From contig JAGTTD010000001.1 of assembly GCA_018398585.1 (NCBI GenBank), positions 11,720,501 to 11,784,500 on the forward strand: 64,000 bases of DNA, read 5' to 3'. Below, piece after piece: positions 1 through 64,000 of the stretch. The stretch is from Simmondsia chinensis. Lineage: Eukaryota; Streptophyta; Magnoliopsida; Caryophyllales; Simmondsiaceae. The number at the start of each line of letters is the position of its first letter. The first letter of the stretch is position 1. The notes under the pieces were generated by a model, which had not been told where the DNA came from, searched no databases, and saw nothing but the letters and a program-made list of their open reading frames with translations. A program made the position numbers and the translations under genes.

Positions 1-1
1 G

Positions 2-511
2 ATTAAAGTGTGGTGGCATAAATGGAGGATGGCCTCTGCAATACTATGCGATAAAAAGTTCCCATTAGAGTTAAAGGATAAATATTATATGACAATAGTC
101 AAACCAGGTATGTCCTACGGAGTAGAGTGCTAGCCAGTTAAGTTTAAGCACATGCAGAAGCTAAAGGTGGCCGAGATGAGGATGTTGAGATGGATGTGTG
201 GACACATAAGGAAGGACATGATTAAAAATGACGTTGTAAGGAACAAATTAGACGTCATTTCCATAGAGGATAAGCTGAGGGAGCAACGTCTGCGGTGGTT
301 TGGACATGTCAAGAGGAGACCCACAGCGGCCTCTGTCATGAGGTGTGAACAACTTCATATCACAGATGGGAAACGAGGAAGAGGAGGGCCAAAGAATAGT
401 TGGGCGGAGACGATTCGACAGGTCCTCGCCTATCTCAACCTAAAGCAAGAGATGGCCCTAGATAGAGCTCAGTGGATGATTAGTATAGGTGTAACTGATA
501 TAGCAGATTAG
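2..511 (+). pseudogene. RTE LINE reverse transcriptase, C-terminal fragment
   Basis: One reading frame runs from base 2 and encodes the end of an RTE-type reverse transcriptase, including LCDKK, AEMRMLRWMCGH, RLRWFGHVKRR and a C-terminus around RAQW. Family members read tryptophan (TGG) after a Glu-Cys pair, but here a TAG at 131-133 interrupts the frame. An ATG-started frame resumes at 152. The catalytic palm is upstream of the window. The fragment is non-functional alone; the assignment to an RTE LINE is firm. Confidence 0.85.
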
Positions 512-584
512 GAGCATCGATCACTCATAAGCTCACTCAAACACCAAGAGGATGCTTATATGCTGGGTTGTGACGCAGGAGATG

Positions 585-870
585 GCCGCAATTCGACGGA
601 TGAGACAAAGGAAGAAGCTGGCCAAAGAAGAGTTGGATGGAGAACCACTGCTGCCCCTGTAAGAAGATGCGAACAACTCTATAATATAGACGGGAAGAGA
701 GGATGAGGCCAGCTAAAGAAGAGTCAGAAGAAGAGTTGGAGGAAGACAATTTGACAGGATCTTGCCTACCTCAACCCCAGTGAAGAGATAGCCCAATATA
801 GAACTCATTGAGGATTAGTATAGGAGTAGTATAGAAATAACTGATCTAGTGAGTTAGTATAGGAACAGCA
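585..870 (+). repeat. Second, diverged copy of the RTE LINE 3' coding end
   Basis: This stretch repeats, with many changes, the segment at roughly 270-510: a GCGAACAAC block, a GACGGGAAGAGAGGA block, a CTTGCCTACCTCAACC block and the AGTATAGG-rich end. It contains several stops and encodes nothing intact. It could be a partial tandem duplication inside the LINE or the remnant of a second LINE. I cannot separate these by eye. Confidence 0.6.
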
Positions 871-1417
871 AGCACTGGTCAGGTAGTTCCAATACCATGA
901 GGCTACTTGTAGGATTGTTTGCGTGCACGCAGCACTGATGTACGCTGGCTGCTTAGTGTTTCTAGGATCTATTACCTTGGGAGGCAGTGCTATTCGTTAC
1001 TGATACGCCCTATACTCTTTCTCACTCCCTCTCTCACTCTCTCTCGATCCTTCTCACTCTCTCTCGATCCTTCTCACTCTCTTTCTCACTCTCTCTCTAC
1101 TTTCGTTCTCTCACTACGCTCTAGACACCCATTTCTCTCCACTCTCTCTACATATTTCCTTGCTTCTACCTTTTACCCTTTACCTTTTACCTTTTACCTT
1201 TTACCGTTACCTCCTGCTCTGCCTGCTATGCTTCTATACTTCTATGATTTATTGCATACATGCTCACTTATTTACTTACTTGTTGTTTGTTTGCTTGCTC
1301 ACTTGCTTACATGCTTACATGCATACATGCATACTTGTTTAATATGACCTATATACTTTACATGCTATTCATAACTATTAACTATAACTATCCAACTATT
1401 CATCTATGTACTATCAA
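871..1417 (+). other. 3' UTR of the RTE LINE, low complexity
   Basis: No gene is visible. The stretch holds CTCT-rich tracts (about 1018-1110), a TTACCTTT run (about 1170-1205) and TGCTTACATGCATAC-type repeats (about 1300-1335). Short open frames here encode only low-complexity Ser/Leu/Phe-rich peptides. Its position between the RT end and the conserved tail makes it LINE 3' UTR. Confidence 0.6.
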
Positions 1418-1606
1418 GTTGGGGGTCCTCGGAAACAGCCTCTCGTCAGGGTTTCACCCTGATGGGGTAAGGCTGCGTACATTCTTCCCCCCCAGACCCT
1501 AGGCAAGTCGGAGCGCTTGAGGCACTGGGATTGTTGTTGTTGTTGAGTATTTTTGGAACACAAAAAAATAATTTTTAAATCAATAAAATATAATATTTTT
1601 TCTAAC

Positions 1607-4117
1607 AATCCCTCACATGATTTAAAAATTATAGAACTTTGTGAGCATTATTCCGTTAATACATGTAGGTACCTTCAAGGTTTAAACTAACACTTACTGC
1701 AAATGAGCTTCAACTTGAAAAAAACATAGTAGCATATATACTTTAAACTAGGTCCCTTATAGTCAGGTGTAGACCCATTACACACACAGAGAATACTGAT
1801 ACTTGTAAAGTTCTATTGGTGGAGTGCATTACAGTCATGAGCACAAATCATGGGTCATGAGTATCATTAGGGAATAGCCCATTTCCCATAGTGGCAACCT
1901 CACCACCACATTTATATAGGTGAACCCTCAAAGGGTGATATGTGATCAACACCCTGCCAATAATATGTTTTCGATTCCATTTAGAGTTTAAATCTCTACC
2001 TTAAACATCATAGTAAATCCTAGAGGCATACCATCAGAAATGCTTCTTTGACCAATTGGGTAGATTAAGAAAAGAATACCACAAAGGGAAAGTGTACCTA
2101 TTAAAATATAAAAAAGCAATTTTTGTAATCACCTCACCTTAGAAATGGGACTTGAGAATACCCCGTTATAAATACTATAATTTGTGCTCTTCCAACCATC
2201 CAACAGTTTTATTTTTACTTGTTAAACCTCATTCATGGGATCATCGTACCTCTGAGGATAGGTTTCCACCATGGTGGTTAATTTTATAGGCCTCAATCTA
2301 ACTTCCCTCGATGATTAATAACTCATAAGCACATCTACCCTTTTGTAAGCGAATTCGCAATATACTTTCTTTTCTATCTGATATCAAATGGTCATCATCA
2401 TTCTTTGTTGCCTCTATAGCAGAGCAAGCTTATCATTCATCCGCTCAGTGGAGTTCCATGGCAAAGCACACACATTGGTGAATAGACTCATCTTTATCCA
2501 CCTATATCAAACATCAATTAGATTGCTACGCCTTTCATAACATTATAAATCAAGTATAAGGCATTCACCATGTCTTTCAAGTATTCACATAATATATGGC
2601 ATTGTACATAATAGAACTATATAAAGAATGGCATCAAGCAAATCTCTCAAAGAAATATCAAATTGCATTTCTTAAAGGCATTTCATCTTTATGTAATACG
2701 AGTTATTTCATCTCCACATGGCATTAATATATCAAGTGTTTTTCCTTCTTTTTTTGTTGCTCTCCATTTTCAGTCATTTAACGCATCTTTCACAATAATC
2801 CATGCATTTTGAAAGTAAATATTTTGAACAAAATTCACAAAGATATCAAATAAGTATTGCTCAAAATTGGCCACATCAATTTGCATCAGTAAAAGGTTGA
2901 GTTCACAATATTAACTCAGTTATCAATCTATTAAGCGATTTCAACATATAACCAAAAATTTATGGTTTGCATACTAGATAAAGAATCGGCCAAAAATATG
3001 CTCAACCAAACCGAAATTTGAACCAAACTAGTTTTCTTCAAAGCATCACACTTGTTTCTTGGTTTGATATCTTTGGCAAACATAATACATCTTGTTTTTT
3101 TTTCTTTCAAGAAGTATACTACCCCCACATTTTGGTAGTCATGTCAAGATCAATATAAATATTAGACTTGCTTTGACCATGCTCACAATACACACACAAA
3201 CACACACATATATATAATATACATACTGCTCAACATATCATATTTTTGAGCGAATCATACCTCTTTTTTACAGAATACCCTACGTATGTAATTCTAGACA
3301 ATGTGTGAAATTCACCGACTCATTCTTTAGCAAGCTCTTTAAAATAGCTAACATGACCTTTTTTTTTTTGAAGAGTACTCGTGTTTTGGGTTGGCCTTGT
3401 AGAGTAAATGAATTGCTCCTAATAAGTATATTACTAGTTCAACATATGTCCAAGTAATAGTCTAATAGCATTGCATTTAAACCACAAAAATACAAATAAT
3501 TGAATTCATTTAAGAATATCATATAATATTTTTATCACTATTATTTCATAGAGTTAGAACATGATTTGATCAACAACTGTATTTCTTTTTTTTTTTTTTT
3601 TTTTTGTTGTCAAGACAGCCCAACGATTTATACACTGTTTGCCAAATCCATTTTCTTTTTCCTTTTGTACACTGACAAAAATATTAATACAAAAGAAAAT
3701 TTCTACAGATGATTTGAGTAACTAATTCATTATAAAATCTTTGTAGACATATTTCTGTATTGAAAATAACACAGTTTTTTTTTTTTTTTTGATAAATCAA
3801 TAGAAATATCTGATTTATGCCAAAGCTTTCATATAACGAATTAATTATAATTTTCATGTATACACAATAAACATAAATATATTATTATTGAATGTCCTCG
3901 TGAATGTTTGTCTCTTTTGTTTCATTAGTTTTCACTCATCCGGAACAAAGTCCTAGATAATTTGCATACATCAATATTATTAACAATTAACCAACAAAGC
4001 AAAGACCAACCAATTTATTTATTCATTTGCAAGTAATATTTACCATCAACATAAGCCATATCAACAAAAATCATAAGTAGAATTTGGAAATCCAAATAGA
4101 CAAGTAATATTATTAAC
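1607..4117. other. Non-coding AT-rich stretch, probable interior of the LARD-like element
   Basis: I see no gene here. The longest open frames are below 70 codons and show no family motif. The stretch contains poly-T runs (about 3589-3605 and 3777-3790) and a short CA/TA tract (about 3190-3220). The part at 1607-2460 looks like structured repeat sequence, but I could not identify it. Confidence 0.6.
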
Positions 4118-4515
4118 TGATGTAACGCGTAAGTAGAAAATTGGGAAACGGAATGTTCAACAACCTTCCTTTAAATCTTTATTACGAAAATAATAAAAAC
4201 AAGGGGGAAAAGTTACTCAAATTCTCACAACCGGTGAATAGGAGAAAACCCTCGAAATAATCCAAGTTATAAATTGAATAATATCAAATGAATAAAACCC
4301 TAGCTCGTCCCCTCCTTAAATAGGGAACTAAAAGATCTCGAAAACAAAGATAAAATCATAATAAAAATTTTCTAATCTAAAACACTTTCCTTATCTCAAA
4401 ATCAAAACACAAACCTCAACCCTAGCTGCACATATCCCCTGCGGCACGCCTACTCGCCATCTTACGGACCCGCCAAGCCTAGCCGCCAATACCCGTGTAG
4501 TTACAAGCTGCATCA
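4118..4515 (-). repeat. Gypsy I 3' LTR
   Basis: This 398-bp repeat aligns along its length with 8901-9130 plus 15079-15251. It starts TGATGTAAC and ends GCTGCATCA, giving matched inverted ends. Next to it, at 4516-4526, the minus strand reads TTGGGGAGGA, a polypurine tract directly upstream of the LTR. Confidence 0.9.
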
Positions 4516-4703
4516 TCCTCCCCAAGCTGAAGAGAATTTGCCCGAGAATTTGCCAAGAAGTCAACAGGATCATTGTCACTATAAAACGGAGTTGTGCTTG
4601 ACATTGAAGACATCAGAAGTCCTCATGCCGGCTGGAAACTGAACCCATTAAGCATTGTCATTGATCTTCCCAATGATTTGCAAAGGACCTATCTTGCTTG
4701 CTG

Positions 4704-5590
4704 TCAACCTGTTATATCCCATGCCGAGAATCGTTCTCTGGTAAGGATGGCCCACACCTGGTCACCTACTTGGAACTGAACTGCACGCAGGTGTTTGTCA
4801 CTTGCCAATTTATACTTGGCGCTAGCTTCTAAGAGTCTAGCTCGGGTCTGCTCATGTACATCTTGGAGATTGGAAATGAAGTCCTTTGCCTTTAAATTAG
4901 GATGGGTAAGGTCTAGGTTTAGCGCCAGATCTATCGGAAACCGCGGAACAAAACCATAAATGATCTTGAATGGCGGGAACCCCGTGTGTCTATTAACCGA
5001 GTTGTTGTAGGCGCTCTCAGCTTGGCATAACTTCTGCTCCCAACCCATGATGTTATCAACAGCAAGGAAATGAAGTTATCCAAGGAACAGTTTGTTACCT
5101 CTATTTGGCCATCCATTTGAGGGTGGTGCATTGTGCTAAAAGATAAGGATGTGTTCACCATCTTACACAAAGCTTTCTGGAAGTAGTGCACGAATCTCAC
5201 GTCTTTATCGGAAACAATGCTTGCTAGCAACCCGTGAAGCTTGTAAACTTCCTGAAAATATGAACCGGTGACATGGATTGTGTCAGCGGCTTTCTTGCAC
5301 CCGATGAAGTGCGCCATCTTAGAGAAACGATCCACAATAATGAAGGTCGAATCTATCCCTCCCCTCGTTCACGGTAGCCCCAGCATGAAATTCATGCTTA
5401 TGTTGGCCCAAGGCTGACTCGAGATTGGTAATGGAATGTATAGACCTGTATTGGTCATTCCGCATTTCGACACTTGACATATATGACAACGCTTGAAAAC
5501 TTTTCTGAACTTCCTTGTGCAATGAAGGCCAAAAATAATTGGCATTAATTTGCTGTAGCGTCTTGTCTCTGCCCATATGCCCTTCATTAT
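4704..5590 (-). pseudogene. Gypsy I integrase
   Basis: Broken frames encode a Gypsy integrase. Read in the minus direction, there is an HHCC-like zinc region (CHICQVSK near 5470-5490), a catalytic-core segment with MDRFSKMAHF (near 5310-5335), the SDKDVRF motif and an AYN..NRHTGFPPF segment near 5000. A basic C-terminal tail follows around 4720-4900. Integrase joins element cDNA to host DNA in the nucleus. Overlapping frames show at least two frameshifts, so no active enzyme can be made. Confidence 0.85.
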
Positions 5591-5730
5591 GTTTCTCCTT
5601 AATGATTTTGAGGCTTAGACTTGATCCTGGGATGCAAAGCTAGTTTCCCTCAAAAGGGAACCCATCATGAATTTAGTATCCGGGAAAAAAAGGGGATTGA
5701 GCCTCCCACCAAATCTTTTCGAAGGCGAGG

Positions 5731-6324
5731 TCATCTGCATATTGTCACATCAACTGTTCGAAGCCGGTAATAGTGACTCTGCTCTAGGACAAAAGAAGAG
5801 TACACCTGCTCAAGGCATTTGCCACCTTGTAACGCACCTGACTTGTGCTTGATCACAAAGTGAAAGACCTGAATGTAACTCGCCCAATTGGCATGTCGAT
5901 CGGATAATTTGTCTTGGCTGTTGAGATACTTGAAGGCCACGTTGTCAGAATACAAGACAAACTTTCGGTTGGCAAGATAAGACTTCTAGTGCTGCAAAGC
6001 CCTTACCACTGCATAAAACTCAACATGGTAAGTAGAATAATTCAACTTCCTTCCATTGAGTTTCTCACTGAAATAAGTAACTGGTCTTCCTTCTTGGCTA
6101 AGTAGCGCGCCAATGCCAATCTTAGAAGCATCCATGTAAAGCTCAAAGTTCTTCTCGAAATTCGGCAAAGCTAATACCAGTGCCGTGGTCAATCTTCTCT
6201 TTATCTCTGCAAAGGCGTCAACTACATTTGGAGCCCAAGCAAAGGAACTCCCCTTCATACAATCTGTGATAGGCGCCATGATCGAACCGAAGTTCCTTGA
6301 AAAACGCCGATAGAATGATGCCAA
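5731..6324 (-). pseudogene. Gypsy I RNase H and RT-RNase H linker
   Basis: The frame starting near 6324 reads ASFYRRF, the usual RT-connection motif, then [18 protein letters not shown] and [19 protein letters not shown], which form the RNase H core of Gypsy elements. It continues in another frame with YSDNVAFKYL near 5950. RNase H removes the RNA template during reverse transcription. A frameshift near 5985 and later stops inactivate it. Confidence 0.85.
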
Positions 6325-7278
6325 CCCATGAAAATTTTGGACTTCGTCAACTGTTTTTGGCTATGGCCAATCACGAATGGCCCCAATCTTTCCTTCATCT
6401 GCAGCTAAGCCATCCTTGGATTCAATAAATTCAAGGAAGGTTACTCAGCCTTTCACGATTTCATACTTTTTTAAAGCGGCAAACAAGTGTTGATCTCTCA
6501 AGGTATCCAGCACTTCCTGGAGATGCGTCATATGCTCAATTTGATCTCGTCTATAAATCAAAATACTGTTGAAGTAGACGACAACGAACTATCCAATGAA
6601 TGGATGTAGAGCCTAATTCATAAACCTCATGAGGGTACTTGCCGCATTGGACAAACCGAATGGCATGACAAGCCACTTGTAGTACCCTTCATGTGCCTTG
6701 AAGGCTATCTTCCACTCATCTCCTAGTGAGATGTGGATCTAATGATATTTTCTCTTGAGATCTAACTTGCTAAACACCTTTGAGTCCTATAGCTGATCAA
6801 GTAAGTCATCCAATATTGGGATGGGAAAATGGTAGCGTACCGTGATCTTGATGACTTTGCTATCCACGAACATTCGCCAACCACCGTCCTTCTTTGGCGT
6901 CCATAGAGTAGGAACTGCACAAGGACTCAAGCTCTCTCAGATAAATCCCCTAGCAAATAACTCCTCCACTCGGTGTCTCAACTCCTCATGCTCAGCAAGA
7001 GTCATACAATAGTGAGGCCTATTCGGCAAGGCAACACCGGGCATTAGGTTAATGCATTGCTGAATATCCCTCAACAGTCGCAAAGTATCAGGTAACTCGT
7101 CTGGAAAGACATCCATGAACTCTTTCAACAAGTCTCCAACCTCACTCGGTATCTCCCCTGGATCACCTTTACTCTCATTCCCGATCAAGACGAAGATAAT
7201 CTTGCTATCGCCAACCTCCTTAGCGAACATAACTTGGCCTTGTAAATTTGAGTTTGCGGCTACTAAAGCTCGCAACAC
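6325..7278 (-). pseudogene. Gypsy I reverse transcriptase
   Basis: The N-terminal RT part is open at 6937-7278 (FPDELP, RPHYCMTLAEHEEL, VEELFARGFI), which is typical of the protease-RT boundary in Gypsy elements. The rest, down to 6325, is broken by stops. The catalytic box near 6560-6580 reads YFNSILIY on the minus strand where active elements read F/Y-x-D-D, so both aspartates are lost. RT copies element RNA into DNA. Confidence 0.85.
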
Positions 7279-7479
7279 TTCATCATTTTAGGGTAATAAG
7301 ATAGTCCTTGTCCCCTTAGAGATGAAACTATTAGTGATCTTCCTTCTATCATGGATGGCACTCCTATCGTATTGCCATGGATGCCCTAACAATATATGGC
7401 AAGCATCCATGGTGACTACGTCCCACCACATCCTATCTCGATGCTTCAACCCAATCGAGAATTAACCAAGCATCACTTT

Positions 7480-7640
7480 GAAACAGTTACCTGGTTTTTT
7501 TTCTTGAGCCATGAGAACTTGTATGGACTTAGGTGTGTTTCTCTCTTCAAGCCCAACTTTATGGCAGCCTCATCGGAAATCACATTCTCACAACTTCCTG
7601 AATCAATCCCCATGCGGCAAACTCTTCAGCCAAAGGTGTA
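7480..7640 (-). pseudogene. Gypsy I aspartic protease remnant
   Basis: Near 7565-7612 the minus strand encodes IDSGSCENVIS, the active-site D-S-G motif of a retroviral-type aspartic protease, followed by AAIKLGLK. The frame is short and interrupted on both sides. The position between gag and RT fits Gypsy order. Confidence 0.7.
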
Positions 7641-7762
7641 GGTAGTTTGAAAGATGTTGTTCCTCAGCCAACCGTCACTGTCTTCTTCCTTAGGTGTAAA
7701 ACAAACTCGCCTAATCACAAGCAGATGCCCATCATCACCTACGACGGCATTCTCCTCCAGCG

Positions 7763-8880
7763 TCAAATCATCTTGTGCCTCCTTTTTAAACACCAAGCCG
7801 TCTTCGTCATGGAGCTCTTCGATGAACAAACCCCTGCTAGGTCTTTCACCCTTTTGACATTTGGCGGCATGGTGACCTTACTCTTTATACTTGAAGCAAC
7901 AGTTTCTCGAACTACCAGCCAAGTCTTGGTTAGCCGGTCTACCAGTGTTGGCAGAAACTGGTCTACTTTGCATGCTGGGGTTTGGAAGTAATCGCACTTG
8001 GTCACGCCCGCTAACCTAGGTGTTCCGAGTCCTACCAACTGTACGTTGACATTACTGCTTCTCAATGTTCACAACTTCTGGCTCGGTTTCAAGACGAAAA
8101 ATATGTCAAACATGTTCAACACCTCTTGTATAGATTCATTCAATCCGCCGATATAGCGATCCGCCAATTGCTCTCTTATCTCCGCTAAGTCATTCCTAGC
8201 ATTCAAAGAATAGAACTCCACCGTGTATTCATCCATGGTCTTAGAGCCCTGATGCAAACCTTGCAAACGCTAATACATTATCTTGGCGTGATTGTGTGGC
8301 AAGAAGACGCCTCTCATATGCTTCTTCATCTTCTCCCATTTCTCAATCTTCACCTTAGCCTGTCTAAGCTGGGTATGCTTTAGTTGTTGCCACCAGGCGG
8401 CAAACCTACCCCTCAGTCGGGTAGCCACCATTGGTGCCTATTTCCTCTTTGGAACCTCCTTGAACTTAAGGACTTTCTCCATAAGCCAAACAATCCCAGA
8501 ATTCTTCTGAGGGATCTCCTCCATTGAACTTCAGAATCTCTCCCCGGAGACCGGATTCCCACCTCCGTTCTCTAACGTCGGCGGCATGCCTGGTATTGAG
8601 ATGATCTCTCTCACATGTCGATCCAATATCTCAACTTCCGGGAACAGGTTGTGGAAGCTATCATCCGTGTCGTCCTCGCCACTCCATGTAGGCTGGTTTC
8701 GAGGCTAAGTCCTCAGTTCTTGATCGAGATTCACCCCCAATTCAATCAAGCATAGCTCCATAAGCTGGAATTTCTCTTCCAGGTCCTCGATCCTCTTCTT
8801 GTTCTAATGTTGACCATCATGCTCGTAAACATCTTCAACTGCGGCGTATCTCTGTCGCCCAAAGGCCATCTCAGAAGTCA
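7763..8880 (-). pseudogene. Gypsy I gag
   Basis: The frame at 8069-8266 (minus) encodes MDEYTVEFYSLNARNDL and RYIGGLN, a typical Gypsy capsid segment. Near 7857-7901 lies a decayed zinc knuckle that reads CFKYKE, a stop, then GHHAAKC, so one zinc-binding cysteine is lost and a stop follows. The start of gag near 8870 has no clean ATG frame. Gag would form the virus-like particle in the cytoplasm, but this copy cannot. Confidence 0.75.
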
Positions 8881-8885
8881 TTCTA

Positions 8886-8900
8886 AGCTTTGATACGAAC
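8886..8900 (-). promoter_or_regulatory. Gypsy I primer-binding site
   Basis: Directly inside the 5' LTR the minus strand reads GTTCGTATCAAAGC. This resembles TGGTATCAGAGC, the complement of the initiator Met-tRNA 3' end, with a few changes. It marks the 5' end of the internal region and confirms minus orientation. Confidence 0.7.
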
Positions 8901-9130
8901 TGATGCAGCACGTGAGTGGAATATTAGGAAACAAAAGATTCAACAGCCTTCCTTTAAATCTTTATTACAGCAATAATAAAAACAAAGGGGAAAAGTTACT
9001 CAAATTCTCACAACCCGAGAATAGGAGAAAGCCCTAGAAATAATCAAAGTTATGAATTGAATAATAATCAAATGAACAAAACCCTAGCTCATCACCTCCT
9101 TAAATATGGAACTAAAAGATCTAGAAAATC
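8901..9130 (-). repeat. Gypsy I 5' LTR, first part (interrupted)
   Basis: This matches 4118 to about 4340 of the other LTR. The match stops at 9130, where the Copia element begins, and resumes at 15079. The remainder (about 15079-15251) matches the rest of the left LTR up to GCTGCATCA. Confidence 0.9.
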
Positions 9131-9875
9131 TATTGATGTATTTTCAAAATATGTAATAAATGTTTATTTAATATGTGTCTAAGATGCATTTGAGATTATC
9201 CTGATATTTGTATGAGTGTTTAAAGCTTATTAGGTGTGTCTGTGGACACATGGGCCACTGTGTCAATACACAATCCAACAGAACCACAGGGGAACAACTG
9301 TGTGTCAATACACATGGTCTATATGTCGATACACAACCCTTTTACAAAACACATGGAAGAACTCTGTGTGTCGACACACAGGAACTATGTATCGAAACAT
9401 AGATCTGAAGTAAGCTTGTATGTCGATGTGTGTGTGTCGACACACAGCTTCGAGACAAAGGTCAGTTTTGACAGTTTTCTTGCACGGTTTTTCCTTGTTT
9501 TTGGCGGTTCTTCTTGGCTTCATTTGGGAAATCTTCTACTAATATATACATACATTTTCCCCTTCTTTTGGTGATTCTTTAAGTACACAAAAAGAGTTTG
9601 AGAGAAAATAGTTTGCAAGAAAGAGTCAAAGGCAAAAGTTGAATCTTTGTGTTCGAGTGTTGTGTTCTTGTGAAACTAAACTTCAATCTCTCTTCATCTC
9701 TCTCAATCTCTCCCTTTACACATTCTCACTTCATATTTAATTGTTGTCGTATCCCCGAGGATATTTCGTATGCTGAAATAAACCTTAAGGAAAGTGATAG
9801 CACGGCCTCAATACCTAAGATTTATTGGTTACCCGTTTACAAGTATTTTGCAAGATTTGGAGATTTGCATTAACA
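9131..9875 (+). repeat. Copia I 5' LTR with palindromic repeat cluster
   Basis: This 745-bp LTR is paired with 14354-15078. Between about 9236 and 9452 it holds many imperfect copies of a TGTGTCGACACACA palindrome, including a perfect 18-bp one at 9364-9381 (CTGTGTGTCGACACACAG). The U5-like end (about 9600-9875) carries ACTTCAATCTC and CTCTCCCTTTACACATTC blocks shared with the other LTR. Confidence 0.92.
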
Positions 9876-9904
9876 ATCTTAAAGTTTAACTTTCTGATTG
9901 GGAT

Positions 9905-10513
9905 ATGGCTTTATCACTGAGGGAAATGACAGCCAATTACTATAAGTTAGATAGGTTTAATGGCAGTAATTTCCACCGATGGTAGAGGAAGATGCACTTC
10001 CTCATTACGACTTTGAATGTGGTGTATATGTTGAATACACCATTTCTATCCCCTGCTTCTGTGGAGGAGGAGACTTTTGCCAAGCAGAGGGCCAAACTGA
10101 AGTAAGAGAAAGATGACTACATCTGCAAAGGGCACATATAGAACGGCATGATTGACGCCCTGTTTGACATCCACTCAAACGTGCCGATCACAAAGGAACT
10201 GTGGGACACTCTCGAGGCGCGCTACATGACCGAGGATGCTACAAGCAAAACGTTCCTGGTTAGTTAGTTTAATAATTATAAAATGGTAGATAATTGTCCT
10301 ATCATGGAGCAATTCCATGAAATTGAACGAATTTTGAATAATTTCAAACAACATAGTATGAACATGGACGATACCATAGTTGTTTCATCCTTGATTGAAA
10401 ACTTTGCTCCTTCATGGAGAGATGTCAAGAACAGTCTCAAACATAAGAAGGAAGATATGTCAATGGAGCAATTGGCTAACCATTTATGCATTGAGGAAGG
10501 CTACAGGGTATAG
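9905..10513 (+). pseudogene. Copia I gag
   Basis: The frame starts MALSLREMTANYYKLDRFNG near 9905, a typical Copia gag N-terminus, and includes ITKELWDTLEARY near 10190 and MVDNCPIMEQFHEIERIL at 10283. Several in-frame stops occur before 10283 (for example near 9983, 10100 and 10265). The C-terminal stretch 10283-10513 is open. It would form the particle shell, but this copy is broken. Confidence 0.85.
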
Positions 10514-10636
10514 GAGGACAACAAAGACTACACTGGTGATGTTGGGAAAATTAACATCACAGAAGAAGGTCAGTAAAACAAAGGAACCAAAAGAACCGGA
10601 CACTTCTAAAAGAAGAAAGATGACAAAAGGCCGAAA

Positions 10637-10969
10637 ATGGTCTATTGGGAGTGTCAAAAGTCCGTTCACTTATGTAGGGACTGTTATCGCCTTAAAAATA
10701 AGAAAGCCAAGGGGCTTGATCATCGCACCAAAAATTTGAACAATAGGTTTGTGGGGATGATATCAGAAGTCAAACTAGTCGAGAGTGACAACTCTTGGCA
10801 GGTTGACTCGGGGGCCACGAAACATGTATGTAAGGACAAGGGGTTTTTCATGACTTTTGAACCCGTGGACAACGAAACATTGTTGTTCATGGGTAATGGG
10901 GCGACTATACCTGTTAAAGGAAGGGAAAAGTCGATTTGCTTTTTACTTCTGGAGAAACCCTTACTTTAA
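10637..10969 (+). pseudogene. Copia I zinc knuckle and protease
   Basis: The open frame encodes a decayed CCHC knuckle (YWECQKSVHLCRDC, first cysteine replaced and the Gly-His context altered), followed by SDNSWQVDSGATKHVC. This is the D-S-G-A active site of a Copia aspartic protease. The frame stops at 10969 in the middle of the protease fold. The next part continues in another frame. Confidence 0.85.
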
Positions 10970-11119
10970 CCGATGTATATTACACTCCAGACATGATAAA
11001 GAATCTCGTGTCCAGTGGCCTATTAAATTGGTTTGGGTTCAAGTTGGTCTTCGAGGCCGACAAATTTGTACTATCCAAAGGAGGGGTCTTTGTTGGAAAA
11101 GGTTAGCTGTGTAATGGAA

Positions 11120-11830
11120 TGTTTAAGATGAACGTTGATAATAAAATTAATTCTGTTTATATGCTTGGCTCGTCGTTTTTGTGGCATTAAAGAGTAGGTC
11201 ATGGAAATTTTCGTAGATTGCATGAAATGGTTAATTCTTTGTTGATACCTCACGTAGATAAGATTGATGATTAAATGCAAAATGTGAATGTTAACAAAAA
11301 TGACGAGATTGCCATTTCCTTCGGTGCAAAGAGAGACTAATTTACTTGATCTTGTACATAGCGATTTATGTAATTTCAAGAACACACCAAGTTTAGGTGG
11401 AAAGAGATATTTTATAACATTTATAGATGATTGTTCAAGATTTTGTTATATGTATCTTATAAATCACAAAGATGACTCACTAGATGGATTTAAAGCATAT
11501 AAAGTAGAAACCGAACTACACTGTGAGATCTTCCTCAAACGCCTTAGGTTGGACCGTGGTGGGGAATACTATGATTCCAATTATTTCGAAACCACCAGAA
11601 TTGTACATGAGATTATAGCTTCGTATACTCCACTATAGAATGGTGTGGCTGAGAAGAAAAACCGGACTTTAACTAAAATGGTTAACTCAATGTTATCCTA
11701 TTCCGGTCTCAGCGATGGATTTTAGGGTGAGGCGGTGTTAACAGCTTGTCATATATTGAATTGAGTTCCATATAAGAGAAATAATATAACCTCACATGAA
11801 TTATGAAACAAACGAGCCCCTAATTTGAAT
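11120..11830 (+). pseudogene. Copia I integrase
   Basis: A pre-integrase segment (MFKMNVDNKINSVYML near 11119) precedes the integrase core (HSDLCNFKNTPSLGGKRYF, FIDDCSRFCYMYL, RLDRGGEYYD at about 11360-11575). The core continues past a stop at 11636 into NGVAEKKNRTL. The two early aspartates (HSD, DRGGEY) and the downstream glutamate context are visible, but stops near 11188, 11636 and 11723 break the protein. Confidence 0.88.
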
Positions 11831-12293
11831 TATCTAAAGGTGTGGGGTGTAGGGCAGTCGTTAAAGTCCCTGAAACTAAACGTAAGAAGATAGGTGAACG
11901 AGGCATTCATTGCATTTTTGGTGGTTCTATGTCATTGAATCTAATTATTATATCAATGTAAATACAATAATAGAATCGAGGGATGCCATCTTTGATGAGA
12001 ATCGGTTTACCTCTATCCCTAAAAAGAGGGATTATGTGACGGCTGAGAATGCAACTCAAGTATCATATAATGATGTTCATCATGAGAGGGAAAATGTTCC
12101 TAAAAGTGCTCTACAACTCTGAAGGAGTAAAAGAACAAGGAAAGATAAATCTTTTGATTCGGACTTCTACACGTTTTTGGTAGAAAGTTCAAGGAACGAT
12201 GTTGACCAAGTGTTTCCATATTGTTGTGTCATGGAAGCTAATCCCATGACGTTTGATGCGGTGATGAGGTCTCATGATGCCTCCTTTTGGTGA

Positions 12294-13080
12294 GAGGTAG
12301 TGAATGATGAGATAGATTCCATCGTTGGTAATAATACCTAGATCCTAGTGGATCTTCCACGAGGTAGTAAGCTCATCGGGTGTAAATGCATCTTCAAAAA
12401 GAAGATGAAAGTTGATGGAACGATAGATAAATTCAAGGCCCAATTGGTGGTAAAAGGGTTCACCCAAAAACACGGGTTGGACTACTTTGACCTATATGCC
12501 CCCGTGGTAAGAATATCGGCAATAAGGGTTTTGATAGCCCTTACCTCAATTTATAAACTAGCGATTCACAAAATGGATGTCAAAACAGCATTCCTGAATG
12601 GTGAGCTAGAAGAGGAAGTGTACATGGAACAACCGGAAGGTTTTCTTGTTCCGGGCCAAGAGAGAAAAGTATGTAAACTCATACGTTTCCTTTATGGGAT
12701 GAAGCAAGCCTTAAAGCAATAGCACTAGAAATTTGATCAAGTTGTTCTTAGTCAAGGATTCGTTACAAATGAATTAGATAAATGTGTCTATAGCAAGTTT
12801 GATAATGGCAAAGGGGTCATTATATGTTTGTATGTCGATGACACGCTGATATACGGTACTACTGTGAAGCAAGTATAGAAAACTAAACAGTTTCTCTTAG
12901 AAAACTTTGCTATAAAAGACATGGGTGAGGCGTAGGTAATCCTCGGTATAAGAATTGTAAGAAAAAGTGATACCATTTCCTTGACACAATCTCACTACGT
13001 TGAAAATGTTTTGAAAAGATTCCACTTTGATGAGTGTGCACCAAATCCATTCCAAAGGATCCTAGCGTGAAACTTATACC
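12294..13080 (+). pseudogene. Copia I reverse transcriptase
   Basis: The open part at 12348-12722 encodes GCKCIFKKK, YAPVVRISAIRVL, DVKTAFLNGELEEEVYMEQ and LYGMKQALKQ, which is a Copia RT. The catalytic box LYVDDTLI is kept near 12828-12850, but stops at 12720, 12878 and 12933 break the frame. A frameshift follows near 13050. Confidence 0.9.
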
Positions 13081-13083
13081 AAA

Positions 13084-13790
13084 TGAGGGAGCTCCAGTAT
13101 CCCAATTGAGATATGCCCAAGTCATTGTTTGTCTTATGTACGCCATGACAAGCACAATGCGACCTTTGTTGTTGGAAAGCTAAGTAGATATACCAGCAAT
13201 CCAAGTACGATACATTGGCATGTTGTGGATCATGCACGGAAGTACCTTAAGAAGACTATGAACTATGGTCTTTCTTATGTAGGGTATCCTCCTATTTTGG
13301 AGGGGTACTCTAATACAAGTTAGATCTCAGATGTGGAGGATCATGCATCCACAAGTGGATGGGTATTCTTGCTTAGTAGGGGTGCGGTTTCTTGGGGTTC
13401 TAAGAAACAAACTTGCATATCTGATTCTACTATGGCGGCAGAGTTTATAGCTCTTGCATCTGCGGCTAAAGAGGCTGAGTGGTTAAAGGATCTCTTCTAT
13501 TAGATACCTTTGTGGCCTAAGCCGATATCACCAATATCTATCCACTGGGATAGTCAAGCTATGCTTTCTAAAGAGTATAGAGATGTATATAATGGGAAGT
13601 CCAGACACATTGGTGTAAGGTACAGTATAGTGAGACACCTTATTCGATAAGGTGTTATCACTATGGACTTTGTGAGAACAAGTCAAAATCTAGCGGATTC
13701 GTTTACAAAAGGCCTGGCTAGAGACTTGGTTCTAAAAACAAGTGAAGGTATAAGGTTGAAACCTATCATTATTAGTCGCTCATTATAGGC
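13084..13790 (+). pseudogene. Copia I RNase H
   Basis: The segment encodes [20 protein letters not shown] near 13380, the S-x-x-E-x-E-like RNase H region ([16 protein letters not shown]), SKHIGVRYS-like text near 13600 (here SRHIGVRYS) and the C-terminal LADSFTKGLARD. Stops occur near 13321, 13501 and 13648. This is the usual end of a Copia polyprotein. Confidence 0.88.
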
Positions 13791-14353
13791 TCTTAACACG
13801 ATGCCTAGTATGACGTTAGGTCTCTGGTTCAATGAGAGAGACTTCTCATCTGTGTGATTGCAAGCACTAAATGAGAATTTTTCGTCCCGAGTGTGAAGTG
13901 CTTGGTACCTGTGTCAGAGATTCTAAGAGGATGAGCTAATGCTCTTAATGGACCTGGTTTTAGAACTTATTGAATGTCGCATCGCAGAAACATGATCAGT
14001 GAGGTCCACCTTAGTGTGTGTTGAAGTTTGGCCGCTTCAAATGGCTGATTTTTGACAAAGAGTTTGGCCCTGAAACACTCACAAAGGGTACAGGACACAA
14101 GGCCATAAATGTGTCGCTTTGGGAGTTGTAGGTTGTGTACGGGAGTACGTGTGGTGCGTGATTAGATAGTCGGTTAATCAAATAGGTTGTATGGTTCAAA
14201 GCTTAGTCTACCATTTTCGATCCGATTAACTATGTGGTCTGTTCACTAGCTAGGGGTTCAATCGGGAGACACCCTAATTGATGCACAATAAGGCATCCTT
14301 TATTCGAGATTTTATTACTTGAGATTGATTGTATTTTTAAAATGGTGGGGGAA
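13791..14353 (+). other. Copia I 3' untranslated leader to the 3' LTR
   Basis: This non-coding stretch lies between the end of RNase H and the 3' LTR. It ends in the polypurine tract GGTGGGGGAA at 14344-14353. I see no other feature. Confidence 0.7.
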
Positions 14354-15078
14354 TGTTGATTTATTTTCAAAATATGTAATAAATGTTTGTTTAATATGTG
14401 TATAAGATGCGTCTGAGATTGTCCCGATACTTGTTTAAGTATTTAAAGCTTGTTAGGGGTGTGTGTCAACACATGGGCCATATGTGTCGACACACAATCT
14501 AACAAAACCGCAGGGGAACAGCTATGTGTTGACACACATGGCCCATGTGTCGACACACAACCCTTTTACAGAAGTGCACGGAGGAGCTCTGTGTGTCGAT
14601 ACACAGATCTGCAATAAGCCTATGTGTCGATGTGTGTGTTGACACACAGCTTCGACACACAGGTCGGTTTTGACAGCTTTCTTGGGCAGTTTTTCTCGAT
14701 TTTTGGCAGTTCTTCTTGGCTTCATTTGGGACGTCTTTTACTTATATATACAAACATTTTTCCCTTGGTTTGGTGATGCTTGAAGAACACAAAAGCAGTT
14801 TGAGAAAAAATAAGTTTGCAAGAAAGAATCAAAGGCAAAAGTTGAATCTTTGTGTACAAGTGTTGTGTTCTTGTGAAACTAAACTTCAATCTCACTGCAT
14901 CTCTCTCGCTCTCTCCCTTTACACATTCTCACTTCATATTTGGATGTTGTTATATCCCCGAGGATAGTTTGTATATGAAAATAAACCTAAAGGAAAGTTA
15001 TTATACAGCCTTAACACCTGAGATCTCTTGGTTACCAGTTTGCCAGTATTTTGCAAGATTTGAAGATTTGCACTAACA
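14354..15078 (+). repeat. Copia I 3' LTR
   Basis: This 725-bp partner of 9131-9875 starts TGTTGATTTATTTTC and ends CACTAACA. It has the same palindrome cluster (about 14461-14665) but with different decay, including a perfect GTGTCGACAC core near 14485 and 14550. Confidence 0.92.
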
Positions 15079-15251
15079 ATATCAAGATAAAATCAAGATA
15101 AAAATCATAACAAAGCTTTCATAATCTAAAAAACTTTGCTTATCTCCAAATCAAAACACAAACCCTGACCCTAGCTGCACATATCCCCTACCGCACGCGT
15201 GCTAGCCATCTTACAGACCCGCCAAAGCCCGTGTAGTTGCACGCTGCATCA

Positions 15252-16228
15252 ATTACCTTACCACAATAGTAAAGTACATGCATATTGTGTCGTAATTGCA
15301 ACTATTCATATGCATAAACAACCACTTAAACAACTTCTCTTATAGAGAATCAAACCACCTTTTTTATTTATTTTTTATTTATTTTACATAACCTCTACAA
15401 AGAACCCCATAAATGAATTTAGAAGATCATTTGAGCAAATTTTCCATTTTTTATTTTTTGGCTATAAACTTTTTATAAACTCATATTTAAATAATAAAAG
15501 GATTAAACAACATGGCTCATAAACCAACTTGCGACCTAATCATCTTCTTCACAAAATTTCTCCAAAAATTTTTGAACTACAACTTGGCTATAGTATTGAT
15601 AATAAACCCAAGAAGATTGACATTCTAGTTATATTGTGATTGCCTTTTCCGCTTTCTTTCTAATTTTACTCAATTTGATAGACCAAAAGTCACAATCCCG
15701 ATATTTCGCTAACCCAATTCATATCAATCTAAGGCAAACATGGGAAAAATATATAAATGTGGCTAATTGATGCACATGTAAGTATGTTGGAGAATAAATC
15801 ACATATATTTTCAAAATATAATTGCATTTATCTTTGTATCTTGAAGCACATATAGATGCATATACATATGATAATTAATTTTTTTTTTTTTTTAAATTAG
15901 CCACACTGAAAAGAATTTTCTATCAACCCCATTGCAAGCTCAAGATCCACATGTGATATTTAGGTAAATATTAAAACCTCATTTACACAAGAAGGCTTGT
16001 ACTCATTTCACCATTTCAAATAGTGAGATTCAAAGTATTTTGATACCGGTACTAGACACTAAAATATAGAATGCTAATTATAATAATCATATGCCTTTAT
16101 TTGAATTGTCAACAAATAAAGTAAGACCATATTTTTCATGTATATAACTCATGAATTATGAATCAACACATTGATCGACACTAACTAAAAGAACTTCAAA
16201 CAAACTATTGAGGCAAAATCTCCTTTAT
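15252..16228. other. Non-coding AT-rich stretch right of Gypsy I
   Basis: No gene is visible. It is interpreted as the rest of the LARD-like interior that was contiguous with 4117 before the Gypsy inserted. It contains a poly-T run (about 15878-15894). Confidence 0.5.
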
Positions 16229-17052
16229 AAGATTGTTAGAAATATTTTGTAATAATCATGAAATAATATACTAATAATACGAAAATATATTATAAAAAAT
16301 GAAAAAAATATATAACAATATATATATCAATCGAGAACTAGTATGTCCATCAATAGTTGTACAGTCAAAAATACAACATATAACATCATTAAGATACCAT
16401 CAAATCAAGAACCTACAATTCTGATATAAACAACAACAAATACATGAAAATAATTTAAATAGAGAAAGGAGTCTTTGAAAACATATCTTGATTGGGTTTG
16501 GGCACGTGATGATGCTCTCCTTAAAAAGAAAACACCCCTCCTGCATGAGTTTGATCTTTCAATTTAAGTGTGCTCATTTCCTAGAATGCAGCAACCCGTT
16601 GAATCTCAATCCGTGCAGCAATATAAGATCCCCAAACTACAACTACCAAACTTACAATTTTTCGAAAGAATAGGGGATATTGAAAGAGTAAATCATTTCA
16701 TGCTCTGAATATATTTCCTCCATGCTCATGTACTTATTATAGATAATAGTATGTAAATAATTTCCATCATTCTTGCAAAATGACCAATCAAAACCAAATT
16801 AGCTCATATTAATTATTATTTCTTTTCAATTTCAGTAATAAAAAACGGTTGGATCATTGTTTGCACATTGCTTTGACTAATGCATTTACTCAAATGTGAA
16901 AAATATGCATCAAAGTTTAGTAAGTCCAAAACGTGATTTTAATACATCATATTAATATTAAGTATTGAGTATTTGTGAAACAAAAATAAACGATATAAAA
17001 ATAAAAATAGTTAATTTTTAAATTAATAAAATATATAAAAATAATTAAGACA
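16229..17052 (-). repeat. Probable right LTR of the LARD-like element
   Basis: It begins TGTTAGAAATATTTTG. Its end (16966-17045) matches 1546-1606 on the left side. The match in the low-complexity AT part is imperfect, and the outer boundary near 17052 is uncertain. An open frame at 16488-16673 shows no family resemblance. Confidence 0.4.
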
Positions 17053-17339
17053 AAAATCATATATGGTCCAATTCCAACAAATGACTACAACGTTGCTGAA
17101 GAATCGTTCCCTTTTCAAATAGTTAAGGCAGTTCCTTTAAATATTTAAACAAAATTTATTGAACTTTGATAACAAAGATTAATTTAATTAATGTTGACAT
17201 TTCTATTTCTTACTTGCATAGGCATAGTCACAAGCAAGAAAAGGAAAAAAAAATGGAAAAAGATGAAAGTACGAGTCCAAAGGGGGGACATAAAAATTTG
17301 CAATGGTAAATCAGAACTACCAACTGAAATAGGAAGGTG

Positions 17340-17629
17340 ATAATGACGGGGCGTAAGGGTTCATTTACCAGGCATTAAGGTACCGGATCCCATTAGAACT
17401 CCGAAGTTAAATGTGCTTAGGCCAGAGTTGTACCAGGATTGGTGACCTCCTGGGAAGTTCTCATGTTGCTAACCCTATAAGGTTGGGGGTCTTCGGAATC
17501 AGCCTCTTGGCAGGGTTACATCCTAAAGAGGTAAGGCTGCTTACATCCACCACTCGCAGACCCCACTTATGTGGTATCCCTTGAGGTATTGGGTTTATTG
17601 TTGTTGTTGTTTATAATGACGGGGCATAA
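17340..17629 (+). mobile_element. 5S rRNA-derived SINE-like element with RTE-LINE tail and 17-bp TSD
   Basis: The insertion itself is 17357-17612. It is flanked by ATAATGACGGGGC-G/A-TAA at 17340-17356 and 17613-17629, a 17-bp direct repeat with one mismatch. The first about 120 bp (17357-17477) are a complete 5S rRNA-like sequence. The rest (17478-17597) is the RTE LINE tail also seen at 1418-1530, with GGTAAGGCTGCTTACAT, and ends in TTG repeats. Structure and TSD fit a retroposed RNA mobilised by RTE machinery. 5S-derived SINEs are known in some animals; I cannot say whether this plant family is described. Confidence 0.85.
17357..17477 (+). pseudogene. 5S rRNA-like head of the SINE
   Basis: The stretch reads as 5S rRNA from its first base (GGGT) to the end (TGTTGC-like, AACCCT). 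The internal promoter blocks CCGAAGTTAA, GTGCTTAGGCCAGAG and GGTGACCTCCTGGGAAGT are almost unchanged. A few substitutions occur, for example GGATTGGTGACC where plants usually have GGATGGGTGACC. It is not a ribosomal gene: it stands alone and runs directly into the LINE tail instead of a terminator. The internal promoter may still allow Pol III transcription. Confidence 0.88.
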
Positions 17630-17837
17630 ACTTACAATGTTAGGGCAAACTTTCCTTGTACTTTTTGTTAGATCATTTTGACTTTGATTTAAATTAGGGT
17701 TATTTACACCAAAGGTCTTTGTACTTTGCCCATTGTGTCAATTTAGTCCTTATACTTTTAATTATTTCAATTTAGTCCCTCTACTATTTGGAATTAATTT
17801 GGTCCTAGAGTAAATTTTTTTTTTTTTTTTTTTTTTT

Positions 17838-18713
17838 GATAATTGAAGAAATTCATTCAAGACAAACAAAATACATGGATGGATCAGATACAACAACGTA
17901 ATGAAAATTCAGACACAAAGCATAGCCACACCAGAAGATAAACCAAACAAGCAACCCAACAACAGCAATAGACCAGCACACTTCAACTCACCCAGCTCAC
18001 CAAATTCAAAAACAGCATATAAGAGCCATACTCCACCATAAAAATACCTTATAACTTCACTTGAGACTATTCATCCCGACCTAGACAACAAAAGCATTTA
18101 CGCAAGGCACCAAACATCAAAGCCACACCACACTCCACCAAAGTAGGGGCTCTAAGACCTAAGGTCACCCCAAAAAATCGATCCTAGACTATTCAATCAT
18201 CACACCTTGACTTCAGCCCAAAAAAGGACGACCAACTCACCCGCAAACAACCACCAACTCAAGCGTCTGTCAAAAACCTGATCCACAATAACCAAAGTGA
18301 AACTCCACAACCCTACTACAATTCTTAAAGTGCACATTGGTCACAACACCCAACCTAAAAACACCCACACCCAAGACTCCAAACTCCCAAGGCCACCAAC
18401 ATCCACCTCAAGGCCACCAACATCCACCTCAAGGCCACCAACACACCCACCCGCCATTCGACATAATCACAACACCACCATAGAATTTCAAAATACACAC
18501 ATCAACAGCAGAAGAGCCAAACACTATATTGGTCAAACTATCACCAACATACGAATCACCATGCCTCAACAGACATCCCTGGAATAAGCATTAGGTTCAT
18601 CTTCTTTACCAAGATCCATAGAAAAACTCCAAAGATATGTCTTCCACGACCCACACGCGTGACTCAACTCACAATCCCCATCATAACTTCATCTTCAAAT
18701 GAATACCCTATCT
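17838..18713 (-). other. 3' region of the ORF1-only L1, no ORF2
   Basis: No coding signal is visible. Near 18389-18445 a 21-bp unit (AGGCCACCAACATCCACCTCA) is repeated about 2.5 times on the plus strand. The plus-strand ORF across it (18297-18587) is a low-complexity artefact. Confidence 0.6.
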
Positions 18714-20695
18714 CTAAACCTCTATCAACTTCTGTTTCCCCTTGTCTTTAAGGCACTTTGTTCTTTTCTGAGAGCGTCTTACACCTCTAGATTTCTTCAA
18801 AATTGCCTCAACATCAGAAGAAACATAGCTATTCTAGTTAATTCCAAGCAGGGACCCTGTTTTCCTTATCTTCTCTGCTTCCCTTCTATCCTCATCCGCC
18901 CCATCCCAACTAGATGCAGAGTTGCTGAATTCACTATCTTCTCTGCATTCTTTCTCATGACATGAAGGTAATTTCTTAACCTTTCTCTTCTTTCCTTCGG
19001 AGGCATTTTCAATACTCAAATCATCAGTTTCACAATCACCAACCCCTTGTACTTCGACATCAAACAGATTAACAAATCCCGGTGGAAATTCATCGTCTGT
19101 ACTCGCATCCCCTTTTTCCTGAGAATTCGAATGTGCTTCATCCTCACAACTAACATCATCTGCCAATGGCTTGTGCCCACAATTCTTGAATAGCCACGGA
19201 CTATTGGGAGTAGGAGAGAGTGCGATCCCAAGTCCAACTAATTCATCCAAGATAGTAAACTCTTTTCGTTGGTCACTGCAACCTTCTTGATTCAGACTAC
19301 TAGCAAGCCCATTCTTTCTCACCATCCCTTTCTTTCTGCTTTCCTCTTGAGGCTCGACTTCCTTCCCAACAGATCTCATTAACCTTTCTTCAATATTTTT
19401 AATTGGAATTGTCTCTTGGACTTCTTTGTGGGCTTGTAACTTCTCAGATCTAGATTTTTCAAAACTGCCGCCCGCCACATCCTCCTGCCTAACCGGTTGG
19501 GCTTCTCCATGCGTCGTTGCCCCCGATACCCCTAAGACTTGCCCTTGATCATCAACCGTCCTTGGCACCACCTGTAAGGAAGAGAACGACCACATCTTCT
19601 CAGTGACCTCTGGAAGACAAGATAGGTACTTTTCAGTTGTAATTTGACTCCCTTCAAGTGCATGCACCAAGAAACTTGCTTGTCCAACGGTAAACCACAC
19701 CAACTCATCAATACTCCTCTTGTCTTCAGTCTCAACAAGTACTCTACCAACTTCAAGAGACTTCTCAGCTTTACAAATACAATCAGTTGCATGGACTCTA
19801 CCCTAACATTTACCAATTTCAAAGAAATTTTCATTAGACCAAGCATGGAGTGGTACAGCATACCAAGCTAGCCAAGCTTTTCTTTTTCTACTTTGTACAA
19901 ACTCATTCCATCTTTTGATCTTTGTAAAGATCTGGCTCAACCTTTCAGAATTATTTCTCAGTATTTCCTCTCTTTCCTCCTCACTTCTAAATGCAATAAC
20001 AAACTTTGTACCACCCATAAACTGTACTTCACACCCAATAAAGCCTTCTTTTACTAACCTTGCATTGACATACTCTGTGCTAGCGTTATCAGTCAGCTTA
20101 CCCACAATACTCCTTCGAAGTTTCTCTAGCCTCTTTTCAACAGCTAATCCATGTACAGTTCTCAGATCACCCCAGCAGGGATTCATGTGGTTGGCGGCAC
20201 TTCTGACCTCTGCTTCTCTGTTAGTCTGAGCCTGGTTCATTCTTGTAGTCTCCACATCTCTGTCACGGCTTCAGTTTCACATGTATTCTTATCCTTCACA
20301 TTTGTGTCCTTTAATACTTGGGCATAGGGTCTACCATCCTTCTTGGCATTAGTCATCATCTTCGGAGCCCCATTTTCAAAGCAGCCCCCTTGAACCGCTG
20401 GAAATGGCTTCCTTGTTTTATCGTAGCTTGCCAATTTGACAAAAATTCTAGCATCCCTTAGCCAGCAACCATTTGCGTCATTGATAGCTTTTTGAGCCTC
20501 ACTCCATTTTTCATATCTCACAAACCCAAATCTTAGCTTTCTCATTACTCTTCTTTTCAAAGGGACATAAGTTTCAATCACTCTTCCATGGTTGCTGAAG
20601 ACCTTTCTAAGCCAGAAATTCGTGATGTCTAGAGGTAGATTATCAACGAATAAAGTCACACCCATGTCAACACCGCTCATCCTCCCCCAATGCAC
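18714..20695 (-). pseudogene. L1 ORF1 with RRM domain
   Basis: The start ATG is at 20695. An RRM covers about residues 10-85 (TLFVDNLPLDITNFWLRKVF as the RNP2 side; LRFGFVRYEKWSEAQKAI as the RNP1 side), then a region typical of plant L1 ORF1 (LVKEGFIGCEVQFMGGTKF) and an acidic, Ser-rich C-terminal half (SPWLFKNC, DDEFPPGF). One frameshift near 20250 and stops at 19803 and 18834 split it into three readable parts, about 660 codons in total. ORF1 proteins of plant L1s bind the element RNA. The few lesions suggest it is not very old. Confidence 0.82.
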
Positions 20696-21351
20696 TCCCT
20701 TCTCATCACTTCAAACGGCGCCTTTCAACAAGCACCAATCGGGAGGAGGTAGGTACACCAGGGAAGAAGACTGCACGACGACCACGAGGCTAGGAGATCG
20801 GCGGTGAAAAGTAGAGCACGCGCTCTCACGCGCAGCTAGTGTGGGCCAGGGGCATGGAGTTGGATAGTCGCTTGAGCCCTAGAGTAAAACTTATGTTAAG
20901 TTATTGATGGCATTTTTAATGATTAGGCTATAGGTTGGATTAAATTGAGTCAATAGGTGAATTTGTAGTGGATTACTTGCATCTAACATGATTGTACTAT
21001 TAAAAATTGTATCATTAATTTAACTTGGATTTGATAATTGGACTACATTGACACAATTTAAATAGTTGAGGGACTAAATTGACACATTTAAAAGTACAAG
21101 GACTAAATTGACATAATGAGTAAAGTACAGGGACATCTAAAAGTAGAAAAACTAAATTGACATAATGAGCAAAGTACAGGGACATCTAAAAGTAGAAAAA
21201 CTAAATTGACATAATGAGGGACATTTAATTCAAATAGCCCTTTAAATTATAAATTACTAAAATAGAGGTTTATGGATATTACCAACGACCAATGGCGGTT
21301 TATTAACAGGAGGTTTATAAATTGAAAAATAGATGATAATGATAGATTCTA

Positions 21352-21880
21352 GGGTTATTTACATTTTAGTACCCCGACATTTTTTGAAATGATAAAAGCA
21401 CACTGACTTTTTTGAATTATTAAAAAGGCCCCTACGTTTTTGTGATATTAATAAAAAGATCCCTAAGTTTTTTTCGCATTAGTTACAAGGCCTATCTTCT
21501 ACGTGAAGATATAATTTTTGGTCTACAAAACTTACATTACAACTGTTAATGCTACAGGAAAATGACTAAAATACTATTTAGTAACTATATTTTGGAACAA
21601 ATTAATTGAAAATAGATAGTTTCTGCTAATACAATATCTTAAATTTTGTGCTTATAAAGTAAGAATAAGGGTGCTGAAACGTACGTTTTGTCATTTTATT
21701 GCAGCATTAATAACAAGCAGTTGCCACGTTAGCTCTGTCGACTGAAAATGATGTCATCACGCTTGAGAAGGGCCTTTTTATTAACACGACAAAACTAATG
21801 GACCTTTTTAATAATTCAAAAGGGTCAGGATCCTTTTTTTTTCCCCAAAAAAACATCAGGGTACTAAAATTTAATAACCC
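21352..21880. mobile_element. Second Mutator-like MITE with perfect 9-bp TSD
   Basis: The 529-bp element begins GGGTTATTTACATTTTAG and ends with the inverse (CTAAAATTTAATAACCC). Its terminal inverted repeats exceed 100 bp and share FTTAATAATTC-type blocks such as TTGAATTATTAAAAAGG. The TSD TAGATTCTA is perfect at 21343-21351 and 21881-21889. It contains no ORF. It shares GGGTTATTTACA with the element 112 bp to its left, so both may belong to related families. Confidence 0.88.
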
Positions 21881-22254
21881 TAGATTCTAACTATCAAAGA
21901 CCCAACCTAAAACACAATCCACAAATACAATCAGAAATGAACAAAAATGGAAAGTATATTTGTATTGATATTTACTATAATTGTGAGTATAATGACATAT
22001 ATAAGTTTAAGATTTATAGTATAAACTAGAGAGGAAGGGAGAAGAAAAAAATAGAGTAAGATTGAGGGAGAAGAGAGAGAGAGAGAGAAGTTACTAACAC
22101 AAATCACGTAACTTTTAACTCTAACTAAGGCTTCATTTATACCCCGTTGACTTAAGCTCAATTAGGGATAATTTGGCTGGATTAATTAATGAAGATAATA
22201 TCTACTAATGAATCCCTAAAATACCCCCAGCTCAAGTCATATGTGTATCAATAC

Positions 22255-23500
22255 CACCCCCGTGAGTTGACCCTTGTCCCCAAGGGTCAAAATTGGGGAA
22301 ACGACGCTGTAAGTCATACAAAATTTCCCATGTAGCTTCCTTGACTGGGTGGCCACTCCATTTAACCAAGACTTGAGTAGTTGCTTGGTATCTACGGCGA
22401 ACCATTCGCCTCTCCTAGATGTGCTCCGGCTTCGGTAGTGGTATAGGTGGTGGCCATGTATCTGGCGGGGGCGTGCTAACAGTGGGCACAAAAAAGCAAC
22501 GGTTGAGCAATGAAACATGAACTGTGCTATGAATTTGTGACTAGGGTGGGAGGGCCAACTTGTAGGCAACGGTCCCAATTCGGACAAGGATCCTAAATGC
22601 CCCATAATAACGAGGAGATAATTTATGAAAAGCCTAATGCTCAACTCTATGTTGACGATATGATTGAAGCTTCAACCATACATAATCGCCAATCTCAAAT
22701 TCACGCTCCGACCGATGCGCATCCGCTTGTTATTTCATCCGGTTGCTTGAACAATGTAAGTGAAAACGAAGAAAAGCGATGATTTCCTCGCGAGCCTGTA
22801 AGCTTCGGTCCACGGTCTCAGTAGGTGACTCCCCAAGGAGGTATGGCATGTGAATCATAGGTGCTTGTTCATATAAGACCTCGTATGGGGATGCTTGAGC
22901 GGTTGTATGGAAAGGTGGTGTTGTACTACCATTTCACTAATGGAAGCCACTTGCTCCAATCTCGAGGTCACTACCCTGCTATACAACGGAGATAGGTCTC
23001 AGAAAAACAATTGGGGACCTCTATTTGTCCATCCTATTGTGGGTGATATGAAGATGAAAGGTTGAGTTGAGTTCCCAATTAGGTAAAATGCTCTTGCCAC
23101 AAAATGCTCACAAAGATCAAGTCCCGATCACTAAACAATGTCTCGGGCATCCCGTGCAAACAAAATACGTGGTCCAAGTAGATATGTGCAACAAACACTG
23201 CAATATAGTGGTGGCCAAGCGCTATGATATAAGCATACTTGCTGACGCGATCAACCACAACAAGAACGACTGTGTGCCCGGTGGAAGATGGGAGGCCCTT
23301 GATAAAATCTAGCGAGACACTGCTCTATACTGTAGTAGGAATGGGTAGAAAAATAAAGTAAATGGAATAGCCACAATTTTCTTCTTGATTTGTTAACACG
23401 CAGTGCATCATTGGATGTAGTCATGTATGTCTGATTTTAGCCCCTACCAAAAAAAGAGTACAGATACAGTGATAAGTTGCCTCTACCCTGGAGTGGCCAC
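22255..23500 (-). pseudogene. Gypsy II integrase with chromodomain-like end
   Basis: The minus strand near 22830-22930 encodes, in broken frames, ASPYEVLYEQAPMIHMPYL and GESPTETVDRS, typical of the late integrase region. Near 22270-22420 it reads pieces of a chromodomain such as KWSGHPVKEATWEILYD. Chromodomains at this position occur in chromoviruses and direct integration to chromatin marks. Many shifts and stops are present. Confidence 0.7.
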
Positions 23501-23849
23501 CGACCGTAGAATCGTGGAGACACAATAAAATGTACTACTATAAATCGTTTTCATTACCAACTACGAAACGAAACTGTTGACTCAATCGACTCTGTTGCTA
23601 GGAAAACCATGGGTGTGACAATAGGTCGGCTTCTTTATCGCGGATGAGCTAAGCAATAATCGAAGCCAATTCCCATGATTATTGAAGGTGGGTATAGAAA
23701 TCAAATTATATGATAATGATGACTATACATAAGATCTCAGTACCACTTATTTGGGAGAGAGCGTCCATGGCCCGATTCTCGATCCCATACCTGTACACAA
23801 TATCATAATGGAAGCCCACAAGGCTAGAAAGCCAAAAATGTAGGAAGAG

Positions 23850-24900
23850 TATTGAAAGTTTCTACTCGAGTAAATACTTCAGACTCTGTTGGTCCATGCG
23901 ATTCATGAAGTGGCGTCCGACGAAATATTGTTGCCATTTCTCAACCGCAAGGACAACGGCGAGGAGCTGTCATTTGTATATTGAAAGGGCTTGGCGCTTA
24001 GGTGCTAGCACCTGACTGATAAACGCTAATAGGTGACCATCCTGCATTAAGATCACACCTATACCACATCCCAGAGCATCAGTCTCTATCAAAAAGTCTC
24101 TCAAAAAATCGGGCAAGGCAAGGACGGGTGTCAAACTGAGGGCGTCCTTTAACTAACCGAAAGCATCCGCCGCTCCTGTAGTCCACTCAAACACATCTTG
24201 TTTAAGCAAATCTTTCAATGGTCGAGCCATAGCACCCGAGTTCTTGATAAAACGTCGATAATACCCACTTAGACCTAAGAATCCTTGAAGTTGCTTAAGG
24301 TTTTGGCGCGGCCAATCCCAAATAGCTAGGAGTTTCTCGGGGTGGTTGACATCCCCCTCTTGTGACACAAAATGGCCTAAATACTCAATCTTCCAAGCTA
24401 CGAGTGAGCATTTAGGTTGTTTGATAAAGAAACCATTGGTGCGCAGTACCTGAAAAGCGACCCGAGGATGTGCGATGTGGTCAGACCAAGTGGCATAGTA
24501 AATTAAATTGGCATCAAAGAAAACAAGGATAAATTTGGAGAGATGGGGCTAGAATATCTCATTCATAACACTTTGAAACGTCAATGGCGTGTTCATCAAC
24601 CCAAACGGCATCACGATAAACTCGTAATGTCCGGAATGAGTGCGGAAGGTGGTCTTATAAAACATTGTCATGGGACATCCGAATATGCCAATACCTAGAA
24701 CGCAGGTCAAGCTTTGTGAAGTAATCAATGCCACCGAGCTCATTCAAGAGCTCCTCAATTATCGGGATCGAGTATTTGTCTTTGATAGTCATGTTATTGA
24801 GGATCAGTGCAAAAACATCACAAACCATCCTTCTTTTTCACCAATAGCACGAGTGAAGGGAAGGGCAATGAACTGGCTCGAGTAACTCTAGCTTCAAGCA
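23850..24900 (-). pseudogene. Gypsy II reverse transcriptase and RNase H
   Basis: Frames at 24153-24368 (LKQLQGFLGLSGYYRRFIKN, the RT thumb/connection) and 24549-24743 ([20 protein letters not shown]) are clear Gypsy RT. The catalytic box near 24500-24525 reads FFDANLIYY, so the second aspartate is lost. The RNase H part near 24000-24120 is fragmented. Confidence 0.82.
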
Positions 24901-24904
24901 GCTC

Positions 24905-25559
24905 TTAAATCAATTTCTCGGTGATGCCCTTTTGAAAGGGCAAGTAACGATATGGGTGTAAGTTAACCGGGTTACTTCCCTCTTTCAGTGGAATGCAATG
25001 ATTGAATTTGGGTCGACGATAGGGAAGCTCGGTTGCCTCTGCGAAGCACCCTTGAAATTCATGCAACAAGTCTATAGATTCTGTTGGGGTACCAGTTTTT
25101 GCAGAAGGAAGTGGAAGTTCAAAAGCACTTAATTGCGTGGTTGTCGTACTATTAATAGCACACAAGGGTATCTCAGAGATTGGCAATTGGGCCAAGGAAG
25201 TGCCAGAAATTATCCTGCGTTCACCACGAAGTGTGAAGTTATGGTCATGCCATGTAAACTCCATAATAAGTTCTTGAAAACCCTATTTAACCTTCCCCAA
25301 AATCTGAAGCTATTGTATGCCCAAGACCATATAGCATCCCAAGAGGGGAACAACAAGAAAATAACAAACTCAGCGTCCTTCATCTTCCTTTGCAAATTAC
25401 AACAAATTCCCTTCAATGTTAATTGTTTTCTATCAGCCATAGTCACATGGAGACGCCTCGATTCATCAACTACACATTTGAGCTGTCTAGCAGTGAGTAA
25501 ATCAACAAAATCATGTGTGCTTCCACTGTTAATAAAAACGTTGAGAGATCATATATTAC

Positions 25560-25593
<34 letters not shown>

Positions 25594-25680
25594 TCTCATG
25601 ATTTGGCAATGCATCACACCTTCAAGGGCACGAATCGGTATATGAGAATTATCGAGACTTTCAGCCACTAGATCGATCAA
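24905..25680 (-). pseudogene. Gypsy II protease to RT N-terminus
   Basis: The frame 24905-25264 encodes LLHEFQGCFAEATELPYRRP and HCIPLKEGSNPVNLHPYRY, the stretch just before the RT. Further right, broken pieces fit the protease (SGSTHDFVDLL near 25495-25530). The C31 run at 25561-25591 falls in this part and would read as poly-Gly or poly-Pro, so it is surely an insertion. Confidence 0.75.
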
Positions 25681-25683
25681 ATG

Positions 25684-26060
25684 CTACTCAATTGCCCCCT
25701 GTACAGTCAGCCCAGCACCATCCACATCAAATTTGTCCCCTTCCACTTCCATTCCATAAAATTGAACTCTCCTCCTCATTAGGCAATTATGGCCCGGCAC
25801 AAATTTTTCGTGGCAATAATCACATAATTTCTTAGCCCTATATTTTTCAAGTTCAGCGGATGTCAAAGTACGTTGACTCCGATTCGGGTTCTTTATGTGG
25901 GGTGGTGTTATATTTAAGCTTTGATGTCGGGAGGTTGTATTATGGCCGGGTGCGGTGGGAGGGGGGGATTTATTACCGTTCATAGGGCTAGTCCAAGCAT
26001 TATTGACCGGGGTAGGGAAGAGGGGGCCATTTTATTGAAGCTACAACCAACTATTCATTC
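25684..26060 (-). pseudogene. Gypsy II gag C-terminus with zinc knuckle
   Basis: An open frame (25684-25983) encodes LTSAELEKYRAKKLCDYCHE and KFVPGHNC. This is the CX2C...GHXC knuckle of Gypsy gags in the form CDYCHEKFVPGHNC. A Pro-rich segment precedes it and continues up to about 26060. The capsid part is absent. Confidence 0.82.
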
Positions 26061-26155
26061 TAAGTGGGCACAATTTTGTTCTTATAGCATGGCTAGTACT
26101 ATATATCTTATAAATTCGTGGGTTTAAACAACCCCAACCAACCCACGATCTCATC

Positions 26156-26575
26156 TAGGGATGGTAATGGGGCAAGGCTGGTACGAGGGGTGCCTCCTCC
26201 GTATAGGTACCCGCCACTAAATCTTTACCCATACCCGCCCCATTACCTACCACAGGTATGAAGTGGATATCTATACCCAACTCAGTGGGTACAAATCCAT
26301 ACTCGTACCTGCGGGTATCCCACGGGTATGCAATACTTGCCCCATACCTGCCTTTGTGTGTATAGAAAATGATTATATATACCCGAGTATATTAATTATT
26401 TATTTCTATTTTCAAAGATTTGCTTTTTTTTTATAACATTAAAATATTTAGGTTATTAAATTTAAGCATGTATTTTTTAATTTGAAAGTTAACTATGTAC
26501 AAAATAGAGTGATCATGGCGCGTATGGAGCGGGGCGGGGCGGGGCGGGGCGGGGCAGGTATAACAATATTGAATT
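26156..26575. repeat. hAT-like non-autonomous fragment ending in a GGGGC microsatellite
   Basis: It begins TAGGGATGGTAATGGGGC, a terminal sequence common in plant hAT-type repeats. Many TACCCGC and GGGTA blocks follow. The right part has GGGGC repeated five times (26531-26555). I could not find a matching inverted end or an 8-bp TSD, so the class is tentative. Confidence 0.45.
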
Positions 26576-26579
26576 ATAG

Positions 26580-26765
26580 CTAAACTTTTTTTTCCAATAA
26601 GTGTTTAACCCATTAACAGAACCCATTTAACCAATAACCAAAATTTCGGTTAGCTTTTTTTAAGCGAGTAATAAAATTATTGAATTTTCATAAATTTATT
26701 AAACGCTTATCGAACCAATTAGTTAATGTTACAGTTAACCGAAAATGAGCAACCCCACCTACGAC
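26580..26765. repeat. hAT subterminal-type fragment
   Basis: The stretch is rich in AACCAATAACC, TTTCGGTTAGC and GTTAACCGAAAATGAGC. These resemble the CGGTTAACC-rich ends of the hAT element at 57685-61904. There is no ORF. Confidence 0.4.
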
Positions 26766-27029
26766 TTGAGTACCGACTTTCCATTAATAAGAGATTGATG
26801 TATGGACAAGGCTATGTAAATTTTCAATTTTTGTTTGGCTTCCTAATTATTTGATATGGTTAACATTTGCCTTTTTGTAAACTTTTAGTTTATTAAACAA
26901 TAAAATTAATAGAAATAATAAACGAGAAAAAGCTAGATCTTGAGAAATTAGATATAAAACAACTATGAATTGAAGATTTGAATTGACCAATGAACCAACT
27001 TAATATTGATGTATAATCTATATATACAT

Positions 27030-27033
27030 ATAC

Positions 27034-27074
<41 letters not shown>
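27030..27074. repeat. TA/TG microsatellite at a Copia insertion point
   Basis: An AT-repeat (about 27030-27048) runs into a TG repeat up to 27072, directly against the left LTR of Copia II. The right LTR end is followed by TATATATGTGG, so the element inserted inside this microsatellite. Confidence 0.85.
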
Positions 27075-27075
<1 letters not shown>

Positions 27076-27674
27076 TAATATTTGCCTCAAATTCATTGAA
27101 CCTCTAGATTATCTACTAGATGGCCAAAATCAAAAATACCAACACCTAAGCAAGTTTCTTGTCAAACTTTGCTACTAGTGGTCTTGTTTTGTGGGCTAAA
27201 TCAAGTTCATCTCACCTAAGCAAGTGGTTCAAAATATCAACACATCCAACTCACCTACAACTCAAATACATCTCATCTACAACTCATTTTCACACCTTTG
27301 CTATCATCATGCCTTCTCTATAAATTGAGGGCTTTGCACTTGAAGAAGGAGAAGTGAGCAAGAGAGCCAAAGAAAAAATATTAGCTCTAACAAATAGGTG
27401 TGTAAAGTTGCACTACCACAAAATTACAATTGTAGTGCTTGAGGAAGATAGGGTGTATTAAGTAAGGGAGTGTGAGTGATACACAATTATACTCTTGTAT
27501 TCTCAAATTTTCATAGTGGATTTTTGCTCCTGTGTCGCCTGTGGTTTTTACCTCTACATTGGATGGTTTTCCATGTAAAATTCTTTGTGTCAACTTTCTT
27601 AATTTCTCTTACTTTAATCCTTATTTTGTTGTCGTTATCCTTTTTTATCCTTAATTGGGCTTATTACGCTAACA
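27073..27674 (+). repeat. Copia II 5' LTR
   Basis: This 602-bp LTR is highly similar to 30558-31130, for example TTGCCTCAAATTCATTGAAC and TTTGCACTTGAAGAAGGAG in both. The left copy has a small insertion near 27250-27285 (CTCAAATACATCTCATCTAC) missing from the right copy. Confidence 0.93.
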
Positions 27675-27677
27675 AAC

Positions 27678-27689
27678 TGGTATCAGAGC
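27678..27689 (+). promoter_or_regulatory. Copia II primer-binding site
   Basis: TGGTATCAGAGC lies three bases after the 5' LTR. It is exactly complementary to the 3' end of initiator Met-tRNA as used by most plant Copia elements. Confidence 0.95.
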
Positions 27690-27703
27690 CCTTTTAAAAA
27701 TGT

Positions 27704-27970
27704 GATGGCAACAACAAAATTTGAGATTGAGAAATTTTATGGAAAAATCAGTTTTAGCATGTGGAAAATTCAAAAGCTAGCAGTTTTGACATAAGCTGGG
27801 GTCAAAAAAGCCGTATCTGGTAAAGAAAAAAAGCCAGCCTCTATGACAGATGGACAGTGGGAAGAGCTAGACGAAAAAGCTCTAATTGCTATTCATTTGT
27901 GCCTATCAAAAGAGGTTTTGCAGGAAGTCAGCCATGAGAAAACCATAGCTGAATTATGGGCCATATTAAA
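27704..27970 (+). pseudogene. Copia II gag N-terminus, fused to integrase by deletion
   Basis: The frame starts MATTKFEIEKFYGKISF and continues with WKIQKLAVLT, a stop near 27793, then EELDEKALIAIHLCLSKEVL and TIAELWAILK, a standard Copia gag start. Immediately after ILK (about 27968) the sequence becomes integrase in another frame. Roughly the last two thirds of gag plus the protease are gone. Confidence 0.9.
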
Positions 27971-28612
27971 GTAACTAAAGGTACTCGTGACTATGTCCAT
28001 TCTAATCTTTGGGGTCCTTCTCGAGTTCCACCTAAAGGTGGAGCTCAATACTTGCTTACTTTTATCGACGATTATTCCATATTTGTTTGGGCCTATTTTT
28101 TGAAGCAAAAGAATGACGTTTTATCAACTTTCAAGAAGTGGAAAGTTATGATTGAAAATCAGTCTGGCAAGAAAATCAAGCGCTTCAGAATAGATAATGG
28201 TTTAGAGTTCTATTTATCAGATTTCAATACTTTCTGCGAAAATGAAGGTATTGTCGGACATCGCACAGTGGTGGGTAGACCACAGCAAAATGGCGTTGCA
28301 AAACGCATGAACAAAACTTTACTTGAAAGAGCTCGTTGTATGCTCTCTAACCCTGGTCTGTCAAAGAAATTCTGGGCAGAAGTTGTTTCCACAGCATGCT
28401 ATATCGTTAATCACTCTCCACACTCATCGCTCAATTTCAAAACTCCACACGAGATGTGGTTAGGTAACCTTGCTAATTACTCAAATTTGAAAATTTTCGG
28501 ATGTCCTGTCTATGCCTATGTTAATGATGGTAAATTGGAACCACGAGCCAAAAAAGTGCATTTTCCTTGGGTATACATCTGGGGTGAAAGGATACAGGTT
28601 GTGGTGCCCTAA
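27968..28612 (+). pseudogene. Copia II integrase
   Basis: The frame encodes TKGTRDYVHSNLWGPSRVP, TFIDDYSIFVWAYF, RFRIDNGLEFYLSDF, VGRPQQNGVAKRMNKTLLER and the PHEMWLGN end region, a nearly full Copia integrase core. The catalytic triad is partly altered: HSN stands where HSD/HTD is usual, while IDNGLEF and the NGVAKRMN helix context are kept (K-R for E-R). A frameshift near 28570-28610 moves the rest into the next frame. Confidence 0.92.
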
Positions 28613-29186
28613 TCCTAAATCACCTAAATTTATTACTAGCAGGGATGTTACTTTTGATGAGTTGTTTATGCTCCAACCAAGGAAAGAATTTTCTTCTTCC
28701 TCTCCTATTAACGCAGATAATTTCAAGTATGTTGGCGATAAGGTGGAGTTAGAACTTGATGCTTTTACACAGCCAGATATGTCCTCCTCTTTGAATGAGT
28801 CAAGCCTAGATAAGATAGCTCCCGATGATTCTGATCCGCAAGAAGCTCCTAAAGATGAAGGATATAGCATTGCCAAACATAGAGTATGGGGAGAAATTGC
28901 ACCACCCGAGCGATATAGGGAAGCAAATCTTGTTGCTTATGCCCTATCCATCGCCAAGGAAACAGATGATGGTGGTGAACCAGTGACTTATTTTGACGTT
29001 GTTTCCCATTTAGATTCTGAAAAGTGGATCTTTGCAATGCATGAAGAACTTGAATCTCTTCATAAAAATAAAACTTGGGAACTTGTAAAACGTCCCAAAG
29101 GACAGCAAATTGTGGGTTGTAAGTGGATCTATAAGAAGAAGGAAGGAACCCTAGGTGTTGAACATGCAAGATATAAGGCAACTTAG
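28512..29186 (+). pseudogene. Copia II integrase-RT linker and RT start
   Basis: The frame encodes KKCIFLGYTSGVKGYRLWCP, SRDVTFDELFM, an acidic linker, and the RT start LESLHKNKTWELVKRPKGQQ and GCKWIYKKKEG. It ends near 29186 at a one-base loss in a conserved KA-LVAKGYTQ region. Together with the upstream frame it forms one polyprotein with two shifts. Confidence 0.9.
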
Positions 29187-30018
29187 TAGCCAAAGGCTAC
29201 ACACAATGAGAAGGTATTGATTATAATGAAGTTTCTCTCCCGTTGTTAGACACACGTCTATACGCGTACTACTTGCTTTAGTTGCTTTACTTGACCTGGA
29301 ATTGGAGCAACTAGATGTTAAAACTGCTTTTCTTCATGGTGAGCTTAAAGAAGAGATTTATATGCAGCAGCCCGAAGGTTTTGTTGTTAAAGGTAAAGAA
29401 GATCATGTTTGCCGTCTGAAAAGGTCCTTGTATGGATTGAAGCAATCTCCCAAACAATGGTATAAAGGGTTAGATTCCTTTATGATTGGGCATGGCTATA
29501 CCAGAAGTCAGTATGACAAATGTGTTTATCACAGGAAACTTTCTGATGGGTCTTTTGTCTATCTATTGCTTTATGTAGACGATATGTTAATTGCAGCTCG
29601 CGATATATTTGCAATTAACGACTTGAAGGCCCTACTCAAAACTGAGTTTGAGATGAAAGATCATGGTGCAGCAAAGAAAATTCTTGGTATGGAAATTCAT
29701 AGAGACCGGCATGCTGGAAAATTGTTTCTAAATCAAGGCAGTTATATCAAGAAAATTTTGCAGCGCTTCAACATGCAGAATTGCAAGCTGTTTATCACTC
29801 CATTAGCTGCACATTTCATATTGTCAGCTAAGCTTTCGCCAAATACGACGGATGAAATTGAGTACATGTCACATGTACCATACTCTAGTGTAGTTGGCAG
29901 CCTCATGTATGCAATGGTATGTACTAGACTAGATCTTTCACATGCTGTAAGTGTTTTCAGCAGACATATGAGCAATCCTGGAAAAGAACACTGGCAAGCG
30001 GTGAAATGGATATTTTGA
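29187..30018 (+). pseudogene. Copia II reverse transcriptase
   Basis: After a broken stretch (29187-29300) the frame 29302-30018 reads DVKTAFLHGELKEEIYMQQ, LKRSLYGLKQSPKQWY, the intact catalytic box LLYVDDMLIAA, KILGMEIHRDR and the C-terminal SVVGSLMYAMVCTRLDLSHA. The stop at 30016-30018 replaces an expected Arg/Trp codon in the YLKGT context. Active-site residues are intact, unlike those of the three Gypsy elements here. Confidence 0.93.
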
Positions 30019-30557
30019 TATTTGAAAGGCACTACAAATGCGGGTCTTGTGTTTGGCAGGAACAAGATGACACATAGCAACATGATTGACTATGTAGATT
30101 CGGATTATGGAGGTGATTTGGGCAAAAGAAGGTATCTTTCTCGTTAGATCTTTACCCTATGTAATTTTGCTATCAGTTGGCAAGCTAGTTTACAGTCTAT
30201 TGTAGCATTTTCTACTACTGAAGCAGAATATATTGCTGCTACAGAAGGTATCAAAGAAGCTATTTGGCTGTGATGCTTGGTAACTGATCTTGGTCTTTCA
30301 CAAGGTGTCACAGCTGTTTATTGCGATAGCCAAAGTGCTATTCATTTGACCAAGAATGAGATGTACCATGAAAGGACGAAGCATATCAATATAAAGCTAC
30401 CACACATAATCCTACATATATACTAACAAAACCTGTTCATGTATCCAAGTTCAAACACTGTTTGGACTTGGTTAGTCTTTGCACTAGTTAGATGTTGCCC
30501 TTAGGGGCTTATTGGTGACAAAGGAGTATTCCACAAATTTAAGCCAAGGTGGAGATT
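30019..30557 (+). pseudogene. Copia II RNase H and 3' leader
   Basis: The segment encodes [66 protein letters not shown] and KHINI, a Copia RNase H. Stops are present near 30147 and 30273, and a frame break near 30390. The region ends in the purine-rich AAGGTGGAGATT before the 3' LTR. Confidence 0.9.
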
Positions 30558-31130
30558 TGTTGATATTTGCCTCAAATTCATTGAACCTCAAGATTATCCA
30601 CTAGATAGTCCTAAGTCAAAAATGTCATGCTTCAAATTTGTTGTCAAACTTTGCTACTAGTGGTCTTGTTTTGTGGGCTAAATCAAGTTCATCTCGCCTA
30701 AGCAAGTGGTTCAAAATATCAACACATCCAACTCACCTACAACTCATTTTCACAACTTTGCTATCATCATGCCTCTATAAATTGAGGGCTTTGCACTTGA
30801 AGAAGGAGAAGTGAGCAAGAGGAGCCAAAGAAAAAATACTAGCTCTAAGAAATAGGTGTGTAATGTTGCACTACCACAAAATTACAATTGTAGTGCTTGA
30901 GGGAGATAGGGTGTATTAAGTAAGGGAATGTGAGTGATACACACTTATACTCTTGTATTCTCAAATTTTCATAGTGGATTTTTGTTCCTATGTTACCCAT
31001 GGTTTTTACCTCTATATTGGAGGGTTTTCCACATAAAATTTTTTGTGTCATCTTTCTTAATTTCTCGTACTTTAATCCTTATTTTGTTGTCGTTATCCCT
31101 TTTGATCCTTAATTGGGCCTATTACACTAT
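30558..31130 (+). repeat. Copia II 3' LTR
   Basis: It matches the 5' LTR over its length but its final bases read CACTATAT instead of CGCTAACA. The outer end and TSD therefore cannot be fixed exactly, because the target is a TA/TG microsatellite. Confidence 0.92.
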
Positions 31131-33079
31131 ATATATGTGGTATTTATAGCAATCTGGTTAACCAAGATAAACAAATCATGAACAGTAACCGTCTTGGAAT
31201 ATGATAAATTTTATCATTAGTTAACTGTACCAGAAATTTAGTTCGATTAATCGCATTATCAATTTAGTATTTCGATTTGGTATTTTGGATTTCGATTATT
31301 GATTTTCTTAAAACCCAGTAATAAAAACCCTTTTGTTATAACAATAATAGAAATGAAGACAGAAAGAGAGAGAGAAATATATCAAATTTTAGAACTAACT
31401 CGATAGGAAGATCAACAAGTCAAGATAGTTGACCCCGGGAAAGCATTTCAAAATAATCCTGACATAATGTGGAAAAAAGTAGTTCATGCTTATTTAGGAT
31501 TTAAATGTCCTCTCTCTCAGGTTATATTTTGATTTTTATTCTCTAGTATTATTATTTGAGATCATTTTTCATTGAAAAACATGAAGGCTATAAGATCACA
31601 ATCTTTTGTGATAGATATATTTGTTTTGTCAATATGATGGGTGTTATATAAAGATTATGTAAGAGTTAAAATGCTTGATTATATACATGTAAAAATTGTG
31701 AAAAACAAATGAAGAATTGTTGAACAATCTGCTCGAAAATCTTCAAATGAATGAATCTTATCACCTTGTTGAGCTGTTTGGTTCAAAAGAAATCACTTTA
31801 TTGTTTGCTAAAATAAAAAAACGTCATTCTTTAGTTTCATTAATATTTAATTCAGCATTTTTTTACAATGGTTCCAATTTTTTTTGGATCAAATCATATC
31901 AACAACACTCACATCTACTTCTACTATGATTACATCTTCAATTGGACCGTATAACTCTATGCTCAACTTGCCAGAGTTATATGATATAATTCAACTGGGA
32001 CCAATCAATAGCAGCAAGACAAGACAGCTAATTGATTAGAGTAATTGACTACCATTCATTAGATTCATCCCTTCATATTGTCCCATCGTGTTTGAAAAGC
32101 GTAAGCACAGTAATCTCTGAGCCCATACAATCGAACTCAAGTGAGCCTAGTTAAACGTACACAAGTTAATCTTGTCAAGCAACTGAAAAGAGTCGAGTAT
32201 GAACTCGGACCAAAAAAAAATGTGGGAGCAAAACTCAATTTCTAAGCTAAGTTTGAGATCAGTTCCATATTTCGTTGATCGCTCCTTGCATACTGGAATT
32301 TCTGTAAAAGGGAAAAAGGATATTTGTTTTCAAATGTAGTAGGAGGTAAGTACCATTACCCTTAATTTTATTTACCTCTAAATTTTAAAAACTTCTGACA
32401 CAATTTTATCTTTATTTTAATTATAACTTTTTTTACCATTTTCACTTTATCCAATTGTCAAACATGGGTAAAATTGTTTACCCTCTATTTAGCAATACCT
32501 AAACACGGGTGGGGTGGGGTGATCTCTTTTCCCTACCCAATTGCCAAAAATATACCTTAAACACAAAATACAATATGTACTTCTGCAGAGATAGAAATAG
32601 ACTAATTACATTATATTCATAACCAAACTTGCACAACTAAATACATGCATGAATACAACATAGTAAAAGGGTACAACACACAAAATCGCAATTTAAGAAG
32701 GCGCTATTTCATCAACCTCTTGTACCTCAATATTTGCGACTTGATAAGTCCAATGACTAACAGGAGTAGTAATACTCAAGAAAGACAAGGCAACCAACAC
32801 AACTATTTCATACTTGTAGTTGAGCAAAGTACAAGTATAGCCAGAGAGTTATGTGTGACACTACTCTTGCATTAAGAACATGAAAAGAACATAAACATAT
32901 TGTCCAAGTCTAGCAGAAGGGTATTCCCCTTCATCTCACTGGGCCCGGCCTCAATCAAATTCTTTCCATGGATCCGATAATTTTGATGTCAACTATGGTA
33001 GGGATGATGCTCCCTTTAGGATCTTGAAACGCGGTTGTTGTGGATCAGTCCAGTTGCAAGATGGTCATGGCAAACTCAA
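31131..33079. other. Non-coding stretch, no gene recognised
   Basis: Mostly AT-rich sequence. Part of it (31180-31320) resembles hAT subterminal sequence (TTAGTTCGATTAATCGC, TTTCGATTTGG). The part at 32330-32530 holds TACCCTTAATTTT- and TACCCTCTATTTAG-like blocks similar to 45480-45670, so a shared unidentified repeat is likely. Open frames here have no recognisable domain. Confidence 0.5.
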
Positions 33080-34480
33080 ACAAGCATGCCGAGGATTAAC
33101 TTATCAAGTCTATTATTGCGCAATCTTTCGAGGAGGATGCTCTTGATAATATCTCCACGTTTATCACCAAGAATAGCCCTCTAGGTTTGATCCCTAGAGG
33201 ATTAAGCCCAAGCACTTACATTTTGACGTGTGACTCGACCCGAAACCTTGGAGTCATATCTAGGGCCTCGGAAACAGGTTTTTGCTCTGTAAGTTTAAGA
33301 CTATGGCTAGATACTCAGGTCATATTTTGGGTTCAATGCGTAGAAGGAGTATGAATTGAAGTCCATGGATTGCCAGTTCAATTGTTGGTCAACGGAATGA
33401 TTCATTGATTTTTCCAATATATAGGGCAAGTTTATCCGCATTAACTCCAGAACGTCAACGATAAGGTGCGTTGATGTTGCACGGATTCTTATTTAAACAT
33501 GCTCCCCATCACTGATTCATCAAATGGTCCAAGTACAATTCAATGGGAGAACTTGCATGGTTTTTGTCAAAGAGAGTAACTCTGAATTGATCCCTAGTTG
33601 TTCCCCAAAGTTAATCGCCTTTGCCAGGCTTTCCAAGGAGATGGCCACACCTCCTCAATATGGTATTGTCACCAGAGTGTGCTACACTTAGGAATCACGC
33701 CCTCCCATTGGTCCATCCATGCATAAGCTCCTAGTGGTTGGCTTAGGTGGATGTCAGGTATCACTGGATCCACATTCATGTTTGACCACAATTACCGCGA
33801 GGTGTATGGAGCGTGATAGGGGCCAGTTTGATATTAAAGTTGGTGGTTAGCTGATCGATAGATAGATCTCGAATCTTATATGCCTACGCTCGGCCATTCT
33901 ATCTACCTTTCTCCAGTAAAATCCCTAACTTCCAATTCAAGTTTCTCAATCCCCTCTTACCCTACTGTGAAATAATGTTGGCCGAGATGACTCAACGAGG
34001 ACCTAAGGCCTTATATCTTCTCTTGTTGACCAGGTTCAGGATGTCTGTAGTAATATTGATTTTGAGTCTTCTAGATCCAAGTATCAGCCGGGTTTTGAAC
34101 CTCTTCCAATAGCGTTGCCCCATGTCGTTGAGCCTAGTGAGACAGGGAAGCAGGGAAGGAAGAGGGTGGCGGGCAATCAGGCTACTAACTTAGTATCATC
34201 AAAGAAGAGTTGAAGAGCTCAAAAGCGCAAGATGAAACAACAAGCGGAGTGGGACTGACTGGAATCCATAAAAGATATGTCTCCAAGGAGTAGTGCAAAG
34301 AACTAACCAAACCCTCTGGGAAACAAAAAAAGTCGAAGTGGGTAAGGAAGGACGACAGTGCCAAGGATGTTAGTAAGCTTGATAATGCGAAGCGTAGGTG
34401 AAAGTATGAGAAAATGCTTGATTTGGCATATGATGGAGATGAATCGGATATGATTGAACTTTTTGCTTAGTTGGGGTAGG
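33080..34480 (+). pseudogene. DUF4283-type LINE ORF1 remnant (copy 1)
   Basis: Broken plus-strand frames read SIIAQSFEEDALDNISTFI near 33107, IEVHGLPVQLL near 33357, SPSLIHQMVQVQFNGRTCMV near 33505 and SSRSKYQPGFEPLPI near 34070. The EVHGLP and FNGRTC blocks are typical of DUF4283 proteins encoded by ORF1 of many plant L1 elements. Stops and shifts are frequent. The C-terminal part (34070-34480) is paralogous to 41560-42020. No zinc knuckle or RT is visible. Confidence 0.55.
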
Positions 34481-34746
34481 GCTTTATCCTGACTAGTCCC
34501 CCTGTCAATCTCTCTTCAACTCTGCCACGGTTACCTACATTGAGCTGCCTCTCCCAATGCTGATATAGCCATATAGTTCCTGTTTCTATTCCTTTTTGTA
34601 TGTTTGTTGTTCTTGCTTTCCTATTTTCTTGGGTGTATAATGTTCTGTGTTTCTATTTTCCAAGTTCTCTTAACCTTCGCTTGTTCGAGTCACCTGTTAT
34701 GTATTGTATTTTTGTCGCTAATTTGGGGGGGGGGGGGGGGGGGGGG

Positions 34747-35090
34747 AGAAATCCACATATTACCCTTGAGGGTTCACCAGAATTTTAACTTCATTTGGGT
34801 ACCCAACCTTAAATAAGGTAAAATAAGAAATTTTTCTTAAGGAATCTGAAATCAAGTAAACAATGAAGACAGGCTTCCACGCTCATGGGACTGAACAAAA
34901 ATAAGCAAAGGATAATTTAAGGAATTGTTTGGTATCATTTTTTGTTCATAGTTTTTAACTGTCTAGAAACAAAAAGTAGGGTTTCGAAACAATTTCTTGT
35001 TTTCAATTTTTTACTTAAACTAGTAAAAATGCAAATAAAAAATCAAAAACAAAAAAAATAACTTTATTAGAAATGTGGTTTTCAGTTTCT
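34747..35090. other. Extra sequence in duplication copy 1, MITE-like
   Basis: Copy 2 lacks this stretch. It contains AATTGTTTGGTATCATTTTTTGTT (34922 onward), a start resembling other TTTGGTAT repeats at 47039, and AAAAA-rich text. No inverted ends or TSD were resolved. Confidence 0.35.
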
Positions 35091-35684
35091 AAGAACCCAA
35101 AACTTACAAACAAAAAGCGATACAAAAGAGGATCCTAAGTTACAGAATTTGGATTTTCCTAGAACCCAAAACTGGATGAAGTTGGGGATAGCACTCTTAA
35201 CCCATCAAAAATATACATGTTTCAACTGCTATCAATTTCCACTATTGGCAGAGCTACAAGAATTTAATTGGTGAACATCTTAACAAGGCATTCCTTCTCA
35301 ATGCATGCTGAAAAATTCATATAGCCTAAGTGCCGAAAACCAACCAAAATGCAAGTACGGAAACATATTTAGATGACATTACGTGTCCCATAATCTAAGA
35401 AAAGAAGGAATAAGATGTGATACTAATCCATGAATCTAAGTCCCATGACCAACACACTTCTTATCGTTAAAGAATAAGCAGAGTTCATCCATATAAAATC
35501 CTAAAGCAACCTCGGTAAAAGCAGCCATATTTTCAGAGTAAAAGCACATAATCCTTATCTTCCGTAGAACATAAAACCGTTCCGGGGAATTGTTATAGAC
35601 TCAATGACATGATATCAAACCATCTTCAACCTAAACATCTCATGCTTTAGTGACCATATGGGCTTGACCATTTCCCACCCCCTA

Positions 35685-35792
35685 CAACAACAACAACAAA
35701 AAACTCAATGCCTGTAAGGGCTCCCGCAAAAGCAGGGTCTGAGGGAATAGACGTACGCAACTTTCCCCCTTTAGGGGGTACCCTGAAGAGAT
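35685..35792 (-). mobile_element. RTE-tail-only insertion with perfect 11-bp TSD
   Basis: On the minus strand this is the last about 100 bp of the RTE LINE or SINE tail ending in TTG repeats (plus strand ACAACAACAAC at its left end). The TSD CCCACCCCCTA is perfect at 35674-35684 and 35793-35803. The paralogous site (about 43050-43066) has a single TCTACCCTAAAGG, the empty site. It is a severely 5'-truncated retroposition. Confidence 0.9.
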
Positions 35793-36151
35793 CCCACCCC
35801 CTAAAGATCATATTGATGAGGTAACTGGAAAATATGCAGTTTCTTGGTTACTAGGAAGTAACACAAGAAATAGGAATTAACGCCAAGTGCTTATTTGCCC
35901 TCTTGTTTGGTTACCGGTAAATTGTCACAACATGGAAATTAAAAATTTCTAGGAAGTTTTTATTCCTTTGTTACACAGAAACTTACTTACCTAAGGGGGT
36001 TAGACAAGTTCGTTTTATTTCCCATACTGACAACCAAACATAAATTTTTGTTCCTTTGTCACATAGGAATTAATTTAACTACGGGGCTAACTAAGTGCTA
36101 ACTATTAGGCAGTTCTATTTCTTATCATGACAACCAGACACAAAACACCTT

Positions 36152-36289
36152 TTTTTTTTTAAAGATAATTGATGGTTCATTAATAGAAGAATATGATACA
36201 AAAACCACCACACCTTACAAAAACACCACCCACCCAAAACACCCCGAAGTGCCAACTATACAACACTAAGACTAAAAATAAAAGAAAAG
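36152..36289 (-). mobile_element. 5'-truncated L1 3' end with perfect 15-bp TSD
   Basis: A T run at the left (about 36152-36160) is the poly(A) tail of a minus-strand insertion of 138 bp. The TSD GACACAAAACACCTT is at 36137-36151 and 36290-36304. The duplicated locus near 43300-43320 lacks the insertion. The sequence next to the tail (TAATTGATGGTTCATTAATAG) resembles the 3' end of the L1 at 17815, so both belong to the same L1 class. Confidence 0.85.
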
Positions 36290-36636
36290 GACACAAAACA
36301 CCTTCCTAAAACATCGACACAAATTGCTAAGAGATACAACTTTTGACGATAGTTTAATTTCTATCTTACACAAACAAGGTCTATGATTGCAAAAAGCAAA
36401 GCTAAACAAAGGCAGCCATTAATCATCTCATAATTTAACATACTAGAACGAGAAACAATTAACTCAAAGCAGCACCCACAAATCAAAACGACATTATCCA
36501 AATTCATGTCATAGATCCCTACAAATCAAAACAAAACGTGCTCATAAACCACAACAAAAACACATACTCAGATAAAATCTCAAGAACCCCAAAAAAACCC
36601 ACTACTAAAACTCAAACCCCATATTTCAAAAACCCT

Positions 36637-36738
36637 TAATCTTCCCCACCCTTCTGGTAAACATATGTAAGCCCACACTTACCACAATAATCACCTTCGC
36701 TGCCACGGCCAAACTACTCACAGAATAGGCTACACCTC
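36637..36738 (-). pseudogene. Truncated ubiquitin-S27a pseudogene
   Basis: The minus strand encodes [18 protein letters not shown] and a stop, the same C-terminus as the intact gene at 43608 ([18 protein letters not shown]). Upstream the reading frame decays (a stop near 36715) and then meets the LTR of the inserted retrotransposon at 36739. The ubiquitin part is absent. It marks where the duplicated copy of the gene was lost. Confidence 0.85.
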
Positions 36739-37352
36739 TGTCACGATCCTTGACCGTGACCTTGTACCCAACAACCCATTTTTACTTTCATTATTTTTGT
36801 ATCGAATATGTAGGATAAAACTGTAAAATTAGTTAAGTATAAATTAGTTTAAATTTTGAAATTAGGAAGAGGAGGGAACCGGTTAGGAGGGAAGAAGAAG
36901 GAGGGAAAGATAATTTAAATTTTGAATTTGCAATTGTGTTGTTGTAGGAAGGCCTAGGTGGCCGGTTGTCCCCCTCCCCCCCCCCCCCCCCCCCCGGTCT
37001 ATTTAAGCTCATGTGATTGTGTATTTTGAATCATCAATGAAAAATATCAAAATTGCCTCTTCTCTTCCTCTCTCCCTAACCGTCTCTCTCTCCCTTCTAA
37101 TTCTAACTTCTCCTCCCCTCTAACTCTTCTAATTCTCTTCTCTACTTCTCCTCTAACTTCTCTTCTTAACTCTAAATCCCAATCTTTCTCTAACCTCTCT
37201 TTCTCTCTCTCGTTCTCTAAGTCTATTTCTCTTTCTCCCTTAACCTCTATTTCACCATCACGAACCTAGGTTCGTGAATATCCCCGTAACAAACATCAAG
37301 GTTCGTTACAAAGTGGTATCAGAGCTCGTCACCAACCCTTGGGTTTGTTACA
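36739..37352 (+). repeat. 5' LTR of the Gag-protease-RRM element
   Basis: This 614-bp LTR has a TATA-like TCTATTTAAGC at about 36997-37007 just after a C20 run (36976-36995). A long CT-rich stretch follows (37060-37250), probably the start of the transcript. Near 37262-37275 is the inverted ACGAACCTAGGTTCGT. The last 70 bp contain an internal GTTACAAAGTGGTATCAGAG, a copy of the LTR end plus primer-binding site. Confidence 0.93.
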
Positions 37353-37355
37353 AAG

Positions 37356-37367
37356 TGGTATCAGAGC
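37356..37367 (+). promoter_or_regulatory. Primer-binding site of the Gag-protease-RRM element
   Basis: TGGTATCAGAGC lies three bases after the LTR and is complementary to initiator Met-tRNA. A second identical 12-mer lies inside the LTR at 37314-37325 (and at 40617-40628 in the 3' LTR). Confidence 0.95.
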
Positions 37368-37429
37368 CATCTTCCGATCCGGAAAAGGGCTTAACCTATC
37401 TTTTTTCTCTCATCCGGTTAAAACCGAAT

Positions 37430-37430
<1 letters not shown>

Positions 37431-37464
<34 letters not shown>
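37431..37464 (+). promoter_or_regulatory. 34-nt poly(A) run in the gag leader
   Basis: An uninterrupted run of 34 A lies between the primer-binding site and the gag ATG, ending 17 bases before the start codon. Poly(A) leaders can bind poly(A)-binding protein and help translation; that role here is inference. It could also be a slipped microsatellite. Confidence 0.6.
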
Positions 37465-37465
<1 letters not shown>

Positions 37466-37481
37466 GGCTATAACAAGAAGC

Positions 37482-40067
37482 ATGTCCTCAACCGGTCACA
37501 CCGATACCAACGAGTGGGTCGACGACGCCGTTGATGATCGGATGGTCCGCTTGGAGGAAAGGATGGACCAACTGGAGGAGCAACAAAACCGAAACAACAT
37601 CGAGATAAGAGCAGACATGGCAGACGTGAAGGCTGACCTGAGGGCCCTAACCGATGCCGTGGGTCGGTTGGTGAAGGCCCAGGAAAAGAGGACCGAGGTG
37701 GAGACCGTGGCCCCAACCGCGGGAGCCCGTGACAATGCCGCGCCAGGAGGGTCAGGCACGTACCCGAGAACCGGCAATGGGATCCTACCGCCTCCAATAC
37801 ACTCTTCAGAACCCAGAAATAACCCGGCCCCACCGCGAGTCACGGATGAAGGGGACTTTAGCCGAAGCCACGGAAGCAACCGCACCTGGACCTCCCATGC
37901 GCCCAAGCTCGAGATCCCAAAGTTTGAAGGTACGAACCCGAGAGCCTGGATCCGTAAGTGCCTTAAATACTTTCGTTGGTACCAAGTGCCCGAAACCGAG
38001 TGGGTTGAATATGCTTCAAGCCACCTTCATGAACACGGGGACATTTGGTTCCACGGGCTAGAACTTAGACACCCTCACATGACGTGGACCTTTTTCATGG
38101 ACGAATTGTGCAAACGTTTTGGGGACCGATCACTCCAAGACATAGTGGAGGAGTTTAGCAAGATGTCACAAAACGGGCCGGTTGAAGATTATATTTTGAA
38201 ATTTGAAGAATTAAGGAGCTGGATGCTTATCCATCACCCGACATTGAGCGAGGCATACTTTGTCTCGAGCTTTATTAGCGGACTTAAGCCCGCCATTCGA
38301 GCATCCGTCAAGGCAAGCCGGCCAACCGAGCTTAGCATGGCCTTTGAACAGGCCAAACTCCAAGAGGTTGCGGTAGCCGAAATCAGGAATGCTGCCCGAC
38401 CTATCAACCAACCCAGTTTTAGCGCCCGGCCTGTCCCCAGCAGCCGACCAGTGTCCTCGGCAGCACCCCAGGGCTGGGCCCAGTCCCACGGGTCCGTGTC
38501 CAAAACCAGCGGCAGCAGCAACACAGGTTCCAGCGCCCCGAGACGGGAGCCGGGCCAATGTTACAAGTGCCATGAAAAATACTTTCCGGGGCACGTTTGT
38601 AAGAAGGCCTTACAAAGTATGGAAGGAGAAGAGGTCGAAGACGAAGCCCAAGAAGAGGAAGTTGCAGGTCAAGAGCAAACCGAAGGAGAAGACAATGGAG
38701 CTATGGAGGTTTCTCTAAATGCACTTTCGGGCCGAGTCACGCACAACACCTTGAGATTGAAGGGCCTGATTAAGAAGCGGGAGGTAAAAATCTTGATCGA
38801 TAGCGGGTCCACTTATAGCTTCCTAGATGCTAATGTGGTCCGAGAGCTTCAGCTCGAAACCGTACCCACCGTCGTCATGACCGTGACAGTGGCAAACGGG
38901 GAGAGCCTCATTAGTTATCAGAAATGCCCGGGCGTAAGGTGGAAAGTCCAAGGCACAACGTTCGTTGATGACTTGAGGGTATTGGAACTCCGGGGCAGTG
39001 ACATGGTCCTTGGGGTTGATTGGCTCCAACAATATGGGCCCGTAACATTTGACTTCACCAACCTCAAGTTCGCTTGCTTCAAAGAGGGTAAGGCAATCCG
39101 CTTACAAGGCACATCCGAGAAAGCCGCCTTACAATCAATTTCGGGTAAAGGCCTCCCCAAGCTCTTCAAGAAGGCCGGACATCTGTTGGCTCACCTCTTT
39201 ATGGCTACCGCCGAGGAGGCCTCCGAGTCCGTCATTCATCCGAAGATAGAACGCACCCTCAACCGAATTGTCATGGATCCACAAGGATCTACGCTCATTG
39301 TCCGAGTGTGGGATCTCCTCTATCCCGTTACCGAAGACGTCCTCTACCAAGTGTTCTCCCCCTATGGCCGCCGTGAAGAGATAAAGATTAACTCGACATC
39401 GACCTATAAGGTTGATACTCTAGTGACCTTTACCTCAAAGGAAGAAGCCGACATCGCACGCAAGAGCTTAAACAAAAGGACGGATAAATCACCCGGGGAT
39501 GAGAACCATGACTTGGCTCGTTTACCTCCGGAAGGGTTGGACAAGACAATGCATCCGCACCAAGTGGAGCAGCCTGAATCAAGCCCAGAGGCACCCGAGC
39601 TCACTCATGGTGCGCAGCCGTGCGCACCACTTGCATTGGGATGCGCATCGCCTCCACATACCAGCGCCCACCATGCGCCAAGCCTGGACTCCATGGTACA
39701 GCACATGTCATGGACACAGCCAACTGAAGCGCAGCAACAGCGTGGTGAGTTTGCGCAGCCGGGACCCACGCAGCAGCAGCAGCAGCAGCGGCAGGGTGCG
39801 CGCAGGAGGTCAAACCGAGGCATGAACAAAGAAAATGGGGAAGTGCCGATTTGGGGACATTTTCCTAGAACCAGAATTGGCACTAAGAGATCAACCCACC
39901 GAGTTCAACCTTGGCCAGAGGATCTTAAGGACAAGACCTATCCATATGACCCAGGGATAAGAATGAAGATACTAAGCGAACGAGAACCGAAGGACAAAGG
40001 TTGCGCGTACCACTCATCCTTGAGGACAAGGATGCTTTCAAGGGGAAGGGTTTGTCACGATCCTTGA
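37482..40067 (+). CDS. Gag-protease-RRM fusion polyprotein (861 aa, intact)
   Basis: The frame opens at the first ATG after the poly(A) leader and ends 15 bases inside the 3' LTR. Domains: coiled-coil N-terminus (about 15-70, VRLEERMDQLEEQ); Gypsy gag capsid (about 150-300, AWIRKCLKYF, FMDELCKRFGD, FISGLKPAIR); zinc knuckle C360, C363, H371, C373 (CYKCHEKYFPGHVC); acidic linker; aspartic protease with D440 (ILIDSGSTYSF) and DMVLGVDWL. At residue about 590 (HPKI), where an RT would start, it switches to an RRM (about 600-665, LLYPVTEDVLYQVFSPYG) like those of polypyrimidine-tract-binding proteins, then Pro/Gln/His-rich text with a CAG run near 762. The last 70 residues keep the usual Gypsy pol 3'-end nucleotides. 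GC content is clearly above that of the surroundings. Intactness suggests recent function; the RRM role is unknown. Confidence 0.92.
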   Translation: MSSTGHTDTNEWVDDAVDDRMVRLEERMDQLEEQQNRNNIEIRADMADVKADLRALTDAVGRLVKAQEKRTEVETVAPTAGARDNAAPGGSGTYPRTGNGILPPPIHSSEPRNNPAPPRVTDEGDFSRSHGSNRTWTSHAPKLEIPKFEGTNPRAWIRKCLKYFRWYQVPETEWVEYASSHLHEHGDIWFHGLELRHPHMTWTFFMDELCKRFGDRSLQDIVEEFSKMSQNGPVEDYILKFEELRSWMLIHHPTLSEAYFVSSFISGLKPAIRASVKASRPTELSMAFEQAKLQEVAVAEIRNAARPINQPSFSARPVPSSRPVSSAAPQGWAQSHGSVSKTSGSSNTGSSAPRREPGQCYKCHEKYFPGHVCKKALQSMEGEEVEDEAQEEEVAGQEQTEGEDNGAMEVSLNALSGRVTHNTLRLKGLIKKREVKILIDSGSTYSFLDANVVRELQLETVPTVVMTVTVANGESLISYQKCPGVRWKVQGTTFVDDLRVLELRGSDMVLGVDWLQQYGPVTFDFTNLKFACFKEGKAIRLQGTSEKAALQSISGKGLPKLFKKAGHLLAHLFMATAEEASESVIHPKIERTLNRIVMDPQGSTLIVRVWDLLYPVTEDVLYQVFSPYGRREEIKINSTSTYKVDTLVTFTSKEEADIARKSLNKRTDKSPGDENHDLARLPPEGLDKTMHPHQVEQPESSPEAPELTHGAQPCAPLALGCASPPHTSAHHAPSLDSMVQHMSWTQPTEAQQQRGEFAQPGPTQQQQQQRQGARRRSNRGMNKENGEVPIWGHFPRTRIGTKRSTHRVQPWPEDLKDKTYPYDPGIRMKILSEREPKDKGCAYHSSLRTRMLSRGRVCHDP
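40041..40052 (+). promoter_or_regulatory. Polypurine tract of the Gag-protease-RRM element
   Basis: AGGGGAAGGGTT directly precedes the 3' LTR, the usual plus-strand primer position. It lies within the coding frame, whose stop is inside the LTR. Confidence 0.85.
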
Positions 40068-40655
40068 CCGTGACCTTGTACCCAACAACCCATTTTTACT
40101 TTTATTATTTTTGTATCGAATATGTAGGATAAAACTGTAAAATTAGTTAAGTATAAATTAGTTTAAATTTTAAAATTAGGAAGAGGAGGGAACCGGTTAG
40201 GAGGGAAGAAGAAGGAGGGAAAGATAATTTAAATTTTGAATTTGAAATTGTGTTGTTGTAGGAAGGCCTAGGTGGCCGGTTGTCCCCCTCCCCCCCCTTG
40301 GTCTATTTAAGCTCATGTGATTGTGTATTTTGAATCATCAATGAAAAATATCAAAATTGCCTCTTCTCTTCCTCTCTCCCTAACCGTCTCTCTCTCCCTT
40401 CTAATTCTAACTTCTCCTCCCCTCTAACTCTTCTAATTCTCTTCTCTACTTTCCTCTAACTTCTCTTCTTAACTCTAAATCCCAATCTTTCTCTAACCTC
40501 TCTTTCTCTCTCTCGTTCTCTAGGTCTATTTCTCTTTCTCCCTTAACCTCTATTTCACCATCACGAACCTAGGTTCGTGAATATCCCCGTAACAAACATC
40601 AAGGTTCGTTACAAAGTGGTATCAGAGCTCGTCACCAACCCTTGGGTTTGTTACA
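40053..40655 (+). repeat. 3' LTR of the Gag-protease-RRM element
   Basis: It is 603 bp against 614 bp in the 5' copy, mostly because the C run is only seven bases here (40285-40291). Otherwise nearly identical. Confidence 0.93.
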
Positions 40656-40660
40656 ACCTC

Positions 40661-40940
40661 CCTGACATGCACCAGGTGTTAGAGCATGTTTCACTCCAAG
40701 ACCACTACTTTCAACTGTTCATCCTTTGCCTGAGGGACTTTCACTGCTTCATTTCAAGTTGGGTAATGTTGATGTAAGGGCTGATAAGCAAAGTGTGGGT
40801 CAGATTACACTCTATGTTGACGGTCACTAGATTCGTAGGAGGCCTTGGGGTATCCAGTGCCCATGCCTGACCCTTATACCTTCCCTTACCTAGTCAGTTA
40901 TTCAACTGTCAGTAGCTCCTCCCATTGAGGGGTGAAAACG
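40661..40940. other. Unassigned stretch right of the LTR element
   Basis: This was contiguous with the S27a pseudogene before the LTR element inserted. An open frame (40661-40776, plus) has no recognised domain. It may be further decayed flank or the duplication junction; I see nothing decisive. Confidence 0.4.
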
Positions 40941-41403
40941 AGTTGGGCGGAGCCGAGCACCCCCCCACCCCCCCCGGTTCAAAACTCGAGCTTGATAACG
41001 GTTATCGGGCTCAAGTTTGAGCTAAGCTCTTATCGAGCTTCCGAACCCTTGTTCAAATTTGGATCGATAAGATTTTAGTGTGTTTGTTACTTGGCTCGTT
41101 AGCCTTACCGAGCTGACTCGAGCTTGCTATCGATTCGAGTCGAGTTCATTATCGAACCAAATTGATCTTTCCAAGTTATTATTGAGCCATTATAAAACCT
41201 TTTTCGAACCAATACCAACTATTAACAAGTCTTTAACGAGCTCATTGAGCCCTTATCAAATTGTCTGCAAACGTTAACGAGCCAAAAACCCCATGTTCGA
41301 CCTCGGCTCGTTAAACTTATGCTTGAACTCGACTTCATAAATTATAGAGCCCTCATAGTGAACACGAACGAGCCTCAATCGATTTTGAACACTAGTTCAT
41401 CGA
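40941..41403. repeat. CTCGAGCT-rich hAT-like repeat
   Basis: The stretch is full of GAGCT/AGCTC blocks (ACTCGAGCTTG, GAGCTAAGCTC, CGAGCTGACTCGAGC, CGGCTCGTTAAAC), typical of a common plant hAT-like non-autonomous repeat. A C-rich run (40961-40975) is near its left end. It interrupts the region left of duplication copy 2. Ends and TSD were not resolved. Confidence 0.45.
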
Positions 41404-41559
41404 ATGTTTGGTTCGCTTATACCCTATTCCCATCCAACCAGCTCCCTCCTCTCTCTTTCCATGGATAGAGGATGATATGCCCAAATCAGTTGGACCTCAG
41501 GAATTGACGCCTCAACAAGGAAATCAAGCTCCAAACGTTGTAAGTGAAATTGAATCAAT

Positions 41560-44265
<2,706 letters not shown>

Positions 44266-44879
44266 TCAAATTCTTGAAATTGGCACGTCCTTTCGTTTTC
44301 GAATCAACGAGTCGGCAGTCCCCATTATTTTGGGCTTGCAGGTATTATTTTATGTTTGTAATTTTTAAAGTTTTTATTTGGTAAAAGGGAAATCTTTTTT
44401 GCCCGAAAAATATTTTTATGAGAAAAAAGGTTTTTCAGAAAAATCAAACTTTACTTTAAACTTTTTGTCGTTTGTTTCAACTGAAAATTAGTTTCCACCT
44501 TATGATATTCTTTCATTTATTTTAAAATAAAACATCTTTTACCAGTTATCCTATACTTTTTTATAGTCAACATAAAATCAATCTGGTTTAAACTTGGACC
44601 AATTAATACCTCGAGACTTTGAAATGATGACTTCCCTCATTTTATGAGGGAAGTCGTTTTCCACCATTTGAGGGGAAAAACATTTTCCTTCGGAAACTCC
44701 TTTCTATCAAAGAATGCCTGCCAAACAGTGGAAAACACAAAAAACTAATGTCTAGGATCTAATTTTTTTCGCCTGAACAAAAGCAGCCTTAGTTATTTTT
44801 ATAATTAAAAAATTTCTAAAAAGGATAGAGCTGATACAACAATTAAGGATAGAGAAGCACAATAAAGTTAGTTCATAGC
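44266..44879. other. AT-rich intergenic stretch upstream of the ubiquitin gene
   Basis: No gene is visible. A further TGGGCTT lies near 44333. A local inverted repeat, CCCTCATTTTATGAGGG, is present at 44634-44650. No other feature was recognised. Confidence 0.5.
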
Positions 44880-45195
44880 GTTCCTAGGCTTACATGTTCG
44901 TTATTGTTTTTTGTTACTTATGCGTGTTACTCACATGTTTTATTATTGATTTATTGTTGCTTTGTTGCATTATTGCTTTGTGCTTTGCCGCTTGTTATTT
45001 GTTGCTTTGTTGTTACTTTATTGTTTCGTTTGTTTTTATACCTTTTAGGATTGAGCGCTCTCGAACACAACTTCCATTGAGAGTAGCACCCTAAAAGATG
45101 TATATATCTCACCCCCTCCCCCTCCCCCCCTCCCAAACAATCTTGCTCTACTGGTAGCTCTTGTGACACTAGGACTGTCATTATTATTGTTGTTC
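44880..45195 (+). mobile_element. Diverged RTE LINE 3' end
   Basis: TGTTGCTTTG- and TTGTTAC-rich text (44900-45040) is like an RTE 3' UTR. A decayed tail follows (GAGAGTAGCACCCTAAAAG at 45080, a C-rich block, AGCTCTTGTGACACTAGGAC), ending in TTATTATTGTTGTTC. Compared with 1418-1545 it is much changed but keeps block order. There is no ORF. Confidence 0.65.
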
Positions 45196-45284
45196 ATTTT
45201 AAAAGTAAATCAATTTTATCTTTTATTTTATGAAAATAAGAAGTAGAAAGCTAAAAATAAGAAAATAGTTTTAAAATCTACTTT

Positions 45285-45690
45285 TTAGGGTAGGGGAACT
45301 TGTTACCTCGTGTTTGACAACGAGGTAAATTGGGGTAACAAGGGTAAGGGTAATGGGGGAAATTTTTACCCCCAATTTCTTTTAAAGAGTAAAAGGGGCA
45401 AAATGAAGGTAAAAACTTATCCCCATTACCCCTCTTACCCTCATTTTCTTTGACCCCAAATTGAGGGTGAAGAGCATTTTAAAAAATTTTAGACAATTTT
45501 ACTTTTATTTTAACTATAATTTTTCTATTACCTTTCAACAAATTGTCAAATAAAAATAACTCATTTATTTCTCTTTACTCTACCCTTTCTTATTAAACAT
45601 ATCAAATATGGGTAGGATAATAACTTACATTCTCCCTCTTACCCTCTGTTTCTTTACCCATTTACCAAACAACCCATATGAGTGGAGAAA
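45285..45690. repeat. Unidentified MITE-like AT-rich repeat
   Basis: It contains many TACCC/GGGTA blocks on both strands (GGGGTAACAAGGGTAAGGG; TTACCCCTCTTACCCTC) and ends TTACCAAACAACCCA, a form common at PIF/Harbinger-like repeat ends. Similar blocks occur at 32330-32530. No TSD was fixed. Confidence 0.35.
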
Positions 45691-45711
45691 GGACGGTGTC
45701 GTTTGTTTTGG

Positions 45712-46910
45712 GTACAACGAAAACAAGCCCAGCGCCTCAACGGCTCCCGCTAAAGCAGGGTGGGGAGGGATAAGATGTATGTAGTCTTACCCCTTTAGGG
45801 TGCTACCCTAAAGGAAGGCTGTGTCCGAGGACCCCCAACCTAAAAAGCATAGCAACGAACCTGCATAGTAGCACTAGCACAGAGAAAGCGTAAAAGGAAA
45901 ATGCATAAAGTAGCATAAAGCAAGAAGTAATAAACAATAAGCACTAAAGCATCAAGTAAAAGCAACATAGCACACGGCAACAAGCAACAAGCAGTAAGGC
46001 GCAAATAAGCCTAGAGGCGCTATGACTAGCTCGATTATGCTCCTTTATTTTAAATCGCTATATCGGCTATACCTATACTAACTCTCCACTTAGATCTGTC
46101 TAAAGCCATCTCCTCATCTAGGTTTAGGTGGGTGAGGTCGTGTCAAATCATCTCTAACCATCTCTTCTTTGGCCTGCCTCTCCCTCTCCTCCGTTTGTAG
46201 TATCGAGTTGCTCGTATCTCTTAATGGGCGCATTGGTCAATCTCCTACAAATATGCCCAAATCACCGCAAATATTGCTCCCTCAACTTATCCTTGATTGG
46301 GGCCAACCCAATTTCCTCTTATAACGTCATTTTTGATCATATCCTTCCTTCTTTGTCCACACATCCACTGCAACATCCTCATCTCCGCCACATTCAACTT
46401 ATGCATATAATGCCGTTTAACTAGCCAACACTCCGTACCGTATGACATGGCCGGCCTCATCACTGTCTTATAGTATTTTCCCTTTAGCTTCAACAGGAAC
46501 TTTTTATCGCATAGTACCGCAGAGGCCATCCTTCATTTATGCCAGCCTATTTTAATCCAGTTGTTGACATCCTCGTCAACTTCGCCATCCTACTGCACTA
46601 TGCATCCCAAATATTTACAAGAATCTTTTTCAGGTATAGACTCCAATCCAATTTGATGTCTTCTACGCTTGAGGTACAAAACTTGAGTTCCATATATTCA
46701 GTCTTAGATCTACTGAGTCAAAGCCGTTTGATTCTAAGGCCCTTTTCCAAAGTTTCACCTTTTCATTCACCTGTTCTCTTGACTCCCCTAATTGAACTAT
46801 ATCATCTACAAAAAGCATGCACCAAGGCACGTCCCCTTGTATGTGTCTAGTGAGCTCATCCATAACAAGAATGAACAAGAAGGGACTTAAGGTCCCTAGT
46901 CCTCCTTTCT
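45712..46910 (-). mobile_element. 5'-truncated RTE LINE
   Basis: In minus orientation it begins within the RT near 46910 and runs through the RT C-terminus, a 3' UTR (45850-46020, AAGCA-rich on the plus strand) and the conserved tail (45725-45845), ending in decayed TTG repeats at the left edge (ACAACGAAAACAA). It is the same family as 1-1545. The upstream RT and endonuclease are missing, as is typical after incomplete reverse transcription. Confidence 0.88.
46200..46910 (-). pseudogene. RTE LINE reverse transcriptase fragment
   Basis: The frame at 46663-46878 encodes MFILVMDELTRHIQGDVPWC and the catalytic box MLFVDDIVQL (F-V-D-D, aspartates kept). The frame at 46287-46529 encodes LCDKKFLLKLKGKYYKTVMR, GTECWLVKRH and AEMRMLQWMCGQRRKD. 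A frameshift separates the two, and the C-terminal part after 46287 is shifted again. It is dead as an enzyme. Confidence 0.88.
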
Positions 46911-47363
46911 CTCACTTTAACAATTTTATATAGGTCCCTACCTCCTTGCTTATGCTTTGGGCTTGGGTGTTCTTTTGACTTTTCTGAAATAGTGAAGCTG
47001 TCTTTTGGTGTGATAAGCTTAATTATTGAGGGTCTCTTTGGTATTATTTTTTACTTGTAATTTTTTTAAACTTTGAAAAAAGTAATTTTTGTTTTTTTAT
47101 TTTGAATGAAAATTGAAAAGAGAAAACTGAAAATAAAAAATATTCAGAATCTAATTTTTAGAGAACCAAAAATAGCAAATAAAAATCAATAAATATGAAC
47201 TTTTTCTTCTATCAAAATTTTTAAATTTGAATTGTTTTTGTCAATTATATGTGTCATTAGATTGATCAATCATCAAACTCAATTAATCAAGGTACTCTTT
47301 TTTCTAAAAGAAATATAACATTTTGGATAGAAACTATGACCTTGTAAACTTTAAATTTGTCGC

Positions 47364-47366
<3 letters not shown>
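46911..47366. other. AT-rich intergenic stretch
   Basis: No gene is visible. A TCTCTTTGGTATTATTTTTT block (47033-47052) resembles the start of the extra sequence at 34922, possibly a shared MITE. Confidence 0.4.

Positions 47367-47424
<58 letters not shown>
47367..47424. repeat. CA/TA microsatellite
   Basis: A CA repeat (about 47367-47400) runs directly into a TA repeat (47401-47424) on the plus strand. Confidence 0.95.
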
Positions 47425-47425
<1 letters not shown>

Positions 47426-47439
47426 TCTCAAAATGTGGC

Positions 47440-48820
47440 TTTTGATGGAGATGCTATAAGAGTATTGCTTACCCAATATTTTCCTTGAGGTTTGGGTGAG
47501 CTCTATAGATGGACGTGATTTTCTTAAGAAAGGGCTATCTTGGAATGTTAATAATGGGCGTAAACTGCGTTTTTGGGAGGATAGTTGGGTGTCGAGGGGT
47601 TTGGTTGGGACCTCTTGGCCGACCTAGGTCTAGACAGCGAATATGAGGGTTTTGGACCTTATTCATCCTTCGTTTCTTGCATGGAATGTTGATCTCCTCT
47701 GGAGTTTGATTCCTCGTGACCTTGTGAACATTATTCGTTGTATTCCTATTTCTAACCCGTTTATTGATGACCATTTGATTTGGAGTTTGGATGCTAAGGG
47801 TTCATGCCATGTTAGTCAAGGGTATGCTTTGTGGTGCCGGTTTAACCCCCACATGGATAGAAGTTTACAAGCTTAGCCCTCAATCTTCCCCACAAAAAAA
47901 TGTCTTAGCCAACTCTGGGATGCCCCCGTGCCTCCCCGCCTTAGGGTGTTCCTTTGGGGACTCCTTGTTGATCCTCTTCCATCCTCTGTTAACTTTGCTA
48001 AAAGAATTCTCAATGTGTCTGTTGCTTGTCCTCACTGTAAATTTGAACCTGAGTCGTTTGATCATATTGTGTTCTTGTGCCCATTTGCTAGGATAGTCTG
48101 GTTCATCTCGAAGGTCAGGTTTAAATCAATCATGGAAGGATTTTAAGATTTTCCTTTTTGGTGGGAGAAAGTGATTTCCTCCTTTTGTGATGATCATTTG
48201 ATCTTTATTAAAATCATTTTCCTGTGCTGGTAGATTTGAAAATCTCGATGCAGGTGCCTTTTTGATGGGTGCCATGATGATCCGAAATGGGCGGCTGATC
48301 GTGCTCTTTTTGAAGCCCTCGTAGCTATTGATGAGGTTCATAGTGCCCCCCCCCCCCCCCCCCCCCCCCAGTCGTCTTGCTGCTACTATGATTTTGCCGT
48401 GGACTAGGCCGTAGGTGGTTTGGGTCAAGGTTAACGTTGACACAAACTAGGTTTCTTCCTTGGTGGCTGCCGGTCTAGCTATGACGGTGCGGGATGATTG
48501 TGCCGTTGTCCTCTCTAGATGGTGCTACTCTTCCTTCACGTCCTCGGCTCGGGTGGTGGAATGTTCTTTCTTTGAGAGCTGCTTGTTACCTTGCTTCTCA
48601 CCTCAATTTCAGCCATGTGTTTTTCGAGTCCGATTGTGGGGAGGTGGTGAAGATCTTTAATGATGAGGATCATCCTCCTTTAGATATTTCTGCTACTGTT
48701 AAAAATATTAGATATTTCGTGCCGTTGTCCTCTCTAGGTGGTCAAGATCTTTTGTTTCCACCCATGAAGTGGCTAGGTTACAAAGATTGGGAGATTGTAC
48801 ACATGACTAGGTGACTTTCC
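47440..48820 (+). pseudogene. L1 LINE ORF2 C-terminus: RT zinc-binding and RNase H-like domains
   Basis: Plus-strand frames encode NGRKLRFWEDSWVSRGLVG near 47556 and DDHLIWSLDAKGSCHVSQGY (47769). These continue with LWDAPVPPRLRVFLWGLL and ACPHCKFEPESFDHIVFLCP (47911-48085), the zf-RVT region that follows RT in plant L1-like elements. After a frameshift and a C24 run (48346-48369) an RNase H-like part reads WVKVNVDT, AAGLAMTVRDDCAVVLSRW and FFESDCGEVVKIF. Frameshifts and stops are frequent. RT palm and endonuclease are absent. Confidence 0.8.
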
Positions 48821-49699
48821 CTCCCCCTTCTTTTTTGTCCGCTTTTGTTTTTATAAAGCGCCTTAGGGGTGGAAGGTCTAGGAAAATGACATCAAATGTC
48901 ATTTATTTGTTTGATCTAGTTTTTTTCAAAAATTTTAAAACTCAATCAATCACATTTCTTAGGTAAGATACTATTAAAATAGTAAAAATATTTTAAGTTA
49001 CATATGTGATTGATTGCATCGAGCGCAATCAGTAGCATTGAAAAACACGATGTCAATAAATCTTATGCACCAAAATGCCAATAATGTCTTGAGCTCAAGA
49101 TTTGGCCTAAGTGTTCTAAAGTGTCTTCCCTATTCGAGGACATTCTTGAGAGATCTTATGAGAATGTTAACTTTACAAAAGTTTTTAAATGACTTATTCA
49201 GATTAAAAAAATATGGATATTGATCTTTTTTGAAAAATGAAAGTAATGATTTTGCGAATTATTCATTATGAAGGAATCAAAGTTCTATGGAATTTGTGTT
49301 TCCAATATATGTATTAGTAAAATATCCATAGTATAATATTAGTAGGAGGATATCCTTTAGATAATTTATTGTTATCTTATATTTGTATAGCTTTTCTATG
49401 TATTAGCATTTCTGTTGAGTTATGCTCCTTAAAATATACTTTCACAAAGTATTAGAGCGAGTAAACCCTAATTACCTTCCTTAACCCTAATTTCAAATCT
49501 CAGAGGTCGAACCCTCCATCCCCTCATTGTTCGACTATCGCTTTTCCAACAACTGGTGGTTCCGCCACCCCTCAATTTCAAACGTCGGCTCCTTTGACTT
49601 TTGTCTTCGTTTGTCACCTGCGTTAGTGACTCCCTGACACAAAGCACCACCATCACTGTTTGAGTTTGCATCTGCTTATCACACCACTACTGTTCGTAC
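48821..49699. other. Non-coding stretch, no gene recognised
   Basis: AT-rich. Near 49450 the text ACAAAGTATTAGAGCGAG resembles a decayed Met-tRNA primer-binding site and the sequence before it could be an old LTR end, but no partner was found. Open frames are short and without domain. Confidence 0.4.
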
Positions 49700-49817
49700 T
49701 GTTGGAATTAGTGTCTTGAAAAACCCAATTAGTTAGTTTTGAACATTAAATAAATAAAGTTGTTTTATTTATTTATTGTCCGATTTTATTTTACAAGTCA
49801 AAATATATGTGTGATTA
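49700..49817 (+). repeat. 5' LTR of the long-LTR element, first 118 bp
   Basis: It begins TGTTGGAATTAGTGTC and ends GTGATTA at the Gypsy III insertion. It continues at 55526-57243, which holds no gene I recognise, only AT-rich LTR sequence with the end CATGTTCCCAACA. Confidence 0.65.
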
Positions 49818-50191
49818 TGTTAAGCTTCAATTTGAGGAATTGAAGTTAACTTGTGAAGAGAGAGTTTAGGTGAGAGGAGAATTGAGGTTAGGTGAGAGAT
49901 AGAGAAGAGATGAGAAGAGAGAGAAAAATATCTCAAGAATCAAAGAAATTTTCATTGAATGAGTCAAGAATTACAAGGTTTTACCCTCTTATACGAGAAA
50001 CTAGATACAATGAATCAAAAATATCTCTAACTAAGCCTTAATCGCCAAACTAGCAACAATTCAAATAGTTAACCGATTTGGCGCCAAAAAGAATAACCAA
50101 TATTTGAACTACCAACACTTCCAAAGCAATAAAAGACTCCAAAAAATTCAATACACGGATTACAAGACTCAAAACAGGAGAAATCATAACA
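49818..50191 (-). repeat. Gypsy III 3' LTR and polypurine tract
   Basis: It is nearly identical to 55147-55520. Just to the right, 50192-50206, the minus strand reads AAGTGGAGAGGAT, the polypurine tract. GAGAG-rich text lies at 49855-49925. Confidence 0.95.
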
Positions 50192-50220
50192 ATCCTCTCC
50201 ACTTAAGAAGCTTCTTGTCC

Positions 50221-50514
50221 TTAAGAAGAGAAATTCGGGAATTGACTCTTCAAGAATGCCAATTCTTCCCAAGTAACAAAATCTTTGTCTAAATTCTGCC
50301 ACTGAACTAGAACTTCCTTAATCTTCCTGTTGCCTGCCTTGATCTCTCCGGTGCCACGAACAGCAACTGGTTGCAACACCAAAGCCCCATTGGATCCAAC
50401 TTCAAGGTGTGACTTTAAGCTTTTACATCCTTTCTTCACTTGTTTCTTAAGCAAAGGAACATGAAAACCCGGGTGAATGTATGCATTAGGAGGTAGCGCA
50501 AGCCTATAAGCCAC
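50221..50514 (-). pseudogene. Gypsy III integrase C-terminus with chromodomain-like motif
   Basis: The open frame encodes LALPPNAYIHPGFHVPLLKK and EVLVQWQNLDKDFVTWEELA. The last is the chromodomain-type W-x-x-L-x-x-x-x-x-TWE pattern of chromoviruses. A stop at its upstream end separates it from the integrase core. Confidence 0.85.
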
Positions 50515-51420
50515 TTTTCCAGTCTTCTTAAGAATCTTGTATGGACCAAAGAATCAAGCACTTAGCTTGACATTGCTCCTGACAGCCATGGTAGACTGTC
50601 TATAAGGTTGTAATTTGAAAACCATATCACCAACTTCATAATTCTTGTCCTCACGCTTCTTATCTACATACATTTTCATCCTTGCTTGAGCTTGCTACAA
50701 ATTTTCCTTGAGCATAAGCTGTAATTGCTTCCTCTGTTGCATCAAATTAGAGACTTCCAACACATATGAAGTCATATTTGGCAACGAAAAAGGAGTAGGA
50801 GGATCATAGCCATATAGAGCTTTGAAAGGAGTAGTGCCCAGAGAAGCATGAGCATGGGTATTGTACCAATACTCAGCTAAAGATACCCACTTGTTCCACT
50901 CTTTAGGATGAGAGAAAACCATGCTCCTGAGATATTATTCAATGCATTGCTTGACTCTTTCTGTTTGTCCAACAGTCTAAGGATGGTAAGAAGAGCTAAG
51001 AGCCAAAGTAGTTCCCATAACCTTGAACAATTCCCTCCAAAAATGACTTGTAAAAATTCTATCACGATCAGATACAATGGATTAAGGCAATCCATGTAAC
51101 TTATATATGTTATCCAAAAAGCATCTGGCTAATCTTTCAGCTGTGACTGGCCAGATCAAAGCATCGAAATGGCTAAACTTTGTGAAACTATCAACCACAA
51201 CCCATATCACTTCCTTGCCTTTAGATTTAGGCAAGCTTTCAATGAAATCCATACTTATATTCATCCAAGCTCCATCAGGAACAGGGAAAGGCTACAAAAG
51301 ACCATGATACCCATGATCACCCAGCTTTGTTTGTTGACATACATCATAAGAGCCCACAAACTCAATTATTGTTTTTTTTCAGACAAGGCCAGCTGAAATA
51401 TGCTTTAATTCCCTGATATG
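50515..51420 (-). pseudogene. Gypsy III integrase core
   Basis: Frames encode NISMDFIESLPKSKGKEVIW and VVDSFTKFSHF (51264 downward), the core start of a Gypsy integrase, and WNKWVSLAEYWYNTHAHASL with TPFKALYGYDPP (50922-50695). The catalytic DSFTK aspartate is present. Frameshifts near 51090 and 50930 and a stop at 50695 break it. Confidence 0.9.
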
Positions 51421-51599
51421 TGCCTTCCACACTTGATTGTCCACCCCAAGCTATGTCATGAGAAGCACTTATGATCTGATACCTCAAATCTGTTGAAGAA
51501 CCAATGTACAACTGCCCTTCAATCGAATTACTCCCTTATTCACTGAAATATCTGCATCAGAAGTGCTCTTGTCGTCTTTACTGATGCTATAGGCAGTGA

Positions 51600-52178
51600 T
51601 ACATTATTGGGAAAAAGCATCATCTTCATAGGACTTTTAAACCTCTTCTAACCAAGAAGGAAGAACCACATAAATGGCTCCACAATAAGCTTGCTTACCA
51701 TCTTCTAATCTTCTTGACAAGGCATCAATAGCTTGATTTTCTTTGCCTCTTCTATACCTAATTGCGTAATCAAGGCCCAACATCTTCATGAGCCCCTTCT
51801 TCTATATTCTAGTCACAATCTTTTGCTCTAGCAAATGCTTCAAACTTTGATGATAAGTCCTGATTATGAATTTGTGACCATCAAGGTAATGCCTCCATTT
51901 ATCAACTGTTAACAAAAATGCCAAGTACTCCTTCTCATAGGTGGACATTGCGTGATGTTTTGGACTGAGAGTTTACTTAGATAAGCAATGGGCCTTCCCT
52001 TTTGTGACAGCACTGCTCCAATACCAGTTCCACTGGCATTAGTCTCTAAAACAAAATCCTCAGCAAAATTGGGCATAGCAAGAACAGGGGCTTCACACAT
52101 AGCTGCTTTCAGAGCTTCAAAGGCTGGTTGAGCTCTACCACTCCACACAAAAGCATCCTTCTTAAGCAGATATGTCAA
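51600..52178 (-). pseudogene. Gypsy III RNase H
   Basis: The frame 51909-52178 encodes [40 protein letters not shown] and YLSKLSVQN, a Gypsy RNase H start. The expected first catalytic Asp (ETDAS) is Asn here (ETNAS). The end near 51910 is frameshifted. Confidence 0.88.
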
Positions 52179-52193
52179 GGGTCTTGCAATCGA

Positions 52194-53603
52194 TCATAAA
52201 TTAGCATTGAACTTCCTGTAATAGCCTGCTAAGCCCAAGAAACCTCGCAATTGCTTCAAGGTGACTAGAATTGGCCATTCTTTCATGGCTTGTATCTTTG
52301 AGGGATCTGTAGAGACTCCCTTGGATGATATACCATGTCCCAAATAATCCAATTGTTGCTGCATAAAAGCGCACTTAGACAACTTTGCAAAGAACTTGTG
52401 ATTGCGTATGACAAGGAAGACTTCCCTCAAGTGCTGTAGATGATCTTCATAAGAGGCACTGTAGATGAGAATATTATTGAAGAAGACTAGAAAAAATCTC
52501 CTCAGAAATGGCTTGAAGATATCATTCATTGCTGCCTGAAATGTAGCTGGTGCATTGGTTAAGCCAAAAGGCATAACCACAAACTCATAGTTGCCATGAT
52601 GAGTTTGAAATGTAGTCTTGAAGATGTCTTGCTCAAGCACTCTAATCTGGTTATATCCCTGTCTCAAATCCAACTTAGAGAAGAAACACGCTCCATACAA
52701 TTCATCGAGTAAATCATCAATAACAAGAATTGAAAACTTATCTTTGAGTGCCAAAGAATTGAGTTGCCTATAGTCGATGCACATCCTTATAGAACCATCT
52801 TTCTTCCTCACTAAAATGACTGGTGAAGCAAAAGGACTGTGGCTTGGTTTAATGAAGCAAGTCTTAAGCAATTCCTTTACTTGTCTCTCAATTTTTGATT
52901 TCTGAGCATTAGGATACTTGTAGGGCCTCAATTTGAATGGTGCTGCACCAGATTTCAGAGGAATGGCGTGATCAAGGCACCTCTGTGGAGGAAGAGACTT
53001 AGGCTGCTCAAAAATGTCCTCAAACTCCTCTATCAAAGCTTTAACTTCAGGCTGTTGCACAGGACACAATTCTGTTGGAGCAATTGTAAACAGCTGACCA
53101 ATCCACTTATAAGCACTCTTCTTGAAACCTCCTTGCAAGCTCTTGCCTTTAATCAGTTGCAATTGAGCTTGATCTTCAATGCCTTGTAAAGTAACTTTTG
53201 TTCCTTGAATCTGAAAAGAAACAATTAGCTTAGCAAAGTCAAAAACCACAGGGCTGAATGATCTCATCCAATCAACTCCAAGCACCATATCACATCCTCC
53301 CACGGGAAGGACTTTGAAATGATAGGTGAATTGATGCTTCTGCGTAGACCATTGGAAGTCTTGGCATTTGTTCTGTGTGAGGATAGAATTCCCATCTGCC
53401 ACAATTACAGCTAAGGGATGAGTTTTAATCACTTTATGCCCAACTTTCTTCACAACCTTTGGATCAACAAAGCTACGAGTACTTCCACTATCTATTAAGA
53501 TAGTGATGTGCCTTCTTCCTGCTTTTCCTTTGATCCTTATCGTCTTGTGAGCTCCATTCCCAGTCAGTGCCTTCATAGAAATCTCAATCTCATCCTCAGC
53601 CAA
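52194..53603 (-). pseudogene. Gypsy III protease and reverse transcriptase (469-codon frame, RT active site lost)
   Basis: The longest frame of this element. The protease part has ITILIDSGSTRSFVD and DMVLGVDWMRSFSP. The RT part has KKDGSIRMCIDYRQLNSL, FSKLDLRQGYNQIRV, TTFQTHHGNYEFVVMPFGLT and the thumb QLRGFLGLAGYYRKF. The catalytic box reads VFFNNILIYS where active Gypsy RTs have F-D-D; both aspartates are Asn through AAT AAT codons. The enzyme cannot polymerise. No frameshift occurs inside the frame. Confidence 0.93.
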
Positions 53604-54583
53604 TTCAGCCTCAGACTCATGATCAGAACGTCCTCATCAGGCTCAGATTCATCACTGTCTGACTGTATTGCAGCATTAACCCCTCGAGCAGACATCAAAA
53701 ACTTGGAGCTACACTTATGTCCTGGCTGATAAGGTTGATTGCACTTGTAACAAAGCCTTTGAGGCCTCTTCTCTGCAGATCTACTGGCCTGGGACACATT
53801 TACATCTCTATGATGAGATTTTGAACTATTTCCTTTGAACTTGCCTTTGTCACTTAAAGAAATGAAAGTGGCCTCAATCAATTGGGCTTTTGCATAAGCC
53901 TTTGTTAAGGTCTTAGGACCAATAGCTTTCACCATGTTTTTAATTCGTGGCTTCAATCCACTAATAAAACTTGAGGCATAATAAGACTCGGTTGCTTAAG
54001 GATAAGCAGCTATCATACTAGCTCTTAAGTTCTCAAATCTTGTCATATATTCTCTCACAGTTGTGGTTTGAAGGACTTTATTAAAAGTATCTACTACATC
54101 ACTAGTGTCCTCATCACCATATCTTTCACACAACTCCTCCACAAATTCAGCCCAAGAAAGGTTTGGATTGCTTTTTAACAAATTGTAAAACCATACCTCT
54201 TGATCACCACGAAGATATACTGCAGCCAATTTCACCTTTTCAGATTCTTTGATGTTGTAGAAATGGAAGTATCTATCACATCTCCTCAACCATGACTGAG
54301 GTTGCTTGCCGTCAAAAGGATCAATTTGCACTCTTAGTTGTCTGAATGTATTGCTTCTATTCGCAGAAGAAGCATCATTACTACCAGATCTTTGCTGATG
54401 GTAGTGATCAGGTGGCCCATCCAGATGCAAAATGTTATCGGGTGAAGTTTTAGTATGAACAACAGAATCCAGATGCCTCACATTTTGATTTGAGTTCATG
54501 CTAGATGCTCGAGATTGCACTTGCTCAATAGGATGGTCTCGTGATATGACAGTTGCTTCAACTACTTGTGACCTTATCTCCAC
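53573..54583 (-). pseudogene. Gypsy III gag with zinc knuckle
   Basis: The frame 53996-54583 encodes FRQLRVQIDPFDGKQPQSWL, KLAAVYLRGDQEVWFYNLLK and MTRFENLRASMIAAYP, a Gypsy capsid. The next frame 53573-53956 has LCYKCNQPYQPGHKC (CX2C..GHXC knuckle). A stop near 53994 separates the parts. Upstream to about 55075 lies a Gln-rich N-terminal stretch with stops and no clean start. Confidence 0.9.
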
Positions 54584-55132
54584 AGATTGTTGAAGATCTT
54601 AAGGTCTAGCATTCGTATGAATCATTGAAGGAGCACCGCTTGGTCTATTCAAGATTGTAGCACTTGTGTTTGGCACTTGTGATTGCATCACTTCAGCTGA
54701 AGGCGGTAGTTGACTAGCAGGTCAAAAAACTCCCAAAACAGATGATTTACCTTGCTTATTTACTTGATTTTGCAAATCAGAGAGCTTGCTCTCAAATCCT
54801 TGGAATTTCTACTCAATCTAAACTTCATACTTCTTCACATTCTTTACTTGATCTTGCTTGAAGCAATCAATTCCTTGTTGTTGCAGAGCCTGAAATCGAC
54901 TGAACATATCGTCCAATTGTGACTTCAATTGATCATTTGTCACAAACTAAACCTCCTTCGATGCATTCGCACTTGCTACAGCAGCATAGGAAACATTTGG
55001 ATCAACAAAAGCAACTGAATGACCAGCTCCTGCTGTTCCTGCTCCCGATCGGGTAGTTACACCTCCTCTCATGTTGGAACTGTTCTTTTTAGGCTTCGCC
55101 AGCTCAAATCAATCCACTGATAGCATGAACCA

Positions 55133-55144
55133 GCTTTGATACCA
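55133..55144 (-). promoter_or_regulatory. Gypsy III primer-binding site
   Basis: On the minus strand TGGTATCAAAGC follows the 5' LTR by two bases, matching the Met-tRNA site with one change. Confidence 0.92.
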
Positions 55145-55146
55145 AT

Positions 55147-55520
55147 TGTTAAGCTTCAATTTGAGGAATTGAAGTTAACTTGTGAAGAGAGAGTTTAGTT
55201 GAGAGGAGAATTGAGGTTAGGTGAGAGTTAGAGAAGAGATGAGAAGAGAGAGAAAAATATCTCAAGAATCAAAGAAATTTTCATTGAATGAATCAAGAAT
55301 TACAAGGTTTTACCCTCTTATAGGAGAAACTAGATACAATGAATCAAAAATATCTCTAACTAAGCCTTAACCGCCAAACTAGCAACAATTCAGCTAGTTA
55401 ACCGATTTGGCGCCAAAAAGAACAACCAATATTTGAACTACTAACACTTCCAAAGCAATACAAGACTCCAAACAATTCAATACATGGATTACAAGACTCA
55501 AAATAGGAGAAATCATAACA
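55147..55520 (-). repeat. Gypsy III 5' LTR
   Basis: The 374-bp partner of 49818-50191. Differences are few, for example TTTAGTTGAGAGG against TTTAGGTGAGAGG near the start. Confidence 0.95.
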
Positions 55521-55525
55521 GATTA

Positions 55526-57243
55526 TTTTTCTAAAACGTTCCATGAGATGGATGGAGTCCAATATGACATGTCAAGTTTGGTTTAAGTGATCAATGAGAT
55601 TGAACCACATATAGATTAAACTAGTGGTATGTTATCAAACTATGTTCATAGTCGGTGATAAGTTTGGACAACTTGTCTAATAAGACTATAATATAATACT
55701 TTTGATGACTTATTTGATCATGTGGATAGTGATCCAAGAGTATTATGTTGGTTTTGTCAATAAGATTGGAACACTAAGCAGGACCATCTGAATTATTTGT
55801 TCCATAACTGCTATTAGAAATAATTAGTTATGTAAGACCATAACGCTAAATCCAAGAAACAATCTGAACTCATGCATGGATTATTCATTGCTTTGATGTG
55901 CTAAAAGGATTTGTCAAAGTGTGTTGACTTGAATCTTACATGCATTAGATAAAGACATAAAGTGTAGCAGGAACAATTGTTTTAGGTCAAATCTATAGTC
56001 TCTTATGAGATAAAGATATCTCCTTAGTTGATTCGCAAACATAGGAATATAAAGTATTCCATATGTTTGACATTAAGAATTACTATGAAAATTGTTTGTG
56101 TATTATTGAATTGTTCAAGAAGGGCGAGTCGGGAACTACAGCGAGAGACGAGAAAAGTAACGACAATAGTTAAAGTTACTTTACACCCGAATATTTAATA
56201 GGGGGTTAATTGTCGTATTAAAATTTATTTGGAAAATTCTTGAGTGAATATGTTTAGTTCTAGAGCGTCGTAAAACTTATTTAGTGAAATTAAGTTTTAA
56301 TAAATGGTAATCAATCATTGTCATGAGATGATAATCAGATTTGATCCATTTGGAGCTAGAGTTAGATTGTCCCTGAGGTCCCTTCACAAGCCTGAACTTA
56401 AGTATCGTTTGAAAATATTTAAAATATGAATTTATGGGAGAAATTATTTACTTATGCAAGAAATAAATTTTTATACTAAATAAATATTTATAAGATAAAT
56501 ATATAATACGATAAATTGCATCAGGTTTTAAACAAAAAGGGGAATTAACACCCGCACACAAGCACGCACCAAAGAGGCGCATATTTCGGGTGTCCACTTC
56601 TAACATCATGATGACGTCTGTAGTAAGGAAAATGGCGCGTGAGTTGGGTGTTTGTTGACATCATAGTGACATCTACAAGTACAATTGTTTCTTTATATGA
56701 AGCACGAGAGCTGTGGGTTTTTATTATGTAAGTTTCAAGGTTTTGGAATCCAGTTTTCCACTATGATAAAAACATTAAAATTATTTTAGGGGCTTTTTAA
56801 ATTATTATTTAGCATAATTTTTTTAAAAAATTGTTTTCAAAATATTACGAGAAAAATTTTGTTCTGAAATTTTTCCTAGAATAAATATTTTTGGGAATTC
56901 AAACTCTCTGTGCTAGAAATGATTATTGTGAAGAAGACCTCGAGGTGCCAAGATGTTCTTCTTCTAATTTTAGAACTTCAAGTCAGAGTTGGGATTTGGA
57001 TTTCAGGTATATCTAAATTATATATTTGATATTTAATTTATTTTCCTTTCTTTCGTCTATTTCACATACTATATCTATACTTATTTTATTCGATGTTTTT
57101 GTTCGCCATATTACGAACCTGTTAGAGTAAGATCTAGATCTCGTTAAATAGGGCATTAGATTTAAAATTAAAAATTTAAATTAGTATTCTGCTCCGGCCG
57201 CTCGAGTTGATCTAGGGAAAGTTTTTGAAACATGTTCCCAACA
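55526..57243 (+). repeat. 5' LTR of the long-LTR element, remainder
   Basis: AT-rich sequence with no coding signal, ending CATGTTCCCAACA at 57243. A short inverted start-like TGTTGGTTTTG near 55748 is not the LTR edge. The GC-rich patch CTGCTCCGGCCGCTCGAG (57190-57207) is unusual for this region. Confidence 0.6.
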
Positions 57244-57684
57244 ATTAGTATTAGAGCAAACTCTGAATACGTTCATAATTGACATTAAAATTATCAGGTT
57301 TGATAAAATAGGAGTATGTAGAATTGCGAAAAGGATGAAATTGAGAATTTCGTTAAAGGAAAAAGATAAACTTGTTAGTAAAGAGTTTAATAACAAGATT
57401 GAATAATCATTAAAGTTTTAAATTGTTTAAAATTTTAAACGAGTCATGATTCAATCAAGGAGCATATTTCTAAATCAAGTCTAATGAGATTAGACATTCA
57501 AAGAGTTGAATGATTTAGATTGTTAAATTTAATGTGATTAGATTCTGAACCAAAGTGTGAAATATTCAATGGTTCAATATTTTATGATAATCCAAGACAA
57601 AGAATATCTAATAGGATTAAATGTTCAGTTTACAATCTAATGGGATTAAAATCAAATTTAATTAATTAGTTATTTAATAAAAAG
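57244..57684 (+). other. Interior of the long-LTR element, left of the hAT insertion
   Basis: It starts with the decayed primer-binding site. It contains several related TCTAATGAGATTAGA-like blocks (TAATGAGATTAGACATTCA, TAATGTGATTAGATTC, TAATAGGATTAAATG, TAATGGGATTAAAATC), which recur right of the hAT (for example TAACGAGATTAGATTAC at 62289). This supports the view that 57684 and about 61905 were once joined. Confidence 0.55.
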
Positions 57685-58250
57685 TGGGAATCGGTTAACC
57701 ATACCGTTTAGCTTATCATTGGTAACCATTTTAAAAATTAGTGCAAATTCAATAACCATTACCACCCGTTTAAATTCGATTAACCTGAATTTCGGTTTCA
57801 ATTAATTCGGTTCGGTTAATCGGTAACCACTTATTGGAAAAGAAATTGAAGTTTTTTTTATCAATTTTAACCCAAATTTTTTCCTAGTTAGAAATATCAT
57901 TTCTTTATTTAGAAGCTCATCGATATACCCATCTTTTCTTACTCACTTATTGAAGTTTGCATATGAGACTTTCAACATTGAATGACAAAGTGCAGTGAAT
58001 AATAAAACCAGTTCAAAAAAGCAAAAATCTCAAAGCGGGATTTTCTTACTAAAGATAATCAAACATGTGTTCCAAAAAAAAAAAAACAACAAAAATGTAT
58101 AAAGTATCTAATATGAAAAATACCAAATACCAAATAGAAAATTAAAATTAGTACAAATATCTAATATCTAAAAATATCGTAAAATGGATTAACAAGAAAA
58201 CTCAAAATGTCCTCCAACAAATGCCCCATAGAATGCCTCAATCATCAATA

Positions 58251-60350
58251 TTAATCAAGGGTTGCTCTATTGTCAAATTTTTGAAGCCTACAAACAAAAG
58301 ACAAAAAAACAAGGTTAGAAGTTCCAACATATGTATGATGATCTCGTATAATATATGCAAAGGAGAAGTACGACTCACTTACTTCTAATTTTTCAAGCTC
58401 CACAAGGCTTTCCTCTATACTGATAGGGGTATATGAAGTTCTTAACCAATCTTGTGCACATATAATAGCTTCCACCATTCGCAGAGTTAAAGAGCTTCTG
58501 AAAGAATCAAGCACATGTCCTCCAGTACTAAAAGCTGACTCAGATGCAACAGTTGAGGCAGGCATAGCAAGAATGTCGCGTGCGATGTTGTAAAGTACCG
58601 GGAACCTTTTACTTTGTTCTTTCCACCACTCCAACTATTGAAAAGATGAATCAGTAATCTCCTCTAGAAGGTATTTATCAATTTCAGACTACTTGTTTGA
58701 TTCTGATGCCCCTTTCGACCTATTGTACATAACTAACATATACTCTACCGGGTCGTGAAGTTTCTGAACATCAACATCAAATGGTTTAACAGACAAAGGG
58801 CATTTAGCCTTCGGTATGCAAGACAATGCATAATGGTCATATAGAGCATACAAAGTCTTCCTCACTTTAACATGCACCAACTCAGCCTTCTCAAATTCAT
58901 ATGTCTCCCGACAATCCAATCCAAATAACCTAATTTCTTTCGTGGATCCAGTATCACAGCAATGAACAACAACATGTTAAAGTTGTCAATATTTGCCCAA
59001 TACTTGTCGTATTTTAACTTCATCCTGTATGCCATTCTTTTAACACCATTATCATTATTTTCACACATTGAAGAAATAACAATCCAAAGAGAAAACACTT
59101 TTGTTGCATATTTATCCCCTATTACATAATGGACACCAGATAATCTCAAGGTTGCCTCATAAAAAAACTTTGAGAAAAGGTAGAAAAGTACGTGCACACT
59201 CCCAATCACCATGTGTAGGACAACCACCAACCTTAGCAAGCTCTAGGGAGTATCCAGAATCTTCTAGCTCTAAAAGATCGAATGCCTTTTGAAATTTTAA
59301 TGCTGCTTCCAACATCAGATATGTAGAATTCCATTATGTCTCAACATCCAAACAAAGAAGACTTTTAGATTCTATTTTTTCTTGCTGCACACATACCTTA
59401 TACTTTTGCATTCTAGAAGGAGAGGACTTCACAAATTTCACCGCTGCACGAATTCTCAGGATGGACCCATCAAGATCTTTTAATCCTTCTGTAATGATTA
59501 AATTTAAATGTGTGCAGCACACCTTAGATGTAGGAACTCGCCTTGCATTACACTACCATTCCAATTATTAAGTCTTTGTTTTAAGTATTGAATCCCTACA
59601 TCACTAGAACTTGCATTATCAATAGTCACAGTCAAAACTTTGTCAATTCCCCAGTCAAGAAGACATCTTTCAACCACTTTTCCTATTATCTCTCCTGCAT
59701 GACTAGAAATTGGACAAAAATTGATAACTTTTTTTATGCAAAGTCCAATCTTGATCGATCCAATGAGCAGTTAGAGCCATGCAACAAAGGTTTTGGCAAG
59801 AAGTCCATGTATCGGTCGTCAAACAAACTCTTGAAGACAAATTCTTAAAATAGTCTTTTAACTTTTTTCTCTCCTCCAAAAAAAGATTATAACAACCTCT
59901 AGTGATAGTGGATCATGAAGGAACTATAATTTGTGGTGCTAAAGATTTACAAAAGTACCTAAATCCCTCACGTTTGACAAATTTAAACAGCAATTCATCA
60001 ACTATGATCATTCTAGCAAGTGCCTTCCTACAAGTCTCTTCATTATATTTCCATACTTCAGGAACAGTTGAGGTAACAATAGTACCGTCCTCATTTTTTA
60101 CTTGTTGAGTGCGAAAAGTAATGAGTCTTTGTTTAGCTTCAATATTTTCCGGATACTTTTTGCACCTAGCTAAATGGTTTTTCATGCCACTAGTACCATT
60201 TAAAGTTGCACAACGGACCTCACTGCCACAATAATTACATGAAGCTCGCTTACTAGCTTCATCTTGACCTTCGACTTCTATTATCTTATAATGATTCCAC
60301 ATATCAGATTGTTTTTTTTTTTTTTTTTTTTTTTTGCCACTAGCCTTCAA
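58251..60350 (-). pseudogene. hAT-family transposase, BED zinc finger type
   Basis: Reading minus: a Lys run encoded by a T24 tract (60312-60335); a BED zinc finger (MWNHYKIIE, CNYCGSEVRC, GMKNHLARC) at 60300-60150; a core with LTAHWIDQDWTLHKKVINF, GIDKVLTVTIDNASSSDVGI, LHLRCAAHILNLI, WNSTYLMLEAALKF and AVILDPRKKLGYL; and a C-terminal dimerisation domain (FPVLYNIARDILAMPASTVA, SESAFSTGGHVLDSFRSSL) at 58634-58450. At least four frameshifts or stops (near 59910, 59525, 58980 and 58640) break it. The catalytic DNAS motif is kept. hAT transposases cut and paste DNA with 8-bp TSDs. Confidence 0.92.
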
Positions 60351-60644
60351 TTACTTTTCCTTTGGGGTCTTCAATTGAGTAGCATCAACTTCTTCTTGTG
60401 TTAGCTCATATTCTTGTCAATTGTATTTATTATTGGAATCAAATTGGTGTAACTACTCGACATCTGAAAAAGTAATCAAGATCCAACAACAAAATATGAT
60501 GGCAAGATAGTATAACTCTTTCAACGTGATAAAAATATTGAGATTAAATTTTAAAAAGTAAAATTGATAAAATTAAACAAATGACTTACCTTTTCGAAGA
60601 TACAATTAGAGGCTGAGACTTGACATAAAACGTAGAGAGCAAAT

Positions 60645-61545
60645 ACAGGTAGTGTTTGTTTGAGATATAATAAAATAGAGATACTAATTTATATGAATAA
60701 GATATGATGGATTAAGTTTCAAAAGAGATAGTGTTGGTTTGAGATGATAATAAAATCCTTTTGTATGATTTTTTTTTTTTAAAAAAAAAAAACTAGATAC
60801 TAATTTATATGAATAGGATATGGTGGATTAAGTTTCAAATAGAGGTGGTTTTTGTTTGAGATGATAATAAAATACTAGTGTATGAATTTTTTTTTTAAAA
60901 AAGAAAACTATATACTAATTTATATGAATATGATATGCTTGATTAAGTTTCAAATATAGGTGGTGTTTTTTTTTTAATGATAATAAAATACTTTATATGA
61001 ATTAAAAAAAAAAAAAAGAAAACGAGATACTAAGTTATATGAATATGATATGGGGGATCAAGTTTCAAATAGAGGTGGTGTAGGTTTTAGATAACAATAA
61101 AATCCTTTTATATGAATTTTTTTCAAAAAAGAAAACTAGATAATAATTTATATGAATATGATATCGTAGATTATGTTTAAAATAGAGGTGGTGTTTGTTT
61201 GATATGATAATAAAATCTTTTATATAAATTTTTTTTAAAAAAAACTACATACTAATTTATATGAATATGAATATGATATGCTGGATTAAGTTTCAAATAG
61301 AGGCGATGTTAATTTAAAATAATAATAAAATCTTTTTATATGAATTTTTTTTTAAAAAAAAAGAAAAATAGATTCTAGTTTATATGAATGTGATATATTG
61401 GATTAAGTTTCAAATATAGCTGGTTGTTTGAGATGATAATAAAATATTTTCATATGAATTTTTTAAATAAAAAAGAAAATTAGATACTGATCTATTGAAT
61501 ATGATATGATGGATTAAGTTTTGATTTGATTTGATATACTAATAT
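60645..61545. repeat. Minisatellite of eight units, about 110-119 bp each
   Basis: The unit contains AGATACTAATTTATATGAAT, ATGATATG, GGATTAAGTTTCAAATAGAG, GATGATAATAAAATC and a T-run/A-run pair (TTTTTTTAAAAAAGAAAA). The GGATTAAGTTTCAAA block recurs at about 60708, 60826, 60940, 61056, 61170, 61282, 61401 and 61511. Each unit can fold at the T/A runs. It lies upstream of the transposase inside the hAT. Confidence 0.93.
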
Positions 61546-61559
61546 AGAGGATTTTTTTT

Positions 61560-61705
61560 GTTAGCTTGTTAATTGTGAACAAAACAAAAATATAAAAATA
61601 AAGTAAAAAAAAAAATAGAAGCTTGATGAGAGGCGGAGGCTTGAACCCCAGACCTCTTGGGCCAAAGTACAGGCACTTGACCATTGGACTGAATTTGGAC
61701 ATGTG
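61560..61705 (-). mobile_element. Probable tRNA-derived SINE
   Basis: The minus strand reads AATGGTCAAGTGCC (A-box-like) and, about 30 bp on, GGTTCAAGCCTCC (B-box GGTTCAANNCC-like) in the order and spacing of a tRNA-related Pol III promoter. T-rich sequence follows. No TSD was resolved. It is not a full tRNA: no acceptor stem is seen. Confidence 0.5.
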
Positions 61706-61904
61706 ATCCAATAGTAGTTTAAATATATATAATTTGGCTTTTTTGGTTAACCGTTTAAGTCAAACCTACGAACAGAAACCGCCCAAATTAACTAGATTTT
61801 TTATCGATTCGGTAACCGAACCGAACTTTCTAACACAATAACCAAAATTTTCGGTTCGGTTTCAGTTCGATTTTTTCGGTTTCGGTTTTTTATGAACACC
61901 CCTA

Positions 61905-64000
61905 GGCACGCCGCTCCTTGTTCAATATTTTTTTTATTTTATTATTTAAATAATTGAATGAATAAATGGTTAGTTAGGATGAGATCCTGATTAAGATTGT
62001 ATAATAATCTTTTCTAAAAGAGTTTAGAAAATTCTTTAATTTCTTCAATCTTTAGGCCTTGAGTGTTATTAATCAAATTGTTTGATAACATGAACTTTGT
62101 TAAATTTGAGTTCACATGTTCAATATTATTTAAATGAGTTAAATATTATATACAATGTGAATAAAGTTATAAGGCCATATAAATTACTGAAATATTTGAT
62201 TTCGTCGAGTGGTAGAATTTTTTCAAATAAATCTAATATGATTATTCAATAGTTGAATTATTTGAAAGTAAAATTCTCATAATGTATCTAACGAGATTAG
62301 ATTACATAAGTTGGATAATTAAAGGAATCGAATTGGATTAGGGTTTTATTTGATGGTTAAATAAAATTTAGAACGTGATTCCACCATTGATTATGAGATA
62401 ATCAAACTTAAAAGAAAGATACGGCATTTAATACATCAAGTGGAACGAGGTACGAGAGTCGTTTCGTCATGGTCTCCATTGCCAGTCTAATAGTATAGTG
62501 GGTAGGCGCTACTCCCCAAGGAAAGCGTTTGTTCATAGAATACAGGACTAGACTTCTTTAGGATAGATAGAGGTACAGGAAAGCAAATGGGACCACGCTG
62601 ATGTAGAGTATCTTTTTTACTTGTACTAATATCTAGATAATGATATACACTTGACTAAGATAGATATTAGTCTCGTAGGGTGCATCGTGATACTATCTAA
62701 GAGACCAAGGATGATCTGGTGAGTTAATAATGTTTGGAAAACATATTAGTTGAGAATAGTTCTCACTTTATGATAATTCGTTACAACCCTCTCACATGGA
62801 GTAACAAGTAGATTGGATTGCTCATCGTTGCACACATAGTGAGATTGGTTAGGTAGATTCCATGCTTTGTTTGTTTGCTAAAATTATTAAAAGGTTCACA
62901 AGGCTCAAAATATCAAGTGGGAGCGAGTTACTAAATGAATGCTTATGGCCTCTGTTACCAGTCTAGCAGTATAGTAGCTAGGCCCGATTCCCTGAAGAGA
63001 GCGTTAATTTGATGAATACAAAGTAAGTCCTCTCAAAGATAGACTGCAGTGCAGGAAAAACGGGTGCAGCCACGCTGACGGAGTACTTCGTTGACTTGTA
63101 TGGATGTCGAGGTAGCGGTGTGCACTTAACATGGGTTTACATCAGCCTCCCTAAGAAGCGCTGTTGTATTACCTTAAAGGCTGAGAGAAGAGTGGTGTGT
63201 TAAATATATTTAGTAAAGAGTTTATAAGAAAACATATTTATTAAAAAATGTTCTCACTCTTCTAATATCTCAATCCGGCCTCGCCAATGGTGAGTTTTGG
63301 GTAGTTCAGTTGAGTTGCCACGGCATACATGTAAGTGTCAAATTGTGAACTCTGAACTTTGATTGTTTTCAAAAAGTAAGAAAATTAATCATGTATATTA
63401 TTTGACTTGTTTTACAGTTTTTGATTTAAGACTGGTTGTTATACTTTTGCATTGCGATCAATAGTGGTATGTCTTACTTGTCTGTCCTGTTATGCTCACT
63501 ATGATATGATATGTTTTAGTACATTTAGAGCACTAGGAGATACTCAGAGTTCTCTAGTTTGCTGCTAGTATATCTACTAAGTTGAAAAGAATATAAGGAA
63601 TGTTAAACTTGATTAATGAGTTAGTCGGATGCAACATTCAAACATTAGATGTCAAATGTGTTCTAGTATTAGATACTTGACTTGTCAACTACAGTAGAGA
63701 CAATTATATATTTGAAAGAAGTGTTTGATTAGAGAACTAGTAGCATGAGAACAGCTTATGCCAAAGATGATAGATACTGGATTGCGTTAAGAAAGTTTAA
63801 TTCAAGAGTGTGTCATATGATGGTGGCTTATTTAATTGAACTGAATTTCTTGATGCAAATATTGATAGCCAATCATAACAGGATATGATCCTAGCTTACC
63901 TATGAAGGTCATTCAATCAGTTTAGGCTAGATACATTGAGTAATAAAGATTGCTCATTGTCTAAACTGATGAAAGTATAATTTGACAGAAAAGGTGTCAT
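61905..64000 (+). other. Interior of the long-LTR element, right of the hAT insertion
   Basis: No gene is visible. A diverged direct duplication with about 485-bp spacing is present: 62440-62660 against 62920-63150 (CATTGCCAGTCTAATAGTAT with TTACCAGTCTAGCAGTAT; GACCACGCTGATG with CAGCCACGCTGACG; GAGAGCG/GGAAAGCG blocks). Short TCTAATATGATT-type repeats continue from the left side. Confidence 0.5.

What the first reader, a model, noticed from the sequence alone, without database searches (positions are those of the whole stretch)
36739..40655. Young LTR retrotransposon with an intact Gag-protease-RRM ORF in place of pol
The element is structurally perfect (TSD ACCTC, LTRs with about four substitutions, primer-binding site, polypurine tract) and its 861-codon ORF is open. 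The ORF runs gag, zinc knuckle, protease and then, at the point where RT should begin, an RRM with the LYPVT-DVL-QVFSPYG signature of polypyrimidine-tract-binding proteins. RT, RNase H and integrase are gone, yet pol 3'-end nucleotides remain beside the polypurine tract. This looks like capture of a host RNA-binding domain by a TR-GAG-like element. An RRM fused to Gag could select its own or host RNAs for packaging, compete with helper Gag, or tie particles to splicing or stress-granule proteins.
Basis: partly seen in the sequence, partly recalled or inferred. Interest (0 to 1): 0.88.

Follow-up and report, generated by a model that had tools for sequence, protein, structure and literature searches.

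The report
Gag element fused to RNA-binding relic
This young jumping gene, one of at least 30 copies in what is likely a plant genome, matches a Gypsy retrotransposon that still has its reverse transcriptase on its left and a small LTR element whose only recognisable gene encodes an RNA-binding protein on its right, so it likely arose by template switching between the two; its capsid region shows purifying selection while its truncated RNA-binding end varies as if unconstrained, so that end is probably a relic rather than a working part.

Summary
In detail: TSD ACCTC, LTRs of 614 and 603 bp, PBS, PPT, and an open 861-codon ORF with Ty3-type capsid, zinc knuckle, protease and PTB-type RRM (RRM_8, 44 bits). 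The interpretation needs changing. The genome holds at least 30 copies of this form (A), a second form (B) of 2.1-2.3 kb LTR elements without gag or pol whose ORF begins with the complete RRM (72 bits), and a Gypsy with full pol (C) whose protease is 97-98% identical to A's. A follows C to the first codons of RT and B from there on; it lacks 102 bp of B's RRM, strand beta-4 included, and nests inside B in a tree. A is therefore probably a C x B template-switch recombinant, not a fresh host-gene capture. Across A copies the capsid is constrained (pN/pS 0.13) but the RRM is not (1.02); in RRM-only elements it is (0.40). RRM_8 has 2,202 candidate loci in this genome; all 150 scored pass the cut-off. 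The wider find is a large group of small LTR elements with their own PTB-like protein, likely parasites of Gypsy particles. Function is untested.

The parts
36734..36738 (.). target-site duplication ACCTC, left
36739..37352 (+). 5' LTR (TG...CA)
37056..37205 (+). polypyrimidine tract inside the LTR (85% C+T, 24 TCTT/TTCT/CTCTCT motifs); similar tracts in sampled B and C LTRs
37353..37368 (+). primer-binding site AAGTGGTATCAGAGCC (initiator Met tRNA type, recalled)
37482..40067 (+). 861-codon ORF, Gag-protease-RRM-tail
38010..38291 (+). Gag capsid (Retrotrans_gag, residues 177-270); constrained across copies
38559..38600 (+). zinc knuckle CYKCHEKYFPGHVC
38766..39038 (+). aspartic protease (RVP_2, residues 429-519, DSG motif present)
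39249..39272 (+). recombination junction: class C-like GATAGAACGCA followed by form B leader (CACCCTCAACCGAATTGTC)
39273..39479 (+). truncated PTB-type RRM; begins at the ATG that starts the stand-alone protein of form B
39471..39479 (+). AACAAAAGG, scar of the 102-bp deletion (beta-4 strand lost); the same 9-mer flanks the segment in form B
39480..40015 (+). low-complexity tail shared with form B
40016..40050 (+). remnant matching the pol 3' end of class C copies, up to the PPT
40040..40050 (+). polypurine tract AAGGGGAAGGG
40053..40655 (+). 3' LTR
40656..40660 (.). target-site duplication ACCTC, right

Best explanation
The element is a non-autonomous LTR retrotransposon whose left part matches a Gypsy with full pol (class C) and whose right part matches a small LTR element that encodes a PTB-type RRM protein and no gag or pol (form B), so it likely arose when reverse transcriptase switched templates between the two RNAs packaged together, and its truncated RRM is probably a passenger while its Gag capsid is what selection keeps. 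Shown: A follows C through GATAGAACGCA at the start of RT and form B from CACCCTCAACCG on; A lacks 102 bp between two AACAAAAGG repeats that B has; A nests inside B in the tree; the capsid is constrained and the A-form RRM is not; A and B both made recent insertions with TSDs. Inferred: C supplies RT and integrase in trans to A and B; A can add its own Gag (TR-GAG life style); co-packaging of B with C produced A; the 102-bp loss was slippage between the repeats. Inferred for B: its RRM protein, constrained in B, is predicted to bind the polypyrimidine tract in the shared LTR leader and so to help its RNA to be stabilised or packaged in C particles.
For: Copies: 30 full-length RRM matches of the A form at 93-100% and 10 B-form places among 40 scored of 332 candidates. 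Architecture of the 20 fetched stretches. Stand-alone ORF M-DPQGSTLIVRVWDLLYPVTEDVLYQVFSPYG...KRCIYDNCCNMEVRF in B, RRM_8 72.3 bits over profile 10-86, PTB1 RRM2 E 1.2e-9. Deletion and junction letters. Tree: 30 A copies monophyletic (support 0.785), with the 11 B copies paraphyletic around them. Partner C: 12 of 40 scored protease matches end 5-10 bp before the query's end, short of the RRM; 4 of those 12 were fetched downstream and all 4 continue as IERILDRYQDVFEEP...; pieces of one copy match RVT_1 (128 bits), integrase H2C2 (73) and SH3_Tf2-1 (80), with rve (32.4, cut-off 32.6) and Chromo (22.5, cut-off 25.1) just short. Selection: capsid A 37 syn/19 nonsyn, pN/pS 0.13, P 9e-14; RRM A 11/38, 1.02, P 0.57; Fisher between them 1.2e-5; RRM B 10/13, 0.40, P 0.028. 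Four independent RRM-only pairs 49/71, 0.40, P 2e-6, against A Fisher 0.033. TSDs in 10 of 11 A loci and 8 of 9 B loci. A 150-nt tract of 82-88% pyrimidine in 19 of 19 A/B LTRs measured, and 86-87% in 2 of 2 class C 5'-LTR stretches.
Against: For the capsid, A and C copies intermix in the tree, so ongoing exchange with C, not only selection within A, may keep A's capsid intact; 3 of 30 A capsid pieces carry a frameshift. The node that holds all B and A copies has low support (0.327), so the nesting leans on the 102 bp and the A clade. The RRM contrast between A and B alone is not significant (Fisher 0.095), and 1 of 11 B RRMs has a stop. The deep RRM-only pairs were picked from a list ranked by profile score, which favours conserved copies. 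No stop or frameshift was seen in the RRM piece of 30 A copies, so a weak role cannot be excluded. The polypyrimidine tract is not far above background: the highest of 59,850 background windows is 0.84, and 10 of 19 LTRs reach 0.85; it also occurs in C, where no RRM was seen, and was not seen upstream of the RRM in 3 of 8 other RRM-only loci (L051, L052, L055; short stretches in the first two). There are no expression, packaging or RNA-binding data here.
Confidence: 0.8

Rival explanations
1. The Gag-RRM fusion is a working unit: the RRM selects the element's own or host RNAs for packaging.
For: The RRM piece has no stop or frameshift in 30 of 30 A copies; the parts that hold the beta-1 and beta-3 strands are kept (alignments).
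Against: beta-4 is lost; pN/pS 1.02 in the RRM and 1.01 at the junction against 0.13 in the capsid; the predicted fold is of low confidence, mean pLDDT 58.
Confidence: 0.1
2. The RRM was captured directly from a host PTB mRNA by the gag-pro element, and form B arose later from form A by loss of gag.
For: The RRM is of PTB RRM2 type; [quoted passage not shown]
Against: B holds 102 bp of RRM that A lacks, and A is nested in B; other RRM-only copies go down to 47% amino-acid identity to the B RRM, so the RRM has been in such elements much longer.
Confidence: 0.07
3. The 102 bp was removed by splicing of the genomic RNA (an exonic intron), not by slippage between direct repeats.
For: Within the 9-bp repeat ambiguity one alignment gives GT...AG ends.
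Against: A 9-bp direct repeat at both ends explains the loss more simply; by eye there is no pyrimidine tract before the AG.
Confidence: 0.15
4. Form B is an inert miniature (LARD-like) and its RRM ORF is a captured passenger like the A one.
For: Many plant LTR elements carry gene fragments that decay (PMC3726574, passages); several RRM-only copies have short ORFs (91-124 aa in L051-L053).
Against: pN/pS 0.40 in both B copies and independent RRM-only pairs; the complete domain and its PTB-like residues persist over deep divergence; the RRM lies 142-345 bp behind a PBS motif in 8 of the 10 RRM-only copies checked, none exact being found for L050 and L055.
Confidence: 0.2

Closest known systems
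TR-GAG elements (Chaparro et al., cited in PMC6022998; passages read)
   Same: LTRs, PBS, PPT, Gag or Gag plus aspartic protease only, no RT/RNase H/integrase.
   Different: Form A carries a PTB-type RRM fused in frame behind the protease, and likely donor elements are identified here.
Bs1 of maize (PMC13317346, passages read)
   Same: LTR element that carries foreign coding sequence joined into a chimeric gene.
   Different: Bs1 took pieces of three host genes by transduction; here the foreign domain came from another LTR element group with its own RRM gene.
LTR-captured genes with PF11835/DUF3355 and PF00076 in rice and sorghum (PMC3726574, passages and section 7 read)
   Same: The same Pfam domain inside LTR elements, among the most frequent captured domains in rice or sorghum.
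   Different: There it was counted as a captured domain of unknown function; no Gag fusion, RRM-only element group, selection test on this domain or donor is described in the parts I read.
Polypyrimidine tract-binding proteins / hnRNP L (RRM2; PDB 2adb, 3zzy, 2e5i)
   Same: RRM2-type sequence, in form B including the IYxxCCxxxxxF stretch around beta-4.
   Different: One RRM only in the ORFs scanned; encoded in LTR elements.
TRIM / LARD miniatures (definitions in PMC6022998, passages read)
   Same: Form B has LTRs and PBS and no gag or pol; about 2.1-2.3 kb.
   Different: The definition requires no coding domain; form B has a constrained RRM ORF.
LINE ORF1 proteins with RRMs (PMC4120745, search listing only)
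   Same: A retroelement-encoded RRM.
   Different: Non-LTR elements; similarity to the PTB type was not looked at here.

Membership tests
LTR retrotransposon | paired LTRs with TG...CA ends, TSD, PBS, PPT | tested here: met
Ty3/Gypsy lineage | Ty3-type capsid and, in the donor, order protease-RT-integrase | tested here: met
   RNase H was not scanned and no RT phylogeny was made
TR-GAG | Gag, or Gag plus aspartic protease, and no RT, RNase H or integrase | tested here: met
   definition from PMC6022998. The extra RRM is outside the definition
TR-GAG | mobilised in trans by an autonomous partner | not testable with these tools
   candidate partner C found, mobilisation not shown
PTB-type RRM (RRM_8) | profile match over the domain including beta-4, in form A | tested here: not met
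   form A stops at profile position 73 of 89
PTB-type RRM (RRM_8) | the same, in form B | tested here: met
   profile 10-86 of 89, 72.3 bits
PTB protein | several RRMs in one protein | tested here: not met
   one RRM per ORF in the proteins scanned: the window ORF, L015, L049, L050, L054, L055, L056
Bs1-like host-gene transduction | foreign segment traceable to a host gene of the same genome | not tested
   host PTB gene not located; search not answered
TRIM/LARD (form B) | no coding domain | tested here: not met
   RRM ORF present

The most novel reading that the evidence does not exclude
The plant genome hosts an old, very large family of miniature LTR retrotransposons (2,202 RRM_8 candidate loci) that carry, where Gag normally lies, their own PTB-type RNA-binding protein; it binds the polypyrimidine leader in their LTRs and pulls their RNA into the particles of an autonomous Gypsy, and the Gag-protease-RRM element in the window is a fossil of such co-packaging.
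Probability: 0.4. Interest if true: 0.85.

Novelty: new variant of a known kind. Interest (0 to 1): 0.68.

Why it matters
How non-autonomous LTR elements get their RNA into another element's particles is an open question. A group of minis that keep an RNA-binding protein under selection, next to a pol-bearing partner and a natural recombinant between the two, makes that question directly testable: the leader RNA, the protein and the partner Gag are all named. It also warns that a domain seen fused to Gag need not be functional there: the same RRM is constrained in one element and looks unconstrained in the other.

Tried and rejected
Protein database searches with the RRM gave no hit (107 and 10 candidates); the protease part gave 96 proteins, those named being mostly from Hibiscus and Coffea, and none of the 96 lists RRM_8 or RRM_1 among its precomputed Pfam domains. 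Structure prediction of the truncated RRM from one sequence had mean pLDDT 58; strand and helix order fits an RRM without beta-4, but I give it no weight and ran no fold search. Ten paper searches listed no paper that I could see to be on a PTB-type RRM protein encoded by LTR elements; four of them returned nothing, and the nearest paper is PMC3726574. Its tables that would name the rice and sorghum genes were not readable here. A DNA-ascertained sample of RRM-only copies was located (40 scored of 308 candidates; by my count 24 of the 40 are also in the list), but its letters could not be fetched. The host PTB gene search did not complete. The capsid counts included two class C rows; they are replaced. 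Removal of the 102 bp by splicing is kept as a rival.
Full report
What is in the window. Pfam finds a Ty3-type capsid, a retroviral aspartic protease, RRM_8 (44.4 bits) and RRM_1 (29.4 bits), all over their cut-offs. The RRM_8 match ends at position 73 of 89. The best solved relatives are RRM2 of hnRNP LL and PTB1, weakly. That the genome is a plant's is inferred from the proteins hit.

The family. A 411-bp query over the RRM found 30 full-length matches at 93-100% (form A, the window included) and 10 places where a further stretch of about 0.1 kb splits the match (form B), among 40 scored of 332 candidates. Twenty stretches of 9.9 kb were fetched. Form A is LTR-leader-gag-protease-RRM-tail-LTR (both units of L021 lack part of the protease). 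Form B is LTR-leader-RRM-tail-LTR without gag or protease, about 2.1-2.3 kb, sometimes in arrays that share LTRs (L013). The aligned parts of B LTRs are 67-89% identical to the window LTR, while their RRM and tail pieces are 88-98% identical, the RRM itself 95-98%. TSDs of 5 bp bracket 10 of 11 A loci (not L027) and 8 of 9 B loci (not L018). Divergence between the paired LTRs, or between array units in L013 and L021, is 0.002-0.025 in those loci. L025 and L026 share their TSD and a neighbouring element and are probably one insertion duplicated.

The RRM belongs to form B. In B the ORF's first ATG stands at the RRM, and the ORF holds the full domain: RRM_8 72.3 bits over positions 10-86 in L015, PTB1 RRM2 at E 1.2e-9 including the beta-4 segment IYDNCCNMEVxF. 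Form A retains B's ATG inside its fusion and lacks exactly 102 bp, between two copies of AACAAAAGG, which removes beta-4. In a tree of RRM plus tail, rooted on two other RRM-only copies, the 30 A copies are one clade (support 0.785) inside 11 paraphyletic B copies; the node holding them all has support 0.327. So A most likely comes from B, not B from A.

The other parent. A 570-bp protease-junction query gave 40 scored matches of 645 candidates. Twenty-eight run through to the end of the junction (form A); 12 end 5-10 bp earlier, at 96-97% identity. Four of the 12 were fetched downstream; all four continue into RT. Pieces of one (L058) match RVT_1, integrase H2C2 and SH3_Tf2-1 well, with rve and Chromo just under their cut-offs. 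Of the four, L057 and L059 have a stop within pol, L058 is open to the end of pol, and L060 is open to the end of the fetched stretch. I did not test whether any copy is intact from end to end. At the junction A reads like C through GATAGAACGCA and like B from CACCCTCAACCG, with a partly shared CA-CTC-ACCG between them. About 35 nt beside the PPT match C's pol 3' end in L057 and L058. The simplest account is template switching between co-packaged C and B RNAs during reverse transcription. This is an inference from the junction and from the known copying mechanism of LTR elements.

Selection. Counting polymorphic changes over form A copies (30 copies, 28 for the protease): capsid 37 synonymous/19 nonsynonymous (pN/pS 0.13), NC-linker 24/42 (0.48), protease 22/35 (0.49), junction 6/19 (1.01), RRM 11/38 (1.02), tail 19/36 (0.59). 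Capsid against RRM: Fisher 1.2e-5. Frameshifts were seen in 3 capsid, 1 NC-linker, 1 protease and 3 tail pieces, a stop in 1 tail piece, and neither in the RRM or junction pieces. Class C capsid (6 copies): 8/5, 0.15. RRM in 11 B copies: 10/13 (0.40, P 0.028), one with a stop. In four independent pairs of other RRM-only copies: 49/71 (0.40, P 2e-6; against form A P 0.033). Limits: A against B alone is P 0.095; A and C capsids intermix in the tree, whereas NC-linker, protease and junction separate A from C, so exchange with C may help keep A's capsid; the four pairs come from a list ranked by profile score.

The wider group. The PF11835 profile finds 2,202 candidates in this genome. The 150 scored all pass the cut-off (73.9-87.6 bits), and several lie 1.7 kb apart in arrays. 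Eight loci sampled from that list (L015 was one more, already held) give RRMs 47-95% identical to one another and to form B. Their ORFs, stop to stop, run from 91 to 745 aa. A PBS motif lies 142-345 bp upstream of the RRM in 8 of the 10 copies in those eight loci; none exact was found for L050 and L055. In the five of those ORFs that were scanned only RRM families pass their cut-offs. Some of the 2,202 may be host genes or fragments; I did not sort them.

How it may work. The LTRs of A and B hold a 150-nt stretch of 82-88% pyrimidine rich in TCTT/TTCT/CTCTCT (19 of 19 measured, the window's included), as do 2 of 2 class C 5'-LTR stretches (86-87%); the first 349 nt of one class C 3' LTR do not (0.67), perhaps because they end before it. 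The margin over background is modest: the highest of 59,850 background windows is 0.84, and 10 of the 19 reach 0.85. PTB proteins bind such motifs (recalled). The B protein is thus predicted to bind its own leader. Against this, C has the tract without an RRM, and 3 of 8 sampled RRM-only loci showed none upstream; pyrimidine-rich leaders are common in plants (recalled). In form A the truncated, unconstrained RRM is most likely a leftover.

Known or new. Form A meets the TR-GAG definition quoted in PMC6022998. Fusion of foreign coding sequence into an LTR element is known from Bs1 (PMC13317346). [quoted passage not shown] In the listings of ten paper searches I saw no description of an LTR element group with its own PTB-type RRM gene. 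Most subscription papers are not in that library.

Noticed in passing
window 20237-20710 (-): A different RRM (RRM_1, 47.8 bits) in an ORF that looks like a LINE ORF1 protein (the LINE label is recalled); unrelated to the PTB-type RRM.
   Followed up: partly
window 35033-36691 and 42283-43663: Two related blocks (about 74-79% identical); beside the right one an ORF (43608-44162, minus strand) reads as a ubiquitin-S27a type protein (label recalled). The element lies about 45 bp beyond the end of the left block.
   Followed up: no
window 52194-54598 (-): Another Gypsy with gag, protease and RT in broken frames, related in protein but without a DNA match to the element.
   Followed up: partly
L013, L021, L056; contig C8:11639580-11646668: Arrays of LTR-internal-LTR-internal units sharing LTRs; the L013 and L021 arrays are each bracketed by one TSD.
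   Followed up: partly
window 37305-37368; L015 4500-4584; L056: PBS-like motif TGGTATCAGAGC repeated every about 42 bp across the LTR end and leader.
   Followed up: no
L027 5771-7634: A further small internal type between LTRs of the same group, with a stretch 67% similar to the Gag N-terminal part and no RRM match.
   Followed up: no
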